Assembly: GCA_021845905.1 (NCBI GenBank)
Contig: JAJZVA010000009.1
Location: 1 to 64,000 of the forward strand
DNA: 64,000 bases
Source of the DNA: Pseudomonadota bacterium
GTDB lineage: Bacteria > Pseudomonadota > Alphaproteobacteria > Micavibrionales > UBA2020
Reading direction: 5' to 3'
Of this stretch, positions 1 through 64,000 are shown in pieces. Within the stretch, counting starts at the first letter, position 1, and the number at the start of each line of letters is the position of its first letter. A program made the position numbers and the translations under genes. The notes under the pieces are model-generated. The model searched no databases and was not told the DNA's origin. It worked only from the letters and a program-made list of their open reading frames with translations.

Positions 1-50
1 CCCTCTATCTTTTTCCATTGCTTATCAGACACTTCATAGCGCTTCACCAT
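1..50 (-). CDS. Transposase N-terminus (partial, runs off the window)
   Basis: Only the first 16-17 codons are visible, reading MVKRYEVSDKQWKKIEG. This matches the usual beginning of IS5-family transposases with the DUF4096 domain (pattern RYxLxDxQWxxIxxLLP). A GGAGG box at 54-60 on the minus strand stands five bases before the ATG at 50, which supports the start. The DDE catalytic domain lies outside the window, so whether the gene is intact cannot be judged. Seen: start, RBS and N-terminal motif. Inferred: family. Confidence 0.6.
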   Translation of the reverse strand, partial: MVKRYEVSDKQWKKIE

Positions 51-118
51 CAAAACCTCCCTCGGTTAAGGTCAGTGAATCACATCCAATGTTCTATTGG
101 AATCCTATATGTCGATTG
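1..118 (-). mobile_element. Left end of an IS5/IS4-type insertion sequence, cut by the window edge
   Basis: The minus strand carries the first codons of a transposase (see the CDS at 1-50) preceded by a ribosome binding site and about 60 bases of non-coding sequence before folE begins at 122. The outer end of the element cannot be fixed because the other terminal repeat lies outside the window; it should fall somewhere between 85 and 121. The element sits immediately behind the folE stop codon, whose bases include CTAG, close to the YTAR-type target preferred by some IS5 members. The family assignment rests only on 17 residues. Confidence 0.5.
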
Positions 119-121
119 GTC

Positions 122-724
122 CTAGGAGCCTCCGGCAGTCAGCTTGAGGAAACTCTCGCGCGCGGCGCGGTCCTTCTTGTAAATGCCTCCAAAGCGGGTC
201 GTAACGGTGAGCGCGTGGTCCTCGCCGACGCCGCGGAGTTTCATGCAAAAGTGCTCCGCCTCGATCATCACCGCGACGCCTTTGGGCTTGAGATACTTTT
301 CGAGCGCGTTCGCCACTTCCTCGGTGAGCCGTTCCTGCGTCTGCATGCGGCTAGCGTATGCGTCGACCAGCCGCGACAATTTAGACAGGCCGACAACGCG
401 CCCGTCCGGCACGTAAGCGATATGCGCATGGCCGATGAACGGCGCAAGATGGTGCTCGCAACGCGATTGCACCTTGATGTTCTTCACCAGCACTGGCCCG
501 CCGTAATCCCCGACCTCGCGGAATGTTTTGGAGAGAATTTCCGCCGCATCGAGCCCGTATCCGTGAAAATATTCATCGAACGCCTTGACGACGCGCTGCG
601 GCGTTTCGCGCACGCCCTCGCGCTCTGCGTCCTCGCCGATATACTCGATCAGGGTTTTCACTGCCCGTTCGGCCTCGACGCGTGACGGTCTGCTGTCTTT
701 AACGATTTTGAGCTTCTTTTTCAT
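122..724 (-). CDS. folE: GTP cyclohydrolase I
   Basis: Converts GTP to 7,8-dihydroneopterin triphosphate, the first step towards tetrahydrofolate (and, through related routes, queuosine). The 200-residue length is normal for the bacterial enzyme. The zinc ligands are visible: Cys89 and His92 in the SRCEHHLAPF motif and Cys160 in EAEHFCMKLRGV, together with the QERLTEEVA motif of the GTP site. It is a soluble homo-decamer in known members. It is monocistronic as far as can be seen: an IS end lies directly behind its stop codon and a divergent or unrelated array lies upstream. The last residues (LKLTAGGS) are close to the usual end, so the insertion probably did not truncate it. Folate need fits with the purine operon at 8-19 kb, which consumes 10-formyl-THF in two steps. 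Confidence 0.96.
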   Translation of the reverse strand: MKKKLKIVKDSRPSRVEAERAVKTLIEYIGEDAEREGVRETPQRVVKAFDEYFHGYGLDAAEILSKTFREVGDYGGPVLVKNIKVQSRCEHHLAPFIGHAHIAYVPDGRVVGLSKLSRLVDAYASRMQTQERLTEEVANALEKYLKPKGVAVMIEAEHFCMKLRGVGEDHALTVTTRFGGIYKKDRAARESFLKLTAGGS

Positions 725-858
725 TGCAGGCGCTCTTTCTGATGTGATTTTTTAGGCGTCTTATTGTCACTCACAATGCAAAAGCTGTCAATCGAACGTG
801 AGAGGCCGTTCGCCTGCCGGATGGAGAACGGCGGAACCGCACACCGGACATGCCTCTT

Positions 859-1710
859 TTATTGCAATGAAATCTGCGCAAGCGCGGGTGGCACGGACGC
901 AGGAACATAAAGCTTCTTGCCCAAAGACGTCAGCCAAACGCCACTCTGGTTCGCCGCTTCATAGAAGACGTATGGCTTTTTCCACCCATACACCCGCAGC
1001 GGGAGAACATACCGACTGGCCTCGACAACCGCGCCGCCGTCGTTGAGAACGATGAAATTCTGCGCCGCTCCCTTGGGCGCGACGTTCAAAAGCAAAACCA
1101 CATGATCCGGTTGCTTGCTCGACCCGCTCGCGCTGACAAGGGTGACCATGAGACGGTTTTCCGGCACACCCAGATGGCGCAAAATAGCGTATTGCAAGGT
1201 CGCGTAATCCTTGCAATCACCCGCCTTCGACAAAACCGTCTGCACCGGCGCCGCCCAATAAAAACCGGAAGCCTTGCCATAAAGGTTGTCGTTATAGGCG
1301 ATGTATTTAACAACTCCCGCATTGACGTCTTGCGCCATTTTCTTCAGCGGTTCTTGCGCGTAAATGTTGAACCCGTCGAGAAAAACATCATACTTACGCG
1401 CGTTTTTAACGTTGCTCATGCCGGCTTTCTGCCGGGCGGCAATGGCCTGCCAGTCATTATTTTGCAAACTTGCGGCACGGTAGGCCACTTCGCCGAAAGC
1501 CGTCACCGTCTCAGGTAAATCCGGATATTGCGCAGATGATGAGATATTTTGCGGTCGCGGCGCGGGCGTCACCGGCGCAGTGCTACAGCCGCCGCACACC
1601 AAAGCCACGCTCGCGAAAGCCGCACAGAGATATCCTTTCATGCGCGGTTTTAAACCGGATTTTTTTGCCTGCGGCGCGCCTGAAAACGAATGCGCCTTAT
1701 TTTCTTTCAT
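859..1710 (-). CDS. LapG-like (BTLCP, C93) transglutaminase-fold cysteine peptidase, paralogue 1
   Basis: Member of the bacterial transglutaminase-like cysteine proteinase family (PF06035), whose known member LapG cleaves large surface adhesins in the periplasm. The catalytic triad is visible: Cys166 in KAGDCKDYATLQY, His203 in PDHVVLLLNV and Asp224 in FIVLNDGG; Asp165 and Asp168 beside the Cys match the calcium-binding positions of LapG. The N-terminus has a basic stretch, a hydrophobic segment and a lipobox (VCGGC, Cys42), so it is probably a lipoprotein. It is the last of six tandem paralogues on this strand and has its own promoter-like sequence at 1750-1778. No lapD-like or large adhesin gene is nearby, so the substrate is unknown. 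Family assignment is firm; proteolytic role is inferred. Confidence 0.85.
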   Translation of the reverse strand: MKENKAHSFSGAPQAKKSGLKPRMKGYLCAAFASVALVCGGCSTAPVTPAPRPQNISSSAQYPDLPETVTAFGEVAYRAASLQNNDWQAIAARQKAGMSNVKNARKYDVFLDGFNIYAQEPLKKMAQDVNAGVVKYIAYNDNLYGKASGFYWAAPVQTVLSKAGDCKDYATLQYAILRHLGVPENRLMVTLVSASGSSKQPDHVVLLLNVAPKGAAQNFIVLNDGGAVVEASRYVLPLRVYGWKKPYVFYEAANQSGVWLTSLGKKLYVPASVPPALAQISLQ

Positions 1711-1749
1711 TCGGTTATTCCGTATTATTATTTTTGCTTAAGTTTTTGC

Positions 1750-1778
1750 ATTATTGACTCATTTTATTATTACGTCAA
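1750..1778 (-). promoter_or_regulatory. Candidate sigma-70 promoter for paralogue 1
   Basis: On the minus strand TTGACG (1778-1773) is followed after 17 bases by AATAAT (1755-1750). It sits in the AT-rich gap 1711-1869, about 40 bases ahead of the peptidase gene starting at 1710. The same layout precedes paralogues 5 and 6. Confidence 0.45.
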
Positions 1779-1869
1779 TAAATCAATTATTCTTTAAAAT
1801 ATTTAAATATCAGATATTTAAATAAATAAAATAATTTTCTGTAAATTATCTGAGTTAATAGCGATGTCT

Positions 1870-2751
1870 TTAAGGTTTTTTAGATGTGGGGGCATCAGGT
1901 TTGGATTTCGGCGAAACCTTGGCCCCATAAACCTTATCATACAATGGCGTAAACCACGCCGCATGCTGATTGAGCGCATCAAAAAATACATATGGCTTCG
2001 ACCAGATGCCGTTTGCCCCTTGAGGCCGGGCATAAAGACTTGCATCAACCACGGGGCCTCCGTCATTCAGGACAACGAAGTCTTGTTTTGATCCGTCTTT
2101 TGCCACGTTCATCAATAACACAAGATGGCTGGTTCCCTTGTCGGAACCGCTGGCATTGACAAAGGCCATGACCAGCCTGTTTTCCGGCACGCCCAAGTGG
2201 CGCATGATGGCATATTGCAAAACTGCATAAGCCTTGCACTCCGCCATGCCTGCCTGAACCGTCTGCACGGGCGCGGCCCAGTAAGCATCCGGATTCGGAT
2301 AAAGCTTGAATTTATAAGAAATAAGGCCAAGAACGCGCGTATTGACGTCCTGCGCCATTTTTCTCAGCGGTTCATGCGCATAAACCTCGAACTGATCGAG
2401 AAACGCCGCATATTTTTTCGCATCCTTTGCATCCTGCATGCCCTGTTCTTGACGTTCAAGCATCGATAGCCAGTTTGCGTAAGGTGCGATCTCTTTGCGT
2501 CTGGCAATGGCGCCAAAAGCCGCAACCGTCTCCGGCTCGCGCGGATGTTGCACAGTCGCGCTTAGCGTCAGAGGATCCAGACCCTTCAAGCCTGACGGCG
2601 TAGCCGCCAGGGAAGCTTGCCCAGCGCCAAGCGAAGTCGCCGAGATCGCGAAAGCAACAGCCGTGAAAGCCGCGCAGAGCGCCCCCTTTGCATGCCGCGC
2701 GCGCAATGGACAGTCTGCTTTCTTAGCAAAGTTGCCGTTGTCTTTATTCAT
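1870..2751 (-). CDS. LapG-like cysteine peptidase, paralogue 2, with altered calcium-site residues
   Basis: Same family as its neighbours (293 residues). The catalytic Cys172, His209 and Asp230 are retained, but the active-site motif reads MAECKAYAVLQY instead of GDCKDY/Q: the residue before the Cys is Glu rather than Asp and the Asp two residues after it is Ala. In LapG the acidic residues flanking the Cys bind calcium, so this copy may be calcium-independent or weak. An N-terminal signal peptide is likely (hydrophobic run with an ASLA-A cleavage region near 46-50); there is no lipobox. Its ATG overlaps the TGA of paralogue 3 (ATGA at 2748-2751), so the two are translationally coupled. The remainder of the fold (YWAAPVQTV before the Cys, MRHLGVPENRL after it) is conserved. 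Confidence 0.82.
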   Translation of the reverse strand: MNKDNGNFAKKADCPLRARHAKGALCAAFTAVAFAISATSLGAGQASLAATPSGLKGLDPLTLSATVQHPREPETVAAFGAIARRKEIAPYANWLSMLERQEQGMQDAKDAKKYAAFLDQFEVYAHEPLRKMAQDVNTRVLGLISYKFKLYPNPDAYWAAPVQTVQAGMAECKAYAVLQYAIMRHLGVPENRLVMAFVNASGSDKGTSHLVLLMNVAKDGSKQDFVVLNDGGPVVDASLYARPQGANGIWSKPYVFFDALNQHAAWFTPLYDKVYGAKVSPKSKPDAPTSKKP

Positions 2752-3713
2752 GTCACGCCATACGCGCTTTCTTTTTTCAAAGAGCTATTCGCCGCAACGG
2801 CAGGCGTGTTCCGAGACGCAATGTCCTTTTCGTTGATGATATAGTCTCTTGGCGTCAGGCTCGTCCGCCAGAAACCTTTTTCATTTCTGATATCATAAAG
2901 AACAAAATCGCATTTTACCCATTTGCCGTCTTGGTTTTGAGTATTCCATGTTTTTTGCACACGCAGATTATCGGCAGGAATAACCGGCGGACTATCATTT
3001 AAAATGACAAACTCCGGTTTTTGATGTATCGGCGCGACGTTCAATAGCAAAATGACATGATCAGGAGCCTTGCGGGAACCTTCCGCATTGACATTCGCTA
3101 TAAACAAACGGCTCGCAGGCACGCCCAAGTGGCGCAGAATGGCGTATTGCAAAGCCGACTGATCTTGACAGTCCCCTTTCCCGTGAAACACTGTTTCCGC
3201 AGGCGGAACCAAAGGATCATCCGATCCATAGAAGGTATCGCTATAGCTGACGTTTTTTTCCACGAGTGCGTTGACATGCGCAGCCATTTTTTTGAGAGGT
3301 TCGTTGCGAAAATGGTCGAACCGCCCTAAAAACGAATTGTATTTCACCGCTACTTTTTTCTGCCGCATGATATCGGCCTGATCGAGCCAAACGTCATGCC
3401 AGGTGCTCCAATAAGGATCTTTCCGCGGCGATGCCTGCGTTGCGACACTGTTAAAAACATTGATAATCCGTGGCCCTGCCGACTTGATATAAAAATCATT
3501 GCCGTCCGGAGGTTTGACCGGCAACGGCTTTGGTGGAGCGGGCCTGGGTGGAGCGGGCTTGACCGGTAGCGGCTCAACTGGCGACGGTGCGGGGCCTGGA
3601 TGGTCCGGCCGTATAAAATAGACATCAATTCCTACACCGGCCCCGGTCAGCACAGCCGCCGCGAAAGCCGCGCCAAGATATCCTTTCCAGCGCCAGGAAG
3701 AAGCTTTTTTCAT
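2748..3713 (-). CDS. LapG-like cysteine peptidase, paralogue 3, with proline-rich linker
   Basis: PF06035-type protein of 321 residues. Catalytic residues Cys182 (KGDCQDQSALQY), His219 (PDHVILLLNV) and Asp240 (FVILND) are present. After a short basic start (MKKASSWRWKGYL) and one hydrophobic segment there is a proline-rich stretch at about residues 36-69 made of repeated P-x-K-P / P-A-P units, a typical envelope-spanning spacer, so the protein is probably anchored in the inner membrane by an uncleaved signal and displays its peptidase domain at a distance. The KGYLxAAFAxxxL start is shared with paralogues 1, 4 and 5. It lies 50 bases behind paralogue 4 and overlaps paralogue 2 by four bases, so 5-4-3-2 probably form one transcript. 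Confidence 0.83.
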   Translation of the reverse strand: MKKASSWRWKGYLGAAFAAAVLTGAGVGIDVYFIRPDHPGPAPSPVEPLPVKPAPPRPAPPKPLPVKPPDGNDFYIKSAGPRIINVFNSVATQASPRKDPYWSTWHDVWLDQADIMRQKKVAVKYNSFLGRFDHFRNEPLKKMAAHVNALVEKNVSYSDTFYGSDDPLVPPAETVFHGKGDCQDQSALQYAILRHLGVPASRLFIANVNAEGSRKAPDHVILLLNVAPIHQKPEFVILNDSPPVIPADNLRVQKTWNTQNQDGKWVKCDFVLYDIRNEKGFWRTSLTPRDYIINEKDIASRNTPAVAANSSLKKESAYGVT

Positions 3714-3763
3714 TTCTACACTCTATCCTTTATAAATCACTTCTATTTTCAGGTGAAACAATC

Positions 3764-4687
3764 TCACGACACGCCTGGCGCACCTTTTCTCCCGGGACGA
3801 GGGCCGGACGCGGAAGATGGTTGTATCTGCCATGATGCCCCCTGGTTCATGAGGTAATAGGGAACGACATCCGCACGCACCAGCGTGCCATTGCTCTTTC
3901 TCACCACCCACGTCTTTCGCACGAGCGCATTATCGGCATCGATGACCGGCTTGACGTCGTTAAGGATGACGAAATGAGGAGCTTTGTCTGCCGGCGCAAC
4001 ATTCAGAAGTAAAAAAGCATGGTCGTAATCGTCATGCGACCCAACTATGCTGACAATCGCAATCATCAAGCGCTTTTCCGGCACGCCGAGATGCCGCAAA
4101 ATGGCGTATTGCAATCCGGTCTGGTCCTTGCAATCGCCCTTGCCGTGAAGCACGGTCTCGGCGGGCGCGGCCCAATGGTCATCGGACTCGCCATAGAGTT
4201 TGGCGCTGTAAGCGATCGTATCTTCGACCAGCGTATTGACATGCGAAGCCATCACCCTCAATGGCTCGCCACGGAAACCATCGAACAGCGCGAGATAGTC
4301 ATTGTATTTCTTCGCAACATCCGGCCTCTCCATAAGCCTTTCCTGAAGTGATCTTGCATCGCCCCAGGATTGCCAAAGAGGATTCAAATCCGGCGAACTC
4401 CGCATCGCCACATCGCCGAAAACGCTGATAACGAAAGAGTCGACAGACGAGGTTGGAGCCTGCGGAACGACAGGAAGGGTTGCGTGCACGCTGTGGTTTC
4501 CCGCCGCAGGCTTTTGTCCGGCAGGCCGGGAATGCGTTGCGACGGGCTTGAAAGCATACCCACCCTCGGAAGGCGCCAAATGCCCGGCGACGCCGAAACA
4601 TCCGCCAACCAGCGCGACGGCTGCGAACGCCGCCCTGAGATAGCCTTTGCGTTTTTCATGTGCAACGATCGTGACGGGTGCTTTCAT
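3764..4687 (-). CDS. LapG-like cysteine peptidase lipoprotein, paralogue 4
   Basis: PF06035-type protein of 307 residues with Cys186 (GKGDCKDQTGLQY), His223 (YDHAFLLLNV) and Asp244 (FVILND) as the likely triad, and acidic residues on both sides of the Cys as in calcium-binding LapG. The N-terminus carries KRKGYLRAAFAAVALVGGC: basic residues, hydrophobic core and a lipobox with Cys30, so it is probably lipid-anchored. A low-complexity linker (residues about 40-85) separates anchor and catalytic domain. It starts three bases after the stop of paralogue 5, which indicates co-transcription and probably coupled translation. Its closest relatives in the array by eye are paralogues 3 and 5 (shared GEPLxxMAxxVNxLV and DKxxH/Y motifs). 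Confidence 0.84.
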   Translation of the reverse strand: MKAPVTIVAHEKRKGYLRAAFAAVALVGGCFGVAGHLAPSEGGYAFKPVATHSRPAGQKPAAGNHSVHATLPVVPQAPTSSVDSFVISVFGDVAMRSSPDLNPLWQSWGDARSLQERLMERPDVAKKYNDYLALFDGFRGEPLRVMASHVNTLVEDTIAYSAKLYGESDDHWAAPAETVLHGKGDCKDQTGLQYAILRHLGVPEKRLMIAIVSIVGSHDDYDHAFLLLNVAPADKAPHFVILNDVKPVIDADNALVRKTWVVRKSNGTLVRADVVPYYLMNQGASWQIQPSSASGPRPGRKGAPGVS

Positions 4688-4690
4688 ATT

Positions 4691-5890
4691 TCAGCTCACT
4701 TTCATGCCCGGCACGACCGTGGCTTTCGAATGCGAGGCCGGTGCCGGAGCAAGTTTCTGCCCGAACACTTTTCTACCCACCGCCGTCTGCCAGAACCCAT
4801 CCTGATTGATGGCAGCGTAAAAAACATACGGCAAAGACCATTCATAATCTGCGCCTTGCGGGCGCGTATACTCCCTGGCATCCAGAACAGGCCCGCTGTC
4901 ATTCATCACAAGATAATCCGGCTTATATCCTTTCGGCTCAATGTTCAAAATCAAGACCGAATGATCAACTGAATTAGTCGAGCCTACTGCGCTGACAGAA
5001 GCGATCATCAAACGTTTTTCCGACACGCCGAGATGTCTCATGATGTAATATTGGAGTATAGCCTGATCTTTACAGTCACCCGCGCCATGCCACACCGTCT
5101 CCGCAGGCGCAGCCCAGTGGGTATCATCCTTATCATAAAGCGTATCACTGTAAGTGACTGTGTTTTGCATCAGCCTATTGACATCGACGGCCATGGCAGT
5201 GAGCGGTTCGCCACGGAAACGGTCGAACTGCGCTATATAATCGTTGTATTTTTTTGCGACATCAGGCTTTCTCATGAATTTATCCTGAAGAGACACCATG
5301 TCGCCCCAGCTTTCCCATCCCAAATCGTCCTTCGGAGAAATCTGCTGAGCTACACCATTGAAGACACGGATAACGTCTGGACCCGCGGCCTTGTTGTCGA
5401 CGGGCACGCTATCCGGAGGATAAGAAGACTCGTTTGGCTTGTATATGTCGTATCCATACACTCCCAGCACGCCAGCCATTAAAGCAACGCTAAAAGCTTT
5501 TTTCAGATAGCCTTTGCCGGGTGACTTCCCTTTGTTTTTTTTCGCTCCCGATTTGCACTGCAAGTCGGACTTGATAAACGCCGTTTCTCCAGAGTTTCTT
5601 TCAGTAACCGCAGTCACGGCAGGGAAGGCGCGCACCTTGTCGATCAAATCAGCCCCGCAGGAGAGCATGATGAATCCGGTGTCGGGAAAAACCGTTTCAA
5701 TGAAAACACCCTCGATTACAGACTTGCTGTCATAGCCTGCGTCTTGTGCAAGCGCCTGAATATTACGGCTCAACTCATGTATAAAATAATGACGCGTATC
5801 TTTAAAAGGAAAGGCGACATCAACCTGCCATTTTATTTGGGTATGCTTAGCATCCGGTGCCTTGGCGGCATTTTTTAGTTCAATGTCCAT
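4691..5890 (-). CDS. LapG-like cysteine peptidase with extra N-terminal domain, paralogue 5
   Basis: The largest copy (399 residues). Residues about 150-399 are the usual PF06035 domain with Cys273 (GAGDCKDQAILQY), His310 (VDHSVLILNI) and Asp331 (YLVMND). Uniquely, the shared export motif (KGYLKKAFSVALMAGVLG) begins only at residue 127: about 125 residues precede it, so this part would stay in the cytoplasm and the protein would be a single-pass inner-membrane protein. The extension looks like a small alpha/beta domain (strand, helix, strand, with GFIMLSCGADLIDKVRAFPAV), vaguely like ferredoxin-fold or I9-propeptide domains; I cannot assign it. First gene of the likely 5-4-3-2 transcript, with a promoter candidate at 5944-5971. 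Confidence 0.82.
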   Translation of the reverse strand: MDIELKNAAKAPDAKHTQIKWQVDVAFPFKDTRHYFIHELSRNIQALAQDAGYDSKSVIEGVFIETVFPDTGFIMLSCGADLIDKVRAFPAVTAVTERNSGETAFIKSDLQCKSGAKKNKGKSPGKGYLKKAFSVALMAGVLGVYGYDIYKPNESSYPPDSVPVDNKAAGPDVIRVFNGVAQQISPKDDLGWESWGDMVSLQDKFMRKPDVAKKYNDYIAQFDRFRGEPLTAMAVDVNRLMQNTVTYSDTLYDKDDTHWAAPAETVWHGAGDCKDQAILQYYIMRHLGVSEKRLMIASVSAVGSTNSVDHSVLILNIEPKGYKPDYLVMNDSGPVLDAREYTRPQGADYEWSLPYVFYAAINQDGFWQTAVGRKVFGQKLAPAPASHSKATVVPGMKVS

Positions 5891-5943
5891 GACCCACTTT
5901 ATTTTACAAATGTTCTGCCGTTATTTTCGTCCAGAGTAAAAAT

Positions 5944-5971
5944 ATAATAATACGTATATTAATTATGTCAA
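5944..5971 (-). promoter_or_regulatory. Candidate sigma-70 promoter for paralogues 5-4-3-2
   Basis: On the minus strand a perfect TTGACA (5971-5966) is followed after 16 bases by TATTAT (5949-5944), in an AT-rich gap 54 bases ahead of the ATG at 5890. The flanking sequence (ATTGACATAATTAATAT) resembles that of the promoters of paralogue 6 and of the gene at 24604. Confidence 0.55.
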
Positions 5972-6016
5972 TGGTTTATTCCAAAATTTAATTATCAAAT
6001 AATTTCAATATGATAA

Positions 6017-6808
6017 TTACCAACTCAAACCATATACACGGTCTCTCTTCGTTGCCCAAAATCCATTCTCATTGCGCGCGTCAAAAAACGTATAACGGTG
6101 TTGCCTCCAGTCCTTTTCATACATTGAGTCCGGAAAAACACCCAGCGTGTCATTCATCACCAAAAAATCTTGAAGCTTGCCGACCGGCGCGACATTGACC
6201 AGCAAAACAGCGTGGTCCGTCTCATTGTCATTACCATTCGTCCTGTCTGCATTAACGTATGCTATGAACATCCGGTTTGACGGCACACCGAGTGAACGCA
6301 AGATGAAATACTGCAATACGGCCTGATCCTTGCAGTCTCCTTCGCCATGACGCACGGTCTCCGCTGGGGTCGCCCAATAATCGTCATCCTTGCCGTAGAG
6401 CGTATCGCTATAACCGATCTGATATTGCACAAGATCGCTAACGTCATTTACCGCTTTCGCCAGAGGCTCGCCGCCGAATTTTTTAAACTGTTTCAAATAT
6501 TTCCGATAAGGCTGCGCGCATTGCGGTTTTTCCATGCATTCCGCCTGATGACGCAACAACCTCGTCCACCTTAAACCAGACGGATCTTCATACCTTGGCA
6601 TTTTTATGGCCTTGTCATTGAAGGCCACCAGAGCGGGAGGTTGTTGTCCTGCCACAGTCACGACCGGCGCAAAAGATTTGGGATGATAAGGTTCGCTATA
6701 CGGTTCGACTCCACAACCGCCAAGGATCGCTACGCCTGCAAAAATGGCGCAAAGGCTTTTTTTTGCACGCAGACTGACGGCTAACTGCTTTATTTTATTC
6801 TGATTCAT
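6017..6808 (-). CDS. LapG-like cysteine peptidase lipoprotein, paralogue 6
   Basis: PF06035-type protein, 263 residues from the chosen ATG at 6808. The reading frame is open further up to 6916, but a good promoter lies at 6849-6876 inside that extension, so the start must be downstream of it. The N-terminus then reads as a clean lipoprotein signal with lipobox LGGC (Cys32). The motif DDYWATPAETV...GEGDCKDQ is the closest in the array to genuine LapG. Likely triad Cys159, His199, Asp220. A second Cys pair (Cys91, Cys97) in the linker region is peculiar to this copy and could form a disulphide in the periplasm. It is the most upstream member of the array and is separated from paralogue 5 by a 126-base gap holding the latter's promoter. 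Confidence 0.82.
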   Translation of the reverse strand: MNQNKIKQLAVSLRAKKSLCAIFAGVAILGGCGVEPYSEPYHPKSFAPVVTVAGQQPPALVAFNDKAIKMPRYEDPSGLRWTRLLRHQAECMEKPQCAQPYRKYLKQFKKFGGEPLAKAVNDVSDLVQYQIGYSDTLYGKDDDYWATPAETVRHGEGDCKDQAVLQYFILRSLGVPSNRMFIAYVNADRTNGNDNETDHAVLLVNVAPVGKLQDFLVMNDTLGVFPDSMYEKDWRQHRYTFFDARNENGFWATKRDRVYGLSW

Positions 6809-6848
6809 CCCGCTCATCCATTTTGGACATTTGATCAGCAGTATTGTT

Positions 6849-6876
6849 ATATTAGGAAAAATATAATTTATGTCAA
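6849..6876 (-). promoter_or_regulatory. Candidate sigma-70 promoter for paralogue 6
   Basis: On the minus strand TTGACA (6876-6871) stands 16 bases from TAATAT (6854-6849), giving a predicted transcript start near 6842, about 34 bases before the chosen ATG at 6808. This promoter decides the start of the downstream gene. Confidence 0.55.
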
Positions 6877-6973
6877 TAATATAATCCTGCGTTCTGTATT
6901 GGTTTTCGAATGACATTTTATATTTTATTTATTATTTTCAGAGCCTTCTAAAAAATTGACAGAGGTCAAAAAA

Positions 6974-8056
6974 ATGGAAAAGCAACTCTTCAACCCTTTG
7001 AAGGCGGGCGCGTTCAACCTGCCAAACCGCATCCTGATGGCGCCGCTCACGAGAGGCCGCGCCGATGTGGACGGCGTGCCCACCAGGCTGATGGCCGACT
7101 ATTACGTTCAGCGCGCCGCGGCGGGGCTGATCATCGCCGAAGCGACGGCTGTTTCCAAGCGCGGCTACGGCTGGGTGCAGGCGCCCGGCATTTTCACCCC
7201 GGCGCAGGTCAAAGGCTGGCAGATGGTCAATGACGCCGTGCACAAGGCGGGCGGACGGATCGTCTTGCAACTCTGGCACATGGGCCGCGCTTCGCATCCG
7301 GACTTTCTCGGCGGGCAACTGCCTGTCGCCCCTTCTGCCATCGCCGCCGAAGGCCACACCACCACGCCGCTCGGACAAAAAGACTACGTCGTGCCGCACG
7401 CGCTCGACCTTGATGAAATCAAGACGACGATCGCGGATTACCGCCGCGGCGCGACCCTGGCCAAAGACGCGGGCTTCGACGGCGTCGAGATTCACAGCGC
7501 CAACGGCTATCTGCTCGACGAGTTCCTGCGCGACGGCGCCAACAAGCGCAATGACATTTACGGCGGACCTGCGGAAAACCGCGTACGCCTTCTCCAGCAA
7601 GTGACGGAAGCCGTCGTCGGCGTCTGGGGCGGCGACCGCGTGGGCGTGCGCCTTTCGCCCCGCAACCCTTACAAGGGCATGACGGACAGCGATCCCATCC
7701 ATACTTTCAGCGTTGCTACTGAAAAACTCAACTCCTACGGCCTCGCCTATCTGCATAGCATGGAGCCGTTGCCGGGCCACAGACTTGCCGTTGCGGGAGA
7801 GCGCGTTTCGCCTTACATGCGCAAAATTTTCAAAGGCGCTTTCATCGCCAACGGCGGCTATACGCAAGATCTGGCGGAAAAAGCGCTGGAGCACAAAGAG
7901 GCAGACGCCATCGCCTTCGGCGTGCCGTTCATCGCCAATCCCGACCTGGTGGAGCGTTTTAAATCCGGCGCGCCTCTCAATGCCGCCGACGACAGCACCT
8001 TCTACACCCATGACGCGCATGGCTATACAGATTATCCCCTGCTGGCAAAAGGCTGA
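6974..8056 (+). CDS. Old Yellow Enzyme family NADH:flavin oxidoreductase (NemA-like)
   Basis: FMN-dependent ene-reductase that reduces activated double bonds or electrophiles such as N-ethylmaleimide and nitrate esters using NAD(P)H. The TIM-barrel landmarks are visible: N-terminal LxNRILMAPLTRGRA, LQLWHMGRASH, the substrate-binding His and Asn in GVEIHSANGYLLDEFL, RNDIYGG, and the C-terminal FMN-phosphate loop FIANGGY...AIAFGVPFIANPDLV. Length (360 residues) is normal. I chose the ATG at 6974 because AGAGG at 6961-6965 is well placed; a TTG at 6956 in the same frame lacks a ribosome binding site. It is cytoplasmic, stands alone in front of the purine operon and has no obvious functional link with it. 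Physiological substrate unknown. Confidence 0.92.
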   Translation: MEKQLFNPLKAGAFNLPNRILMAPLTRGRADVDGVPTRLMADYYVQRAAAGLIIAEATAVSKRGYGWVQAPGIFTPAQVKGWQMVNDAVHKAGGRIVLQLWHMGRASHPDFLGGQLPVAPSAIAAEGHTTTPLGQKDYVVPHALDLDEIKTTIADYRRGATLAKDAGFDGVEIHSANGYLLDEFLRDGANKRNDIYGGPAENRVRLLQQVTEAVVGVWGGDRVGVRLSPRNPYKGMTDSDPIHTFSVATEKLNSYGLAYLHSMEPLPGHRLAVAGERVSPYMRKIFKGAFIANGGYTQDLAEKALEHKEADAIAFGVPFIANPDLVERFKSGAPLNAADDSTFYTHDAHGYTDYPLLAKG

Positions 8057-8218
8057 TTTACGTATCCTTCGGGATTAAATTATCGGCTGTTGCGAAAAAA
8101 AGACACTTTATAACTATGAAGCGTCAACTGCCGCTGAATCGAAAAAAACGTTTGAATAGCCCGGCTCATCTATGCCACCTTTGCTCATCCTTTCAGGAAG
8201 AATCGGGGTTCGCTGATT

Positions 8219-9748
8219 ATGTGCGGCGTAATAGGCATTATTGGTCCGGAAGATTTCCAGACTCGAATGCCGCCCGCTCCGCAAGAAGCAAACGCCACAT
8301 CGACTGCCAGCCCGGCGTTGCAATGCTATCGCGGGCTTCTTGTCTTACAGCACCGCGGGCAGGACGCCGCAGGCATCGTCTCTTACGACAACACGACCCA
8401 TATGTTCGCCGCCGAGAAAGGCCGCGGCCTCGTCGCGCAGGTGTTCGACCAGCAGCGCATCGACAAGCTTTCCGGCTATATGGCCATTGGTCACACGCGT
8501 TACGCCACAATCGGCACGGACGGCGAGAACGACATCCAGCCGATGATGACCGGCATTCCTTTCGGCCTCGCCATGGCGCACAACGGCAATATCCTCAATT
8601 ATTTTTCACTCGCCCAAAGGCTCAACAAAGATTTCCGCCGCCAGCTTCTGACGCATAACGACCTTGAAGTGCTGATCCACTATTTCGCGCATTATCTCAC
8701 GGAAAAATCCGGCGGCATCCCCGATCAAAAAACTTTTACTTTCTACAACATCTCATCCGCCGTGGGGAAAATTTTCGACACAATGGTCGGCGGCTATGCG
8801 GTCGTATCGCTGATCGCCAACGAAGGCCTCATCGCCTTCCGTGATCCGAAAGGCCTGCGCCCGCTGGTTCTTGGGGCGCGCGACAATCAAGACGGGAGCA
8901 GGACCTATTGCTTTGCCTCGGAAACCATCGCCCTCACCTATCTTGGCTACGACTATGTGCGCGATATCGCGCCGGGTGAAGTGGCGTTTGTCGCCAAGGA
9001 CGGCACGCTGCAAACCGCCACCGTCCGAAAAGAAGAAAAAACCGCTCCCTGCATGTTCGAGTGGGTTTACTTTTCCGGCGCTGAAGGCGCGCAAGGCGGC
9101 ACATCCGTCTATGCCGCGCGGCTTAACCTCGGCATGCGCCTCGGCATGCGCGGACGCGAAGCCATCATGCGCGGAGAGATAGCGCCCGATGTCGTCATGC
9201 CCGTGCCCGATACCAGCCGTCCCGCGGCGATCTCCGTCGCCGACGCGCTCAAACTCCCCTATCGCGAAGGGTTGATCAAAAACCGCTACGTACAACGAAG
9301 CTTCATCCTCGGCACGCAGGAAAAACGCGAACAGGCGGTGGAGCTGAAACTCAGCCCGGTCAGAAGCGAAATCGAAGGCAAAAACATATTTCTTATCGAC
9401 GACAGCATCGTGCGCGGCACAACCGCCAAGAAGATCGTCGCCATGCTGAAACGCTACGGCGCGAAGAGCATCACGCTCGGCATCACCTGTCCGCCCCATC
9501 GCTACGCCTGTTATTACGGCATCGATTTCCCGGATGCGTCCAAGCTCCTCGCCCGCGGCAAAAGCGCGGAAGATATCGCGGAATGGCTCGGCGCGGACAA
9601 AGTTATCTATCTCGATGCCGAAGACTTGCGGCAGGCCATCGGCATCAACGACATGTGCATGGCCTGTCTCGACGGGAAATACCCCACGGAAACCAAAGAA
9701 AGCGCCGCGTTCTCGGCGCAACGCCACACAGCAGGAGGAAAAACATGA
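8219..9748 (+). CDS. purF: Amidophosphoribosyltransferase
   Basis: First committed step of purine synthesis: PRPP plus glutamine to 5-phosphoribosylamine. The N-terminal nucleophile Cys2 follows the initiator Met directly (MCGVIGIIG), so no propeptide other than Met has to be removed. Glutaminase landmarks HRGQDAAGI, GHTRYAT and HNGNI follow; the PRPP-binding phosphoribosyltransferase motif is FLIDDSIVRGTTAKKIV. C-terminal cysteines in the MCMACLDG region and ITCPPHRYACYYG match the iron-sulphur type of PurF. 509 residues, normal. Its stop overlaps the purE start (ATGA at 9745-9748), making it the first gene of the purine operon. The leader (8057-8218) shows no recognisable riboswitch. Confidence 0.97.
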   Translation: MCGVIGIIGPEDFQTRMPPAPQEANATSTASPALQCYRGLLVLQHRGQDAAGIVSYDNTTHMFAAEKGRGLVAQVFDQQRIDKLSGYMAIGHTRYATIGTDGENDIQPMMTGIPFGLAMAHNGNILNYFSLAQRLNKDFRRQLLTHNDLEVLIHYFAHYLTEKSGGIPDQKTFTFYNISSAVGKIFDTMVGGYAVVSLIANEGLIAFRDPKGLRPLVLGARDNQDGSRTYCFASETIALTYLGYDYVRDIAPGEVAFVAKDGTLQTATVRKEEKTAPCMFEWVYFSGAEGAQGGTSVYAARLNLGMRLGMRGREAIMRGEIAPDVVMPVPDTSRPAAISVADALKLPYREGLIKNRYVQRSFILGTQEKREQAVELKLSPVRSEIEGKNIFLIDDSIVRGTTAKKIVAMLKRYGAKSITLGITCPPHRYACYYGIDFPDASKLLARGKSAEDIAEWLGADKVIYLDAEDLRQAIGINDMCMACLDGKYPTETKESAAFSAQRHTAGGKT

Positions 9749-10488
9749 AAATTTTTGTCGTTTTCGGCAGCGCGTCCGATGATTCCATCTCGCAACCCCT
9801 GGTCGACAGCCTCAAGCCGGTCTGTAGCGATGTCGAGTTTCAGGTCATTTCCGCGCACCGCAACATCGACCAATTGCACGATAAAATCAAAAACTGGCAG
9901 GGCGACGCAATCGTCGCCGGTGCTGGGCTTGCCGCCGCGCTGCCGGGCGTCGTCGCGGCATTGACGCCGTTGCCCGTCTTCGGCGTGCCCGTCAACTCGC
10001 AGTTCGGCGGATTGGATAGTCTGGCGTCGATCGCGCAAATGCCGCCGGGCGTTCCCGTGCTGACCTGCGGGCCGGACAAGACGAGCGCGATCGTTGACTT
10101 CCTTGATCAATGGAAATCCGCCAAACCGACTTCCTACGTCCATTTCGTCGTACCGGAGGGCGTCAAGGCCGAGGAAATCATCGAAAAATCCAGAATTGCA
10201 GCAGCTGATAAAGGCCTGACAGTTACGTCTTCAAACGCGCCGGATGAGGCCGCACTCAACATATATCTCGTCGCCGAAGCGGAAGACATCCGTCCGGACG
10301 CTTTCGGCATCCACGTACCGTTCTTCAAAAAAGAAGACGCAGCGAACGCGAAAAACTATCTTACGGTACTGGACTGGGCGTCGCGCGGCGGCATCTGGGT
10401 CGGCGCCAACAACACGCGCAATGCCATTCATGCGGCGGCGCGCCTTTATGAGCAACGCAAATCGGAAGGAGAACGCAATGCTGCCTGA
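9745..10488 (+). CDS. purE: N5-CAIR mutase / AIR carboxylase family protein with C-terminal extension
   Basis: Carries AIR (or N5-CAIR) to CAIR. Residues 1-124 show the PurE core: GSASDD at the phosphate loop, ISAHR, the GLAAALPGVVAALTPLPVFGVPV loop and LDSLASIAQMPPGVPV. Unusually the protein continues to 247 residues, about 80 more than a normal PurE. The extra part (131-247) begins with a strand-helix unit and ends with VGANNTRNAIHAAARLYE, which resembles the last helix of PurE, so it may be a degenerate second PurE-like half. No purK is in the window, so the carboxylation route (CO2-using class II versus PurK-dependent class I) is open. The ATG was chosen from AGGAGG at 9733-9738 and from the ATGA overlap with purF. 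Confidence 0.85.
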   Translation: MKIFVVFGSASDDSISQPLVDSLKPVCSDVEFQVISAHRNIDQLHDKIKNWQGDAIVAGAGLAAALPGVVAALTPLPVFGVPVNSQFGGLDSLASIAQMPPGVPVLTCGPDKTSAIVDFLDQWKSAKPTSYVHFVVPEGVKAEEIIEKSRIAAADKGLTVTSSNAPDEAALNIYLVAEAEDIRPDAFGIHVPFFKKEDAANAKNYLTVLDWASRGGIWVGANNTRNAIHAAARLYEQRKSEGERNAA

Positions 10489-11536
10489 GATCATTTACAA
10501 AGGTTCAGTCAAGGACGTGCGCGGAAAAACCGGCGTCTCGCCTTATATCTTCGAATATTCCGACCGCTATTCCATCTACGACTGGGGCCAGATGCCCGAC
10601 CTTCTCGCGCATAAAGGCGAATGCCTTGCGTTCCTCGCCTGGTTCTTCTTCGATTACCTCGAAAAGAAAGGCGTCAAGCACCACCTGCTCGGAAAACCGG
10701 AAGGCCGCCTGCTTTCTGTTCAGCCGGTTGACGTTTTCAAGCCCGCATCGGCAACGAAAGACGGCAAGCTGGTCTGGGATTATAGCGCTTATCAAAAACG
10801 CCCCGTCAACGCGCTCGTGCCGCTGGAGGTGATCTTCCGCTTTGGCGTTCCAGAAGGCAGCTCGCTTCTGAAACGCACCGCCGATCCTGCCTATTGCAAA
10901 GAGATCGGCCTCGATCACGCCCCCGAAACCGGCGACATGTTCGCGCATCCCGTGATCGAATGCTCAACCAAGCTCGAAAACAAGGACCGGTACATCAGCC
11001 GCACCGAGGCCGCGAAAATCGCCGGTCTTAACGAGACGGAGTTGCAAAACCTTTTCAGGCTGGCGTCGGATGCCGCCGCGCATCTTAAAACCTGCTTCGA
11101 CGGCATCGGCGTGACGCTCTGGGACGGCAAGTTCGAGTTCGCCTTCACCGAAGAGGAAGACGGCGCGCGCGGCTTCATGCTGGTCGATTCCATTGGCCCA
11201 GACGAGCTGCGCCTGACGCAGGGCGGTATGCACCTTTCCAAGGAAATGCTCCGCGCCCATTATAAAGGCTCGGCATGGCTGGCCGCGCTTGAAAAGGCGA
11301 AGACGCTCGCCGACGAACGCGGCGAAAAGGACTGGAAGAATATCTGCCGCGAAGAGCTGAGGCAATCGCCTGCGCCCTTGCCGAAAGAAGCCAAGGAAAA
11401 AGCGGAGATGATCTACATGAGCCTTTGCGAGGCTCTTACCCGAAAATATCTGGGCACTTCCGTTTATAAAGACGCATGGCCTCTGGATATCTTAAGCACG
11501 TCTTTAAAAGATCTGCGGGAAAAGGCCGCGGCATGA
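10478..11536 (+). CDS. purC: SAICAR synthetase, long form
   Basis: Ligates aspartate to CAIR with ATP. Recognised from YKGSVKDV, the FEYSDRYSIYDWGQMPD substrate region, KPEGRLL, the E-x-x-x-R-F-G-V-P-E-G-S-S loop, and GMHLSKEMLRAHYKGSAWL at the C-terminal half with the acidic DGKFEFAF strand. At 352 residues it is about 100 longer than the compact bacterial enzyme, with extra segments in the middle, so it belongs to a long subfamily. GGAGA at 10468-10472 precedes the ATG, which lies inside the end of purE (11-base overlap). Adjacent purE and purC recall the fused animal PAICS enzyme. Its stop overlaps purD by four bases. Confidence 0.92.
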   Translation: MLPEIIYKGSVKDVRGKTGVSPYIFEYSDRYSIYDWGQMPDLLAHKGECLAFLAWFFFDYLEKKGVKHHLLGKPEGRLLSVQPVDVFKPASATKDGKLVWDYSAYQKRPVNALVPLEVIFRFGVPEGSSLLKRTADPAYCKEIGLDHAPETGDMFAHPVIECSTKLENKDRYISRTEAAKIAGLNETELQNLFRLASDAAAHLKTCFDGIGVTLWDGKFEFAFTEEEDGARGFMLVDSIGPDELRLTQGGMHLSKEMLRAHYKGSAWLAALEKAKTLADERGEKDWKNICREELRQSPAPLPKEAKEKAEMIYMSLCEALTRKYLGTSVYKDAWPLDILSTSLKDLREKAAA

Positions 11537-12807
11537 GCAGCGGCGGGATGACTGTTCTGCTTCTCGGTTCCGGCGGGCGTGAGCACGCGCTGGCCTGGAA
11601 GATGGCGCAGTCACCCCTGGTCGCGAAAATCCATGTCCTGCCCGGAAACCCCGGCATGACGACAAATGACGGACGCATCGTTTGCATCGAAGGCAAGATT
11701 GACGATATCGTACGAGAACTCAAACCCGGACTCATCGTCGTCGGGCCGGAAAAACCGATGGCAGAAGGCGTGGTAGACCGTCTTGAAACCGCAGGCTTCA
11801 CCGTTCTCGGCGCGAGCAAGGCGGCGTCGCAACTTGAATCCTCCAAGATATTCTCCAAGGAGTTCATGCTGGAAAACGGCATCCCGACCGCCCACGCCGT
11901 CACCTGCGACAGTTACGACGATGCCGTCGCCGCCGTCAAAACGTGGGATATCGAAGGTAAAGGCATCGTTATCAAAGCGGATGGCCTCGCCGCAGGCAAA
12001 GGCGTGGTCGTGACACAAGATCCCACGGAAGCAGAAAAAACATTGCACGATTTCATGATCGACACGAGGCATCCCGTCAAAGCGAAACGCGTGTTGCTCG
12101 AAGAAATGCTTCTTGGACGCGAAGTTTCCGCTTTCGCCTTGTGCGATGGCGAGCGCTTCATACCCTTCGGCTACATCTGCGATCACAAGCGCGTTTTCGA
12201 CGGCAATCAAGGCCCGAACACCGGCGGCATGGGCGCATTTTTCCCAAAAGACTGGCCTTCAGATGCGGCCCTCACCTTTATTAATGAAAAGATTTTCTCT
12301 GCAACCTTGCGCGGCATGAATGCACGCGGCACGCCGTTCAAGGGCATTTTGTTCGCGGGGTTGATGGTTGACGGAGATGATGTGAAAGTCATCGAATTCA
12401 ACGTCCGTCTCGGCGACCCCGAAACGCAGGCGCTTCTGCCGCTGATCGAGACCGACATCGTGCCGCTGTTTCTCGCCGCTGCGCAAGGCGATCTTTCCGC
12501 CTGCGGCGCACCGCAAATTTCAAACGAGACCGCCGTGCACGTCGTCATGGCCTCTGCAGGCTATCCAGGCACAGAGATGAGGCTCGGCGAAAAGATTACG
12601 CTTACCCCCAATACGAACGATAACACGCAAGTGTTTTTCGCCGGCGTAAAAGAAAAAGACGGAAACTTCATCAATAGCGGCGGTCGTGTGCTCGGCGTCA
12701 CGGCGCGCGGCGCGACGCTGGCCGCGGCGCGTGAAAAAGCCTATGCAGGGATCAGCAACATCTTCTTCAACGGCGCGCACTGGAGGCGGGACATTGGCGG
12801 ACAATAA
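11533..12807 (+). CDS. purD: Phosphoribosylamine-glycine ligase (GAR synthetase)
   Basis: Joins glycine to phosphoribosylamine with ATP. 424 residues, normal length. Landmarks: N-terminal LLLGSGGREHALAWKM, the ATP-grasp region with VIKADGLAAGKGVVV, the family signature GPNTGGMGAFFP, and the metal-binding IEFNVRLGDPETQALLPL. The start is fixed by an ATGA overlap with purC at 11533-11536. A second ATG five codons on (11548) is possible and would remove a Ser/Gly-rich start. The gene overlaps purN by 14 bases. Cytoplasmic. Confidence 0.97.
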   Translation: MSSGGMTVLLLGSGGREHALAWKMAQSPLVAKIHVLPGNPGMTTNDGRIVCIEGKIDDIVRELKPGLIVVGPEKPMAEGVVDRLETAGFTVLGASKAASQLESSKIFSKEFMLENGIPTAHAVTCDSYDDAVAAVKTWDIEGKGIVIKADGLAAGKGVVVTQDPTEAEKTLHDFMIDTRHPVKAKRVLLEEMLLGREVSAFALCDGERFIPFGYICDHKRVFDGNQGPNTGGMGAFFPKDWPSDAALTFINEKIFSATLRGMNARGTPFKGILFAGLMVDGDDVKVIEFNVRLGDPETQALLPLIETDIVPLFLAAAQGDLSACGAPQISNETAVHVVMASAGYPGTEMRLGEKITLTPNTNDNTQVFFAGVKEKDGNFINSGGRVLGVTARGATLAAAREKAYAGISNIFFNGAHWRRDIGGQ

Positions 12808-13378
12808 CAAAATCATCGCTGCGGTCCTTGCCTCGGGCAGCGGTTCTAACGCAGAAAACATCCTGCGCCACGTGCAAACGCATGGCGGGCGCGTCGAGAT
12901 ACCTCTCGTGATTTGCAACAAGCCGGAAGCGCCCATCATCGCCCGCGCCGAAAGCTTAAGCGTGCCGTGCAGAGTGATCGAACGCACCGGCACGAAAAAG
13001 GAACAGGAAACCGCCATCATCGCAGCGCTCGATGAATATCATGTCGAATGGATTTTTCTCGCCGGTTTCATGGCGATCCTCAGCCCCGATTTTGTCGCGG
13101 CTTACGATGGCCGCATCATAAACATCCACCCCTCGCTCCTGCCGCAATTTCCCGGAAAGGATGGCTATGGCGACGCCTTCCGCGCGAATGTTCCGGTCTC
13201 CGGCGTCACGCTGCATTACGTAGATGCAGGGCTCGACACAGGCCCGATCATCGCGCAAAAAACTTTTCCGCGCCTCGAGGCCGATACGCTGGAAACATTC
13301 CGCGCGCGCGGGATGCAGCTGGAATACGAACTCTACCGCGAATTTATAGACATCCTCGTGCAAAGGGCCGCCGCCTGA
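12794..13378 (+). CDS. purN: GAR transformylase (10-formyl-THF dependent)
   Basis: Transfers a formyl group from 10-formyl-tetrahydrofolate to GAR. 194 residues. Motifs: ASGSGSNAENIL for phosphate binding, the catalytic INIHPSLLPQFPGKDGYGDAF with Asn and His, and VDAGLDTGPIIAQ with the catalytic Asp. The start is most likely the TTG at 12794, seven bases after GGAGG (12782-12786); there is no suitable ATG. The gene begins inside the end of purD and its TGA overlaps the purL ATG by one base. It links the operon to folate supply (folE at the left end of the window). Confidence 0.95.
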   Translation: MADNNKIIAAVLASGSGSNAENILRHVQTHGGRVEIPLVICNKPEAPIIARAESLSVPCRVIERTGTKKEQETAIIAALDEYHVEWIFLAGFMAILSPDFVAAYDGRIINIHPSLLPQFPGKDGYGDAFRANVPVSGVTLHYVDAGLDTGPIIAQKTFPRLEADTLETFRARGMQLEYELYREFIDILVQRAAA

Positions 13379-16266
13379 TGAAACAGAAAATGACCGCCAT
13401 CCGCATCGAGATCGAAAACGCCATTCCCGACAGAAGGCTGGAAAAATGGGCAGCCGAAGCGCGCGCATCGCTCAATGTGCCGCTCGCAGCGATCGAGGAG
13501 ATTAAGGTTTATAAAATAGCAGGCGGCACGGCGAAAAATCTTGCCGCCGTCTTCACAGATCCAGTTTTACAACAGGCGCACTTCAGAAACAAGGAATATA
13601 AGTTCCTTCATGGCGCGCCCGCCTTCGTCGTCGATGTCGGTTTTCGTGCAGGCGTGACGGACAATCCGGGAAACGCCGCCGCCGAAGCGCTCGCGCTTTC
13701 CGGCATCACCGCACGCGTGGCGAGCGGGTCGCTCTATTTTCTTTTCGGAGATTTCGACGCCATAGGAGCGGAAAAAGTGACGCGGGAACTTCTCGCCAAC
13801 GACCTGATCCAGAAAACCGAGGTTTACGCCGCCAATGATTTTTATGCCCGCGACCGTTTCAAGGACGTCTTGCTGCCGGAAGTCATCCGCACCTCCGACG
13901 CTTCGGTGGAAAAAATATCGCTCGATATCATGGATTCCGGTCTTGTGTACCTCAGCCGCGACCGTTGCCTCGCTCTTTCAGTTGACGAACTGAAACACGT
14001 CCGTGACGCCTTCAAAACCAGACCGACGGACGTCGAGCTAGAGATCATCGCCCAGAGCTGGAGCGAGCACTGCCGCCACAAGATTTTCGGCGCCGAGATC
14101 GACTATAACGGCGAAAAAATAGACAGCCTTTATAAAACCTACGTGAAAAGCTCCACCGAAAACGTGAAGAAAGCGCGCAAACTCGACTGGCTTGTCTCGG
14201 TTTTCAGCGACAACGCAGGCATCGTGCGTTTCGACGACAATATCGACCTTTGCATCAAGGTTGAAACGCACAACTCCCCCTCAGCGCTTGATCCTTACGG
14301 CGGCGCACTGACCGGCATCCTCGGTGTCAACCGCGACATTTTAGGCGCAGGGCTCGGTGCACGGCCGATCGCCAACACCGATGTTTTTTGCTTCGCGCCG
14401 CCCGACATGCCTTTATTAGCGGAGGAAGAATTCATGCCGCAAGGCGTCAAAGCCCCGCGCCGCGTGCTCGAAGGCGTGCACAAGGGCGTGGAAGACGGCG
14501 GCAACAAAAGCGGCATCCCCACCGTCAACGGCGCATTTTTCTTCGACCGCGATTACGCGGGCAAGCCGCTGGTCTTCGTCGGCACAGTCGGTGTGCTACC
14601 GCACAAACTGCCCGACGGACGCGCCGCGGCTGAAAAACAGGCGCACATCGGCGACCGCATTTTTATGATAGGCGGTGCGATCGGCGCGGACGGCATCCAT
14701 GGCGCGACCTTCAGCTCGATGGAGATCGACGAAAACGCCCCAGCCACCGCGGTGCAGATCGGCGATCCACTCACGCAAAAACGCATGTCGGATTTTCTTC
14801 TCGAAGCGCGCGATCTCGGCCTTTATTCCGCCATCACCGACAACGGCGCGGGCGGGCTTTCCTCCAGCGTCGGCGAAATGGCGCAAATGACGAACGGCGC
14901 AAAGATCGACCTCGCGCTCTGCCCCGTCAAATATCCCGGCCTGAAACCGTGGGAGCTGATGGTCAGCGAAAGTCAGGAACGCATGACCGTCGCCGTGCCG
15001 CCGGAACATGCGAAGGCGTTTCAGGAACGTGCGGCGCGGCACGGCGTAACGGCGACAGACATAGGTGCGTTCACCGATAGCGACAACCTTGAAGTCTTTT
15101 ATAATAAAGAGCAGGTCGCCTGCCTGCCGCTCGATTTTCTGCACAACAGCCTGCCGCAGATGAAGCTGAAAGCAGAATGGAATGGCGGAAAACCGCGCGC
15201 GAACTGGAGCGCGGAGACAAAACTGCAAGACCGCACGCGCATGGCGGAAAGCCTCGATGCCGCGCTGTTGCAGCTTTTGCAATCGCCCAACATCACCTCG
15301 AAGGAAAAATGGGTGCGCGCCTACGACCATGAAGTGCAGGCGGCGACGCACATCAAGCCTTTCGCGGATGGCGGGGTCATCTGGCTGAAACCGCACGGTG
15401 GATCCAAAGACAACGGCGTTGCCATCGGCTGCGGCCTCGCGCCGCGCCTCAGCCTGCACGATCCCTACCTGATGGCGCAATGCGCGGTTGATGAGGCGGT
15501 GCGCAATGTCGTCGCGGCGGGCGGCGACCCAGACATGTGCTGCCTGCTCGACAATTTCTGCTGGCCTGACCCAGTGCAATCCGCGAAAAATCCGGAAGGC
15601 ACATACCGTCTCGGCCAACTGGTGCGCGCCTGTCAGGGGCTCTATGACATTTGTCTGGCATACGGCATGCCGCTGGTAAGCGGCAAAGACAGCATGAAGA
15701 ACGATTTCAAAGGAAAAGACAAGGGCGGACGCGACATCGCTTTCGGCGTATTGCCGACACTGCTGGCCACCGCCATGGCATGCGTAAAAATAGGCACGGC
15801 GCCTACGAGTTACTTCTGCGCGGCAGGCGACCTGATTTATCTCCTCGGAACCAACAGTAAAGGGCTCGGCGGCTCGGAATACGCGCATATATATAACGTC
15901 CCCTCGGAATCACCGACTATCGACCTTGCAGGCAATATTGCACTATATCGCAAAATACGTGGCGCTCTACCACTGTTTTCATCGTTGCATGATGTCTCCG
16001 AAGGCGGATTGCTGGTAGCGCTGGCCGAAAGCATGATCGCTGGACATGCCGGCGCAAAACTTTCCGTTCCACTGGACGCCACAACCGCCTTCAATGAAGC
16101 GCCCGGACGGTTCGTCGCCTCCGTGCCCGCGGCAAAAAAGGGGTCTTTCGAAAAAATTTTTGACGCGCAACCGATTGGCGTCGTGACAGCAGATGCACAG
16201 CTCTTATTCAATGATATGGCCATACCACTTGAATCGCTCTCATTCGCATGGAAGAAAGGATTTTGA
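13378..16266 (+). CDS. purL: FGAM synthase, large synthetase subunit with fused PurS-like N-terminus
   Basis: ATP-dependent amination of FGAR to FGAM. At 962 residues it is intermediate between the small PurL (about 740, used with separate PurS and PurQ) and the single-chain enzyme (about 1,300 with its own glutaminase). The first about 170 residues look like a tandem PurS-type domain (ASLNVPLAAIEEIKVYKI ... YFLFGDFDAIGAEKVTRELL), followed by the linker with SWSEHCRHKIF, the catalytic His in VETHNSPSALDPYGG, GADGIHGATFSS, and two AIRS-fold halves. The glutaminase domain is missing and is supplied by purQ next door. ATG at 13378 by TGATG overlap with purN; a Met four codons on is an alternative. 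Such an arrangement is unusual among alphaproteobacteria, which normally have small PurL plus PurS. Confidence 0.93.
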   Translation: MKQKMTAIRIEIENAIPDRRLEKWAAEARASLNVPLAAIEEIKVYKIAGGTAKNLAAVFTDPVLQQAHFRNKEYKFLHGAPAFVVDVGFRAGVTDNPGNAAAEALALSGITARVASGSLYFLFGDFDAIGAEKVTRELLANDLIQKTEVYAANDFYARDRFKDVLLPEVIRTSDASVEKISLDIMDSGLVYLSRDRCLALSVDELKHVRDAFKTRPTDVELEIIAQSWSEHCRHKIFGAEIDYNGEKIDSLYKTYVKSSTENVKKARKLDWLVSVFSDNAGIVRFDDNIDLCIKVETHNSPSALDPYGGALTGILGVNRDILGAGLGARPIANTDVFCFAPPDMPLLAEEEFMPQGVKAPRRVLEGVHKGVEDGGNKSGIPTVNGAFFFDRDYAGKPLVFVGTVGVLPHKLPDGRAAAEKQAHIGDRIFMIGGAIGADGIHGATFSSMEIDENAPATAVQIGDPLTQKRMSDFLLEARDLGLYSAITDNGAGGLSSSVGEMAQMTNGAKIDLALCPVKYPGLKPWELMVSESQERMTVAVPPEHAKAFQERAARHGVTATDIGAFTDSDNLEVFYNKEQVACLPLDFLHNSLPQMKLKAEWNGGKPRANWSAETKLQDRTRMAESLDAALLQLLQSPNITSKEKWVRAYDHEVQAATHIKPFADGGVIWLKPHGGSKDNGVAIGCGLAPRLSLHDPYLMAQCAVDEAVRNVVAAGGDPDMCCLLDNFCWPDPVQSAKNPEGTYRLGQLVRACQGLYDICLAYGMPLVSGKDSMKNDFKGKDKGGRDIAFGVLPTLLATAMACVKIGTAPTSYFCAAGDLIYLLGTNSKGLGGSEYAHIYNVPSESPTIDLAGNIALYRKIRGALPLFSSLHDVSEGGLLVALAESMIAGHAGAKLSVPLDATTAFNEAPGRFVASVPAAKKGSFEKIFDAQPIGVVTADAQLLFNDMAIPLESLSFAWKKGF

Positions 16267-16267
16267 C

Positions 16268-17038
16268 ATGACCCAGCCTTCATTCCTCGTTCTCTCCGGC
16301 GATGGCATCAACTGTGAGCGTGAAACCGCCGCGGCTTTTCGCGTGGCCGGCGCAAAGACCGATATTCTACACATCAACGACCTCGCTACCGCGCCGGAAA
16401 CGCTGATGCAATACGACGGTATGGCGATTCCCGGTGGATTTTCGTTCGGCGACGAGCTTGGCAGCGGACAGATACTCGCCCTCAAGATCCGCCACGCCAT
16501 TGGGCCGGCGTTTTTCGATTTCATTGCCGCAGGAAAGCCGATCATCGGCATCTGCAACGGATTTCAAGTGCTGGTCAAGCTTGGCCTGCTACCCTACCCC
16601 GAAACGCAAAAACGCGTCGTGGCGCTTGCCCCCAACGCGCAAGGCGGCTTCACAGACCGCTGGGTGCGGCTGGAGCCTGTCAAAAACAGCGTCTGTAAAT
16701 GGACGGAAGGCATGGACGCTTTCGACCTGCCCATTCGCCACGGCGAAGGCCGCATCGTCTTCAGCGACGACGCGATCTATCCCGAACTTCTTGAAAACGG
16801 GCAAATCGCCCTCGCCTACGGCGAAGACGTCAACGGCTCGCATCAGCGCATCGCCGGGCTGTGTGACCCTTCCGGCCTCGTCTTCGGCCTGATGCCGCAT
16901 CCGGAGGCTTTTGCCTATCAGGCGACGAACCCTTCGCCGCAACGCGATTTCATGGCCGCGGGCGCGGGGGCGAAAATTTTCAAAAACATCGTCACCCGCC
17001 TCACCGAAACCCAAAAGGAGAAAATCTATGCCAACTGA
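16268..17038 (+). CDS. purQ: FGAM synthase, glutaminase subunit
   Basis: Class I glutamine amidotransferase that supplies ammonia to PurL. Catalytic Cys in PIIGICNGFQVLVKLGLLP; His and Glu in GLMPHPEAF near the C-terminus; oxyanion region IPGGFSFGDELGSG. 256 residues, somewhat longer than the PurQ (about 220-230) that works with small PurL and PurS, in keeping with the atypical PurL here. The ATG lies one base after the purL stop. The end overlaps purH by 11 bases. Cytoplasmic, in complex with PurL. Confidence 0.95.
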   Translation: MTQPSFLVLSGDGINCERETAAAFRVAGAKTDILHINDLATAPETLMQYDGMAIPGGFSFGDELGSGQILALKIRHAIGPAFFDFIAAGKPIIGICNGFQVLVKLGLLPYPETQKRVVALAPNAQGGFTDRWVRLEPVKNSVCKWTEGMDAFDLPIRHGEGRIVFSDDAIYPELLENGQIALAYGEDVNGSHQRIAGLCDPSGLVFGLMPHPEAFAYQATNPSPQRDFMAAGAGAKIFKNIVTRLTETQKEKIYAN

Positions 17039-18587
17039 CAGCATTAAAATCAAACGCGCCCTCATCAGCGTCAGCGACAAGAGCGGGCTTGAGGCGCTCG
17101 GCAAGAAGCTCCACGCGGCAAGCGTCGAGATCATCTCCTCCGGCGGCACGGCGAAAGCACTGAACGGATATGATATCCCCGTTATTCCGATCGAACAGGT
17201 GACGGGTTCGCCCGAATGTTTCGGCGGACGGGTGAAAACATTAAGCTATCAGGTCGCAGGAGCGCTCCTGTTCCGCCGCGACAATACGGAGGACGTAAAG
17301 CAGGCGGAAGAACTGGGCATAGCGCCGATCGACCTGCTTGTCTGCAATCTTTACCCCTTCGAAGCTGTGGCGAAGAACAATCCTGCGTGGCAAGAGCTGA
17401 TCGAGAACATCGACATCGGCGGACCGACGCTGATCCGTTCCGCGGCGAAGAACCATGCCGCAGTCGCCGTCGTTACCGATCCCGCGCAATACGATATGAT
17501 CGAGTCTGAAACGACCTTTTCTACCCGAGAACAGCTCGCGCTTGCCGCTTTCCGCCATACCGCGCGCTATGACGGGATGATCGCCCAGAAGTTTGAGGAA
17601 AAATGCGGTGCAACAGAGCGCACTATCGTCCTTTCGCCACAGGGTGCAAAACTTTTGCGTTACGGCGAAAACCCGCACCAGAAATCATGGGTCTATACCG
17701 ATCCGTTCCAGAGCGGCATCGCCTCGACTGAACCGGTACAAGGCAAACCTCTCTCTTATAACAATCTGCTCGATGCCGATGCGGCGTGGCGCTCCTGCGG
17801 TGACGCGGCCACTTGCGCCACCGAAGCCTTCCCCGCCGCCGTCTCGGTTATCAAGCATCTGACGCCCTGCGGCATCGCTCTCGCCAAAACGCAGCTCGAG
17901 GCTCTGGAACGTGCCTGGGCGGGTGATCCGGTCAGTGCCTTCGGCAGTATCCTCTGCTTCAACGCAGAAGTTGATGAGAAAATCGCGGAGTGGCTTGGCG
18001 ACAAGTTCGTCGAAGTCATTCTTGCGCCATCATTCAGTGAAAAGGCACTGGCAACCTTCGCCAAAAAGAAGAATCTCCGTCTCCTCGCCCTGCCTGCTTT
18101 CACCGGCACGTACGCCGCGCCAATGATCAAATCCATCTCCGGCGGCTTCGTGGTACAGCAGGAAGACACGGGTGCGGACGCGGATTTCAATGCCGTGACC
18201 AGCGCGAAATTTCCCGCCAACGACAGCCTCGCGCGCTTCGGTGTCATGGCCTGCAAACATCTCAAAAGCAACGCCATCGGCCTTTTCGCCGCGCACGACA
18301 ACGGCTACAGCATGATCGGCGCAGGGATGGGCAACCCCAACCGCCTCGTCAGCATCAAACAGGCAGTCGAAAAAGCCCACGAGAACGGCTACAAAGACCT
18401 TTCCGCCGCCGTTCTCGTATCGGACGCGTTCTTCCCCTTCCCCGACAATATCGACATCGCGAAAGCCTCCGGCATTCGCGCCATCGTCCAGCCGGGTGGC
18501 AGCGTCAAGGACCAGGATGTCATCAATGCCGCGAACGATGCGGGCATTGCCATGGTTTTTACCGGCCGCCGCCACTTCCGCCATTAA
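17028..18587 (+). CDS. purH: Bifunctional AICAR transformylase / IMP cyclohydrolase
   Basis: Last two steps of IMP synthesis. Residues 1-about 200 form the MGS-like cyclohydrolase domain ([57 protein letters not shown]). The C-terminal part is the AICARFT domain with [29 protein letters not shown] and the ending FTGRRHFRH. 519 residues, normal. Start chosen at 17028, eight bases after AAGGAG (17015-17020), overlapping the end of purQ. Followed after nine bases by purM. Confidence 0.97.
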
Positions 18588-18596
18588 GGAGCAGAT

Positions 18597-19574
18597 ATGC
18601 AACCGCAAAAAATATCCTACAAAGACGCAGGTGTCGATCTTGAGGTGGCCGACGCGCTTGTCGAAAAAATCAAGGCGCGAGTGCAGTCGACTTACGGCGA
18701 AAACGTCGTCTCCGGTGTCGGCGGATTCGCTGCGCTCTATAAATCCGCCGGCGGAAAAATACTTGCGGCAGGCACGGACGGCGTCGGCACCAAGGTCAAG
18801 ATCGCGCAACATTTAAACAAACACGACACCATCGGCATCGACCTCGTCGCCATGTGCGCCAACGACATCATCTGCACCGGCGCGACGCCGCTGTTCTTCC
18901 TCGACTACCTCGCCATGGCGAAAATCGACCTTGCCGTTCTCGAGCAGATTGTCGCGGGCATCGCCTCCGCCTGCAGGGACTGCGGCATGGCGCTAATCGG
19001 CGGCGAGACGGCGGAGATGCCCGATGTTTATAAAACGGGCGAGTACGATCTCGCCGGTTTCGCGGTCGGCGAAATGAACGAAGGAGAGATCATCGACGGA
19101 ACGAAGATCAAGGAGGGTGACACGTTACTTGCGCTACCCTCGTCCGGCGTGCATTCCAACGGTTTTTCTCTGGTGCGCAAGCTCATCAAACAGGAGGAAA
19201 AAGGCCTGCTCGCGCAAGCCCTCGCGCCGACGCGGCTTTACTGGCAGGACATAAAGGATATCCGTTCCCTCGCCCACGGCATGGCGCACATCACCGGCGG
19301 AGGCCTCGGCAATATTCCTCGCATGAATGGCGGATTCGATTACGTAATCGACCATCTCCCGCCGCCGCAGGATATTTTCGGCGTGCTGGCGGAGCGTTCC
19401 GGCCTTGATGACAAAGAGCTCTATGAAACCTTCAACATGGGGCTCGGCTTCGTCATCGCGACCGACAGGCCGGACGACGTCATCAAAAAAACCGACGCGA
19501 CCAAAATCGGCCATGTCGCGGCGGGCGAAGGTAGGGTGCGCGTCGCGGCGGGAAAAACAAATTTCATCATTTAA
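18597..19574 (+). CDS. purM: AIR synthetase
   Basis: ATP-dependent ring closure of FGAM to AIR. 325 residues. Motifs: YKDAGVDLEVADALV at the start, GVGGFAALYK, the GTDGVGTKVKIA loop, MCANDIICTGATPLFFLDYLA, GGETAEMP, and GLGNIPRMN with GHVAAGEGRVRV at the end. GGAG at 18590-18593 precedes the ATG. Shares the AIRS fold with the two halves of PurL. Last purine gene of the operon; the next gene follows after 11 bases and may be co-transcribed. purB, purK and purS are not in the window. Confidence 0.97.
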   Translation: MQPQKISYKDAGVDLEVADALVEKIKARVQSTYGENVVSGVGGFAALYKSAGGKILAAGTDGVGTKVKIAQHLNKHDTIGIDLVAMCANDIICTGATPLFFLDYLAMAKIDLAVLEQIVAGIASACRDCGMALIGGETAEMPDVYKTGEYDLAGFAVGEMNEGEIIDGTKIKEGDTLLALPSSGVHSNGFSLVRKLIKQEEKGLLAQALAPTRLYWQDIKDIRSLAHGMAHITGGGLGNIPRMNGGFDYVIDHLPPPQDIFGVLAERSGLDDKELYETFNMGLGFVIATDRPDDVIKKTDATKIGHVAAGEGRVRVAAGKTNFII

Positions 19575-19585
19575 GGCCTGAGCGC

Positions 19586-20308
19586 ATGACCAAAACCATC
19601 GCCCTCGACTTTGAAACCGCCAACTATCCGCGCAATAGCGCCATCGCGCTCGGACTGTCAGTCATCGCAGACGACGTAATCACCCTGCGCAAGGCGTGGC
19701 TGTTCCGCCCCCCTGCAAACGATTACGGCGGTATTTACATCCGCCCGGATTTCATCGCCATCCACGGCATTCGCCCCGCCGATCTGCATGGCAAACCGGA
19801 TTTCCGCGGCGTCTGGCCGGAGATCGAAGCCATTCTCGACGGCGCGGATTTGCTCATCGCCCACAACGCCGGTTTCGACCGTAGCGTTCTGTACGGCGTG
19901 ACGGCGCACTACGACATCGCCCTGCCGCGCTTCGACTGGCAATGCACGGTGAACATCTCCCGCGCCACATGGCCGCAACTGCCCAATCACAAACTGCCCA
20001 CGGTCTGCAAACATCTCGGCATCACGCTGGAGCACCACGATCCCGCCAGTGATGCGGACGCCTGCGCACGGATATTTCTTGAATCTGGCGCCTCCAACAT
20101 GCTGGATTCAGTAGCCGCTTACGATCGGACATATCAGAAAACCGAAAACATGCCGGAAACCGTCGCCGCCGCGCAATACCGCATGGGATTGCGCTACCTT
20201 GAAGGCGATGGCGTAGCGGCCAACAGAGTCAAAGCCCTGAACTGCCTGCGCAAGGCCGCGGAACAAGGCCACGCAGAAGCGCGGCGAAAACTTGAGGCCT
20301 TAAAATAA
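19586..20308 (+). CDS. DnaQ-like DEDDh 3'-5' exonuclease with C-terminal Sel1 repeat
   Basis: 240 residues. The exonuclease fold occupies about 1-165: motif I LDFETA (Asp, Glu), motif II IAHNAGFDRSVL (Asp), motif III HDPASDADACA (His and Asp five apart, DEDDh type). A long insertion with PPANDYGGIYIRPDFIAIHGI contains the usual xxHGI element. After a linker, residues about 192-240 (AAAQYRMGLRYLEGDGVA..ALNCLRKAAEQGHAEARRKL) form a Sel1-type helical repeat, a protein-binding module not usual on such nucleases. Role in replication, repair or nucleic-acid turnover is unknown. It lies 11 bases after purM, so probably shares the purine transcript. Confidence 0.82.
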   Translation: MTKTIALDFETANYPRNSAIALGLSVIADDVITLRKAWLFRPPANDYGGIYIRPDFIAIHGIRPADLHGKPDFRGVWPEIEAILDGADLLIAHNAGFDRSVLYGVTAHYDIALPRFDWQCTVNISRATWPQLPNHKLPTVCKHLGITLEHHDPASDADACARIFLESGASNMLDSVAAYDRTYQKTENMPETVAAAQYRMGLRYLEGDGVAANRVKALNCLRKAAEQGHAEARRKLEALK

Positions 20309-20311
20309 GAT

Positions 20312-23300
20312 TTATTTCCGCGTCTTGAGCCGTGCGCCGAGGTACAGCGCGGGAATAAGGTTGGTGCTCAAAAGCGCGCTCCAGATCACGCCGCCCATGA
20401 TGACGACGGCAAGCCCCTGCTCCGGCGCTGCGCCAGCGCCGAGGCCGAGCGCCGTCGGCAACATACCCAGCACCGCTGTCGCGGTGGTGAGCGCTATGGG
20501 GCGAAAACGCGCACGTACGGCTTCTTCCACAGCAGCAGTCACGTCCATGCCTTCTTTTTCGTTACGCCTTGCGCGGTAGAGCAAGACAATGCCGTGGTTG
20601 AGGCTGACGCCGACGAGCGTGAGGAAGGCGATCAGCCCTGTCGCGTTGAGACCGACGCCGCTGACGACAAGCGCCGCCGCCCCACCTGTCAGCGCCAGAG
20701 GCATTTGCAACAACAGAAGGCCTGGCACGAGAAATCCTTCGAACTGCAAGGCCATGATGCCTGCCATCAGCGCCAGCGCCGCGACCAGAGCCATACCTAG
20801 CGCCAGCGCCGCCTGCTCAAGTTGCGGAAAAAGCCCTCCGAAAGAGATCCGATACCCTGGCGGCACATGAATGCCTTGCAATGCCTGTCTGGCTGCAGCA
20901 ATGACATGGTTCAACGGCGCAAGCGGCGTGGCGAGAATATCGAGCGTGCGCGCGCCGTCTAGGTGGCGAATCACGTTCGGGCGGCTGACAAGTTTCAGCG
21001 TCGCCAGACTTCCGAGCGGCATCCAGCCTTGCGGCGTTTTCACAGGCACCTGCGCCAAAGCGCGCGGGGTTTGGCGCGGCGCGTCGGCAAGCCGGACATA
21101 AAGAGCGAGCGGCACATTGCCGACAGGCACCAGCGCCGCAATTTCGCCATGCAAAAGAGGCCTGATCTGCGCATAAAACATGGCAGGCGTAAGATGCATG
21201 ACAGAAAGAGCCGCCACATTTGGCGTTATCCGGATCGCACTTACCGGATAAGCATCATTGTCAAATATATCCATCAGAGCAGGAACACGGCGCAGTCGCG
21301 TAGCTATCTTCCGAGATAATGCCCGCAAGCCTGAAATGCTGTTGCCGAAGACGCGGATCACAAATGGCTGAGGAAGGCCGGAAAGGCTCTCACCCGTGCG
21401 TTCTATCGTCGGCGTATCGATGTCCGTTTGCACGTCCGTCATATGACTCTCTTTTTTGAGACGTGCGCTAATAGCATCAAGATTGTTGGCGCTGACACCC
21501 GACTTCAGCGTAATCTGGATTTCCCCGGCATAGGCAGGCTCTGTATAGGCTGTCGTTGAAGCAGATCCGATACGGGCATAAACATGATCGACGGCAGGAT
21601 CGGCTTTCAAGCTTTGCGTGATATGATCCACGGCCGCCCGCGTATCGGCAAGAGACGTTCCTGGCGGCAATGTGAAGCTTTCCAATAAAACGCCTTCGTT
21701 CGGCAATGGCAGAAAATTGACCGGCACCAGCGCAAGCCCGGCAAGACTGACCAATAAAAAGATCACGCATATAAAAAGAGCTCCCATCGGGCGACGGGCG
21801 GCGGCGCGGAATATTTTTTCATTCCAGCTACGTAACTTGGGCAGGAAAGAGCCTTCGCGGCGCGCCTCGCGAACTTTGATCAGGTTTAGGCCGAGCGGAA
21901 TGAGCGTCAGAGAAACCAGTAAAGACGCCAGCAATGCGAATGTCATGGCCAATGCAAAGGGGATGAAAAACAAACCGGCAAGCCCGCCGACTGCGAGCAA
22001 AGGCAAAAAAACAGCGACCGTGGTAAATGTGCCCGTAACGTCAGGGCTGGCAATATCGCGCAAACCCGCCGCGACGCTCTCTTGCTGCGACATCCCCTGC
22101 TCACGACGGTGTTGAATGCTCTCAAGAACGATAATGGCGTCATCTGCCAGCAAGCCGACCGCAACGGTCAGCGCGCCAAGCGTAATCAAATTAAGGCTCT
22201 GCCCGGCGGCGTGCAAAAGGCCGATCCCCATCAGCAGCGACATCGGTATGCTCAAAGCCAGAAGCCATACGCCGCGCCCGGCGCCCAGCGCGACAAGCAG
22301 GACGCCGATGGCCAGCAATCCGCCGAGAACAAGATTGCGTCCAAGATCGCGGCCAATCATCCGCACCAGATGCCCCTGATTGTAAATGCGCACCCATTTA
22401 ACGCCTTTTGGCAAAGCACCCGCCGTGGCCGCAAGCGTCTTTCGTACTGCACGCGTGACCGGCAAGGTGCCCACACCCGGTTGTTTCAGGATTGTCAGCG
22501 CAACGGCAGGATGCCCATCAAGCAAAATTGCGCTATGCGCAGGAATACCGGCACGCGCGATATGCGCCAGAGCGCCGAGACGGATTGCCATCCCTTGCGC
22601 GTTCATCACGGAAATGGCCGCAAGATCATGAATATGACGCGGCAGGCTCTGCACTTCAATCGGCACGTCCTGATGACCCATATCGACATACCCGCCGGAG
22701 GCGCGAACGACAGACTGCCTTAGCGCGCGCATGATCGCGGATACCGTGACGTCATACCTGCGCAATGCGGCAAGATCAGGTTGCACCCACAAAGCCTCTC
22801 GTCCCGCACCATAAACCTCGACTCTCTGCACGCCTCTGAGCGCGCGCAGAGCCGGAACAATATTCCCGCGGACGGCATTTTCAACCTCCGCAGGCGCGAT
22901 GCCGGGAGGGATTTGCGCCGCATAATCCGCCACTTCATTGATGGCGTTTCCCATGATATCGGCTTGCGGATGCACATCGGCCGGAAGACTTGCCCGCGCG
23001 CGGTCTATGGCACTGTTGACAGCCAGCAGATCATCTTCCGCGGTTGTGTTCCGGTTGAAGCGCACGTCTATCTCAACAGCGCCTCCGCCCATCGCCGAAC
23101 GCACGGCAGATACATTCTGCAAAGCCAGAATTCGCCCCTCTATCGGGCGCACAACTTCCGTTTCCAGAGCTTCAGCCGCCACGCCAGGGCGATGCACAAC
23201 AACAGAAATCTGCGGAAATCCGAAACGCGGCAGGACTTCAACAGGCGTCACAAACAACGCATGGACTCCATAAGCGGCAAGAGCGCTGTAAATCAAGATC

Positions 23301-23332
23301 CATAGCAGTGGGCGGGAAAAAAGGCTTTTCAT
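20312..23332 (-). CDS. RND family efflux transporter, inner-membrane pump
   Basis: Proton-driven trimeric pump of the AcrB/HAE1-CzcA superfamily, about 1,006 residues with the expected two halves of six membrane helices and large periplasmic loops. The paired proton-relay aspartates are visible in helix 4 (GLLADDAIIVLESI). TM4 and TM10 neighbourhoods (MALVAALALMAGIMALQFEG; NHGIVLLYRARRNEKEGM) are typical. The ATG at 23332 (MKSLFSRPLLWILI) is preferred over a GTG nine bases upstream because it places a short basic tail before the first helix. It follows the adaptor gene by 12 bases. No outer-membrane TolC-type gene is next to it. Substrate cannot be told from sequence. Confidence 0.92.
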   Translation of the reverse strand: MKSLFSRPLLWILIYSALAAYGVHALFVTPVEVLPRFGFPQISVVVHRPGVAAEALETEVVRPIEGRILALQNVSAVRSAMGGGAVEIDVRFNRNTTAEDDLLAVNSAIDRARASLPADVHPQADIMGNAINEVADYAAQIPPGIAPAEVENAVRGNIVPALRALRGVQRVEVYGAGREALWVQPDLAALRRYDVTVSAIMRALRQSVVRASGGYVDMGHQDVPIEVQSLPRHIHDLAAISVMNAQGMAIRLGALAHIARAGIPAHSAILLDGHPAVALTILKQPGVGTLPVTRAVRKTLAATAGALPKGVKWVRIYNQGHLVRMIGRDLGRNLVLGGLLAIGVLLVALGAGRGVWLLALSIPMSLLMGIGLLHAAGQSLNLITLGALTVAVGLLADDAIIVLESIQHRREQGMSQQESVAAGLRDIASPDVTGTFTTVAVFLPLLAVGGLAGLFFIPFALAMTFALLASLLVSLTLIPLGLNLIKVREARREGSFLPKLRSWNEKIFRAAARRPMGALFICVIFLLVSLAGLALVPVNFLPLPNEGVLLESFTLPPGTSLADTRAAVDHITQSLKADPAVDHVYARIGSASTTAYTEPAYAGEIQITLKSGVSANNLDAISARLKKESHMTDVQTDIDTPTIERTGESLSGLPQPFVIRVFGNSISGLRALSRKIATRLRRVPALMDIFDNDAYPVSAIRITPNVAALSVMHLTPAMFYAQIRPLLHGEIAALVPVGNVPLALYVRLADAPRQTPRALAQVPVKTPQGWMPLGSLATLKLVSRPNVIRHLDGARTLDILATPLAPLNHVIAAARQALQGIHVPPGYRISFGGLFPQLEQAALALGMALVAALALMAGIMALQFEGFLVPGLLLLQMPLALTGGAAALVVSGVGLNATGLIAFLTLVGVSLNHGIVLLYRARRNEKEGMDVTAAVEEAVRARFRPIALTTATAVLGMLPTALGLGAGAAPEQGLAVVIMGGVIWSALLSTNLIPALYLGARLKTRK

Positions 23333-23344
23333 GCCACGCACCCG

Positions 23345-24388
23345 TCAATCGGGAGGCTGATAGTGCGCGGCAATGCCGTGATGGAAAAGGCCGTAGGCGT
23401 TATCCACAATGACATTGTCTCCGGATTTGAGACCGCTTTTTATAAACGTCCCCCAACCGCGGGCCGGGCCCAAAACAACCTTGCGTCTTTGCAGGCCTTC
23501 ATCCGTTTTCACCAGAACCCACCACTGTCCGCGATCAAGAACCAGCGCGCGCGTCGGCACCACGACCATCTTCTCAACATGGCCGCCAAGCGCGACATTG
23601 CCATAGGCACCATCGCGCAACTGCCTCTCTTTTTCAGCGGGAACCATGCCGACCGTTTCTCCGCCGCTCGGGGAAGACGCGTTAAAAACGCTTCGCACCA
23701 CGACCGGAACAGGCTTTTCTCCTGTTGCAGGCGTGAAAATACCCGTCATGCCGGTATGAATAGCCGCCGCATCCGCTCCGTAAAAGCTGGCGGCAAGCCA
23801 TATGCTGTCATCGGGGCGCAATATCAGGATGGCGTTTCCAACGGCAACGCGCGCACCGTTAGAGGTGCGGAGAGCTATAACGGTTCCGTCGACAGGCGTC
23901 TTGATCACCGCCATATCCTGCAACGCCTGAAGTTTTGCCGTTGCCGCGGCGCGTGCGGCATCCGCCGCGGCAAGGTCGCTTTTTGCCCGCACAAGCGTCT
24001 GACGCGTGCCAAGGCGGTCCGAAAGTGTTTTTTGCGCAATGACAAACAACCTCTTTGCCGTACTGTAACGCGCATCAGCCGTTTTGACAGCCGCCTCATC
24101 TGCAGCCAAAACCTCCTTCATCTCCGCACCGCCCAGTGTGGCAAGCGTTTCACCAAGATGAACATGATCGCCCGGAACGACTTTCAAGCCGGCAATCGTT
24201 CCTGCCGCTCCAGTACGTACTTGAAAAACAGAAATCGAACCCGACGTGGCATAAGCCTTGTAGCGCAGGGTCACGTTTTGTTTTTGCACGGTAACGATAC
24301 CCGTGCTTTGCGCCAGCGCGGGAGCAGCCGCAAGCAAGCAGACGCAGACAAAACCAAAGGTCGTTTTTTTATACAAGCGAAATGTCAT
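23345..24388 (-). CDS. RND efflux periplasmic adaptor (MFP/HlyD family)
   Basis: Links the pump at 20312 with an outer-membrane channel. 347 residues. Signal peptide with an ALA-Q cleavage site near residue 26. Lipoyl-type half motifs are seen at GTIAGLKVVPGDHVHLGETLATLG (about 65-88) and VIKTPVDGTVIALRTSNGARV (about 160-181), with a helical hairpin of Ala-rich coiled coil in between (about 95-155), then a beta-barrel and membrane-proximal domain. The hairpin is short. No lipobox. Stop lies 12 bases ahead of the pump start, so they form an operon. Confidence 0.9.
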   Translation of the reverse strand: MTFRLYKKTTFGFVCVCLLAAAPALAQSTGIVTVQKQNVTLRYKAYATSGSISVFQVRTGAAGTIAGLKVVPGDHVHLGETLATLGGAEMKEVLAADEAAVKTADARYSTAKRLFVIAQKTLSDRLGTRQTLVRAKSDLAAADAARAAATAKLQALQDMAVIKTPVDGTVIALRTSNGARVAVGNAILILRPDDSIWLAASFYGADAAAIHTGMTGIFTPATGEKPVPVVVRSVFNASSPSGGETVGMVPAEKERQLRDGAYGNVALGGHVEKMVVVPTRALVLDRGQWWVLVKTDEGLQRRKVVLGPARGWGTFIKSGLKSGDNVIVDNAYGLFHHGIAAHYQPPD

Positions 24389-24603
24389 CAGGGATTTTGT
24401 TTTGAGATACGGGGCAATCGCGTGAATCCATGTTGCCTCTTTTTGAGATTAAAACACCGCTTCCTTGCCAGTTCAAGGAGAAAGCGATTCAGATTTTATA
24501 TATCGAGTGAAATGAAGGAGATAATTCACCCCTGCACATCCGCCAGCACAGTGAAACCCCGAGAAAAAAGATGGCAAATTCCGGAAATAATGAAAAGCTT
24601 TTT

Positions 24604-25662
24604 TCAGGCCTGCCCGTTTATAGATGACATTTTAGCTTTATAACAAGCCGTATCCGTCTTCCCTATTCCATCCGGCACGTCCAGCAATGCCATGGGCGAG
24701 ATGCGTTCTTTGCGGCGCAAGGCATTGACAAGCGCGTAATAAGCCGTGTTTGCGAATGCGTTATTGCTTTCATCGCGGGTGATATAGTGCGGCAACTCAT
24801 GGTAGCTCTTGCGGAACAGCCATTTCGGATACAGCGGCTCGAAATATTTCTTTTTCGTGCGGTTGCCGTTTTCGTCGTATTGCCATTGATAGTAAGTCGG
24901 GCGCACCGGCGCGGTGACCATGACGCTGGTATCCGAAATCCGGCGCACAACCAAAGTTTTTGTATCTTTCTTACGCATGGCGAACCTGTTGTATATGGCC
25001 CCAAGCGTGCCCCAGATCATATTTTTCGCGCGCATCATGCGATCATTCGTGGCAACCATGTAAAGGGTCGTAAAACGGTTTTTTTCCTTCGTGTAGCGGG
25101 AAAAAACGCCTGCCGCGACCAACACAACCTCATTGAGAACGCCCTGCGCGTCTTTTTCCGCATAACCGATCTTCTTCATCATGCGCAAAGTCGCGTTATA
25201 AGTCTCCTGCGCTACGATCGCGCCGGCGCTGTAACCGAAAAACGTCACATTGCGAAGATTCTTCCTGGCTTCATCAAGCGGTAGCGGCGTGCCCGACACA
25301 TTGCCTTGCTCGTCGCGGGAAAAATCTTTCGCGACCAAAGGCATCAGCACCGCAGTGCCGATATCGAAACCCGCGTCAGATGAGCGCTTTGATGGGTGGC
25401 TGTTGTAAAGCGCCAGATTGAAAAGGTTGCGAAGGCTCGTATGTGACCAGCCATAAATGGGCGGCAGTTGCGGAAAGGCATCCTGCAATAGTTCTTCCAT
25501 GCTCTTGATGCTACCCGCGACATAGCCCGGACGGTTGTTATTGGTAAGAAAACCCGAAAGATAAACCACTGTCGGCTGCGTAATGCGCACCTGATCGAGC
25601 GCCACTTCCTGTAACCGCGCTTTTCCCGATGCGTCCGGTATTCTCTGCCATAATTTTCCCAT
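24604..25662 (-). CDS. Uncharacterised alpha/beta-hydrolase-like protein
   Basis: 352 residues, no signal peptide or membrane segment. A nucleophile-elbow motif (VTFFGYSAGAIVAQE, Ser near residue 168) after a strand (LRNVTFFGY), and an early strand-loop TVVYLSGFLTNNNRPGY, are as in serine alpha/beta-hydrolases; the second half contains a strand FTTLYMVATNDRMM that could bring the acidic residue and YHELPHYI that could bring the His. I know no named family. The ATG at 25662 is preferred to one at 25680 because GGAGGA (25673-25668) stands five bases ahead of it. Flanked by unrelated genes. Its promoter resembles those of the LapG-like array. Enzyme activity and substrate are unknown. Confidence 0.6.
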   Translation of the reverse strand: MGKLWQRIPDASGKARLQEVALDQVRITQPTVVYLSGFLTNNNRPGYVAGSIKSMEELLQDAFPQLPPIYGWSHTSLRNLFNLALYNSHPSKRSSDAGFDIGTAVLMPLVAKDFSRDEQGNVSGTPLPLDEARKNLRNVTFFGYSAGAIVAQETYNATLRMMKKIGYAEKDAQGVLNEVVLVAAGVFSRYTKEKNRFTTLYMVATNDRMMRAKNMIWGTLGAIYNRFAMRKKDTKTLVVRRISDTSVMVTAPVRPTYYQWQYDENGNRTKKKYFEPLYPKWLFRKSYHELPHYITRDESNNAFANTAYYALVNALRRKERISPMALLDVPDGIGKTDTACYKAKMSSINGQA

Positions 25663-25678
25663 ATTTTCCTCCGTGTGC

Positions 25679-25707
25679 ATTATTTTGCAAAATCATATTT
25701 TTGTCAA
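25679..25707 (-). promoter_or_regulatory. Candidate promoter for the hydrolase-like gene
   Basis: Minus strand TTGACA (25707-25702), 17-base spacer, AATAAT (25684-25679). The predicted transcript start falls almost on the ribosome binding site, so the leader would be only about ten bases, an unusually short one. Confidence 0.45.
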
Positions 25708-25776
25708 TTTAATTATGAATAAAATAATAGTCGTTATATTATTGATTTTTCGTTATAAAAATTCCTACTAAGCTTG

Positions 25777-25805
25777 TTGACTATTATGATAATTGCTGAT
25801 AATTA
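25777..25805 (+). promoter_or_regulatory. Candidate promoter for the acyl-CoA ligase gene
   Basis: Plus strand TTGACT (25777-25782), 17-base spacer, TAATTA (25800-25805), about 45 bases ahead of the ligase ATG at 25850. The surrounding gap 25708-25849 is very AT-rich and separates divergent genes. Confidence 0.35.
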
Positions 25806-25849
25806 AATATTTCTTTATGTAAGGTGATTTAGGAAAGGATCATTGCCCC

Positions 25850-27667
25850 ATGGATTCAGATCGTTCCCCATCCCAGCAACCTTGGGAAAAATCCTATCCC
25901 CAAGGCGTAAACTGGAATGCAGACATTCCTGTCACCACCCTGCCCGCGCTCTTTGACGAAGCCGTTGAAAAATACGCCGCGCGCCCCTGCCTCAACTTCA
26001 TGGGAAAAAAGTTTTCTTATAAGGAGGTTGGCAAAATGGTCAATAGTTTTGCCAAAGGCCTGCAGGATCATGGCATCGGCAAAGGCGCAAAAGTCGGGCT
26101 TTGCCTGCCAAATTCTCCATTTTATGTGATCGCCTATTATGCCGCGCTAAAAATCGGCGCAACAGTGGTGAACTTCAACCCACTCTATGCCGAAAAAGAA
26201 ATGGAACATCAGATCCGCGACAGTGATGCGGAAGTCATGATCACGCTGGATTTCGAACAGATTTTTCCAAAAGCCGAGCGCATGCTCGGACAGGCCAGCC
26301 TGAAAAAAATCATCTCCTGCGACATGACAGACTATCTGTCTGCAAAAGAATCCTTCAGTTGCAAAACCTTCAACAGGCTGTCGGGCATCGCGCATGCGCG
26401 GCCGCTCAGGGTCATTTTCGGCGGCTACGCCGGTAGAAAGGTCGATGCGCTTGCCAAAAAGCTGGGTGTTCCCGCTGTCGTAAAGGTCAAAAAAGACGCA
26501 AATCATCTTCACTTCAAGGATCTCCTGCGCACGAAAGGTGTGCCCGCACCGGTCGAAGTTCTCCCCGAGGATATGGCAGTTTTGCAATATACCGGCGGAA
26601 CCACCGGCGTACCGAAGGCCGCGATGCTTTCGCAAAAAAACATTTCCTCAAACGTCCAGCAGGCAACCATGTGGTTCCTTGCCGGTAAAGAACGCCCGAA
26701 GCAGGATAAAATCCTCGCTGTCCTGCCGTTCTTCCATGTTTTCAGCATGACCGCGCAGATGAACCTAAGCCTCCATATCGGTGCGGAACTCATCATGATG
26801 CCGAAGTTCGGCCTCACCGACTTCCTGAATACCGTAACAACACAAAAACCGACCATCTTCGCCGGGGTTCCGGATCTCTATAAAAAGATCATCGAGGCGC
26901 CCGACCTCGGCAAATACGACCTTTCATCTCTCGACATTTGCATTTCCGGCGCGGCCCCATTGCCGGATGAAGTCAGGATGGGCTTCAAAAAAGCTACGGG
27001 CATCGACCTTCTTGAAGGATATGGCTCTTCTGAATGCTCCGCTGCCGCCATTGTCAATCCTGTCAATGGCGTCAAAAAGCCCAAATCGATCGGCATGCCG
27101 CTCCCCGGGACGGAAATAAAAATCATTCCTCTGGAAGACTACAAGGACGCAGGAAAAGTTATCGGCGAGATCTGCCTGCGCGGTCCGCAAGTCATGCAGG
27201 GCTACTGGAAACAGCCCAAAGAGACCGCCGACGTGATGGAGAAAGACGGTTTCATGCGTACCGGAGACATCGGCTATGTTGATGCTGACGGCTATGTGTT
27301 CATCATCGGGCGCAGCAAGGACATGATCATCCTCAATGGCCTCAAGATATTTCCGCTGAAGGTAGAAAACGCCATCCTCAAAAACGAAGCGGTCAAGGAC
27401 GTCAGCGTCATCGGCGTGAAAAACGCCAAAGTCGGTGAAGTTCCCAAAGCCTTTGTCGTCCTCAAGAAAGGGTGTACATTACCAGACGGCGAGCTTCAAA
27501 AATTCCTCAAAGACTATCTGGCCGACTATGAGATACCGCGCCTCATCGAGCATCGCGATTCACTGCCTCTCACCGCAATCGGCAAACCCGACAAAAAAGC
27601 GCTGAAAAAAGAGGAAGAGGAAAAAACCGTGCGCAACACAGCAGCAAAGCAACAGCATAAACCCTGA
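25850..27667 (+). CDS. Long-chain acyl-CoA synthetase (FadD-like)
   Basis: Activates fatty acids to acyl-CoA via acyl-AMP, feeding beta-oxidation. 605 residues of the ANL superfamily: P-loop-like motif LQYTGGTTGVPKAAMLS (about 246-262), LPFFHVFSMT, the YGSSECSAAA motif that contacts AMP, and the hinge region with TGDIGYVDADGYVFIIGRSKDMIILNGLKIFP; C-terminal catalytic Lys in LTAIGKPDKKALKKEE. An insert of about 70 residues (roughly 150-225) between N-terminal subdomains is typical of alphaproteobacterial FadD. RBS AGGAAAGGA (25831-25839). The acyl-CoA dehydrogenase follows after ten bases in the same transcript. Confidence 0.93.
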   Translation: MDSDRSPSQQPWEKSYPQGVNWNADIPVTTLPALFDEAVEKYAARPCLNFMGKKFSYKEVGKMVNSFAKGLQDHGIGKGAKVGLCLPNSPFYVIAYYAALKIGATVVNFNPLYAEKEMEHQIRDSDAEVMITLDFEQIFPKAERMLGQASLKKIISCDMTDYLSAKESFSCKTFNRLSGIAHARPLRVIFGGYAGRKVDALAKKLGVPAVVKVKKDANHLHFKDLLRTKGVPAPVEVLPEDMAVLQYTGGTTGVPKAAMLSQKNISSNVQQATMWFLAGKERPKQDKILAVLPFFHVFSMTAQMNLSLHIGAELIMMPKFGLTDFLNTVTTQKPTIFAGVPDLYKKIIEAPDLGKYDLSSLDICISGAAPLPDEVRMGFKKATGIDLLEGYGSSECSAAAIVNPVNGVKKPKSIGMPLPGTEIKIIPLEDYKDAGKVIGEICLRGPQVMQGYWKQPKETADVMEKDGFMRTGDIGYVDADGYVFIIGRSKDMIILNGLKIFPLKVENAILKNEAVKDVSVIGVKNAKVGEVPKAFVVLKKGCTLPDGELQKFLKDYLADYEIPRLIEHRDSLPLTAIGKPDKKALKKEEEEKTVRNTAAKQQHKP

Positions 27668-27677
27668 AAGAGAAAAA

Positions 27678-29543
27678 ATGACTCTTCATCAAAAAATCCG
27701 ATCTGTTCTCGATGGCGATTTCGCGAATATACGTGAAGAAGCGCGCGCATTTTTTTCACATCCCGATTTTCTGCCGGTTTCTCCCGACATCACAAAAGAG
27801 CAATATCGCGCCATTACCCTGGCACGGCTTAAAAAACTGACCGATGCGGGATATCCCAAACTTCCTTACGAAGCGCAATACGGCGGCGCGGAAAAACCCA
27901 AAACATACATGAATTTTGTGGAAATCCTTGCCCATCAGGATATGAGTCTTTTCGTGAAGCAGGGTGTCAATTTCGGGCTGTTCGGCCTCGGAATGACCGC
28001 GCTCGGCACCGCTAAACATCATGAGAAATACCTCAGCGGCATCATGAGCGGAAACCTGCTCGGCGGCTTCGGCATGACGGAGCTCGGCGGCGGATCGGAT
28101 GTGCAGAATGTCGGCACGGAAGCGGTATACGATCATCTCTCGCGCAGCTTCGTCATCAACACTCCCACGGATGCGGCGCGCAAAGCCTATATCGGCAACG
28201 CCGCGAAGGATGGCGAGATGATGATCGTTTTCGCGCAACTGAAAATGGAAAAAAATGCCGAAAGCCAGGGTGTGCACGCTTTTCTCGTGCCCGTTCGCGA
28301 CAAACAAGGGCAAATCGCGCCCGGCGTTACGATAGAGGACTGCGGCCATAAAATCGGCCTCAATGGCGTCGATAACGGATATCTTTCTTTCTCACAGGTG
28401 CGCGTACCATATGACGCAATGCTTGATCGCTTTGCTTCCATTGATACGGAAGGAAACTATAAAAGCGACATAGAAAAAAAATCAGCCCGGTTCTTCAAAA
28501 TGATCAACACGCTGGTAACCGGGCGCGTGGCCGCTTCCGTCGCGGCCTTGAGTTGCGCGAAAAACGCCCTCGCAACCGCTGTGGAATTCGCCGACAAACG
28601 CGTCGTCTTCGGCACGCCTCTCCTTGACAAACAATCCGCACAATCCCGGCTGTTGCCGCGGCTTGCGGATGCCTATGCAATGCACTTCGCGACGCGCCTG
28701 CTGATAGACAAGCACGCGGACAATGCGCCGGATCTTGAAACGCTTGCAGCAGCGCTGAAATCCGTCTCGTCGGACAAAGCGCTCGACGCCATCGACGAAG
28801 CACGGTGCATTGAAGGCGGCGCGGGATACATGGCCGACACATCCCGTTACGGCGCGCTCCGCAACGACATCGACATCTTCCGCACCTTCGAGGGCGACAA
28901 CACCGTTCTGCGCCTTCTGGTCGCCCGCAACCGCCTGACTGAAAGGGCAAAGGAATTCGAAGGCGCGTCCGCGTTCCGAAAAGCCTTCAAAGCAGCGACA
29001 CTCACGTTGCATCAAAAAACTTCCACGTTCGACCTTTCCAAAGGCAGCGCGCGCAATATCCTTGATCCCTCCTTCCAACTTGATATGTTCGCCAAGCGCG
29101 AAAGCGCCATGCTTTATGAACTGGGCAACAAAATCCGTAAAAACATAAAAAAAGCCGGCGGCTTCAGGCAGTCAGCCGATCTCTGCCAGGATGACATGCT
29201 GGCCTATGCCGACGCCTACGCGGAAAAAGCCATGCTTGAGGAATTTGTGAAAGCGGTCGAAGCGCAAAAGGACCCGGAAGTAAAACAAGTCCTAAAAGAC
29301 CTCTGCGACCTCTTCGCCGTTAACGCCATGAACAAACATGCGGCATGGTACCTGGAAAGCGATTATATGAAGCCTGCAAAAACAAAAGCGCTGAAGGAAA
29401 CGGCGCAAACACTCGCTGAGAAACTTCGTCCCCAGGCATGCGATCTCGTCAGGGCTTTCGCCGTACCGAAAGCGTGGCTCGCGGCACCAGGGAGAAAACA
29501 GTCTCCGCAAACCCGTGCCAGTGGCCAGAGAAACAAACCATAA
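27678..29543 (+). CDS. Acyl-CoA dehydrogenase family protein
   Basis: FAD enzyme for the first oxidation of beta-oxidation. 621 residues, longer than the short-chain enzymes, with the C-terminal extension seen in long-chain alphaproteobacterial forms. FAD/substrate motif GGFGMTELGGGSDVQNVGTEA (about 122-142) and the C-terminal segment GGAGYMADTSRYGALRNDIDIFRTFEGDNTVL, where the Glu of FEGDN is the presumed catalytic base. The FEGDN wording is closer to acyl-CoA oxidases than to the YEGTN of typical dehydrogenases, so an oxidase-like activity is possible. Co-transcribed with the ligase gene upstream. The remaining beta-oxidation genes lie at 38.3-42 kb. Confidence 0.88.
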   Translation: MTLHQKIRSVLDGDFANIREEARAFFSHPDFLPVSPDITKEQYRAITLARLKKLTDAGYPKLPYEAQYGGAEKPKTYMNFVEILAHQDMSLFVKQGVNFGLFGLGMTALGTAKHHEKYLSGIMSGNLLGGFGMTELGGGSDVQNVGTEAVYDHLSRSFVINTPTDAARKAYIGNAAKDGEMMIVFAQLKMEKNAESQGVHAFLVPVRDKQGQIAPGVTIEDCGHKIGLNGVDNGYLSFSQVRVPYDAMLDRFASIDTEGNYKSDIEKKSARFFKMINTLVTGRVAASVAALSCAKNALATAVEFADKRVVFGTPLLDKQSAQSRLLPRLADAYAMHFATRLLIDKHADNAPDLETLAAALKSVSSDKALDAIDEARCIEGGAGYMADTSRYGALRNDIDIFRTFEGDNTVLRLLVARNRLTERAKEFEGASAFRKAFKAATLTLHQKTSTFDLSKGSARNILDPSFQLDMFAKRESAMLYELGNKIRKNIKKAGGFRQSADLCQDDMLAYADAYAEKAMLEEFVKAVEAQKDPEVKQVLKDLCDLFAVNAMNKHAAWYLESDYMKPAKTKALKETAQTLAEKLRPQACDLVRAFAVPKAWLAAPGRKQSPQTRASGQRNKP

Positions 29544-29579
29544 CCTTCCCGATGACGAGACGCAAAGAGATTCCAGAGA

Positions 29580-30383
29580 CTAACTTGCGGCAATGCTGTC
29601 GCTGAGAGAAACGCGCGTTCTTTCATATGCACGCTCCATATCAGGAAGTTCTTCGGCTAAGAAAATGCTACAATCCTCGTTCTTTTTGCTGAGTACGCTA
29701 CTACGGCGCATTATTTTCTCTGCGATGCGCGCCATCTGCAACGCGCCGACCTGCCGCGATGAAAATGTCAGCGCATAAGCATGCAATACAGCCTCCTCTG
29801 CCGGCGCTTTGTTTTGCGCAAGATGCTTGAGATTCTCGATATGCTGTTTCGCGTCTGAAAGAAAAACCTCTATGAGGGCACGGAACTTTCGCCCAACCAA
29901 TTCTTTCGTCTTCGTCACGGCGACAGGGTTAACCACTTCCCCTCCGCCATCATCATTGTGCGGAGCAACGATTGAAAGGGGAAGCCACTGGCAAATCATG
30001 CGTTGAAGTCTAGGCTTCCACTTCGGCAACCAAAGAGATTTGGCGATATAGCCGTCCATCCCCGCCTCAAAACATTTTTCAGGGTCCCCCCACTGCTGGT
30101 TGGCCGTCAGCGCGATGACGGGAATGTCGCCTATCCGCCCGTCAGCCCGCATATCAGCAATTTTTTTTGCCGCTTCGTAACCATTCATCACCGGCATATT
30201 GCAATCGAGAAGGATCATGTCGAAATGCGCCGTTTGCAGGAGGTCGAGCACGCTCGCGCCGTTTGAAACGACGGTAGCGTCAAACCCCATTCCCTGAAGC
30301 AGACTTTCAACATAACATTGATGGGTGCGGTCATCTTCCGCCACAAGGATATGCGCTCGCTTTTTCTGAGATTTTTGTTTCAT
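29580..30383 (-). CDS. Response regulator with degenerate HPt-like C-terminal domain
   Basis: 267 residues from the ATG at 30383 (AAGAGGA RBS; the frame is open further up but overlaps the HPt gene). Residues 10-128 are a receiver with acidic pair Glu16-Asp17-Asp18, phospho-acceptor Asp60 (ILLDCNMPVMNGYE), Thr93 and Lys115. Residues about 160-262 look like an HPt domain ending in FSSRQVGALQMARIAEKI, but where HPt proteins have His in HTLKSSSRQVGA this one has Tyr203 (HAYALTFSSRQVGA); a His two residues earlier is out of register. So the domain probably cannot accept phosphate and may act as a docking or inhibitory module. It lies 10 bases behind the HPt gene and next to the hybrid kinase. Confidence 0.85.
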   Translation of the reverse strand: MKQKSQKKRAHILVAEDDRTHQCYVESLLQGMGFDATVVSNGASVLDLLQTAHFDMILLDCNMPVMNGYEAAKKIADMRADGRIGDIPVIALTANQQWGDPEKCFEAGMDGYIAKSLWLPKWKPRLQRMICQWLPLSIVAPHNDDGGGEVVNPVAVTKTKELVGRKFRALIEVFLSDAKQHIENLKHLAQNKAPAEEAVLHAYALTFSSRQVGALQMARIAEKIMRRSSVLSKKNEDCSIFLAEELPDMERAYERTRVSLSDSIAAS

Positions 30384-30393
30384 TTTATTCCTC

Positions 30394-30741
30394 TTACTTG
30401 AAAGCTGCTTTTGTTGCCGCGAAGGTTTCCTCAAGGCGCGTGACAAGCGGGGCGAAAAATTCCCTGTCGCAACAGCCGTTTTCGACCTGTGCGCGCGCAG
30501 CCTCTTCAATTTCTTGTGCGATATCCGACATGCGCACGGCTCCAATCTGAAGACTGGAAGATTTGATGGTATGCGCCGTTGATACGATCTCTTCAGTTTT
30601 TTTCTCCGCCATTCCCGTGCGCATCCGCATCAGATAGGCATCGGTATCTTCCAAAAAATACTGCAACATCGTCGGGAATTTTCCCTTCATGATTTGCTTG
30701 GCGGCAGAAACGCTCTCTTCATCGAGAATCGGCTTGTTCAT
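30394..30741 (-). CDS. HPt phosphotransfer protein
   Basis: 115-residue histidine phosphotransfer domain protein. The phospho-accepting His57 lies in VSTAHTIKSSSLQIGAVRM, a textbook HPt motif, followed by the expected helix (AQEIEEAAR). Start at 30741 because AGGGG sits six bases before; an upstream frame extension has no better signal. It is transcribed together with the receiver protein (29580) and divergently from the large hybrid kinase (30998), so the natural reading is a His-Asp-His-Asp relay: kinase receivers to this HPt to a receiver. Confidence 0.92.
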   Translation of the reverse strand: MNKPILDEESVSAAKQIMKGKFPTMLQYFLEDTDAYLMRMRTGMAEKKTEEIVSTAHTIKSSSLQIGAVRMSDIAQEIEEAARAQVENGCCDREFFAPLVTRLEETFAATKAAFK

Positions 30742-30997
30742 CAAAATCCCCTTTTTAAGACAGATAACAACCATTTCAGTTTACATCCATAGGTTGAAAA
30801 AATAATTAACGTAAATGCCAGTGTTTCTCCGGCCGCATACAGGAAACATGTTTTTAAAATGCAAAACCAATATTATAAATAAGATAAATATAACTATACA
30901 TACAATGGCAATCCAATTTTTTGATGCGTTTTTTTATACATCGCAGTCGCCTTGCGTCATCATCTCTGCTAGCTTATAAAACAACCGGAGGTTGATT

Positions 30998-33900
30998 TTG
31001 GCCAAAAAGAGCAAACCGCAAAACACCAAAAAACCTGGCGGCACGCGTGCACAAAAGCTCGATAAAGACACGCGGGTCGTTGCTACGCTCATGCTGGCCG
31101 CAATCGACAAATCCTATGCCCTCGTGCAATTCGACATTAACGGCATCATTTTGCATGCCAACCGAAAATTTCTCGTCATGATGGGATACACCTTGCGGGA
31201 AATCGTCGGAAAGCACCACAGAATCTTCATCGAAGATATCCATCATAACAGCATGGCCTATAAGGCATTCTGGGACAATTTGCGCTGCGGCGAATACCAG
31301 GCGGGAGAATACAAACGTCTCGGAAAAAACAAACGCGAGATCTGGATACACGGCTCATATATCCCCGTTCTTGATGAAGATGGAAATCCAGAGCGGGTCA
31401 TTAAAGTTGCAACAGATGTCACGCAACAAAAGCTCGTTGCGGCAGATTTTTCCGGCCAGATACAGGCCATCAACAAATCCCAGGCCGTTATCGAATTTGA
31501 CATGAACGGCATTATTATGACGGCAAACCCCAATTTTCTCAGCATCATGGGGTATTCTCTTTCTGAAATAGAAGGCAAACATCACAGCATCTTCGTCGAA
31601 CCAGCCTATCGCGACAGCATGGAGTACAGGACTTTTTGGGAAAGCCTGCGGGCGGGGAAATATCAGTCTTCCGAATATCGTCGCATCGGAAAAAACGGCC
31701 ACGAAGTCTGGATTCAGGGAACGTATAACCCGATCCTTGACCTGAATGGAAAGCCATTCAAAGTCGTTAAATTCGCATCAGACGTCACTGATAGAAAAAA
31801 CCCCCGTATCCAGGCGGTTCTCGATACCGTTGTCGACGGCATCATCACCATCAATCAACGCGGCACGATATCCGGATTCAACCCTTCAGCGGAACGAATC
31901 TTCGGATATCAGGCCAAGGAAGTTGTCGGGCAAAACATCAACATGCTGATGCCAGAGCCTTACCATTCGGAACATGACGGCTATCTCTCCAATTTTATCA
32001 AGACTGGCAAGGCCAAGATCATCGGGATAGGTCGCGAGGTAACAGCGCGGCGCAAGGACGGCACTATTTTTCCCATCGAACTCGGCGTCAGCGCCTTTAC
32101 GGTAGGCAACGAACGCATGTTCGTCGGTAGCGTGCGCGATATTTCAGAGCGCAAAGCCGCAGAACAGGCGATTAAGGACAATGAAGCAAAACTTATGGCC
32201 ATCGTCAACAACACCGTCGACGGCCTGATCACCATCGACGAACGAGGCAATGTCGAAAACTTCAACGTCGCATGCGAGAAAATTTTCGGCTACGAGGCAG
32301 GCGAAGTCGTCGGTAAGAACGTCAAAATGCTGATGCCGGAACCATATCACTCCGGTCACGACGGTTACCTCACCCATTACAAAGATACTGGAGAAAAAAA
32401 AGTCATCGGCATCGGGCGTGAGGTGCAAGGCCGCCGCAAGGACGGCAGCGTTTTCCCCATCGACCTCTCGGTCAGCGAGGTCAATATAGGCGGGCGAAAA
32501 ACCTTTAGCGGCATAGTCCGCGACATTTCAGAACGCAAAGCCGCAGAAATCAAGCTTGCAGAATATACCCAGCAACTTGAAGCGGCGCGCGTTCAGGCCG
32601 ACGGCGCCAATCAAATGAAGTCCGAATTCCTGGCTACTATGAGCCATGAGATACGCACGCCCATGAACGGCATTCTCGGCATGACGGAATTAATGATGGA
32701 AACAGGCCTGAGCAACAAACAGGCCGGATATCTTCGTACGATCATGGGCTCGACGGAAACGCTCCTCACGATCATTAATGACATTCTTGATTTCTCCAAG
32801 ATCGAGGCGGGAAAAGTCGAGCTTGAACCCCTTCCCATTGATCTTATGACGCTAGCTGAAGATGTCGCCATGCTTTTGATGCCGCGCGCCCAGGAAAAAG
32901 AGCTGGAAATGATCGTACGCATTGTTCCGGGAACACCCTGCCATCTGATCGCCGATCCGACCCGCATCCGCCAAATCATCTCCAATCTTCTCGGCAATGC
33001 CATCAAGTTCACCGAAAAAGGGCATATCCTGCTGCAGATAGAAAAAGACGAGGCTGTTACAAACAAGCCCGGCGTCGCAGGCATACGCATTTCCGTGACG
33101 GACACGGGAATCGGCATACAGGAAGACGTGCAGAAACGGCTCTTTCAAAAATTCATGCAGGCTGACGCCTCGATGACGAGAAGGTTCGGCGGAACCGGGC
33201 TCGGCCTTGCGATTTGCAGGCAACTCACCGAAATGATGGGTGGGAAAATAGGTCTTAAAAGCAAGGCAGGCGAAGGTGCGACATTTTTTTTCACACTCGC
33301 CCTGCCACTTTCCGAACACCCGCATCGCAAAAAACCAGCACCCGACGTTCTTAAGGACTTGCGCATGCTGGTCGTCGACGATGTCGAAGATAACAATACC
33401 CTTCTTAAGGAGCATCTGCAGGAAAACGGCATTATTTGCGCCACGTGCAAAAGCGGCTCGGAAGCTCTCTCCATGGCACGTAAGGCAGCCGCGGATGGAA
33501 AGCCATTCGATATGCTCATCATAGACTATTTGATGCCGGAAATGGACGGCCTTGCTCTGGCGAAACATCTTCGTTCCGACAAGCAACTAAAGGAGACAGG
33601 CCTTATCGCCATCACCTCCGCGTCTGGCCGCGTCAAGCCCGGACAATTCAGGAAGGCGGGATACTCGGCACTTCTCGGTAAGCCCTTCCGCATACACGAT
33701 GTAATTGAAGTCCTCTCCCTGATCCGTCAGGCCTATGCCGTTGGTAATCAGGGCGTATTTATCACCGAAGATAATCTGAACAGTCTTCGCGGCGCGACCG
33801 TCAACTTCCGCAATCTTTCATTCAAGGGGTTAAATATCCTGCTTGCCGAAGACAATCGCGTCAACCAGGGCTACGTCATCGAAATGCTGGAAAGCGTCGG

Positions 33901-34627
33901 ATGCAAAGTTTCCCTCGCGGTGAACGGTCGTGAAGCCGTTAAAATGTCGTCGGAAAATGATTACAATCTCATTCTCATGGACTGCGAAATGCCGGAAATG
34001 GACGGTTTTTCCGCCACACGCGCCATCCGCGCGCAGGAAAAGAAATCCGGCGCCAAACATGTCCCCATCGTCGCCCTCACGGCAAACGCGATGAAAGGCG
34101 ACTGCGAAAAATGCCAAAAAGCCGGCATGGATGACTATCTGACCAAACCCATGCGCAAAAACCAGCTGCTCCGCATCATGGCCAAAGCGCTTCCTGACAA
34201 TGCTAAAATAAACGATGAACTTCCGGCCAACATAGAACCTCTTTTTCAAGGCATGAAACTTTTGCTCGTCGAAGACAACCGAACGAACCGTCTGATGGTC
34301 GAGGAAATGCTCAACGAAATGGGTTTCAACATTACCGTCGCTGAAAATGGAAAAAAAGGTGCGGAAGCAGCTTTAGAGCAAAAATTCGACGTCATATTGA
34401 TGGACTGCCAGATGCCCGTCATGGACGGCTACGAGGCAGCACGCCAAATCCGCAAGAACGACATGGAGAAAAAATCGCCCCACGTGCCTATCATCGCCCT
34501 CACTGCCAATGCCTTGACTGGAGACAGGGAAAAATGCCTGACCTCCGGCATGGATGATTATCTTGCCAAACCTGTCCGCAAACAGGACTTGCGCGAAGTC
34601 TTTGAAAAATGGCTGAGAGAAGCTTGA
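30998..34627 (+). CDS. Soluble hybrid sensor histidine kinase: 4 PAS - HisKA - HATPase - 3 receivers
   Basis: 1,209 residues, no membrane helix, so a cytoplasmic sensor. PAS1 (about 30-140) and PAS2 (about 150-265) are of the chemoreceptor type (GKHHRIF/GKHHSIFV). PAS3 (about 272-390) and PAS4 (about 398-515) closely follow the FixL heme-PAS pattern, with His in SEHDGYL and SGHDGYL at the heme-ligand position and the IIGIGREV...RRKDG strand. HisKA: MSHEIRTPMNGILGM (His near 549). HATPase: NLLGNAIKF, DTGIGI, GTGLGL. Three receivers start near 787, 944 and 1085 with Asp in IIDYLMPEMDG, LMDCEMPEMDG and LMDCQMPVMDG. Start: TTG at 30998, six bases after GGAGG (30987-30991). Divergent from the HPt gene. 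Confidence 0.92.
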   Translation: MAKKSKPQNTKKPGGTRAQKLDKDTRVVATLMLAAIDKSYALVQFDINGIILHANRKFLVMMGYTLREIVGKHHRIFIEDIHHNSMAYKAFWDNLRCGEYQAGEYKRLGKNKREIWIHGSYIPVLDEDGNPERVIKVATDVTQQKLVAADFSGQIQAINKSQAVIEFDMNGIIMTANPNFLSIMGYSLSEIEGKHHSIFVEPAYRDSMEYRTFWESLRAGKYQSSEYRRIGKNGHEVWIQGTYNPILDLNGKPFKVVKFASDVTDRKNPRIQAVLDTVVDGIITINQRGTISGFNPSAERIFGYQAKEVVGQNINMLMPEPYHSEHDGYLSNFIKTGKAKIIGIGREVTARRKDGTIFPIELGVSAFTVGNERMFVGSVRDISERKAAEQAIKDNEAKLMAIVNNTVDGLITIDERGNVENFNVACEKIFGYEAGEVVGKNVKMLMPEPYHSGHDGYLTHYKDTGEKKVIGIGREVQGRRKDGSVFPIDLSVSEVNIGGRKTFSGIVRDISERKAAEIKLAEYTQQLEAARVQADGANQMKSEFLATMSHEIRTPMNGILGMTELMMETGLSNKQAGYLRTIMGSTETLLTIINDILDFSKIEAGKVELEPLPIDLMTLAEDVAMLLMPRAQEKELEMIVRIVPGTPCHLIADPTRIRQIISNLLGNAIKFTEKGHILLQIEKDEAVTNKPGVAGIRISVTDTGIGIQEDVQKRLFQKFMQADASMTRRFGGTGLGLAICRQLTEMMGGKIGLKSKAGEGATFFFTLALPLSEHPHRKKPAPDVLKDLRMLVVDDVEDNNTLLKEHLQENGIICATCKSGSEALSMARKAAADGKPFDMLIIDYLMPEMDGLALAKHLRSDKQLKETGLIAITSASGRVKPGQFRKAGYSALLGKPFRIHDVIEVLSLIRQAYAVGNQGVFITEDNLNSLRGATVNFRNLSFKGLNILLAEDNRVNQGYVIEMLESVGCKVSLAVNGREAVKMSSENDYNLILMDCEMPEMDGFSATRAIRAQEKKSGAKHVPIVALTANAMKGDCEKCQKAGMDDYLTKPMRKNQLLRIMAKALPDNAKINDELPANIEPLFQGMKLLLVEDNRTNRLMVEEMLNEMGFNITVAENGKKGAEAALEQKFDVILMDCQMPVMDGYEAARQIRKNDMEKKSPHVPIIALTANALTGDREKCLTSGMDDYLAKPVRKQDLREVFEKWLREA

Positions 34628-34805
34628 AAACCGGACAGGTAACTTTCTGAGCGGATTTTAGCCCGCGCCACACCTCTATAGCCCGTTGCCTCGTTACCGG
34701 CATGAGGAGGTGCGAAACATCATATTTTCATGAAAATGTCTTTTGTTTCCTTCCCTTTTCCGTCAGAAATGTGCCATATCTAGTCTGCTTTAAGGGTATG
34801 AAACA

Positions 34806-36653
34806 ATGTTAAGTATCAGCAACCTGACCTACAAAATCGGCGCACGGACGCTGATCGAGGATTCCAGCGTCAATATCATGGACGGCTGGCGGGTCGGGCT
34901 TGTCGGCGCAAACGGCACCGGTAAAACTACGCTGTTCAAGCTTATAGCGGGCGAACTGCATGCCGATACGGGAAGCGTTAGCCTCAATGCACGCCAGCGC
35001 TTCGGGCAGGTGCGGCAGGACATCCCCGACACGGATACGCCGCTAATAGACATGGTCGTGAACGCGCACGAGGACATGGCGGAGCTGTTCCGCCGCCTCG
35101 AGACGGAAAGCGACCCGAATAAACTGGGCGACATATACGAGAGACTGATCGAAATGGATGCCTATTCAGCGCCATCGCGCGCTGCGATACTCCTCATCGG
35201 CCTCGGATTTAAGGAGCATCAGTTGCAAGAGCCGTTTTCCTCTCTCAGCGGCGGCTGGCGCATGCGCGTCGCGCTGGCGGCGGCGCTGTTCGTCGAGCCT
35301 GATTTTCTGTTGCTCGACGAGCCGACCAACCACCTTGATTTGGACGCCATCATGTGGCTGGAAGAATACCTGCTCAAATACCCCCATACATTGATGATCA
35401 TCTCGCATGACCGAGATTTGCTCAACAAATGCACGGACCACATCCTGCATCTCGAACGGCAAAAACTGACGCTTTATAGCGGCAATTACGATACCTTCGA
35501 GCGCGAGCGCGCGGCGAAGCTCGGTCAGCAGCAGAAAACCTTTGAAAAGCAGCAGGCGCATCGGGCGCATATGCAGGCCTTTGTCGACCGTTTCCGCGCC
35601 TCGGCCGCCAAGGCGCGTCAGGCGCAAAGCCGCATCAAAGCGCTGGAGCGCATGGATCTTGTCGACGCCGTCATGGCCGACCGCGCGGTGCGTTTCACCT
35701 TTCCTGATCCGGAGGAAATCGCGCGGCCGATCATCGCCATCCGTCAGGGCGCCGTCGGCTATACGGCGGGGAATCCGGTGTTGAAGCGCATCACTGAGAG
35801 CATCGATCCCGGTGACCGTATCGCGCTTCTTGGCGCGAACGGAAACGGAAAATCGACGCTGATCAAGCTTATCGCCGGAAAACTGGAACTCATGCAGGGC
35901 GAGATGATGCGGTCTTCAAAATTGCGCATCGGCTATTTCTCCCAGCACCAGACGGAGGAGCTGGACGTGGACTCGACGCCGGTGCAGGAGATGGGACGTC
36001 TGATCCAGAAGCAGACGGGAGACTGGAAAGAATCTGTCATACGCGCCAGACTGGGGCAGTTCGGTTTTGGGAAAACGCTTGCCGACAACCGCATCGGCAA
36101 CCTCAGCGGCGGTGAGAAGGCCCGCTTGCTGTTCGCCTTCATGAGCTTTGAAGCACCGCATCTGCTGCTGATGGACGAGCCTACCAACCACCTGGATATG
36201 GACTCCCGCGAAGCTCTGGTGCAGGCGCTGAATGCCTATCAGGGCGCGATCGTCATGGTCAGCCATGACCCCACCATGGTCGAGCGCGTGGCCGACCGTC
36301 TGTGGCTGGTAAAAGATAACGCCTGCACGACATTTGACGGCGACCTTGAAGACTACAGAAAATTCATCATCCAGTCCCGCCGCGACGCGCGCAAGCAGGA
36401 AAAAGAAAAAAGTAAGAAAACCCCGCAAAAAGAAGAAGCTTTGCAAGCCTCACCCGTGAAAATAGCCACTGTTGAAAAAGAAGTGGGCCGCCTTGCGCGT
36501 GAAAAAGAAAAAATGGAAATGGAAATGGCGGCTCCGGATTTTTATACCAATGTCGAAAAAAGCCGCACGGCGCAGGATGTATATGCGCAAATCCTGAAAG
36601 ACCTCGAAACGAAGGAAGCGCTCTGGCTCGAACTTCTGGAGCAAGACCGATGA
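34806..36653 (+). CDS. ABC-F family ATPase (Uup/YheS-like)
   Basis: 615 residues with two ABC cassettes and no membrane domain: Walker A GANGTGKTTLFKL and GANGNGKSTLIKL; signature LSGGWRMRVALAAAL and LSGGEKARLLFAF; Walker B LLLDEPTNHLD twice; an arm/linker between them (about 235-320). The C-terminus (about 520-615) is a charged, Lys/Glu-rich coiled coil. ABC-F proteins act on the ribosome, in translation factor or antibiotic-protection roles, rather than in transport. The first cassette signature has GGW for the usual GGE/GGQ. Its stop overlaps the next gene by four bases. Confidence 0.94.
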   Translation: MLSISNLTYKIGARTLIEDSSVNIMDGWRVGLVGANGTGKTTLFKLIAGELHADTGSVSLNARQRFGQVRQDIPDTDTPLIDMVVNAHEDMAELFRRLETESDPNKLGDIYERLIEMDAYSAPSRAAILLIGLGFKEHQLQEPFSSLSGGWRMRVALAAALFVEPDFLLLDEPTNHLDLDAIMWLEEYLLKYPHTLMIISHDRDLLNKCTDHILHLERQKLTLYSGNYDTFERERAAKLGQQQKTFEKQQAHRAHMQAFVDRFRASAAKARQAQSRIKALERMDLVDAVMADRAVRFTFPDPEEIARPIIAIRQGAVGYTAGNPVLKRITESIDPGDRIALLGANGNGKSTLIKLIAGKLELMQGEMMRSSKLRIGYFSQHQTEELDVDSTPVQEMGRLIQKQTGDWKESVIRARLGQFGFGKTLADNRIGNLSGGEKARLLFAFMSFEAPHLLLMDEPTNHLDMDSREALVQALNAYQGAIVMVSHDPTMVERVADRLWLVKDNACTTFDGDLEDYRKFIIQSRRDARKQEKEKSKKTPQKEEALQASPVKIATVEKEVGRLAREKEKMEMEMAAPDFYTNVEKSRTAQDVYAQILKDLETKEALWLELLEQDR

Positions 36654-37867
36654 AAGACGTGGCCATCATTGGCGGCGGCCCGGCAGGGCTGATGGCGGCG
36701 GAAGTCATCGCGACGGCCGGGGTTCCGGTTGCCCTTTACGAACGCAGACAGACGCCGGGGCGCAAGTTCCTGATGGCGGGTCGCGGCGGATTGAACCTGA
36801 CGCACAGCGAGGATATGCCGGATTTCATGCGCCGCTACGGCAACGCCGCTGCTACCCTTGCGCCCATCATCGCCGAATTTTCACCGCTGATGCTACGCGC
36901 CTGGTGCGAAGGGCTTAGGGAGCCTACTTTTGTCGGCACCAGCGGCCGCGTTTTCCCGCAAAGCTTCAAGGCATCTCCCTTGCTACGTGCCTGGCGTTCA
37001 AGACTTGATAGCCTTGGTGTCAGGTTTTTACTCCAGCACGACTGGCAGGGATGGGCCGATGACAGCGCGCTCATATTTTCATCTCCTGACGGAGAAGTAA
37101 AAGCGAAACCTGCGGCAACCGTATTGGCTCTCGGCGGCGCTTCATGGCCGAAGCTGGGCGCGGATGGAAACTGGACGAAGATTATGGCACAGAAAAATAT
37201 TCCCGTGTCGCCGTTGTTGCCCGCGAATTGCGGCTTTGCCGTGGAATGGTCGGACGTCTTTCGCAACAAGTTTGCCGGCAGCCCTCTCAAACAGGTTACA
37301 TTGTCCTTCGCCGATATCTCGGTGAAAGGGGAAGTGATGATCACGGAAAAAGGACTGGAAGGCGGTATTGTCTATGCCGTCTCTGCCCTTCTCAGGTGTG
37401 AAATCATGCGCAAGGGTAGCGTGACCTTTACGCTTGATCTGAAGCCGGATCTTTCATCGACAGTTCTTCTTGCACGCTTGCAGACGCCCCGCGCCGCGAA
37501 ATCCTTCTCCAATTTTCTGCGGGAGAAAGGTGGCCTGTCACCGGCAGCAGTTGGATTACTGCAGGAAAATAGAAGCGCACATGATTATACGCCGGAGGCT
37601 TTAACGGCTCTGATCAAAGCGTTCCCCGTGTACAGCACTGCGCCGTTTTCCATTGACAGGGCTATTTCAACAGCAGGGGGTATCCCGTTTACAGCGCTCG
37701 ACGATCATCTGATGCTGAAGGACAAACCTGGTGTTTTTGCGGCTGGAGAAATGCTCGATTGGGAGGCTCCAACCGGAGGCTATCTCCTTCAGGGAACTTT
37801 CAGTACTGCGGTACGTGCGGCAAAAGGCGCTCTGGCCTGGGTTGGCAACAGCAAGAGTAAAATGTAA
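36650..37867 (+). CDS. HI0933-family FAD-dependent oxidoreductase (BaiN-like)
   Basis: 405 residues. N-terminal dinucleotide-binding motif AIIGGGPAGLMAAEVIATAG followed by the acidic strand end LYERR and the family-specific GRKFLMAGRGGLNLTHSED, then the ALGGASWPKLGADG loop and a C-terminal GVFAAGEMLDWEAPTGGYLLQGTFSTAV. This corresponds to the TIGR03862-type flavoproteins of unknown substrate. Cytoplasmic. ATGA overlap with the ABC-F gene indicates coupling, but no functional link is known to me. Confidence 0.9.
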   Translation: MKDVAIIGGGPAGLMAAEVIATAGVPVALYERRQTPGRKFLMAGRGGLNLTHSEDMPDFMRRYGNAAATLAPIIAEFSPLMLRAWCEGLREPTFVGTSGRVFPQSFKASPLLRAWRSRLDSLGVRFLLQHDWQGWADDSALIFSSPDGEVKAKPAATVLALGGASWPKLGADGNWTKIMAQKNIPVSPLLPANCGFAVEWSDVFRNKFAGSPLKQVTLSFADISVKGEVMITEKGLEGGIVYAVSALLRCEIMRKGSVTFTLDLKPDLSSTVLLARLQTPRAAKSFSNFLREKGGLSPAAVGLLQENRSAHDYTPEALTALIKAFPVYSTAPFSIDRAISTAGGIPFTALDDHLMLKDKPGVFAAGEMLDWEAPTGGYLLQGTFSTAVRAAKGALAWVGNSKSKM

Positions 37868-38306
37868 GGAGCACGTGTCAGGTGAAGTGCCATCCCACTG
37901 ACAGAGGAATTTTTCTTAGTTTAATCAATAAGATAGAATTTGCAGATAGTGGGTTGGCGTAGTGAGGCAGTCGCCTCACCACCACGCTCTATGATAGCGT
38001 GAATGTCGTGAAAGCGAGTTTTGCCTTCTGCGCCAGCTTTATGCCTCGCCTTTTTCCATGCGGTGCTATCCAAGTGAATTTGGTGGTGCGTCTTGGCAAA
38101 GACAGGTCCACTGAAGCATTAAAGCAGATAAGGCTTCTCAAAAAGTAAGAGATAACCCCTGCATAAATATTAACGCGGGCGCATGGATTCTAGGTAAAGA
38201 GATTAATCAGATACACATACTATTATAAATTTTATACTTTACTTAAGAATTCACGTCTTTATCATCTAGGGAAATTTTAAAATTCAATCAAACAGAGAGG
38301 TTTTTC
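37868..38306. other. Intergenic region with a decayed recombinase
   Basis: 439 bases without an intact gene. The left half (37921-38118) is the recombinase remnant listed separately. The right half (38120-38300) is AT-rich and must hold the promoter of the thiolase operon; no clear -35/-10 pair stands out. AGAGAGG at 38295-38301 is the ribosome binding site for the thiolase gene. Confidence 0.6.
37921..38118 (-). pseudogene. C-terminal fragment of a tyrosine recombinase / phage integrase
   Basis: Between two stop codons the minus strand encodes 65 residues without a start. They include AWKKARHKAGAEGKTRFHDIHA, matching the WxxARKxAGIxxxRFHDLRH box of tyrosine recombinases; the catalytic HxxR has become HDIH, and the sequence after it loses similarity. 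The upstream catalytic Arg-Lys region and the downstream Tyr region are missing. So this is the rest of an integrated element that has been almost wholly deleted. Identification rests on one motif. Confidence 0.5.
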
Positions 38307-39485
38307 ATGGCTGAATCCAGAAAAGTTGTTATCGCCGGATATGCACGTTCACCTTTTACGCCTGCAAACAAGGGCGCCTTGAAAGGTGTGCGTGCGGATG
38401 AACTGGTGGCGCAAACAATCCGCGGGCTCCTTGATAAAAGCGGCGTTGATCCAAATCTGATTGAAGATCTCAAACTCGGCTGCGCTTTTCCAGAAGGTGA
38501 ACAAGGTTTGAATATGGCACGCAGCGTCGTGTTTCTGGCAGATCTGCCGCAGGATGTGCCGGCACTGACCATCAACCGCTTCTGCGGCTCCTCGATGCAG
38601 GCCATTCATGACGCCGCAGGAGCCATTGCCATGGGCATGGCCGATGCCGTCATTGCGGCGGGCGTCGAATCCATGAGCCGTGTGCCGATGGGCGGCTTCA
38701 ACCCCCAGCCGAACGACAGGCTTTATAAGGACTACCCTGCCGCCTATATAAGCATGGGCGAAACCGCCGAGAACGTGGCGGAACGTTTCAAAGTCGACCG
38801 CAAGGAACAGGAGGAATTTTCCCTGTCGTCCCAGTTCAAAGCGGCGGCGGCCAAAAAGAACGGTTTTCTGGATGACGAGATAATTCCCGTTGTCAAGCGC
38901 GACGGAACCGTAGTGTCGGAAGACGGCTGCCCACGTCCAGATTCGACAGCCGAAGATCTCTCCAAACTCAAGCCCGCTTTCAAACAAGGCGGCTCCGTTA
39001 CCGCGGGTACGTCATCTCCCGTCACCGACGGCGCGGCTGCTGTACTGGTTTGCTCCGAAGAATTCGCAATCAGGCACGGACTGACCATCATGGCGGAGAT
39101 AGAATCCTTCGCCGTAACCGGCGTCGACCCGGAAATTATGGGCATGGGGCCGGTCGAAGCGACCAACAAGGCGCTCAAAAAAGCAGGGCTTTCGATCAAG
39201 GATATCGACGTGATCGAACTCAATGAAGCCTTCGCCTCCCAATCGATCGCCTGCATAAAGGAACTCGGCCTCGACACCGAAAAGGTGAACAAACACGGCG
39301 GGGCGATCGCGCTCGGCCACCCGCTCGGCGCCTCCGGCGCGCGCATCACCGGTAAAGCGGCCAAATTGCTGAAAGACGGCAAAGGCAATTATGCGCTTTC
39401 CACGATGTGTATCGGCGGCGGGCAGGGCATTGCAACCATCCTCAAGAAATATGCCTCGAAAACAGGTCTCAAACCTCACCCCTGA
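38307..39485 (+). CDS. Acetyl-CoA acyltransferase (3-ketoacyl-CoA thiolase)
   Basis: Last step of beta-oxidation (or acetoacetyl-CoA formation in reverse). 392 residues. Nucleophilic Cys93 in INRFCGSSMQAI, active-site His in GGAIALGHPLGASGARI, and second Cys in STMCIGGGQGIATIL. The NEAFA motif (ELNEAFASQS) is present. RBS AGAGAGG just ahead of the ATG. Followed after 15 bases by the FadN-like gene, giving the usual fadA/fadB pairing. Degradative role is inferred from this neighbour. Confidence 0.94.
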   Translation: MAESRKVVIAGYARSPFTPANKGALKGVRADELVAQTIRGLLDKSGVDPNLIEDLKLGCAFPEGEQGLNMARSVVFLADLPQDVPALTINRFCGSSMQAIHDAAGAIAMGMADAVIAAGVESMSRVPMGGFNPQPNDRLYKDYPAAYISMGETAENVAERFKVDRKEQEEFSLSSQFKAAAAKKNGFLDDEIIPVVKRDGTVVSEDGCPRPDSTAEDLSKLKPAFKQGGSVTAGTSSPVTDGAAAVLVCSEEFAIRHGLTIMAEIESFAVTGVDPEIMGMGPVEATNKALKKAGLSIKDIDVIELNEAFASQSIACIKELGLDTEKVNKHGGAIALGHPLGASGARITGKAAKLLKDGKGNYALSTMCIGGGQGIATILKKYASKTGLKPHP

Positions 39486-39500
39486 CGTTAGGAGTTATAG

Positions 39501-42050
39501 ATGTCGATTAAAAAAGTAGCCGTCATCGGCGCAGGCGTCATGGGCGCCGGTATTGCCGCCCAACTGGCAAACGCCGGAATAGAGGTCGAATTGCTCGACC
39601 GCGTAGATCCGAAGACGCCGGATAACCGCACCGCGATTGCCGAAGGCGCCATCTCCAGGCTTTTGAAGACCAACCCTGCCCCGCTGATGCACAAAAAGAA
39701 CGTGCGTTTGATTCGCGCGGGCAATACAGAGGACCACCTCGACCGCCTGAAAAACTGCGATTTGATCATCGAAGCCGTTTACGAGAATCCCAAGCTCAAA
39801 TCCGATATTTTCAAAAAAATAGACGCACACCGCAAGCCCGGGGCGATCGTCGCCTCCAACACGTCGACTATTCCTCTGCGCGCTTTGATCGCCGACCAAT
39901 CCGACGCGCTGAAGAAAGATTTCGTCATCACCCATTTTTTCAACCCGCCGCGCTATATGCCGTTGCTGGAATTGATCACATCCGAGCATAACAGCCTTGA
40001 AACAGTGGCCGAGATCACACGCTTCATGGATAAAAAGATGGGCAAAGGCGTCATCCCTTGTCATGATACGCCGGGCTTCATCGGCAACCGCATCGGCACC
40101 TTCTGGATCCAGACAGCAATCAACGCCGCATATGACCGCAAGTTGACTGTGGAGGAAGCGGACGCGCTCATGGGCGCGCCTATCGGGGCGCCCAAAAGCG
40201 GCGTATTCGGCCTTGCCGATCTCGTCGGACTCGATCTTATGCCGCATATCAGCAAAAGTCTGCTTGCCAGCCTGCCATCTGACGACTCTTATGTGCAAAA
40301 TGACAAGCCGCACCCGGTCATCGATAAAATGATCGCCGACGGCTTCATCGGACGCAAGGCCAAAGGCGGCTTTTACCGCCGTGATGAAAGAAAAAATGAT
40401 TTCATGGTTGATCTTGAAACAGGCATGACGCGACCGAAGTCCAAACCCCGCCTGAAAGCCGCTGACAATGCGAAAAAAGGCGGCCTGCGCGCCCTTATCA
40501 GCACGAAGGGTCGAGATGGAGACTATGCCTGGGACGTGCTGAAAAAGACGCTCTGCTACGCGGCGGAGCACGCGCATGAGATCACCACCGACATCGTGAA
40601 AGTCGACGAAGCAATGAAGCTCGGCTATGGCTGGGAAAAAGGACCGTTCGAAATGATCGATGAAATAGGCGTCGATTATTTCATCAAGCGCCTCAAAAAA
40701 GACGGTGATGCCGTTCCTTCCTTCCTGCAGCAAGCCTCTGGAAAAACTTTCTACCGCACGCAAAAAGGCCAGTTGCGGTTTCTAAACAGGCAGGGCGCTT
40801 ACGAAGACGTCAGCCGTCCGGAAGGCGTTCTCCTGCTCTCCGACATCAAAAGAAAATCGAAACCGGTCATCGACTGCGGCAAAAACATCCCGGCGCTCGG
40901 CGCCGTCGGCGCAAAGGTATGGGACATCGGCGACGGCGTGCTTTGCGTCGAATTTGTCTCCAAAATGAACACGCTTGATTTCTGGACCATGAAAGCGATC
41001 AACAAAGCTTGCGACCTGATCGAAAAAAAAGACGGCAAGTACAAAGCTCTGGTCTTCCACAACGAAGGGAAGAATTTCTCGAGCGGCGCAAATATCGGCG
41101 TCGCCCTCATGGCGGCAAAGGCGAAACAACTGTGGATCGTCGAAAAAATGCTGAAAACCGGCCAGGAAACCATGAAGCGCCTGAAATACGCGAAATTCCC
41201 CGTCGTCTCCGCGCCATCGGGCATGGCTCTGGGCGGCGGTTGCGAAGTGCTGATGCACAGCCATCACGTGCAGGCGCATGCGGAAACCTATATGGGCCTG
41301 GTCGAAGTCGGCGTCGGTCTCCTGCCCGCCTGGGGCGGATCGACAGAACTTCTGACCCGCGCGCAAAAAGCGCAGGATGCAAAGCTCATGCCCGGTGGGC
41401 CCATCCCGCCACTGGTGACGGCATTCGAAACGATCTCAACGGCAAAAGTCAGCACATCCGCTTTTGAGGCAAAAGATCTGTTTTATCTCCGCGATACGGA
41501 TGGCGTGACGATGAACAAGTTCCACCTGCTGGCAGACGCGAAGGCAAAGGCGCTTGAACTTGCAAAAGACTTCAAACCAGAATTGCCGATGGACTTGCGG
41601 ATGGCCGGCCCGGAAGGACTCGCCGCAATAGATCTTGCCGTTGATGGATTTTACCTCAAAGGTCAGGCCACCCCCTATGATGTCGTTGTATCAGAGCGTG
41701 TGGCGCATGTTCTCAGCGGCGGAGATGCTGCGAAAAACGGTAAAAATCTCTCTCAGGACGAGGTACGCGCGCTCGAACGCGCCCATTTCATGGCGCTCAT
41801 TCGTGATGAGCGCACGGTTGCCCGCATTGCATCCATCATAAAAACCGGCACGCCGTTGCGCGAAAAGCCGATTGCCGGAAAAACGGCGGCGATATTGCGT
41901 GATGAAGCCAACCGTAAAAGCGGGTTCTTCAAAGAGACGCCCGTTGCCGGAAAAGGCTTCAATAAATCCGCGCCTAAAGCCGGAAAGAAGGCAACGCAAA
42001 TCCCCGCTCAAAAACCCCAAAGGCCTAAATGGCTCAACCGCAAGAAATAA
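39501..42050 (+). CDS. 3-hydroxyacyl-CoA dehydrogenase / enoyl-CoA hydratase with FadN-type domain order
   Basis: Bifunctional enzyme for hydration and second oxidation of beta-oxidation. 849 residues. The NAD-binding 3HCDH domain comes first (GAGVMGAGIAAQLANAG at 10-26; THFFNPPRYMPLLE; DTPGFIGNR), a second 3HCDH C-domain around 330-400, and the crotonase-fold hydratase domain is at about 440-660 (NFSSGAN oxyanion loop, ALGGGCEVLMH, MGLVEVGVGLLPAWGG with catalytic Glu). This is the reverse of the E. coli FadB order and corresponds to FadN-like enzymes. The last 80 residues are basic and proline/lysine-rich. RBS TTAGGAG at 39487-39493. Ends 12 bases from the convergent sufA gene. Confidence 0.92.
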   Translation: MSIKKVAVIGAGVMGAGIAAQLANAGIEVELLDRVDPKTPDNRTAIAEGAISRLLKTNPAPLMHKKNVRLIRAGNTEDHLDRLKNCDLIIEAVYENPKLKSDIFKKIDAHRKPGAIVASNTSTIPLRALIADQSDALKKDFVITHFFNPPRYMPLLELITSEHNSLETVAEITRFMDKKMGKGVIPCHDTPGFIGNRIGTFWIQTAINAAYDRKLTVEEADALMGAPIGAPKSGVFGLADLVGLDLMPHISKSLLASLPSDDSYVQNDKPHPVIDKMIADGFIGRKAKGGFYRRDERKNDFMVDLETGMTRPKSKPRLKAADNAKKGGLRALISTKGRDGDYAWDVLKKTLCYAAEHAHEITTDIVKVDEAMKLGYGWEKGPFEMIDEIGVDYFIKRLKKDGDAVPSFLQQASGKTFYRTQKGQLRFLNRQGAYEDVSRPEGVLLLSDIKRKSKPVIDCGKNIPALGAVGAKVWDIGDGVLCVEFVSKMNTLDFWTMKAINKACDLIEKKDGKYKALVFHNEGKNFSSGANIGVALMAAKAKQLWIVEKMLKTGQETMKRLKYAKFPVVSAPSGMALGGGCEVLMHSHHVQAHAETYMGLVEVGVGLLPAWGGSTELLTRAQKAQDAKLMPGGPIPPLVTAFETISTAKVSTSAFEAKDLFYLRDTDGVTMNKFHLLADAKAKALELAKDFKPELPMDLRMAGPEGLAAIDLAVDGFYLKGQATPYDVVVSERVAHVLSGGDAAKNGKNLSQDEVRALERAHFMALIRDERTVARIASIIKTGTPLREKPIAGKTAAILRDEANRKSGFFKETPVAGKGFNKSAPKAGKKATQIPAQKPQRPKWLNRKK

Positions 42051-42062
42051 TTCCTGCGGGAT

Positions 42063-42407
42063 TCAGCCCGTCGTAAAAGACTTGCCGCAGCCGCAACGGC
42101 CGGTTTCGTTGGGGTTTTTAAAGATAAAGCCGGATTCAAACTGGCCTTCGGCATAATCCATTTCCGTGCCAATGAGATAGAGCAATGCGCGCTGATCGAC
42201 GAAAATCTTCACACCCTTGTCTTCGACTATTTCCTCCATCGGGTTTTGCTCTTCGGCATATTCCATGAAGTAGCTCATGCCCGAACAACCGCCCGGCTGC
42301 ACGCCGATGCGCAGGCCGATCACGGGGTTGCCTTCCGGCGCCTGCGCGATAAGCGACTTCACTTGCGCCGCGGCGCTGTCCGTCAGTGTCATGATTTGTT
42401 GCGTCAT
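42063..42407 (-). CDS. sufA: A-type iron-sulphur carrier (HesB/IscA family)
   Basis: 114 residues with the three conserved cysteines that hold the cluster: Cys41 (QPGGCSGMSY) and Cys105, Cys107 (GRCGCGKSF). It passes Fe-S clusters from the SufBCD scaffold to target proteins. Last gene of the SUF operon, 19 bases behind the DUF59 gene. Normal length. Confidence 0.93.
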   Translation of the reverse strand: MTQQIMTLTDSAAAQVKSLIAQAPEGNPVIGLRIGVQPGGCSGMSYFMEYAEEQNPMEEIVEDKGVKIFVDQRALLYLIGTEMDYAEGQFESGFIFKNPNETGRCGCGKSFTTG

Positions 42408-42426
42408 TTCAGTTCTCCTCTTTGTT

Positions 42427-42831
42427 TTAAAACATGTTCAGTTGCAGTTTTGCCGTTTCAGCCATTTTTGACGGATCCCACGGCGGGTCCCAGACAATCT
42501 CCACCTTCACGCTACCGATGCTCTCCACAGAGCCGACGGCGTTTTCAACCATTCCGGGCATCTCGCCCGCGACGGGGCAGCCCGGCGAAGTCAGCGTCAT
42601 CTCGATAAAGACATCGTTTTTGTCATCGATATCGACCTTGTAAATCAACCCCAGCTCGTAAATATTGACCGGGATTTCCGGATCGTACACCTCGCGCAAG
42701 GCCGCCTGCACCAGAGGCCAAAGCTTGTGGTTCCGGCTCGCCTCCGTATAAGGCGGCTGCTGGAGTTTCTCCATATCCTCGTCGCTGTAAGCATTGCGCA
42801 GCATGCCCTCGTCCGCCACCTGTTTCATCAT
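42427..42831 (-). CDS. sufT: SUF system DUF59 (MIP18-type) protein
   Basis: 134 residues. The DUF59 domain (about 38-134) shows LREVYDPEIPVNIYELGLIY, TLTSPGCPVAGEMP with the conserved Cys, and VWDPPWDPSKM. Such proteins help cluster maturation or transfer in SUF operons. Start: ATG at 42831 overlapping the sufS stop (ATGA); a Met one codon later is equally possible. The first 35 residues are a charged, poorly conserved tail. Confidence 0.9.
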   Translation of the reverse strand: MMKQVADEGMLRNAYSDEDMEKLQQPPYTEASRNHKLWPLVQAALREVYDPEIPVNIYELGLIYKVDIDDKNDVFIEMTLTSPGCPVAGEMPGMVENAVGSVESIGSVKVEIVWDPPWDPSKMAETAKLQLNMF

Positions 42832-44045
42832 AAGAACAACCTCTTCGCTTTTTGCACGGCTGCGCTGAGTTTTTCCGCATCTTCCATCGTGTTGTAAAGC
42901 GCGAACGAAGCGCGAACCGTGCCCGTCACGCCAAGCGATTTCATCAGTGGCTGGGCGCAATGATGGCCTGTGCGCACCGCGATGCCGAGATGGTCGAACA
43001 CCGTCGCCACGTCATGGGGATGGATTTCATCGAGCGAGAATGAAATGATCGACGCCCGCTGCGGCGCGGTGGAATAGATCGTCACGCCGTCGATGGCGGA
43101 GAGCAGCTTTTCCGCCGCGTGAAAAACCTCCATCTCCCAAGTATGCGCAGCCGTGCGGTCAATACCGTTCAAATAATCAATCGCCGCTCCAAGGCCGATT
43201 GCCTCGACAATCGCCGGCGTGCCTGCCTCGAAGCGTACTGGCGGCTCTTTATAGGTGATTTTATCGAATGAAACCTTCTCGATCATCTCGCCACCACCCT
43301 GATACGGCGGCAGGGCGTCCAGCGCCGCATAGCGGCCATAGAGCACGCCAATGCCAGTCGGGCCGTAAAGCTTATGCCCTGTGAATACATAAAAATCGCA
43401 CCCCAGCGCCCGCACGTCGATATCATAGTGAACAATCGCCTGACTGCCGTCGATCAGCACCTTCGCTCCAGCGGCGTGCGCCCTCTCAACGATCGCCGCG
43501 ACATCCACAACAGTTCCGAGCACGTTTGACATCTGCGTGACCGCGACCATCTTCGTCTTCGGGCTTAACAGTTTTTCAAAGGCATCCATATCGAGCGAAC
43601 GATCGGGCCTTACCGGCACGATTTTCAGCGCAATGCCGCGCTGTTCCTTCAAAAAGTACCATGGAACGATGTTGGCGTGATGTTCCAGCTCTGTGATGAC
43701 AATCTCGTCGCCTTCCTTCAATGACTGTCCGAAGCAGGACGCAACAAGGTTGACAGCCTCGGTCGCATTGCGGGTGAAAACGATTTCCTTTTCCGACGCG
43801 GCATTGATGAAGCGCGCGACCTTGCCGCGTGCGTCTTCGAATTGCGCGCTTGTCTCCGCACTGAAGGTATAAACGCCGCGGTGGACATTGGCGTAATGCT
43901 TTGTCATCACTTCGTTCATCGCGTCGATGACGCATTGGGGCTTCTGCGCGGAGGCGGCGCTATCAAGATAAACGACGGGCTTGCCGTTGACGCTTTGCGC
44001 CAGCGCGGGAAAATCGCCCTTAAAATCAAGCGTGGTTTTTGCCAT
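42828..44045 (-). CDS. sufS: Cysteine desulfurase, SufS type
   Basis: PLP enzyme that takes sulphur from cysteine for cluster assembly. 405 residues from the ATG at 44045 (MAKTTLDFKGDFPAL); an in-frame ATG at 44063 would add six residues and overlap sufD, and cannot be excluded. PLP Lys in VFTGHKLYGPTGIGVLYG; catalytic Cys in VRTGHHCAQPLMKSLG; YLDSAASAQKP near the start is group II typical. Works with a SufE or SufU partner, which is not in this window. Co-transcribed with sufBCD. Confidence 0.95.
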   Translation of the reverse strand: MAKTTLDFKGDFPALAQSVNGKPVVYLDSAASAQKPQCVIDAMNEVMTKHYANVHRGVYTFSAETSAQFEDARGKVARFINAASEKEIVFTRNATEAVNLVASCFGQSLKEGDEIVITELEHHANIVPWYFLKEQRGIALKIVPVRPDRSLDMDAFEKLLSPKTKMVAVTQMSNVLGTVVDVAAIVERAHAAGAKVLIDGSQAIVHYDIDVRALGCDFYVFTGHKLYGPTGIGVLYGRYAALDALPPYQGGGEMIEKVSFDKITYKEPPVRFEAGTPAIVEAIGLGAAIDYLNGIDRTAAHTWEMEVFHAAEKLLSAIDGVTIYSTAPQRASIISFSLDEIHPHDVATVFDHLGIAVRTGHHCAQPLMKSLGVTGTVRASFALYNTMEDAEKLSAAVQKAKRLFL

Positions 44046-44047
44046 GT

Positions 44048-45352
44048 TCAATGCCCGAGCCATTCCCTGATCCGTTCCTCATAGACTTCGCGCGCGGGAG
44101 CGAAACTCACCTCCGCCAGCGCGCCGTTCAAAAATGATTCAATCAAAAGGGATTTGGCTTCGGTCGCGGGTATGCCGCGGCTTTGCAAATAAAAAAGGGC
44201 ATCCTGATCAAGCTGTCCCGACGCCGCGCCGTGACTGCACTTCACGTCGTCGGCATATATCTCTAGTTCCGGTTTAAAGCTTGCTTCTGCTTTTTCGGAC
44301 AGCAATAACGCATGATTAAGTTGGTTGCCATTTGTTTTTTGTGCAACACGACGTACGTGTATTTTCCCTTGGAAAACTGAACGAGCCTGATCATCTATAA
44401 CTCCCTTAAAATGCTGGACGGATGTTCCGTCCGGTTCAAAATGATCCGTCAAAACCGTAAAATCATGGCATTGCTGATCTTTTAACAAATAAACGCCGCT
44501 TACATTACATGAAATTCCAGAATCAATCAATAGATTTTGATATTCCTGACGCACCAGACGCCCCCCTGCAGCATAGCTAAACCCTTCAAAAGATGAATGT
44601 TTTTGCTGTTGCAGAACTGTGTAGGAAAAATGGCAAGCCGCTGCGCTTTCTTCCTCAATCTTGTAGAATTTGAGGCGTGATGCCGATTCCAAGAAAATTC
44701 CCGTATAGATATTTGTGAAATAAGCGCCGACCCCGGCATGCCGCTCAAAAACCGTCAGCCCGCTGTTTTTGCCAAGCCAGTAAAGGCAACGGGGTTGGAG
44801 TGACGGCGCTTTATCTGCGTCGCCTGCATTATAAAACAGAACCTCGAGAGGCTGCGTGATATCCGCTCCATCTTTCACGATGATCACCGCGCCATCGTGC
44901 ATATAGGCGGCATTAAGAGCCTTGAACGGCGCGGTGGCGAGATCACCGACCGTAACGAGATGTTCCTCAATACCTTCGACCTGAACAGACGCGTCCATCA
45001 GGCTCATAACAATCACGCCTTCGGGTGTGGCGCTAAGTTCTGGTTTATACTGACCGTTGACCAGCACGATGCGCGCTGCGTCTTTTAGCAAAGACGACGG
45101 CAGTGCGTTGATATCGAATTTTACCGGCTCGACCTTATAATGGAACCGCGTCTGCGTCAGCGGACGAAGATGCGTGTGTTGCCAACCTTCCCATGAAGGA
45201 GTTGGCAGTCCCGTGCGGGAAAAAGCTTCCGCGCCGGTATGCCGCATGGCCTTTACCCAATCGGCGGCAGGTTGCTCACCCAGCTTTTGGGCGTCTTCAA
45301 GCCATGGTAACGTCGCCTCATCTGCGGCTTGCTGCTGGAGAGAAAATTTCAC
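44048..45352 (-). CDS. sufD: Fe-S assembly scaffold subunit SufD
   Basis: 434 residues. Member of the SufB/SufD beta-helix family: C-terminal part has KCSHGAA-type motif (VKCSHGAASGQLDQDALFYLQSRG), RSVFQGKIHV and ending EVSFAPAREVYEERIREWL. Forms the SufBC2D scaffold with SufB and SufC. Its start overlaps the end of sufC by four bases. Normal length and all as expected. Confidence 0.94.
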   Translation of the reverse strand: MKFSLQQQAADEATLPWLEDAQKLGEQPAADWVKAMRHTGAEAFSRTGLPTPSWEGWQHTHLRPLTQTRFHYKVEPVKFDINALPSSLLKDAARIVLVNGQYKPELSATPEGVIVMSLMDASVQVEGIEEHLVTVGDLATAPFKALNAAYMHDGAVIIVKDGADITQPLEVLFYNAGDADKAPSLQPRCLYWLGKNSGLTVFERHAGVGAYFTNIYTGIFLESASRLKFYKIEEESAAACHFSYTVLQQQKHSSFEGFSYAAGGRLVRQEYQNLLIDSGISCNVSGVYLLKDQQCHDFTVLTDHFEPDGTSVQHFKGVIDDQARSVFQGKIHVRRVAQKTNGNQLNHALLLSEKAEASFKPELEIYADDVKCSHGAASGQLDQDALFYLQSRGIPATEAKSLLIESFLNGALAEVSFAPAREVYEERIREWLGH

Positions 45353-46100
45353 GCGGCGTCTCCGGTAAATTCGGCATAGCCTTTATTTTCAAGCTCCAGC
45401 GCCAGCTCAGGTCCGCCTGTTTTCTGGATTTTCCCATGCGTCAGCACATGCACGATGTCGGGCTTGATATAATCAAGCAATCTTTGATAGTGCGTGATGA
45501 CGAGGAACGCGCGGTCTTTATCACGCAGAGCGTTCACGCCGCCTGCCACGACTTTCAGCGCATCGATATCCAGTCCGCTGTCGGTTTCGTCGAGAATGGC
45601 AAGCTTCGGGGCCAGCATTGCCATTTGCAGCGCTTCGTTGCGCTTTTTCTCGCCGCCGGAAAAGCCGACATTGACGCCGCGCTTGAGCATATCGGCATCC
45701 ATGCCAAGCTGCGCCATTTTTTCTTTTTGCAACTTCAGGAATTCGACCGGCGCCAATTCCTTTTCACCGCGCTGTTTGCGCACGGCACTGAGCGCGGTTT
45801 TCAAAAACGTCGTGGTGCTGACGCCCGGAATCTCGACAGGATATTGAAACGCGAGAAACAGTCCCGTCGCCGCACGCTCTTCCGGCGACAGGGAAAGCAG
45901 GTCTTTACCCAGAAAAATGACCTTGCCTTTTGTGACTTCATAGCCCGGGCGGCCTGCCAGAACGTAAGAGAGCGTCGATTTTCCGGAGCCGTTCGGCCCC
46001 ATTACCGCATGCACCTCACCCGCGTTCACGGCCAGGTTGATGCCTTTCAGCACTTCGCGCCCGCCGACTTCCGCATGGAGGTTTTCTATTTTAAGCATCG

Positions 46101-46104
<4 letters not shown>
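45349..46104 (-). CDS. sufC: Fe-S assembly ATPase SufC
   Basis: 251-residue ABC-type ATPase that drives conformational changes of the SufBCD scaffold. Walker [17 protein letters not shown], signature [17 protein letters not shown], Walker [17 protein letters not shown], and the H-loop VITHYQRLL. The DETDSGLD wording is SufC-specific. Overlaps sufB by four bases at its start and sufD by four at its end. Confidence 0.97.
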
Positions 46105-47520
<1,416 letters not shown>

Positions 47521-47537
<17 letters not shown>

Positions 47538-48009
47538 CTTCACCTTTCAAGAAATCATGGCCCTTGCCGCAAGCGGGCGCGGACAACATGTCTTCCAGCT
47601 TCACTCCGTCAAGCGCGGATTTGATCGCATCGTTAACGCGGCCCCAGTTTCCTTTTGTCGGGCATGTTTCCAACATATTGCAATGCTCCTTGTCCGGATC
47701 GACGCAACTGACGATCGCAATCGGCCCGTCCATGACCGTGATGATTTCGCCGATCGAAATATCTCCGGGCGCTTTTGCCAGACGGTAGCCACCTGCCGCG
47801 CCGCGCGCAGACGCAACAAGGTTGCCTTTTGCCAGCATCTTCAGAACCTTTGCAATCGTCGGCTCGGGGATGCCTGTCCGGCTTGCAAGATAATGCGCAC
47901 TGCTACTCACAACGCCCGCTTTGCTATCCACAGGTCCGTCGGCAGCTTCGTGCACGAGTTGCCCCATAACAGCGATTGCGTAATCCGTCAGTTTTCCTAT
48001 TTTTATCAT
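47521..48009 (-). CDS. Rrf2-family Fe-S sensing regulator of the SUF operon
   Basis: 162 residues. Winged helix DNA-binding domain at about 1-80 ([51 protein letters not shown]), then three cysteines Cys102, Cys110, Cys116 in [20 protein letters not shown], the spacing used to bind a Fe-S cluster in IscR-like proteins. First gene of the suf operon, overlapping sufB, so it most likely auto-regulates the operon according to cluster status. The RBS GAAAGGA stands eight bases before the ATG. Confidence 0.93.
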
Positions 48010-48023
48010 AGCCGTTTCCTTTC

Positions 48024-48039
48024 GGTACTAAAAGAGTCC
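48024..48039 (-). promoter_or_regulatory. Candidate Rrf2/IscR operator in the suf leader
   Basis: Minus strand GGACTCTTTTAGTACC is an imperfect dyad whose core GACT-N5-AGT agrees with the centre of the IscR type 1 consensus (GACTRWWWYAGTC). It lies between the -10 box (48064-48069) and the regulator start codon, a fitting place for autorepression. Outer positions of the consensus are poorly matched. Confidence 0.35.
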
Positions 48040-48063
48040 TATTTACATTCTTAATATGAGCGG

Positions 48064-48069
48064 ATTATA
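48064..48069 (-). promoter_or_regulatory. Candidate -10 box of the suf operon
   Basis: A perfect TATAAT on the minus strand, 55 bases ahead of the regulator ATG. No good -35 hexamer is found 16-18 bases upstream (CTCGCA), which would fit a regulated promoter. Confidence 0.4.
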
Positions 48070-48188
48070 GCCCTAGTTAGCAACAATGCGAGAAAAACGA
48101 ATAATAATCCATCAAAAAATGGTATTTAAATACCTCATTTTAATGACTATCTGAAAAATTATAATTTTCTTAATAAAATATCTCCATA

Positions 48189-48878
48189 ATGATTATAAAT
48201 AGCGGGGGCATTTTGGAATCATATAAAAGTACAACTGAAGATGTCACGCTCTCCGAGGCTGAAAATCATCCCAAGAGCGCCGTGCTTGTTGGGTTGCCTG
48301 ACGAATTGCTGGAATGGGTCGAGCAAAACCAGGATCTTATCCTCCGCATTCAAGCCGCGCTCAAAGACAGCTATGCGAACCTGACCAATGACCAGCTATG
48401 GGAAGCCATTGCGGCCAACAGTTCCCCGGAGTGGCGCCTTGCACGAGCAGACTTGCAGGATGCAGAAAAAACATGGAACAGCCTGCACCATCCCGCAAAA
48501 ATGCCCCTCGGGCTGATCGGTCAGGCGCTTGACAGCGAGGAGACCAACAGCGCGGGAGACCGCTACACTCTTTCCCTCTCGCATTTCACTATTATCGACG
48601 AAGGGTTGCGTCAGCGCCCGGATCTTGAAAAGTTGCTAAACGTTCTGCTGGTGCAAAAACGCATGCTCGGCGGATCTGAAACCCACACACGGCGCACATT
48701 TCTTTCCACGGAACAACTGGCTGACATGGATCCTTTGAAAGATGCCTTTCGTCATGCGGCGCGGCGGCGCGGCGTAATGGTACGGCAGCTCAAGACGGTG
48801 ATGAAGGGCTTTTTCACACCGCAGAACAAACTGGATAAAACTACTGGCGTGATTGTTCCCTGGTCGCCAAAAATCTGA
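48189..48878 (+). CDS. Hypothetical protein of unknown family
   Basis: 229 residues, rich in charged residues and predicted mostly helical by eye; no signal peptide, membrane segment or cysteine motif. Middle part (DELLEWVEQNQDLILRIQAAL; QLWEAIAANSSPEWRLARADL) and a C-terminal basic stretch (DAFRHAARRRGVMVRQLKTVMKGFF) that could touch nucleic acid or membrane. I recognise no family. The start is uncertain: ATG at 48189 has no ribosome binding site, while a TTG at 48213 follows GCGGGGG. The last 38 bases overlap the end of the convergent prfC gene. Coding status is supported by length and by absence of a competing frame. Confidence 0.55.
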   Translation: MIINSGGILESYKSTTEDVTLSEAENHPKSAVLVGLPDELLEWVEQNQDLILRIQAALKDSYANLTNDQLWEAIAANSSPEWRLARADLQDAEKTWNSLHHPAKMPLGLIGQALDSEETNSAGDRYTLSLSHFTIIDEGLRQRPDLEKLLNVLLVQKRMLGGSETHTRRTFLSTEQLADMDPLKDAFRHAARRRGVMVRQLKTVMKGFFTPQNKLDKTTGVIVPWSPKI

Positions 48879-50430
48879 TCTGCGGCCAGTTTTCATGCGC
48901 ATTATCAAGATGCCACGCATTACGTGCAAGGAAAACGGGATTCCCGTCATGGTCTTCCGCAATATTGGGCAGGTTTTGCGCGACGAACTTGTCCATTGAG
49001 TCGTTATCATCCGTCTCAAGCCAGCGCGCCGTATGCAACGCCGTCTGTTCGAAATGGACGGGCAGGTTATATTCCGTGCGGATACGGTCGGCGAGGATTT
49101 CAAATTGCAACGGTCCGACGACGCCCACTACCCAGCTTGAGTCCATCCGCGGCTTGAAGACGCGCGCGGCGCCTTCTTCCGCCAGTTGCAACAATGCCTC
49201 GCCGAGATGCTTTGCCTTCAATGGATCATCCAGCCGCACACGCTGCAAAAATTCCGGCGCGAAGCTCGGGATACCCGTGACATGGAGATTTTCACCTTCC
49301 GTCAGCGTGTCGCCGATCCGCAGGTTGCCGTGGTTGGGAATGCCGATGATGTCGCCCGCGAACGCCTCTTCGGCCACTTCGCGTTCCTGCGCGAAAAACA
49401 TCAGCGGATTGTGCACAGTGATCTGTTTGCCCGCGCGCACGTGGTTCAGCTTCATGCCGCGTTTGAAGTGCCCGGAGCTGAGACGCGTGAAGGCGACGCG
49501 GTCACGATGTTTCGGATCCATATTCGCCTGGATTTTGAAGACGAAACCGGTGACTTTATTTTCCGTCGTTTCGATAACGCGTTCGACAGCCGGTTGCGGC
49601 TGCGGCGGCGGGGCAAATTTCTTGAGGCCGCCGAGAAGCTCGCGCACGCCGAAGTTATTCAGCGCCGAACCGAAAAAGACCGGCGACAGATGCCCTTCGC
49701 GGTATGATTTCACATCCATCGGCTTGCAGGCGCCACGCACCATCTCGACGTCCTCGCGCAGTTTTGCGGCGGCATGTTCGGGCAACAGATGGTCGAGTTT
49801 TGGATCATCCAGTCCCTTGCATTGTTCGGCCTCGCCCAAAGTCGTGCCTTTGCTCCGCGCCATGAGCATGAGCTGATCGTCGAGAATATCGTAACAGCCA
49901 AGAAATTCCTTGCCCATGCCAATCGGCCAGCTCGCGGGCGCGAGATCGAGCGCCAGCGTTTTTTCGATTTCGTCCATCAGCGCGAACGGATCCTGCCCTT
50001 CACGGTCGAGCTTGTTGATGAAAGTGATGATCGGCAGATCGCGCAGGCGGCAGACTTCAAAAAGCTTCCGTGTCTGCGCCTCGATGCCTTTGGCGTGGTC
50101 AATGACCATGATCGCGCTGTCAACAGCAGTCAGGGTGCGGTAGGTATCTTCCGAGAAATCCTCGTGGCCGGGCGTGTCGAGCAGGTTGAATTTGATGCCG
50201 TCATATTCAAACGTCATGACCGAGGAGGCGACCGAGATGCCGCGCTCCTGCTCGACCTTCATCCAGTCGGAGCGCGCCATGCGCATGTCGCGCCGCGCCT
50301 TGACGGCACCCGCCATCTGGATCGCGCCGCCGAACAGCAGCAGTTTTTCGGTCAGCGTCGTTTTTCCCGCGTCAGGGTGCGAAATGATGGCGAAGGTGCG
50401 CCTCCTGTGGATTTCATCGTTCATGGACAT
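48841..50430 (-). CDS. prfC: Peptide chain release factor 3
   Basis: GTPase that recycles RF1/RF2 from the ribosome after termination. 529 residues. G1 SHPDAGKTTLTEKLL, G2 region RGISVASSVMTF, G3 DTPGHEDFSEDTYRTL, G4 FINKLDREG, then domain II and a C-terminal domain (GVVGPLQFEILADRIRTEYN) typical of RF3 rather than EF-G. Last of three genes on the minus strand (kinase, DUF1491, prfC) with three-base gaps. Its 3' end overlaps the convergent gene at 48189. Confidence 0.97.
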   Translation of the reverse strand: MSMNDEIHRRRTFAIISHPDAGKTTLTEKLLLFGGAIQMAGAVKARRDMRMARSDWMKVEQERGISVASSVMTFEYDGIKFNLLDTPGHEDFSEDTYRTLTAVDSAIMVIDHAKGIEAQTRKLFEVCRLRDLPIITFINKLDREGQDPFALMDEIEKTLALDLAPASWPIGMGKEFLGCYDILDDQLMLMARSKGTTLGEAEQCKGLDDPKLDHLLPEHAAAKLREDVEMVRGACKPMDVKSYREGHLSPVFFGSALNNFGVRELLGGLKKFAPPPQPQPAVERVIETTENKVTGFVFKIQANMDPKHRDRVAFTRLSSGHFKRGMKLNHVRAGKQITVHNPLMFFAQEREVAEEAFAGDIIGIPNHGNLRIGDTLTEGENLHVTGIPSFAPEFLQRVRLDDPLKAKHLGEALLQLAEEGAARVFKPRMDSSWVVGVVGPLQFEILADRIRTEYNLPVHFEQTALHTARWLETDDNDSMDKFVAQNLPNIAEDHDGNPVFLARNAWHLDNAHENWPQIRFLATREQSRQ

Positions 50431-50433
50431 GGC

Positions 50434-50769
50434 TTAGAATATTTTACCTTCAAACGGATTTGAGCCGTCCGCGCTTTCAACCTCGATCACCCAGAGATCC
50501 GGGTCGCGCGCGACTGCTTTCTGGATATACTGGTCGGCGCGGGCTTCGTCAACGGTTTCGCTGTCAAAAGGGTTGCTCCAGCCCAAATTACCCTCCATAT
50601 CGCGGCTTTGATTGAGAATTTTAACGGCCTTGTCTCTTAAAGCGATGCGCAACGTCACCGTTCCCGCAGCTGGAGCGCCTTTATGTACGATATACACAGG
50701 GATACCAGCGGCCATGCACTGACGAAGATAACCAGCAACGAGAAGCTCTGTCGGCAGTTTTTCCGTCAT
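50434..50769 (-). CDS. DUF1491 family protein
   Basis: 111 residues. The pattern LLVAGYLRQCMAAGIPVYIVHKG near the start, and ARADQYIQKAVARDPDLWVIEVES at the end match DUF1491, a small family I know only from alphaproteobacteria. No function is known. Three-base gaps to the genes on both sides indicate co-transcription with the kinase and prfC. It is one of the best taxonomic hints in the window. Confidence 0.8.
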   Translation of the reverse strand: MTEKLPTELLVAGYLRQCMAAGIPVYIVHKGAPAAGTVTLRIALRDKAVKILNQSRDMEGNLGWSNPFDSETVDEARADQYIQKAVARDPDLWVIEVESADGSNPFEGKIF

Positions 50770-50772
50770 GTC

Positions 50773-52353
50773 CTAAAGCACGCTCACGGGCGCATAATGC
50801 TCCATCGTCCGCTCCAGCGGAAAATCGATATAGACGGTTGTACCCTTGCCTTCTTTCGATTCCATCGTCAGGCGGCCGCCATGCAACTCGGTCATCGCCT
50901 TGGCCAACGGCAGGCCGAGGCCGGTGCCCTGTCCTGCGCTATGGCGCGGATCGTTCACCTGTCCGAAAGGTTCAAGCACGACTTTCAGCTTGTCAGCGGG
51001 AATTCCGCACCCTTCATCCGAGATTGAAATGCGCATATGATGATCCGGCAGAACGGCGGCGCGCACTCTGACGCTTTTGCCCGTCGGCGAAAATTTAACC
51101 CCGTTCGAAACGAGGTTGATGAGGATCTGGCGCAACAACCTCTGGTCCGCCTTGACGTGCGGAAGGTCTTCGGCGACCTTGAAGTCGAGCGCGACCGACT
51201 GCGCCTGTGCGCGATCGCTCATGATGCGCGTGACGGAATCGAGCACTTCGTTGATCGCGACCTCGCTTTCGATCAGTTCGACGCGCCCGGCTTCTATCTT
51301 GGACATGTCGAGCACATCGTTGATGATGTCAAGCAGGTGGCGCGAACTGAAATGGATATCCTCCATGTATTCTTCGTATTTCGGGTTGTTGAGCGGCCCG
51401 AAAAGATGGTTCTTCATCAACTCGGAAAAGCCGATAATGGCGTTGAGCGGCGTGCGCAATTCATGGCTCATGTTGGCGAGAAAAGCGGACTTGGCGCGGT
51501 TGGCGGTGTCAGCCTCTTCCTTGGCGCGCTTCATCGATTCCATCAGATGTTTGCGCTCAGTGACGTCGCGGATCGCAGAAACCATGAAGCGCCTCTTCTG
51601 ACTCAGCTCCAAAAGAGCCGTGGTGATCAGCACGTCGGCGACGCTGCCGTCCTTGCGCAACAACTGCACCTCGCGCGACCCCTGGCGTCCATGATCGATG
51701 AACGCCGCATGCAAGCGCTTTGAAAGCGCACGGTCTTCCGGCGGCACGATCAGCAGGAACTCCTCGCCCAGCAGGTTCTCGCGCTTCCAGCCGTATTCCT
51801 TGAGGAACATGTCGTTGACGCGCACGATGCGCCCGTGATGATCCGTCACGATGATGCTTATGCCGCTTGCGTCGAACAGCGCCGTCATGAGCATCAGCGC
51901 ATCATCGCGCTCGTGCTGCAAATGCATGCTGTCCGCCATGTCGGGGCGGATCGTCACCTCGATATAACTCACCACGCCGGCGGAATCGAAAAGCGGATTC
52001 AAAATGAACGTCTGCACCTTCACGCCGCCGGGAAAACGCGGCAGCACATTGAATGTCGTCGTCTTGCGCGTCTTCAGGCAGTTGCGCAAGGCGTGTTCCA
52101 TCTGCTCGGCCACCTTGCCTTCGAACAGTTCAGCCGCCGTGCGCCCCAGCATACGCTCGCGCGGCATCTCGAAATAGGCGGCGGCGGCGGCATTGACCTC
52201 CACATAGGCGCCCTTGTTATCGGCGCCTACGGCGACGATCATCCTCCCGACGGGAGACTTCATGAAAAACTCACGAAAATCCTTATCGGAAACAACAGTG
52301 CCTGTCATATCGGTTTTATCGATAGCGCTCATAAGCTGCCTTGCGTGCTGCAC
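50773..52353 (-). CDS. PAS-domain sensor histidine kinase
   Basis: 526 residues, no membrane segment. PAS1 at about 20-140 (FMKSPVGRMIVAVGADNKGAYVEVNAA), PAS2 at about 155-275 (GISIIVTDHHGRIVRVND...LRKDGSVADVLI...RDVTERKH). HisKA: LANMSHELRTPLNAIIGFSELM, His near residue 310; HATPase: ILINLVSNGVKFSP, DEGCGIP, GQGTGLGLPLAKAM. The MSHELRTPLNAIIGFSELM box with LFGPLNNPKYEEY resembles alphaproteobacterial cell-cycle-type kinases (PdhS/DivJ/PleC group). No receiver domain, partner regulator not adjacent. GTG at 52353 follows GGGAG by six bases; an ATG seven codons on is an alternative. Confidence 0.9.
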   Translation of the reverse strand: MQHARQLMSAIDKTDMTGTVVSDKDFREFFMKSPVGRMIVAVGADNKGAYVEVNAAAAAYFEMPRERMLGRTAAELFEGKVAEQMEHALRNCLKTRKTTTFNVLPRFPGGVKVQTFILNPLFDSAGVVSYIEVTIRPDMADSMHLQHERDDALMLMTALFDASGISIIVTDHHGRIVRVNDMFLKEYGWKRENLLGEEFLLIVPPEDRALSKRLHAAFIDHGRQGSREVQLLRKDGSVADVLITTALLELSQKRRFMVSAIRDVTERKHLMESMKRAKEEADTANRAKSAFLANMSHELRTPLNAIIGFSELMKNHLFGPLNNPKYEEYMEDIHFSSRHLLDIINDVLDMSKIEAGRVELIESEVAINEVLDSVTRIMSDRAQAQSVALDFKVAEDLPHVKADQRLLRQILINLVSNGVKFSPTGKSVRVRAAVLPDHHMRISISDEGCGIPADKLKVVLEPFGQVNDPRHSAGQGTGLGLPLAKAMTELHGGRLTMESKEGKGTTVYIDFPLERTMEHYAPVSVL

Positions 52354-52468
52354 GTCCCACTCCCTTTTATTGTTAGCATGTAAATAACCAAAAACTGGTT
52401 AATGAACCGTTGCCGGAAGATGTGGATAAAGGCGCTTTTTATATTTCATAATATTTATACAGGTCCAT

Positions 52469-52507
52469 AAAAAAACCCCTCGCTTTTCGGCAGAAGGGTT
52501 TTTTTGA
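52469..52507 (-). terminator. Rho-independent terminator behind rpmB
   Basis: Arms 52474-52481 and 52493-52500 (AACCCTTC / GAGGGGTT on the minus strand, one mismatch) with an 11-base loop and a run of T on each side, so it works on the minus strand just after rpmB (ends 52526). Confidence 0.75.
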
Positions 52508-52525
52508 ACTTTAAAGCCAGATCTA

Positions 52526-52873
52526 TCAGGCGGTCTTCTTGGCTTCAGCTTTTTTAGCTGTACGGCGCGGCTTTTTCGGCGCGGGCGCGGGCTTGCCAAC
52601 TTTGTCGACAAGTTGCTTGCGAATCTTGCGCAGGCGCACCGGAAGCTTGGTCGGAGCCGTGCCCAGCAGGAAGGCATCGATACCGCCCTTGTGCTCGACT
52701 GTACGGATACCGTTCGTGGTGCAGGTGACCGTCACGCTCTTCTTCAAACCGGCGCTAAAAAACGAAGCTTCCTGCAAATTGGGCAGGAAACGGCGGCGGG
52801 TTTTGTTGTTGGCATGGGAAACCTTGTTGCCCGTTTGCGGGCCCTTTCCCGTGATTTCACAACGTCTCGACAT
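52526..52873 (-). CDS. rpmB: 50S ribosomal protein L28
   Basis: 115 residues. Starts with the family signature [29 protein letters not shown] and continues [12 protein letters not shown]. The C-terminal about 25 residues are a Lys/Ala/Pro-rich tail beyond the usual length of L28 outside alphaproteobacteria, as found in that class. Single gene followed by a terminator. Confidence 0.97.
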
Positions 52874-52972
52874 TCTCTTGATCCTTCTCGAAAAACTTAT
52901 AGATCGGCAACATATGTCAAGAAAACGATATTCGTCAAGCTTTTTTAGATTGTTTATTTACATAAATTAATT

Positions 52973-53000
52973 TTACACGCCTCCAAACGCATTGTATACT
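52973..53000 (+). promoter_or_regulatory. Candidate promoter of the NlpC/P60 gene
   Basis: TTACAC (52973-52978), 16-base spacer, TATACT (52995-53000), about 98 bases ahead of the ATG at 53098, in the 224-base divergent gap to rpmB. Confidence 0.4.
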
Positions 53001-53097
53001 GCACTAAAAGAGGTCAAAACCACTTTTTGCCACTCTACCCTCCACAAAACGCTCTTTTCGAAGAAATCGGGCGTATATCATTCACGAGAGAGAATCC

Positions 53098-53829
53098 ATG
53101 CAATTCGAAATCGCCAGCCCCGTCGCCGATATCCATGGCGCGCCGGATTTGAATGTCCTGCGCGGCAAGTTCGAGACGCAACTGGTCATGGGCGAGATTT
53201 TCAACGTCGAGGAAGAAAAAGACGGCTGGTGCAAGGGCACGTGCGGGCACGACGGCTATGCCGGATACGTCGAAAGCCGCCACCTGCGAAAAAAAACCGC
53301 CGCGCCGACGCATATCGTCATCTCGGCACGGGGCAACGTTTATGCCGCGCCGACCATCAAATCGCCTTACATGAACACCTTGAGCTTCGGTAGCCTGATC
53401 CATGTTACCGCGATAGATCAAGGCTTCGCGCAAGTGGATGGCAGCGGCTGGATCTACGCAAGGCATCTCGCGCCGGTTGAAACACATGAAAAAGACCACA
53501 TCGTCACGGCGAAAAAATTCCTCGAAACACCTTATTACTGGGGCGGGCGCAGCGGGTTCGGCATTGATTGCTCCGGGCTGGTGCAAGTGTGCCTCGGCTT
53601 TGCAGGCATCAAGACGCCGCGCGACTCCTGCGATCAGGAAGGAGCGATCGGCCAGGCGGTGGATACGCCGCAAGCGGGCGACATCGTCTTCTTCAAAGGT
53701 CATGTCGGCATGATGGCGGACGACGCGAACCTTCTGCACGCCAATGCGCACCACATGAAGACCGTGATCGAGCCGCTGGAACACGTCATGGCGCGGCGCG
53801 GCGAGATCACGTCTATAAAGCGGATATAA
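53098..53829 (+). CDS. NlpC/P60 (C40) peptidase with SH3-like domains
   Basis: 243 residues. Two bacterial SH3-like units (about 5-65 and 72-125; DGWCKGTCGHDGYAGYVESRHL and GFAQVDGSGWIYARHL) precede a C40 papain-fold domain with Cys158 (GFGIDCSGLVQ), His202 (FFKGHVGMM) and a third polar residue His214 or His218. These enzymes cut gamma-D-Glu-diaminopimelate bonds in cell-wall peptides. There is no signal peptide, so this one is probably cytoplasmic and recycles muropeptides, like YkfC-type dipeptidyl-peptidases. Single gene with its own terminator. Confidence 0.9.
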   Translation: MQFEIASPVADIHGAPDLNVLRGKFETQLVMGEIFNVEEEKDGWCKGTCGHDGYAGYVESRHLRKKTAAPTHIVISARGNVYAAPTIKSPYMNTLSFGSLIHVTAIDQGFAQVDGSGWIYARHLAPVETHEKDHIVTAKKFLETPYYWGGRSGFGIDCSGLVQVCLGFAGIKTPRDSCDQEGAIGQAVDTPQAGDIVFFKGHVGMMADDANLLHANAHHMKTVIEPLEHVMARRGEITSIKRI

Positions 53830-53840
53830 CGCGCAAAAGA

Positions 53841-53871
53841 AAAGAGCCGGTGTTTTGAGCACCGGCTCTTT
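53841..53871. terminator. Bidirectional terminator between the C40 peptidase and pilin genes
   Basis: A 12-base perfect stem (AAAGAGCCGGTG / CACCGGCTCTTT at 53841-53852 and 53860-53871) with a seven-base loop, A-rich before and T-rich after. It serves the plus-strand peptidase gene (ends 53829) and the minus-strand pilin gene (ends 53890). Confidence 0.85.
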
Positions 53872-53889
53872 GTCTTTAGCTTGGAACGA

Positions 53890-54639
53890 TTAGTTCAGTT
53901 TGAAAGCAACATCGCAATCGTTGGTGGTGTTTGCTTCCTTATAAATAGGGCTACCACCCGAAGTAGTACCCCCCATGCAGGCTGCGGCATCACCAATACC
54001 GAGGATGCTGCCGGTTATCGGGTTGCCGTCATCCATTTTACGGTCGATCTGCCCCGCTTGTCCCGGCGTCATAGAGTTTGCACCGAGCGTCGTCGATGGA
54101 TCACCTGCGGAGGCTACGTCAAACGTATAGAGGCCTGACCAATTCGTTGAGTACGTTATATCCGCCACAAGTAACCCAGCACCCAGCTTGGCTTGCGGCA
54201 CGTTTCCACCAAAATTCAATGGGCCAGTAGATGGTTGGGAAATCCCAGCCAGATACCCAGCACCGGACAATTCAGCAAAGAAGCAAAGGTTCTCTGGTCC
54301 GGCGCCGCCTGAGCTTGACCCCATCCCCGTGGGAACAGACGTAACTGCTGAACCGACTATCCCATTGCCATCACCGACTGTCGCACACATAGCACTATTC
54401 GGCACCCGATTACTGGCATTTGTAATATCCCCCGGAAGACCGGCGTAGGCATCCTGGAAGCTCGTTTCCGCCGCCTGCAGACCCTGGAACTGCGTCATCT
54501 GCGCCGTGACGCGGGCATTGTCGATCAGTTGTTGGCCCTTCAGGATGCCGCCGATCAAAAGACCGATAATCACCAGCACGATGGCCAATTCCACCAGCGT
54601 GAAGCCTTTCTGTTTCTGTAGCCTGTTTAACTTCTTCAT
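53890..54639 (-). CDS. Type IV pilin / pseudopilin-like protein
   Basis: 249 residues. Prepilin leader MKKLNRLQKQKG, cleavage expected after Gly12, then FTLVELAIVLVIIGLLIGGILKGQQLI with the conserved Glu at mature position 5, the hydrophobic helix that builds the fibre core. The rest is a globular Gly/Ser/Thr-rich domain with four cysteines; the last two (AACMGG, NDCDV) may form a C-terminal disulphide loop. Processed by the prepilin peptidase at 61981. Stands 318 bases behind the AraC-type regulator gene, with its own leader and a terminator, so it can be expressed to a higher level than the machinery genes. Confidence 0.88.
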   Translation of the reverse strand: MKKLNRLQKQKGFTLVELAIVLVIIGLLIGGILKGQQLIDNARVTAQMTQFQGLQAAETSFQDAYAGLPGDITNASNRVPNSAMCATVGDGNGIVGSAVTSVPTGMGSSSGGAGPENLCFFAELSGAGYLAGISQPSTGPLNFGGNVPQAKLGAGLLVADITYSTNWSGLYTFDVASAGDPSTTLGANSMTPGQAGQIDRKMDDGNPITGSILGIGDAAACMGGTTSGGSPIYKEANTTNDCDVAFKLN

Positions 54640-54679
54640 GGTCTAAACTCCCTTTTGTTAAAAACCCGCAACGTTCCAA

Positions 54680-54693
54680 CCGGTCAAGACCGG
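54680..54693. promoter_or_regulatory. Inverted repeat ahead of the pilin start
   Basis: CCGGTC-AA-GACCGG is a perfect 6+6 dyad about 41-54 bases ahead of the pilin ATG. No T-run follows on the minus strand, so it is not a terminator; it could be an operator. Confidence 0.35.
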
Positions 54694-54886
54694 CCAAAAA
54701 ACTATGCCTTATGAGTGTGGTGCCCTCTCCTCCATAGTTCAATAAAAAAGTTAAACCTTCGTTTAAATCTGAAAACAAGATCAAAGGATTATTGCTCAAT
54801 ATATCAAAATGACCAGCATTTTATCGCCTATGTAAATGATTGGGCGCCATTCGCGCCGTTTTTCGTGCGGCTGATCATTACGTCAG

Positions 54887-54908
54887 ATTGACCGGATGAT
54901 TTGTCAAT
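54887..54908. promoter_or_regulatory. ATTGAC-N10-GTCAAT inverted repeat
   Basis: Perfect 6-base arms separated by ten bases (one helical turn centre to centre of about 16), between the AraC-type gene and the pilin gene. Candidate binding site for the neighbouring AraC-type regulator or another dimeric factor. Confidence 0.35.
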
Positions 54909-54957
54909 ATGACACATAAGAGGGTGAAATTAAGAAAGCTTTAACCTGAAAAAAGAA

Positions 54958-56070
54958 TCATGCGGGCGCGTTTTGTTCCGCTGTTTCATTATCAGCCGGA
55001 TAGGCCTGCCGGTACTGAGTCGGCGTGAGGCTGGTAATGTCGCGAAAGGCGCGGTTGAACGACGCGAGCGAATTGAACCCGACTTCGGACGCCACCACCT
55101 GCACGGGAATTTCAGGGCTGTGAAGCATCCTTTTCGCGTCTTCCACGCGGAACTCGTTGAGCAGACGCGGAAAGCTCTTTCCAAACGCGACGTTGATCAC
55201 TCTTGAAAGAGTATTCTCCGAAACATGCAACTCGCGGGCGAGATCGGCGCGGCTGAAAGCCTGTTCATGATAAAGCTTATCGACTTCCATCAGGGTTTTG
55301 ATCCTGTCGGCGAGGGCCTGCTCTTCCGCCGTCATCGTCTGCGCCGTGAAACGCGTCGGCTGGTCGCTCAGTTGCACGGGCGACGGGTAAACGCGAAACA
55401 GCATGGTGCTCGCCAGATAAACGAAAGCGATCCCCAATACCACCAGCAAGGCGTCCGCCGTTTCCTGATCAAGCCCTCCCACCGAACCCAAAAACATAAT
55501 GCCGCTCGCGCCCGCATTGGCGGCGATCAGCACCAAAACCAGCCAATAGCGCTCGAGCCCGCCTTTGGACTTGCGCAACGTGGCAAAAATATTTTTATGT
55601 CCCCACAGCGCCAGCATGGCAAAACCGCCGGAAATCGCTCCAAGCCACTGCAACCACAAAAACAGGTTAGGGCATAAAGTTTCGCCTGCCGGGCAAACAT
55701 TCGCCGTTCTGTCGATCATGAAACCCGCCAGCAAAGACAATGGCGCCAGCGCCAAAACCCAAAACTGCTTCGCATCCGGCAGGTCCGCGCCGCGCGCGAT
55801 CTGCAATACCAGAAGATAGCACAAAAGCGGATCCAACCCCCGCGACAGCAACAGCGCGAGCCGGATAGGCTGACCGTAGTCCTGCAGGCGCAAGGCGAAC
55901 TGCAAAGCGAAAGACGCCGCCATCACGAGGAAATACGCCAGCGCGAGCGAGGCCTGTTTCCAGCTGCGCACGCGAAAGATGACATAAACGACGATCAGCA
56001 CGCTCTGGGCGAAACCGGTGATGGACAGCCATTCGATGACGCTGAAGCTGTTGTCAAGGATAGAAGACAT
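54958..56070 (-). CDS. Membrane-anchored AraC-family regulator
   Basis: 370 residues. The first about 235 residues hold some seven hydrophobic segments (e.g. WLSITGFAQSVLIVVYVIF; LALAYFLVMAASFALQF; ADALLVVLGIAFVYLASTMLF), then a linker and a C-terminal AraC DNA-binding domain (about 262-360) with both helix-turn-helix units: FSRADLARELHVSENTLSRVI and PVQVVASEVGFNSLASFNRAF plus the SLTPTQYRQ end. This 7TM-AraC layout suggests a regulator that senses a signal in the membrane. It is the last gene of the long minus-strand pilus run (five bases after the gene at 56076) and lies just ahead of the pilin, its most likely target. Confidence 0.88.
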   Translation of the reverse strand: MSSILDNSFSVIEWLSITGFAQSVLIVVYVIFRVRSWKQASLALAYFLVMAASFALQFALRLQDYGQPIRLALLLSRGLDPLLCYLLVLQIARGADLPDAKQFWVLALAPLSLLAGFMIDRTANVCPAGETLCPNLFLWLQWLGAISGGFAMLALWGHKNIFATLRKSKGGLERYWLVLVLIAANAGASGIMFLGSVGGLDQETADALLVVLGIAFVYLASTMLFRVYPSPVQLSDQPTRFTAQTMTAEEQALADRIKTLMEVDKLYHEQAFSRADLARELHVSENTLSRVINVAFGKSFPRLLNEFRVEDAKRMLHSPEIPVQVVASEVGFNSLASFNRAFRDITSLTPTQYRQAYPADNETAEQNAPA

Positions 56071-56075
56071 GGCGC

Positions 56076-56831
56076 TTAAAGCTTCCTTCCGCGCTCTTTC
56101 AGGATGCGCAGAACCTGCTGTTCGGACATGCCTGCCTGATGCACCAGAAAAAACGCCATGTTGGCGATATCGTCCGGAGAGAGATTCTTTTGCGTGCGCA
56201 ACATGTCTTCCATCAGCGCGCGAGCTGCCGCCTTATCGCCTTTTTTCTCCAGCACGAAAGCCGGCATCTGGCGCGCCCATCCCGGCATTTTGACGCTTTG
56301 CGGCATTTGCGAGAGCTTTTCCGCCAGTTGCAAGGCGAGGTTTTCGTTATAAACGCGGTGTTGCGCGAGATAGATCGCCTGCACCATCCAGCGCCATTTC
56401 TCGCCAAAGGGTTCCTGTCCGACGGCGGCAAGATAGCGGACAAGCACCGCGGCGTCCGCGGGCACGCGCGTCGCGCCAAAGTAATAGGCCGCCAGCGTCG
56501 GCACGTAGTCTGAAACAGGGTCAAGACTGCTCAACAAAAAAAACCATTTTCCCAGCATATGGTAATCGTAATCCTTGAGCGGCGCGGTGCTCACGCCGAG
56601 ATTTCCTATGTTTTGCAAAGATTGCGCAAGTACGCGGTAGGAAAATTCCGGATCGCCCAGCGTCATCATGACCGCGCCCGTCCGGTCCGGCACCGGCGGC
56701 ACGCCCGACCAGCGCTCGTAAACATCCTGACTGCCGCACCAAAAAAGAAAATTCACCCCCAAAACGACCGCCAGCGCCATTTTGACCCGGCTCAAACCGT
56801 TCCGCGTTTTCGGAAAGGCGGCGTCCATCAA
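56076..56831 (-). CDS. Hypothetical membrane-anchored protein
   Basis: 251 residues. One N-terminal membrane segment (MALAVVLGVNFLFWCG, about 17-33), then a helical region resembling TPR-type repeats (LALQLAEKLSQMPQSVKMPGWARQMPAFVLEKKGDKAAARALMEDML). No catalytic motif. Overlaps the permease gene by four bases at its start and precedes the AraC-type gene by five, so it works within this transcript, perhaps as an accessory part of the ABC transporter. No family recognised. Confidence 0.65.
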   Translation of the reverse strand: MMDAAFPKTRNGLSRVKMALAVVLGVNFLFWCGSQDVYERWSGVPPVPDRTGAVMMTLGDPEFSYRVLAQSLQNIGNLGVSTAPLKDYDYHMLGKWFFLLSSLDPVSDYVPTLAAYYFGATRVPADAAVLVRYLAAVGQEPFGEKWRWMVQAIYLAQHRVYNENLALQLAEKLSQMPQSVKMPGWARQMPAFVLEKKGDKAAARALMEDMLRTQKNLSPDDIANMAFFLVHQAGMSEQQVLRILKERGRKL

Positions 56832-57649
56832 AACTGCCGCCGCGTGAAATCATAGGCCGCCGCCGCCAGCAGCAAGGCGACGAAGACAATCCCCTGCATA
56901 ACGATGAACCCCGTCACGCCCAGATGCATGGACATCCAGCGCGCGTAGGCGCTTGCGTGCGGCATGAAGCGAAATCCGGCCGACCCTTGCACGCCATAAA
57001 CCAGCCATGTCGTTTGCCCCATCATGTCGAGGCGCGGCGTCACCATAGATATCAGCTTCATCATGCTTCCGATGACAGCGTAAAACCAGTTTTCGGGCGC
57101 TTGGGCAAGAACGCCGAGCAAGGTTCCGGTCATTCGCGACAGGGCATAAAGACCAAGCGTCGCAAGGGCAGATCCCGCCGCGCTCGACAAAACCATGGAG
57201 AAAAAGAGCGCCGCCACCGTCATCATCGCGAACTCGGCGGCAAGACTTCCGCCCCACACCAGCAATCCCGCCATGTCAGGGCGCCCGATGACACCGACCA
57301 CAAGCGTGATCACGCCGGCGATCAGAAAAGCCAGCAAGGAGAAGGCCAGTGCGTGGCTGGCGAGAAAAGACAGACGGGAAATAGGGCGCGAAAGCAAAAA
57401 CTCGACCTCTTTGTTCTCGAAGGCCCGGCGGATGTAAAAACAGCAAAACAAGACAAGACCGATGACGCCGAGGAACCGCAAACTGCCTGAGCCGAAGACC
57501 AGCGCGAAGCTCGCGCTCTCGGATATGCTGGTCGAGCCCATGAATACCGCGAGCGCCGCGCCCATCAGGATCATCAGTATAAGCGTCACCATCAGCCTGT
57601 CGCGCATTGCGGCAGTCAGAACGTATTTGACCAGAGGCTTCGAGATCAT
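56828..57649 (-). CDS. ABC-2 type transporter permease
   Basis: 273 residues with about six membrane helices and no signal peptide; layout as in ABC-2 permeases: first helix after MISKPLVKYVLTAAMRDRL, then FYIRRAFENKEVEFLLSRPISRLSFLASH, the coupling-helix region typical of the NosY-like group. Its ATP-binding partner is probably the partial gene at the right window edge (63832), at the other end of the same run. Lies 22 bases behind the secretin gene. Substrate unknown. Confidence 0.75.
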   Translation of the reverse strand: MISKPLVKYVLTAAMRDRLMVTLILMILMGAALAVFMGSTSISESASFALVFGSGSLRFLGVIGLVLFCCFYIRRAFENKEVEFLLSRPISRLSFLASHALAFSLLAFLIAGVITLVVGVIGRPDMAGLLVWGGSLAAEFAMMTVAALFFSMVLSSAAGSALATLGLYALSRMTGTLLGVLAQAPENWFYAVIGSMMKLISMVTPRLDMMGQTTWLVYGVQGSAGFRFMPHASAYARWMSMHLGVTGFIVMQGIVFVALLLAAAAYDFTRRQF

Positions 57650-57671
57650 CTGGATGCCCTTATTTTAAAGA

Positions 57672-59540
57672 TTACATCTGGAACGGACGCGGATCGTTTC
57701 CGAATTCCTTATAAACCCTGCGGTCCATGGGCTGGACATTGGACCCCGGCACGATCGTCGCTTGCAGGAATATGATCAGTTCCTTTTTGTTTATATTGTC
57801 GCCGTGATTGTGGAACAGACTGCCAAGGAAAGGGACGTCTCCCAGCACGGGCACACCGACCTGATTGACCTGGTTGGAATTCTGCATCAATCCGCCCATG
57901 ACCATGGTCTGACCGGACTGCATCTTGATGACTGAATCGAGTTGCTGCACGTCCATTTCCGGTATCGGGTTGGCGGGAACGTCCGCCAAGGGAAGACCGG
58001 ACGTCTCGATGCTGAGCGCCGTCGAAGGGTCGTTGACCGTATCGACTTCCTTGCTCACGGTCGGGCGCACATCCATGATGATTTCGCCAGTGCTGGTATC
58101 TATCGTGGGCGTGACGCTGAGGAGAATGCCGTCCGGCACGGATTCCTGCTGGGAGTTGTATGTGATGGTCGGGTTCGTCCCCACAGCCGTCGCGGGCGTC
58201 GTGGTCACCTTGATCTGAAAGTAAATCAAATTCTTGGCCACATTGACGATCGCGGACTGATTGTTCATCACCGTCACGCGCGGACTGGAAAGAGAACGCA
58301 CGGTGCCGAACTCGCTCAGGGCGCTGATAACTGGTTTGAAGCCATGACCGAGATCGAGATTGGCCGTAAAAACATCGCCATTGGTATCGGCAGGCGTGAA
58401 CGCAGGCGCCGGCATTTTAATCTGCGCCGACGACACGACACGCGTCAAATTCGCGCCCAACTGACCCCAGTCGATACCTGTGGAATATTGATCGTTCAGC
58501 GACACTTCGAGAACCTTGGCCTCGATCAGAACCTGCGACAAGGCCTGACGGCTATACTGGTTCAAGTATTTTTGCACCAGATTTTGCTGTCTTTGAGTGC
58601 CGTATACGCTGACGATTCCCGTCTCCTTGCTGATGGAAAAAGTCGCAGGAGGATTCTTCGGCGCGGCGGAGGAAGATGAAACAGAAACGTTAAGAGACGG
58701 CGGCACGTTGGAGGTTGGCGCAGGCCCGCCGTTTGCTCCCGGCAAGGCAGGGGGCATCGGCGAAGGTTCTGTGACGGCAACAGGATCGCTCTGCGTCGCA
58801 AGAGGAACATAATTATCCGACGCGGCAAGAACCTGCTTCAAACCGGCGCTGAGGTCCTTCCAGAAATCCGCATCGTTCTTATTGCTGATTTTCGTATCAG
58901 ATCCGCTACTTGCCGTCGGGTTTCCACTGCTCCCGCCGCTGCCACCGCCACCGCCACCGCCGCCTCCACCGCCGCCACCGCTACTGCCGCTGGAGATGCT
59001 CGTCTCGATAGACGACGAACTCGTACGGGAAAGGCTCATGTAATCAACTTTGTAATTTTCAAGATAAGGACGGTCGAGCTGAACGCGCAACACGTTATCC
59101 TTGAACGTATAACGCAAACCCGCCATGTTGCAGATACGGTGGACAACCTGATCGAACGGCATGTCCTTTGCGGTAAAAATGATGGATCCATGAATATCGG
59201 GATCCATCTCAAGATCAACGCCCGCCTGCTTGGCGAGCTCGAACATGAGATCGCGCAGAGAAACTGTCTGATCGACGGAAACCGTCACCAGCGGCGACGG
59301 CAGCTGAAGATCGGACGGCGTGGCGACAAACGACTGAAATGGCGGCAAAGAGGCTGTTTTCGCAGTTTCCGGCTGGCGTTGCGGTGACAATCCGTCGCGG
59401 TAATTCTGAATATCCTTGTTCGCGCTGCGGTCATACGTCATCTGGTTTTTAGCCAGCGTGCATCCTCCCAGAGAGACAGAGCACAGCGCGGCACCGAAGA
59501 AAATATATCCGGCGCGAAAAGAATAACTTATTTTTGACAC
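57672..59540 (-). CDS. MshL/PilQ-like secretin (outer-membrane pilus channel)
   Basis: 622 residues. Lipobox SLGGC (Cys27) marks it as a lipoprotein. An STN-type N-terminal domain (about 85-165, VTVSVDQTVSLRDLMFELAK...GSIIFTAKDMPFDQVV) ends with VDYMSLSR, as in MSHA-type MshL. A 13-glycine stretch and Ser/Pro-rich linker follow, then the secretin domain (about 325-610) with the family end region QSGQTMVMGGLMQNSNQVNQVGVPVLGDVPFLGSLF and KKELIIFLQATIV. It forms a ring for pilus exit. Start is a GTG (59540) with only a weak RBS. Behind the PilU-like gene by 48 bases. Confidence 0.9.
   Translation of the reverse strand: MSKISYSFRAGYIFFGAALCSVSLGGCTLAKNQMTYDRSANKDIQNYRDGLSPQRQPETAKTASLPPFQSFVATPSDLQLPSPLVTVSVDQTVSLRDLMFELAKQAGVDLEMDPDIHGSIIFTAKDMPFDQVVHRICNMAGLRYTFKDNVLRVQLDRPYLENYKVDYMSLSRTSSSSIETSISSGSSGGGGGGGGGGGGGSGGSSGNPTASSGSDTKISNKNDADFWKDLSAGLKQVLAASDNYVPLATQSDPVAVTEPSPMPPALPGANGGPAPTSNVPPSLNVSVSSSSAAPKNPPATFSISKETGIVSVYGTQRQQNLVQKYLNQYSRQALSQVLIEAKVLEVSLNDQYSTGIDWGQLGANLTRVVSSAQIKMPAPAFTPADTNGDVFTANLDLGHGFKPVISALSEFGTVRSLSSPRVTVMNNQSAIVNVAKNLIYFQIKVTTTPATAVGTNPTITYNSQQESVPDGILLSVTPTIDTSTGEIIMDVRPTVSKEVDTVNDPSTALSIETSGLPLADVPANPIPEMDVQQLDSVIKMQSGQTMVMGGLMQNSNQVNQVGVPVLGDVPFLGSLFHNHGDNINKKELIIFLQATIVPGSNVQPMDRRVYKEFGNDPRPFQM
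58941..58979 (-). repeat. Polyglycine-coding tract in the secretin gene
   Basis: Thirteen consecutive Gly codons (GGT/GGC/GGA mixed) within the linker between the N-terminal domains and secretin barrel. The codons are mixed, but the GGT-GGC repeats could still allow slipped-strand changes in length. Confidence 0.8.
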
Positions 59541-59588
59541 CTGAACGAACCCACCCCTTTGAATAACAATAATTCTCTGGGATTATTT

Positions 59589-60719
59589 TTACAGAGACAA
59601 TCTTGATGTGTCAATGTCAAGAGAGTCGGAGAGACTGGTGTTCTTGTCGAGCATTTTATGTTGCTGAATTTTTATTTTCATATCGGCGGCGTAATCACAT
59701 TCCGCGATCGCCGTCTCCTGCGTGATGAAACCTTTAATGTAAAGGTTATAAAGCGATTGGTCGAAAGTCACCATGCCCGCGGCATTATTGTTGCCCATAA
59801 CGTCGTGAATTTTGCCCGTCTCCCCCTTCAGGATCAACTCTTTGACAAGAGCTTCATTCAGGAGAATTTCCGGCACCATCACCATGCCGCCCTTGGCCGC
59901 CGGCACAAGCCGAAGCGCAATGATCGCGCGCAGATTCATGCTCAAGGCAATGCGTACCTGTTGATGCCGCTCCTCGGGAAAAAAGCCGATAATGCGCTCG
60001 ATCGCCTGGGTCGCATTGGTGGTGTGGAGCGTCGCATAACAGGTGTGGCCCGTCTCCGCTGCCGCGATTGCCTGTATCATGACGTCCTGATAGCGGATTT
60101 CACCGACAAGGATGACGTCCGGCTTTTGCCGGAGGGCGTTCTTGAGAGCGACGCTGTAGGACGCCGTGTCGATGCCCACTTCACGTTGGGTGATAATGGC
60201 TTTTTTATGCTCGTGATAGAATTCGACGGGATCCTCGATCGTGATAATGTGTCCGCCCGCCATGGTGTTGCGGTAGTCGACCAGCGCACTTGCCAAGGTC
60301 GATTTCCCCGACGACGTGACGCCGCAAATCAGGATGAGCCCGCGCTTCTCCAGCGCCAGCTTTTCCATGATTTTGGGAAGGTGCAACTGCTCGAAGTTGG
60401 GGATCTTGCTGGTGATGCGCCGGATGACAAGCGCGGGCTGCTGGCGCTGACGCAGGATGTTGATGCGAAAACGACCTTCTTTTCCAAGGTCAAGCGCCAT
60501 ATTGAGCTCCAGACTGGTGTCGAACTCGAGGCGCTGGCGTGGCGTCAGAATTTCCATCAGGATGGCCTGAACATCGTCCTCTTTCAGCGCCTCGCCTGCC
60601 AGCGGAAAAAGCTTGTCATCAATACGCAAGGTCGGCGGCACGCCGACCGTCAGATAGATGTCGGTCGCCTCTTTCTGCACCATTTCTCTCAAATAATCGT
60701 AGATGGCGACGTTGCTCAA
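59589..60719 (-). CDS. PilT/PilU-like pilus retraction ATPase
   Basis: 376 residues of the secretion-ATPase (GspE/PilT) family. Walker A ICGVTSSGKSTLASAL, Asp box IITIEDPVEFYHEHKK, Walker B VILVGEIRYQDVM, His box ETGHTCYATLHTTNA. Length and the missing zinc motif exclude PilB/GspE. Compared with the neighbouring PilT it has TSSGKS for TGSGKS and a long C-terminal tail, as in PilU. Hexameric, at the inner face of the membrane, drives or modulates retraction. ATGA overlap with the pilT gene. Confidence 0.9.
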   Translation of the reverse strand: MSNVAIYDYLREMVQKEATDIYLTVGVPPTLRIDDKLFPLAGEALKEDDVQAILMEILTPRQRLEFDTSLELNMALDLGKEGRFRINILRQRQQPALVIRRITSKIPNFEQLHLPKIMEKLALEKRGLILICGVTSSGKSTLASALVDYRNTMAGGHIITIEDPVEFYHEHKKAIITQREVGIDTASYSVALKNALRQKPDVILVGEIRYQDVMIQAIAAAETGHTCYATLHTTNATQAIERIIGFFPEERHQQVRIALSMNLRAIIALRLVPAAKGGMVMVPEILLNEALVKELILKGETGKIHDVMGNNNAAGMVTFDQSLYNLYIKGFITQETAIAECDYAADMKIKIQQHKMLDKNTSLSDSLDIDTSRLSL

Positions 60720-61885
60720 AATGAATACCCTTCTTTGTTTTCTTCAGGCGGCGGCGAAGGCTTCGCGCTCTTCTTGCCGACGGGATCCGGCCGCAGGTTC
60801 ATGGCTGGCGGCATGGCTTTCTTGTCGGGCGAAGGCGCATCGTCGGCAGATTCCGCTTCCGCGCCGCTCTTGAGCGCATTGTGCGCGGTCTCTTCAGAAA
60901 TCAAGCCGCTTGACAAAAGATCATTGACGCTGTCTTCCATCGTCTGCATGCCGTAGCGCGCGCCCGTCTGGATCATCGAATAAACCTGCGCGAGCTGATT
61001 TTCGCGGATCAGGTTGCGCACGGCGTTGGTGCCGACCATGATTTCATGCGCCGCGACGCGTCCGCCGCCTTCCTTCAACAACAACGTTTGCGCGATGATG
61101 CCTTGAATGGAGCCCGCCAGCATCGCGCGCACCATTTCTTTTTCCGCCGCGGGAAAAACGTCGATGATACGGTCGATGGTCTTGGCGGCGTTGTTCGAGT
61201 GCAGCGTGCCGAAGACAAGGTGGCCGGTTTCCGCCGCGGTGAGCGCGAGCGCGATGGTTTCATAGTCGCGCATTTCGCCGACGAGAATGACGTCCGGGTC
61301 CTCGCGCAGGGCGCTTTTCAGCGCGCGCGCGAAAGATTTTGTGTCATTGCCGACTTCCCGGTGATTGACAAGCGCTTTCTTTGACGGATGGAAGAATTCC
61401 ACCGGATCCTCTACCGTCAGGATATGCACGGCCTCGGTTTCGTTGATATGGTTGATCATGGAAGCAAGCGTCGTCGATTTACCGCTGCCGGTCGGGCCCG
61501 TGCAAAGAACCAGCCCTTTTTCGAGTTCGGCAAGCCTGCGCATGACCGGCGGCAGCGACAACTGCTCCATGGTCGGAATCTTCGTCGGAATGACGCGGAA
61601 AACGGCGGCGGACCCCGCGCGGCTGGTGAAAGCGTTGACACGAAAACGCGCATCGGGACCGAAGGCGATAGCGAAGTCCACCTCGAAGTCCCGCTCGTAA
61701 GCTGCGCGCTGTTCTTCGCTCATGACGGTGAAGAGCATGCCGCGAATGTCGTCGCCTTTCAAAATGTCCGGCTTGACGCGGCGCAGTTCGCCATTGATGC
61801 GCACCATCGGATTGTTTCCGCCGCTCAAGTGCAAGTCTGACGCCTTGTTATCGAGCGTAAATTTAAGAAACTCTGTAATGTCCAC
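60716..61885 (-). CDS. pilT: Pilus retraction ATPase PilT
   Basis: 389 residues. DITEFLKFTLDNKASDLHLSGG at the N-terminus is the classic PilT PAS-like start; Walker A CTGPTGSGKSTTLASM, ILTVEDPVEFFHPSKKALVNHREVG, Walker B VILVGEMRDYETI, and GHLVFGTLHSNNA. The AIRNLIRE-type motif of PilT is read here as AVRNLIRENQ. A proline-rich, charged C-terminal tail of about 45 residues (after 345) is extra. Overlaps the PilU-like gene by four bases. Extension ATPase PilB, PilC and PilM-P are not in the window. Confidence 0.94.
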   Translation of the reverse strand: MDITEFLKFTLDNKASDLHLSGGNNPMVRINGELRRVKPDILKGDDIRGMLFTVMSEEQRAAYERDFEVDFAIAFGPDARFRVNAFTSRAGSAAVFRVIPTKIPTMEQLSLPPVMRRLAELEKGLVLCTGPTGSGKSTTLASMINHINETEAVHILTVEDPVEFFHPSKKALVNHREVGNDTKSFARALKSALREDPDVILVGEMRDYETIALALTAAETGHLVFGTLHSNNAAKTIDRIIDVFPAAEKEMVRAMLAGSIQGIIAQTLLLKEGGGRVAAHEIMVGTNAVRNLIRENQLAQVYSMIQTGARYGMQTMEDSVNDLLSSGLISEETAHNALKSGAEAESADDAPSPDKKAMPPAMNLRPDPVGKKSAKPSPPPEENKEGYSF

Positions 61886-61935
61886 GATTTACCCCCACGA
61901 TGCCGCCTGCAACCTGTCCAGATTCAAGAGTACGC

Positions 61936-61957
61936 AAAACCCTTGAAAAAAGGGTAA
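61936..61957 (-). terminator. Weak terminator or attenuator between pppA-type and pilT genes
   Basis: Minus strand ACCCTT-TTTTC-AAGGGT followed by TTTG, in the 95-base gap between the prepilin peptidase and pilT. The stem is short and the T-run incomplete, so at best a partial stop that sets lower expression downstream. Confidence 0.3.
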
Positions 61958-61980
61958 ACGTTGATTGGCATAATGAAAAA

Positions 61981-62766
61981 TCAGACACCGAGGAGAGCAG
62001 ACCGATAGAGGCATAAAACAAAGATAAAAGCGATCACCAACGACGGCCCGAAAGGCACTTCCGCAGCATCGCCACGTTTTTTCCACAATAATGCCAAAAT
62101 CACTCCCGCCCCCCCGGAAACGATCATCAGAAACGATGCCTCCATGGCGTTCAATCCGAGCCAGAACCCGGCGGCGGCAAAAAACTTCACGTCACCCAGC
62201 CCCAACGCCTCGCGCTTCAAAATCACTCCTGCCGCCGCGCGCAACAGCCACGCACCGCCGCCATAAGCCAGCACGCCACAGCAGGCCTGTATCCCACGCG
62301 TCATGAGAAAATGGACAGGGTGCGCGGCCATTCCGGCATTGACCGCCAATACGACAATGCCGATAACGGCGATCGCCGTGTTCAGGCTGTCGGGAATGAT
62401 CTGATGCCACAGATCGATATCTATTATCGCGACCAGCACAGGCGCCAGCGCGAAAACGAAGATCGTTTGCGCTGACAGGCCGTAAACGAAAAAAAAGAGC
62501 AGGCACAAAGCCAGGGTCGCCAGTTCAATCAAAGGATAACGCATGCCGATGTGCGCGCGGCAATGGCGGCATTTTCCTCTCAGAAAAACCCACGAAAAGA
62601 GCGGTACGAGATCGGCGGATTCCAATACATGACCGCAAGACGGGCATTGCGAGCGCGCCCGCGTTACAATGGAAATCTCACGCGGCAACCTGTAAGACAG
62701 CGCTGTGGCAAAGCTGCCCAAGGCCAGCCCCAGAAACACGACGAAAGCCATTTCGATGAAAAACAT
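61981..62766 (-). CDS. Prepilin peptidase (PilD/GspO family)
   Basis: 261 residues, about eight membrane segments. Cleaves prepilin leaders and N-methylates the new N-terminus. Zinc-type cysteine pairs CPSCGHVL and GKCRHCRA in the cytoplasmic loop; catalytic aspartates in AIIDIDLWHQIIPD and LGLGDVKFFAA (GxGDxK). All motifs for both activities are kept. Follows the TPR gene by seven bases. Its in-window substrate is the pilin at 53890. Confidence 0.95.
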   Translation of the reverse strand: MFFIEMAFVVFLGLALGSFATALSYRLPREISIVTRARSQCPSCGHVLESADLVPLFSWVFLRGKCRHCRAHIGMRYPLIELATLALCLLFFFVYGLSAQTIFVFALAPVLVAIIDIDLWHQIIPDSLNTAIAVIGIVVLAVNAGMAAHPVHFLMTRGIQACCGVLAYGGGAWLLRAAAGVILKREALGLGDVKFFAAAGFWLGLNAMEASFLMIVSGGAGVILALLWKKRGDAAEVPFGPSLVIAFIFVLCLYRSALLGV

Positions 62767-62773
62767 GCCGGTT

Positions 62774-63835
62774 TTACCGGAGGGTCGCCAGGCGCTGTCT
62801 TATATCGTCAAGAGGAAGAGACGTGCCCAGTTTTCCTTCGCTCGCAAGATTCAAAATCCTGTGATACAGCTCGGCAGCCTTGTCTGTTTTGCCGAGATGG
62901 TCGTAAGCCACGGCCCTGTTGTAAAGGATAACGCTGTCGCCCGGCTTCAGCGCATCAGCCATGTTGAGATATTTGATCGCGTTGCTGTAGTCTCCGGCGA
63001 CGCCGTACAGCATGCCCAGTTGCGCCGTCACCGCCACGTTGGCCGGATACATTTCGCGCAATTTCTGCAAGGCGCCGATAGCCGAGGCCGTGTCTTCGCC
63101 CTTGATCAGTCCGAGCACGTTGGTCATGGCCGATACATTGTCCGGGTCGATTTGCAAAACGCGCCTGTAAGTGTCAATGGCTTCTTCGCCTTGCCCCAGA
63201 TCCTGCAACGCGACCGCGCGGCCCATCAAAACCCGCTGGTCGTCGGGATTGCGGCGGAAAAGTTCGTTGAACAAGCCAAGCGCCGCGGCATAATGCCCGT
63301 TGGACAAGGCAAGACGCGCCGCAACCAGCAAAGACTCGTAATCATCTGACGAATGGTCGCGCTTCACGACAAGATACCGGGTCGGCAACGGACGGATCTG
63401 TGCCGGCGTCGCCAGAATATCGGTGACGCGCAATCCTTTATCCGTCGCCACGCGGTTTTTGGCGCGCTCTGCTGCAACATGTGCCGTTTTCACCGAAGGA
63501 TTTTCGGGTTTAGCCTGCGGCGCCTTCAGCGAAGCCGCGTTCCGGACGATGGCCATTTCCGCAGGAGACGGCGTTGCCGTAGAAGGAGCGGTTGCGCCGG
63601 CCACAGGCGCGATTGCCGCCGCGACGCTTGCTATCGGCGGCTGCACGGACCCTGTAGGCGCGGAAAGTTTCGGCGACGGAGTTGTTTTTTCCGGCATCGG
63701 CGGAACGGCCATCATTGGCACGGCTTGCGCCAGCGCATGCGCGGAAACAAAAACGCCGAGACTTAATACAAGCGCTGTCTGCGCCCACAATGCCACGCGA
63801 CGATCTCTTGCGCGCTTCAAGCCTGACAATTTCAT
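62774..63835 (-). CDS. Secreted TPR-repeat protein of the pilus locus
   Basis: 353 residues. Signal peptide (VALWAQTALVLSLGVFVSAHALA, cleavage near 36). A Pro/Ala/Thr-rich linker (about 38-120) leads to a C-terminal domain of about four to five tetratricopeptide repeats (residues about 165-340: ALSNGHYAAALGLFNELFRRNPDD, ALQDLGQGEEAIDTYRRVLQIDPDN, GDYSNAIKYLNMADALKPGD, DHLGKTDKAAELYHRIL). Likely a periplasmic assembly or pilotin-like factor for the pilus machine, by analogy with MshN or PilF; that is inference. Its ATG overlaps the stop of the ABC ATPase (ATGA). Confidence 0.8.
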   Translation of the reverse strand: MKLSGLKRARDRRVALWAQTALVLSLGVFVSAHALAQAVPMMAVPPMPEKTTPSPKLSAPTGSVQPPIASVAAAIAPVAGATAPSTATPSPAEMAIVRNAASLKAPQAKPENPSVKTAHVAAERAKNRVATDKGLRVTDILATPAQIRPLPTRYLVVKRDHSSDDYESLLVAARLALSNGHYAAALGLFNELFRRNPDDQRVLMGRAVALQDLGQGEEAIDTYRRVLQIDPDNVSAMTNVLGLIKGEDTASAIGALQKLREMYPANVAVTAQLGMLYGVAGDYSNAIKYLNMADALKPGDSVILYNRAVAYDHLGKTDKAAELYHRILNLASEGKLGTSLPLDDIRQRLATLR

Positions 63836-64000
63836 GACTGATAAACTCCCGTGGAATTCTCGATGATTTTAAGGAACGCCCGCTCCAAACTGTCGTTTTT
63901 CATTTTTTCCCTCAATTCTGCAGGCGTTCCGAGGAACTGCAAAGATTTGTCGTGAATGATGCCGATCCTGTCGCATAGTTCATCCATGTCGGAGAGGATG
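63832..64000 (-). CDS. ABC transporter ATP-binding protein, C-terminal part (runs off the window)
   Basis: The last 56 codons are visible and read SDMDELCDRIGIIHDKSLQF followed by LGTPAEL, the standard stretch after the H-loop (SSHxLxDxExLCDRIxIIxxGxLxxxGTxxEL) of ABC-2 type ATPases of drug/sugar export groups. The stop TGA overlaps the start of the TPR gene. Catalytic motifs lie outside the window. It is the likely partner of the permease at 56828, since both sit at the ends of the same gene run. Confidence 0.75.
   Translation of the reverse strand, partial: ILSDMDELCDRIGIIHDKSLQFLGTPAELREKMKNDSLERAFLKIIENSTGVYQS

Follow-up and report, generated by a model that had tools for sequence, protein, structure and literature searches.

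The six consecutive genes near the start of the window (the whole 64,000-nucleotide stretch of DNA that was analysed) are genuine: they form an unusually large tandem expansion of the bacterial transglutaminase-like cysteine peptidases (BTLCPs, C93), an enzyme family already known, and make up a separate branch at the genus level whose active-site motifs are altered. The window itself is the start of a 113 kb contig (G000:C9) in a genome of 2.42 Mb and 26 contigs. Six intact minus-strand ORFs, T1 to T6, occupy positions 859-6916, each encoding a BTLCP paralogue, which confirms the position and copy number given by the original prediction. The array is flanked by folE on one side, and by a divergent Old Yellow Enzyme (OYE) gene followed by purF on the other (Table 1). 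Pairwise identity among the six proteins ranges from 35 to 50% (37-49% for T1 versus each of the other five). An assembly artefact was considered as the source of the array and rejected, given the low identity between copies (35-50%) and the presence of the locus in other assemblies made independently.

Organization of the array

The genes are closely packed, the 3' end of T3 overlapping the start of T2 by 4 bases. For T6, the ORF opens at 6916 (6017-6916), with candidate later starts at 6817 or 6808. Because a promoter-like site falls inside the longer ORF (6876-6849), translation probably begins at 6817 or 6808 rather than at 6916. Similar consensus matches precede T5, T1 and folE, suggesting T6, T5-T2, T1 and folE as candidate transcription units, with the site ahead of T5 as the possible start of a T5-T4-T3-T2 unit; such promoter-like sites barely exceed those in shuffles (9 versus 6.5, sd 3.0). 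Elsewhere in the window, an RND efflux pump pair, comprising an AcrB-type transporter and a HlyD-type adaptor, lies on the minus strand at 20312-24388.

Table 1. Features of the array locus, in window coordinates
Feature	Coordinates	Strand	Description
folE (GTP cyclohydrolase I)	122..724	-	conserved downstream flank, outside the array
T1	859..1710	-	BTLCP paralogue, 283 aa; borderline lipobox VCGGC; GDCKD / H203 / LND; orthologue in G002 at the same locus
Promoter-like site before T1	1750..1778	-	10/12, within AT-rich gap; consensus match only
T2	1870..2751	-	BTLCP paralogue, 293 aa; plain signal sequence; active-site motif altered to AECKA; G002 orthologue
T3	2748..3713	-	BTLCP paralogue, 321 aa; uncleaved N-terminal anchor and Pro-rich spacer; GDCQD
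T4	3764..4687	-	BTLCP paralogue, 307 aa; lipobox LVGGC; GDCKD
T5	4691..5890	-	BTLCP paralogue, 399 aa; orphan N-terminal extension of ~117 aa preceding the membrane anchor; GDCKD
T5 N-terminal extension	5540..5890	-	~117 aa
Promoter-like site before T5	5944..5971	-	TTGACA-16-TATTAT, 11/12; consensus match only
T6	6017..6817	-	BTLCP paralogue, 266 aa from likely start 6817; lipobox ILGGC; GDCKD
Promoter-like site before T6	6849..6876	-	10/12; consensus match only
Old Yellow Enzyme family FMN oxidoreductase	6956..8056	+	conserved upstream flank, divergent, outside the array

The array proteins adopt a LapG-like fold but have lost a calcium-site residue

All six proteins match the Pfam family PF06035 (E 1.2e-7 to 1e-3) and were recovered by a profile search of the genome for C93 (E<=4e-4). 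The gathering score of 27 is passed by T1 (32.1) and T6 (29.5) only, T2-T5 scoring 19-25, so the family assignment expected for the whole array holds at that threshold for two proteins. The Transglut_core profile likewise matches every protein of the array, and T1, T3, T4 and T6 exceed its cut-off. When a profile built from T1-T6 was run against PDB sequences, it was significant only for LapG of P. fluorescens (4u65) and L. pneumophila (4fgo). AlphaFold models agree with this result: the T1 model (pLDDT mostly 93-98 in blocks of the domain core) has LapG (4fgo) as its best PDB match at Z 15.0, and the T5 model has the same best match at Z 14.9 over residues 201-371, the next family reaching 10.4-10.6 in both cases. 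As the models match LapG best and the array profile finds LapG structures, a BTLCP (C93) fold is well supported for the predicted proteins, bearing out the description of the genes as LapG-like.

GDCED, H and LDN are the successive active-site motifs in most relatives from the order and in canonical LapG-like proteins from other alphaproteobacteria. The array carries GDCKD (T1, T4, T5, T6), GDCQD (T3) or AECKA (T2), followed by H and then LND. Lys or Gln replaces the calcium-binding Glu after the catalytic Cys in six of six proteins (D-C-K, D-C-Q or E-C-K), and T2 is also altered on the other side of the Cys (E-C-K-A). In the third triad motif, LND versus LDN, an ungapped alignment puts Asn at the position of the catalytic Asp, with Asp directly after it. 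Of the Cys-His-Asp framework initially read from the sequences, a Cys...His...Asn-Asp core is present in all six, its third residue aligning as Asn. All 27 aligned relatives retain the catalytic Cys and His and, in the T1 model, C166 begins a helix (166-179) and H203 a strand (203-209).

The calcium site comprises two residues, one of them the Glu that follows the Cys; in DvhG, with its catalytic Cys at 317, the D316A/E318A double change kills the protein (PMC13090378). Because this Glu is lost in all six array members, LapG-type calcium dependence of T1-T6 appears unlikely from their motifs; the loss could also signal lost activity. The Asn at the third triad position need not abolish activity, since the HvyA D241N variant is functional, and D241A is not (PMC4241560). 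A change at the calcium site also occurs in the order-wide C93 gene (L059 9158-10147; L069), where the Glu is a Lys in this genome and in G004 (GGDCKDYAIAKY) and is kept by most relatives.

Given the lost calcium Glu, a score of 33.9-59.7 bits on the NCBIfam LapG equivalog NF045674 (cut-off 320), a clade confined to one genus and a genome lacking LapD, T1-T6 are not LapG orthologues and probably constitute a separate branch of the known enzyme family. The part of the original prediction that would make them LapG proper thus falls away.

Birth and death of genes at a single locus

The genome holds nine C93 genes, six in the array and three elsewhere. Among 289 sampled alphaproteobacteria, 80 had a C93 gene, and nine was the top count, followed by five, so that the supposed expansion is indeed unusual. 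A search of the relatives recovered one order-wide C93 gene plus a set of extra genes. The order-wide gene (C3:61211 here) belongs to the same family as the array and is found in most genomes of the order that were searched, but it forms a separate clade, mostly retains GDCED/LDN and is present in one copy per genome at another locus.

Phylogenetic analysis placed 13 genes in one clade (support 100/98), all from this genus and all at this locus. Copy number varies from one (G005) to two (G002, G004 and G007) to six in the present genome. The folE-[n]-OYE synteny is kept in G002, G004 and G005, and on the folE side in G007, where the contig is short; G001, G003 and G006, whose assemblies are incomplete or fragmented, gave no match of the array clade. 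Conservation of the array in relatives extends to the locus in congeners and not to the number of genes (1, 2, 2, 2 or 6), and is limited to this genus. Within the tree, the G002 pair are orthologues of T1 and T2, a G004 copy clusters with T6, and T3-T4-T5 make up a clade confined to this genome. The T6-related G004 copy lacks about 40 residues before its Cys, indicating that some members of the clade decay. Pairwise dN/dS values are 0.18-0.45, which are rough because dS is near saturation for most pairs, and reflect purifying selection on the array clade. Between congeners, the array-locus proteins are 36-64% identical, as compared to 78-89% for folE and OYE. The array is a fast-changing, genus-specific cluster shaped by birth-and-death through tandem duplication at one locus. 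The proteolytic cascade that had been proposed finds no footing here: no zymogen or activation site was recognisable in the array proteins, and copy number at the locus varies between one and six across congeners.

The bacterial family shows further tandem expansions, namely an independent cluster in the congener G003 (C69, about 25.9-29.6 kb) and tandem C93 pairs in G010 and G016. Like the array, the G003 cluster encodes at least three exported tandem BTLCPs, which share a signal block of their own and in some cases carry a lipobox; its different locus and clade mark it as a separate expansion. At this site (L055 7905-11613, on G003:C69), three C93 genes are accompanied by a 430-aa gene that has the same kind of signal and no Pfam match. 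A search of public genome contigs with the array returned two relatives only, both congeners already in our set and present in public records as MAGs (LL3.bin49, palsa_926), and the literature search yielded no paper that links Micavibrio with LapG.

A conserved signal block and diversified anchors

Across the 13 clade genes, the signal block averages 64% identity, the catalytic domain 45% and the linker 21%. The shared KGYLxAAFAxVAL start noted at the outset is accordingly real and more strongly conserved than expected. The block around KGYLCAAFAxVA exceeds the catalytic domain in conservation between species too, not just within the genome. Recent gene conversion was rejected as the sole cause, because the block shows much the same level of conservation between species; part of the effect may come from an Ala-rich composition. 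The exact G-x-L-C-A-A-F-A pattern, searched in DNA, gave 9 matches in eight congeneric genomes, 7 of them in the array locus, and none with a reversed control. A signal/anchor block of the form (R/K)xKGxLCAAFAAA occurs in the N-termini of T1-T6 and in L052-L056.

The proteins differ in their anchors. Lipoboxes had been assigned to T1, T4 and T6: the last two fit the standard pattern, while T1 has Cys at -3 and is borderline. The plain signal of T2 and the uncleaved, Pro-rich anchor region of T3 could be read from the sequence as first described. These signal motifs predict lipidation and a periplasmic location for the array proteins. The extra domain attributed to T5 corresponds to an N-terminal extension that is presumably cytoplasmic, matches nothing in Pfam and is without relatives among 15 related genomes. 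The model is weak here, with pLDDT block means of 25-74, and shows strands alternating with helices, in an order of strand-helix-two strands-helix-strand that by eye looks ferredoxin-like.

Search for components of a Lap system in the genome

The LapD N-domain (PF16448) was absent from the genome and from the searched relatives of the order. As 14 control genomes were silent as well, we searched a phylum sample as a positive control and obtained profile matches in 36 of 120 genomes; the absence of LapD noted initially is thereby borne out. It is not in itself the sign of an undescribed system, because HvyA is already known as an exported, non-LapG alphaproteobacterial BTLCP outside the Lap system (PMC4241560).

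The search for further Lap components returned seven EAL-domain proteins and two type I secreted RTX proteins. A LapB/LssB-type transporter scoring above its cut-off is encoded at C8:88057, near a 1181-aa RTX protein and a cNMP-EAL protein. This type I secretion locus (L086 3501-15505, on G000:C8) also contains a CHASE2 adenylate/guanylate cyclase beside the LapB-type ABC transporter, with adaptor and outer-membrane genes assigned by position and cyclic-nucleotide genes on both sides of the RTX gene. In a second locus (L087 4452-10955, on G000:C25), another transporter, of the C39 type, is encoded close to a 2167-aa RTX protein whose N-terminus shows weak lipase/Mbeg1-like similarity. Large RTX-type adhesins had been anticipated together with a cleavage site; a search of the 1181-aa and 2167-aa proteins found no [TAP]AAG in either. 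Neither type I secretion locus contains a C93 gene, and no secretion gene adjoins the array. A Lap-like role for T1-T6 is possible but unsupported, because the RTX proteins lack [TAP]AAG and their loci lack a C93 gene.

Comparison with characterized BTLCPs

LapG (P. fluorescens, L. pneumophila; MEROPS C93, PF06035) and the array have in common the fold, the Cys and His, a Sec-type export signal and a periplasmic location as judged from the signal. In contrast to LapG, the array proteins have K/Q in place of the calcium Glu and LND in place of LDN, reach 34-60 bits versus 320, carry membrane or lipid anchors, and come as six tandem copies with no LapD and no linked adhesin. DvhG from Desulfovibrio vulgaris resembles the array as a BTLCP with an N-terminal membrane anchor and a flexible linker that works outside LapD control, but it keeps the Asp/Glu calcium pair and the C-H-D triad and sits in an adhesin/T1SS operon. 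HvyA from Caulobacter crescentus is likewise an alphaproteobacterial exported BTLCP outside the Lap system that tolerates Asn at the third position; unlike the array, it is soluble and encoded in a capsule export locus, and it is not known from a tandem array.

Proposed function and alternatives

We favour, with reasonable though far from full confidence, the view that the array is a genus-specific BTLCP/C93 branch, grown by tandem duplication, of envelope-anchored, calcium-independent and LapD-free hydrolases with diversified substrates. The enzymes would face the periplasm, tethered to the membrane by lipid (T4, T6 and perhaps T1) or by an uncleaved helix (T3, T5), with T2 being released, and the quickly changing spacers would set their reach. 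A Cys-His-Asn/Asp centre would hydrolyse amide bonds in proteins of the envelope or surface without a LapG-type calcium site, and LapD would not switch the enzymes. Duplication would yield copies that differ in anchor and probably in substrate. A more specific version, which we regard as rather unlikely, is a battery of calcium-independent Cys-His-Asn BTLCP proteases that shave or mature different envelope proteins in a lineage without LapD, held at differing distances from the membrane (by lipid, by helix plus Pro-rich spacer, unattached, or joined to a cytoplasmic domain).

It is unlikely that the six proteases release type I secreted adhesins under a c-di-GMP receptor other than LapD, as in the DvhD-DvhG system of Desulfovibrio. 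The closest fold is that of LapG, DvhG shows that a membrane-anchored BTLCP can be LapD-independent (PMC13090378), and the genome provides LapB/LssB-type and C39-type transporters, two RTX proteins and seven EAL-domain proteins. However, DvhG and LapG need the Asp/Glu calcium pair, of which all six have lost the Glu, neither RTX protein has [TAP]AAG, the array adjoins no secretion gene, and the order-wide C93 gene is an equally good candidate for a Lap-like role. A role on surface polysaccharide export proteins, with the enzymes tuning the capsule or envelope state without LapD, seems a little less probable again. The exported alphaproteobacterial BTLCP HvyA prevents capsulation and depends on its Cys and His, and it is functional with either Asn or Asp at the third position (PMC4241560), matching the aligned Asn of the array. 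Yet no capsule gene was recognised beside the array, the congener flanks being folE and OYE/purF, and HvyA itself is soluble. Neither an Agrobacterium BTLCP nor either of two HvyA paralogues from S. fredii could replace HvyA (PMC4241560), so a shared family does not predict a shared role.

We consider it very unlikely that the enzymes act as transamidases or deamidases, cross-linking or modifying envelope proteins rather than cutting them. The Transglut_core matches in all six, four of them above cut-off, and the lost LapG calcium site fit such an activity, but the closest structure is LapG at Z 15, as compared to about 8-10 for transglutaminase, and we know of no BTLCP that cross-links. That the enzymes act as surface lipoproteins attacking prey envelope proteins in a predatory lineage is more improbable still: the order is presumably that of the epibiotic predator Micavibrio and the expansion varies between related species, as weapons often do, but the relative that we take to be M. 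aeruginosavorus (G052) has a single C93 gene, and the signals point to the periplasm, with no evident secretion route outward. M. aeruginosavorus attaches to its prey and has many hydrolases (PMC3189940), in favour of this reading.

Implications

The array suggests that the LapG fold has been put to use and has multiplied beyond the c-di-GMP/LapD adhesin system, its calcium-site residue having been lost. For alphaproteobacterial PF06035 matches, the calcium motif and the partner genes should be checked before a protein is annotated as LapG. The array offers a natural set of paralogues for asking what controls BTLCP enzymes without LapD and calcium.

Follow-up and report, generated by a model that had tools for sequence, protein, structure and literature searches.

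The sections of PMC13090378 on which we draw describe LapG as soluble and periplasmic, and DvhG of Desulfovibrio vulgaris as a BTLCP peptidase that an N-terminal transmembrane helix, with a long linker, keeps in the membrane. HvyA of Caulobacter crescentus is an alphaproteobacterial BTLCP with a C/H/D triad which, according to the portion of PMC4241560 used here, acts on the capsule rather than on an adhesin; a capsular role is therefore open to alphaproteobacterial members.

The stretch of DNA analysed here (the window, 64,000 nucleotides) comes from an uncultured alphaproteobacterium and carries six C93-like genes in tandem, P1 to P6, on the minus strand between positions 859 and 6916. By sequence, P5 shares a superfamily with LapG and the BTLCP peptidases (Peptidase_C93), being likewise predicted to be exported and having the Cys/His/Asp positions invariant. 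In contrast to LapG as described above, P5 is predicted to be membrane-anchored, and it scores under both the C93 and the LapG cut-offs. Membrane anchoring is a trait that P5 would share with DvhG, yet the sections of PMC13090378 used here describe no cytoplasmic domain ahead of the DvhG helix. HvyA differs from P5 in having a Sec signal sequence, with neither a membrane anchor nor an extra domain described for it in the same portion of PMC4241560. The features of the locus are as follows.

859 to 1710, minus strand: P1, paralogue without the domain (ORF list, alignment)
1870 to 2751, minus strand: P2, paralogue without the domain, 4-nt overlap with P3 (ORF list, alignment)
2748 to 3713, minus strand: P3, paralogue without the domain (ORF list, alignment)
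3764 to 4687, minus strand: P4, paralogue without the domain, starting 3 nt past the P5 stop codon (ORF list, alignment)
4691 to 5890, minus strand: P5, ORF of 399 amino acids with an I9-like domain, a Lys-rich linker, a predicted membrane segment and a C93/transglutaminase-like domain (ORF list, Pfam, alignment)
6017 to 6916, minus strand: P6, paralogue without the domain, upstream of P5 (ORF list, alignment)
5516 to 5890, minus strand: extra N-terminal 125 residues of P5, without counterpart in the five window paralogues (alignment A6 and profile match, E 1.3e-8)
5588 to 5845, minus strand: folded core, residues 16-101, modelled as beta-alpha-beta-beta-alpha-beta, with an almost invariant Cys78 (AlphaFold model, structure-aligned range)
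5495 to 5572, minus strand: basic linker at the junction of domain and export segment, residues 107-132 (alignment, charge; model of low confidence at 107-119)
5535 to 5542, no strand assigned: run of eight A as read on the minus strand, at codon 117, where a length change would split the ORF (homopolymer scan)
5444 to 5494, minus strand: predicted membrane segment, residues 133-149, in-to-out by charge (hydropathy and charge)
4862 to 5209, minus strand: C93/transglutaminase-like catalytic region, residues 228-343 (Pfam DUF553 and C93 matches)
5072 to 5074, minus strand: Cys273, putative nucleophile, invariant in A6 (alignment)
4961 to 4963, minus strand: His310, putative catalytic His, invariant in A6 (alignment)
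4898 to 4900, minus strand: Asp331, adjoining Asn330, putative third catalytic residue, invariant in A6 (alignment)

Judging from gene spacing, P5 probably heads an operon formed by the compact run P5-P4-P3-P2-P1, since its stop codon lies just ahead of the P4 ATG and the P3 and P2 frames share four bases. The anchors vary among the six paralogues, some having a lipobox-like GGC and P5 and P3 a plain hydrophobic segment. A lipoprotein-like G-G-C occurs in the hydrophobic stretch of P1, P4 and P6 and is absent in P5; the lipobox pattern scan flagged P4 and P6 only, and that of P1 was seen in the alignment. At the places examined, relatives of the same genus carry one close copy or two, against six tandem paralogues in the window. 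A second run of eight A lies at 6757-6764 in the Lys-rich leader of P6, and the leaders of these genes may be prone to slippage.

A small-protein family matching the N-terminal domain

The frame of P5 runs uninterrupted from the ATG at 5890 through 399 amino acids. In alignment A6, whose 13 rows comprise P5, the five window paralogues and seven relatives from other genomes (P6 and some relatives being trimmed to a chosen internal start), the segment common to P5 and the paralogues starts at K126-G127-Y-L, the KGYL of the export segment. Residues 1-125 find no counterpart in the 12 other rows, whose leaders are short and unrelated. A preliminary description of the locus had placed about 125 extra residues before the shared export segment, absent from the other copies, and the 13-row alignment bears this out at positions 5516 to 5890.

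These residues are homologous to small proteins, roughly 95-220 residues long, that occur free-standing and form a family without a name. We built a profile from 31 stand-alone ORFs, leaving out every own-genome locus to avoid circularity, and this window-free profile matched the P5 domain at 30.3 bits (E 1.3e-8), with the next window ORF at E 0.22; among 12,900 shuffled ORFs the top score was 9.0 bits. A second profile, seeded by eight close stand-alone members of one subgroup (A4), gave P5 9.2 bits before iteration and 27.9 bits (E 6.2e-8) in the fifth round; own-genome loci were left out of the databases for both builds. Of the 31 stand-alone ORFs, 20 are in alignment A3, together with the window sequence, and the family Cys (residue 78 of P5) is present in 30 of the 33 rows of the stand-alone alignment.

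A domain-only search of 94 genomes (the own genome and relatives) returned, outside the own genome, weak candidates only. By eye, 13 of the 15 non-self candidate loci (L034-L046) were chance matches. The other two (L032 and L033), from same-family genomes, were real and opened up the family, with the common pattern G-x-x-L-L-K-C-D-x-x-F-A-D-K-V-x-x-L-P-S-V-x-A-V. The idea that the domain is restricted to its own genome was rejected, as these two loci led to the wider family. At E <= 0.001 the family occurs in 20 of the 142 genomes of the order, namely in 15 of the 18 genomes of f1 (the window's family), three genomes of f5 and two of f3. The fusion occurs in one of these 20, the window's own. 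The open frame of P5 has 409 codons, no other family match has a frame longer than 222 codons, and the P5 domain, having no C-terminus of its own, does not count as free-standing. The preliminary description had staked its reading on conservation in related genomes: the domain family is indeed found there, but the fusion belongs to the window's genome only.

An order-wide profile search gave no second family copy in the window's genome, and three same-genus genomes (G001, G002, G005) lack the family altogether. In Pfam, the 125 residues matched nothing and none of the 21 members received a credible family; the I9 entry gave no match at E<=10 for any of the 21, the P5 domain included, a search in which HMMER filters drop weak matches. 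NCBIfam named none of the three members tried, the PDB sequence search returned nothing for the family and no I9 chain, and a scan of genome contigs with P5 found no relative. None of the 21 family ORFs in 13 neighbourhoods adjoins a paralogue-like C93 gene; the domain therefore normally exists alone.

Several further observations concern the family itself. Stand-alone members at L109, L112, L115 and L118 lie in a recurring island with amidase/GatA, GatB, a HAD hydrolase and an FAD oxidoreductase, and L109 has four family ORFs in tandem. Among the stand-alone members at L032, L033 and L050-L105, most finish with a brief basic stretch rich in Pro (PKP, PGGPRI, RRPGM, KPGL); similar ends occur in a few neighbours unrelated to the family, for example L110:4000-4665, which terminates in NAPKP. 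A Nitrospirae MAG contig (L147, MHDY01000205.1) matches the family weakly, at 42% over about 40 residues, with E 2e-4 in a comparison of candidate stretches. We rejected an origin from defence systems or phages after PADLOC, PHROGs and a phage comparison gave nothing credible, and literature searches on small bacterial I9-like proteins brought up nothing on point.

Fold and predicted topology of P5

AlphaFold modelling of the P5 domain with 14 rows gave strands at residues 20-26, 59-64, 71-77 and 92-98 and helices at 30-51 and 80-87, with pLDDT of 70-89 in the core blocks. An independent model of a stand-alone member, made without the window sequence, showed the identical beta-alpha-beta-beta-alpha-beta order. 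The compact alpha/beta domain of the preliminary description is thus supported by two models of the same fold, in which it folds separately.

In Foldseek, the best rows for the P5 model were Aspergillus (A. fumigatus) alkaline protease propeptide (E 4.2e-3). VIA-align put the PCSK9 prodomain and Aspergillus propeptides on top (Z 9.6, 2.6-2.8 A, 77-79 residues; PCSK9 itself Z 9.6, 2.6 A, 77 residues), with Mesd/Boca (Z up to 9.3) and S6 and ACT-type folds (Z about 8) as close runners-up. For the stand-alone model, the best matches were the subtilisin BPN' prosegment (E 8.9e-4), pro-subtilisin E and MORF (E 2.4e-3), with the inhibitor POIA1 at rank 50; in VIA-align, PCSK9 was tied with acetohydroxyacid synthase subunits and Boca at Z 8.7-8.8. 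S8 propeptides are hence the top structural matches, and other ferredoxin-like folds follow within 1-2 Z units. The modelled fold is best described as I9-like and ferredoxin-like, and the I9 label is a lean rather than proof, because S6, ACT, Mesd/Boca and the acetohydroxyacid synthase subunit all reach Z 8-9. Fold prediction of residues 1-125 with a structure search, the check put forward earlier, accordingly returned a beta-alpha-beta-beta-alpha-beta unit with S8 propeptides nearest and other ferredoxin-like folds close by.

The best hydrophobic window of P5, residues 133-149, has a KD value of 1.46, weaker than in the other copies (1.79-2.11). The 20 residues that precede this segment carry a net charge of +8, and the 20 that follow it carry -1. 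Under the positive-inside rule, the basic flank of a membrane segment stays in the cytoplasm, so that these flanks would keep the domain cytoplasmic and send the enzyme out. From hydropathy and charge, P5 is predicted to be a single-span inner-membrane protein with a cytoplasmic domain and a periplasmic enzyme, and the cytoplasmic side claimed for the domain holds as a prediction. With the domain and the active site on opposite sides of the membrane in this topology, the I9-like module is unlikely to inhibit its own enzyme, as it could not easily act across the membrane. The sensory or inhibitory role suggested in the preliminary description stands insofar as the nearest folds are protease propeptides and inhibitors, but the domain would be on the wrong side for self-inhibition and matches no known sensor.

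The enzyme part and the canonical C93 gene of the order

P5 matched DUF553 in Pfam at 21.4 bits (cut-off 20.5) and Peptidase_C93 (PF06035) at 20.2-22.0 bits, below the gathering cut-off of 27, which P1 and P6 passed and P2-P4, like P5, missed. Genome-wide there were nine C93 matches, five of them above the cut-off. Against the LapG equivalog NF045674 P5 scored 50.0 bits and the six paralogues 33.9-59.7, with a cut-off of 320. By these profile scores P5 is C93/LapG-like and no LapG orthologue, so that the label of LapG-like peptidase fits at the level of the superfamily and fails at that of orthology (50 against 320 bits). Cys273, His310 and Asn330-Asp331 are invariant in all 13 rows of A6; their catalytic role is putative, and we infer enzyme activity. 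A LapD acting in trans was rejected: the best match to LapD_MoxY_N (PF16448) in the whole genome reached 12.2 bits against a cut-off of 25. The genome has 12 GGDEF matches and therefore c-di-GMP signalling.

The genome also encodes a canonical C93 gene (G000:C3:61157-62068, at L138:2158-3147, minus strand), in which an MshEN-like segment at the N-terminus is followed directly by a membrane/signal segment and the C93 domain. A profile of the MshEN-like segments of 17 orthologues matched the genome's own PilB/GspE-type ATPase at E 1e-12; this ATPase, whose PilB/GspE type was assigned by eye, is a bona fide PF05157 protein. Pfam MshEN (PF05157) itself was called on none of the 17 orthologues. The portion of PMC5013675 used here gives a relaxed 24-residue MshEN motif, with two copies 29 residues apart. 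In the 17 orthologues, which are rows selected for the motif, this relaxed form occurs at least once in 12 and twice in three; the window ORFs, 77,596 aa in all, contain none. When we loosened the motif further, nine of the 17 selected orthologues had two motifs exactly 29 residues apart. The underlying alignment, A5, takes in 17 of 23 loci, leaving out L031 (frame cut at the start) and the motif-less copies L007, L009, L010, L011 and L020, and L028 was trimmed to begin at the motif. The second motif of the own-genome copy is degenerate.

The motif counts thus come from chosen rows; the order-wide and class-wide profile counts are unselected. The canonical C93 gene is present in 135 of the 142 genomes of the order, and in about 131 the match starts at profile position <= 22 and therefore takes in the MshEN-like segment. 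Of 142 genomes sampled across the class, two belong to the order; in the 29 other-order genomes with matches, every match starts at position >= 107. The main-text section of PMC5013675 on MshEN partner domains includes no peptidase, and in the part of the literature surveyed we recognised no published chain of MshEN with LapG, C93 or a protease. A cis sensor-peptidase of the kind imagined in the preliminary description thus does seem to exist, by its sequence features, in G000:C3:61157-62068 and not in P5. The LapD-like role in cis proposed there finds its layout, as far as can be seen, in this canonical MshEN-like/C93 gene; the P5 domain is not MshEN-like.

Readings of the fusion and comparison with known systems

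We lean, if modestly, towards reading P5 as the product of a recent gene fusion through which an exported C93-like enzyme acquired an I9-like protein-binding module as its anchor in the cytoplasm. In this reading, one entire small protein, from a lineage-specific family of stand-alone proteins resembling I9 propeptides, would have been attached through its tail to the export segment of a C93/transglutaminase-like enzyme that had arisen by duplication and whose gene comes first in the run P5-P4-P3-P2-P1. The product would be a single-span inner-membrane protein with the I9-like module inside and the enzyme in the periplasm. I9 and MORF folds are binding folds for partner proteins, and the module would most likely be a protein-binding dock linking the enzyme to a partner or a site in the cytoplasm. 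The fusion and the fold are well supported, the fusion being apparently real but a one-off, seen in one genome.

Stand-alone members tend to end with a Pro-rich basic tail (PKP, KKKSPGGPRI, RRPGM), and at the junction P5 reads KKNKGKSPG and then KGYLKKAF; because KKNKGKSPG resembles the stand-alone tails, it looks as if an entire small protein had been attached tail-first to the export segment. An artefact is nonetheless possible for a fusion found in one genome with eight A at the junction: two adjacent, slightly overlapping genes may have been joined by a change in the length of this run, through sequencing, assembly, mutation or slippage, which would make the junction either artificial or switchable. 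The run at codon 117 sits in the tail, exactly at the junction, with a stop in another frame shortly past it and a GTG in a further frame shortly ahead of it; with an altered length, the first gene would stop soon after the run and the second could start just before it. The stand-alone family also normally terminates at the junction, and other genomes lack the fusion. Against this, the 64-kb window has 10 runs of eight A and none longer, several within long ORFs by coordinate comparison and one in the Lys-rich leader of P6, so the run by itself is weak evidence of an artefact, and the tail of P5 resembles the stand-alone KKKSPGGPRI; we hold this origin to be unlikely. It is very improbable, in our view, that the enzyme is mainly made from an internal start. 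Possible starts lie at residues 40, 75, 82, 86, 92 and 110, and the in-frame TTG110, GTG92 and GTG86 could in principle give a shorter product with a paralogue-like leader of normal length, TTG110 being 16 codons ahead of the shared segment. Yet no clear Shine-Dalgarno was seen by eye ahead of the internal start codons, and the frame upstream of them, which is the same one, encodes the conserved domain. Translation from Met1 is favoured, because residues 1-125 are homologous to real proteins in that frame, and a true start at a Met near residue 126, which the preliminary description had named as fatal to its reading, loses ground for the same reason.

If the two parts are truly joined, the domain may still be a passenger that retains its old cytosolic job, or none, its attachment having no regulatory meaning. 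The single occurrence and the lack of another family copy in the genome would fit P5 as the holder of the only surviving copy, as would the same-genus genomes G001, G002 and G005, which have no family member. But the frame is intact across the domain and the family pattern is kept, Cys78 included, and we consider a passenger somewhat unlikely. Quite unlikely, to our mind, is a cytoplasmic sensory domain that switches a periplasmic peptidase in cis across the membrane and so replaces LapD. The predicted topology of P5 would suit it, relatives use the layout in the canonical C93 gene with its MshEN-like segment at the same place, and the GGDEF matches attest c-di-GMP signalling in the genome. 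However, the P5 domain is neither MshEN-like nor like any known sensor, P5 is no LapG orthologue, and a single helix followed by a long, probably flexible periplasmic stretch would make a poor relay. If the fusion is real, it offers a handle on an unnamed small cytoplasmic family whose partners may sit at the inner membrane near C93-type enzymes.

Compared with known systems, the P5 domain shares its strand-helix order with Inhibitor I9/subtilisin propeptides, POIA1 and MORF, the best structural matches of both models, although it has no Pfam or PDB sequence match to the I9/subtilisin propeptide group. Unlike that group, it is predicted to be cytoplasmic and is fused across the membrane to a peptidase of another clan. 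P5 belongs to a known class of enzyme, but its combination of domains is new and was seen a single time. MshEN, a c-di-GMP receptor, resembles the N-terminal module ahead of the membrane segment in the order's canonical C93 gene and is unrelated to the P5 domain. It is a speculative and rather unlikely proposal that the order took the LapD role into the peptidase chain more than once, with an MshEN-like c-di-GMP module in the canonical C93 protein and an unrelated I9-like dock in P5, each working through one membrane segment as single-chain inside-out control. The MshEN-like/C93 by-product of this work matters more than the P5 fusion: such a chain, present across the order, would unite the relay of c-di-GMP, LapD and LapG in one protein.
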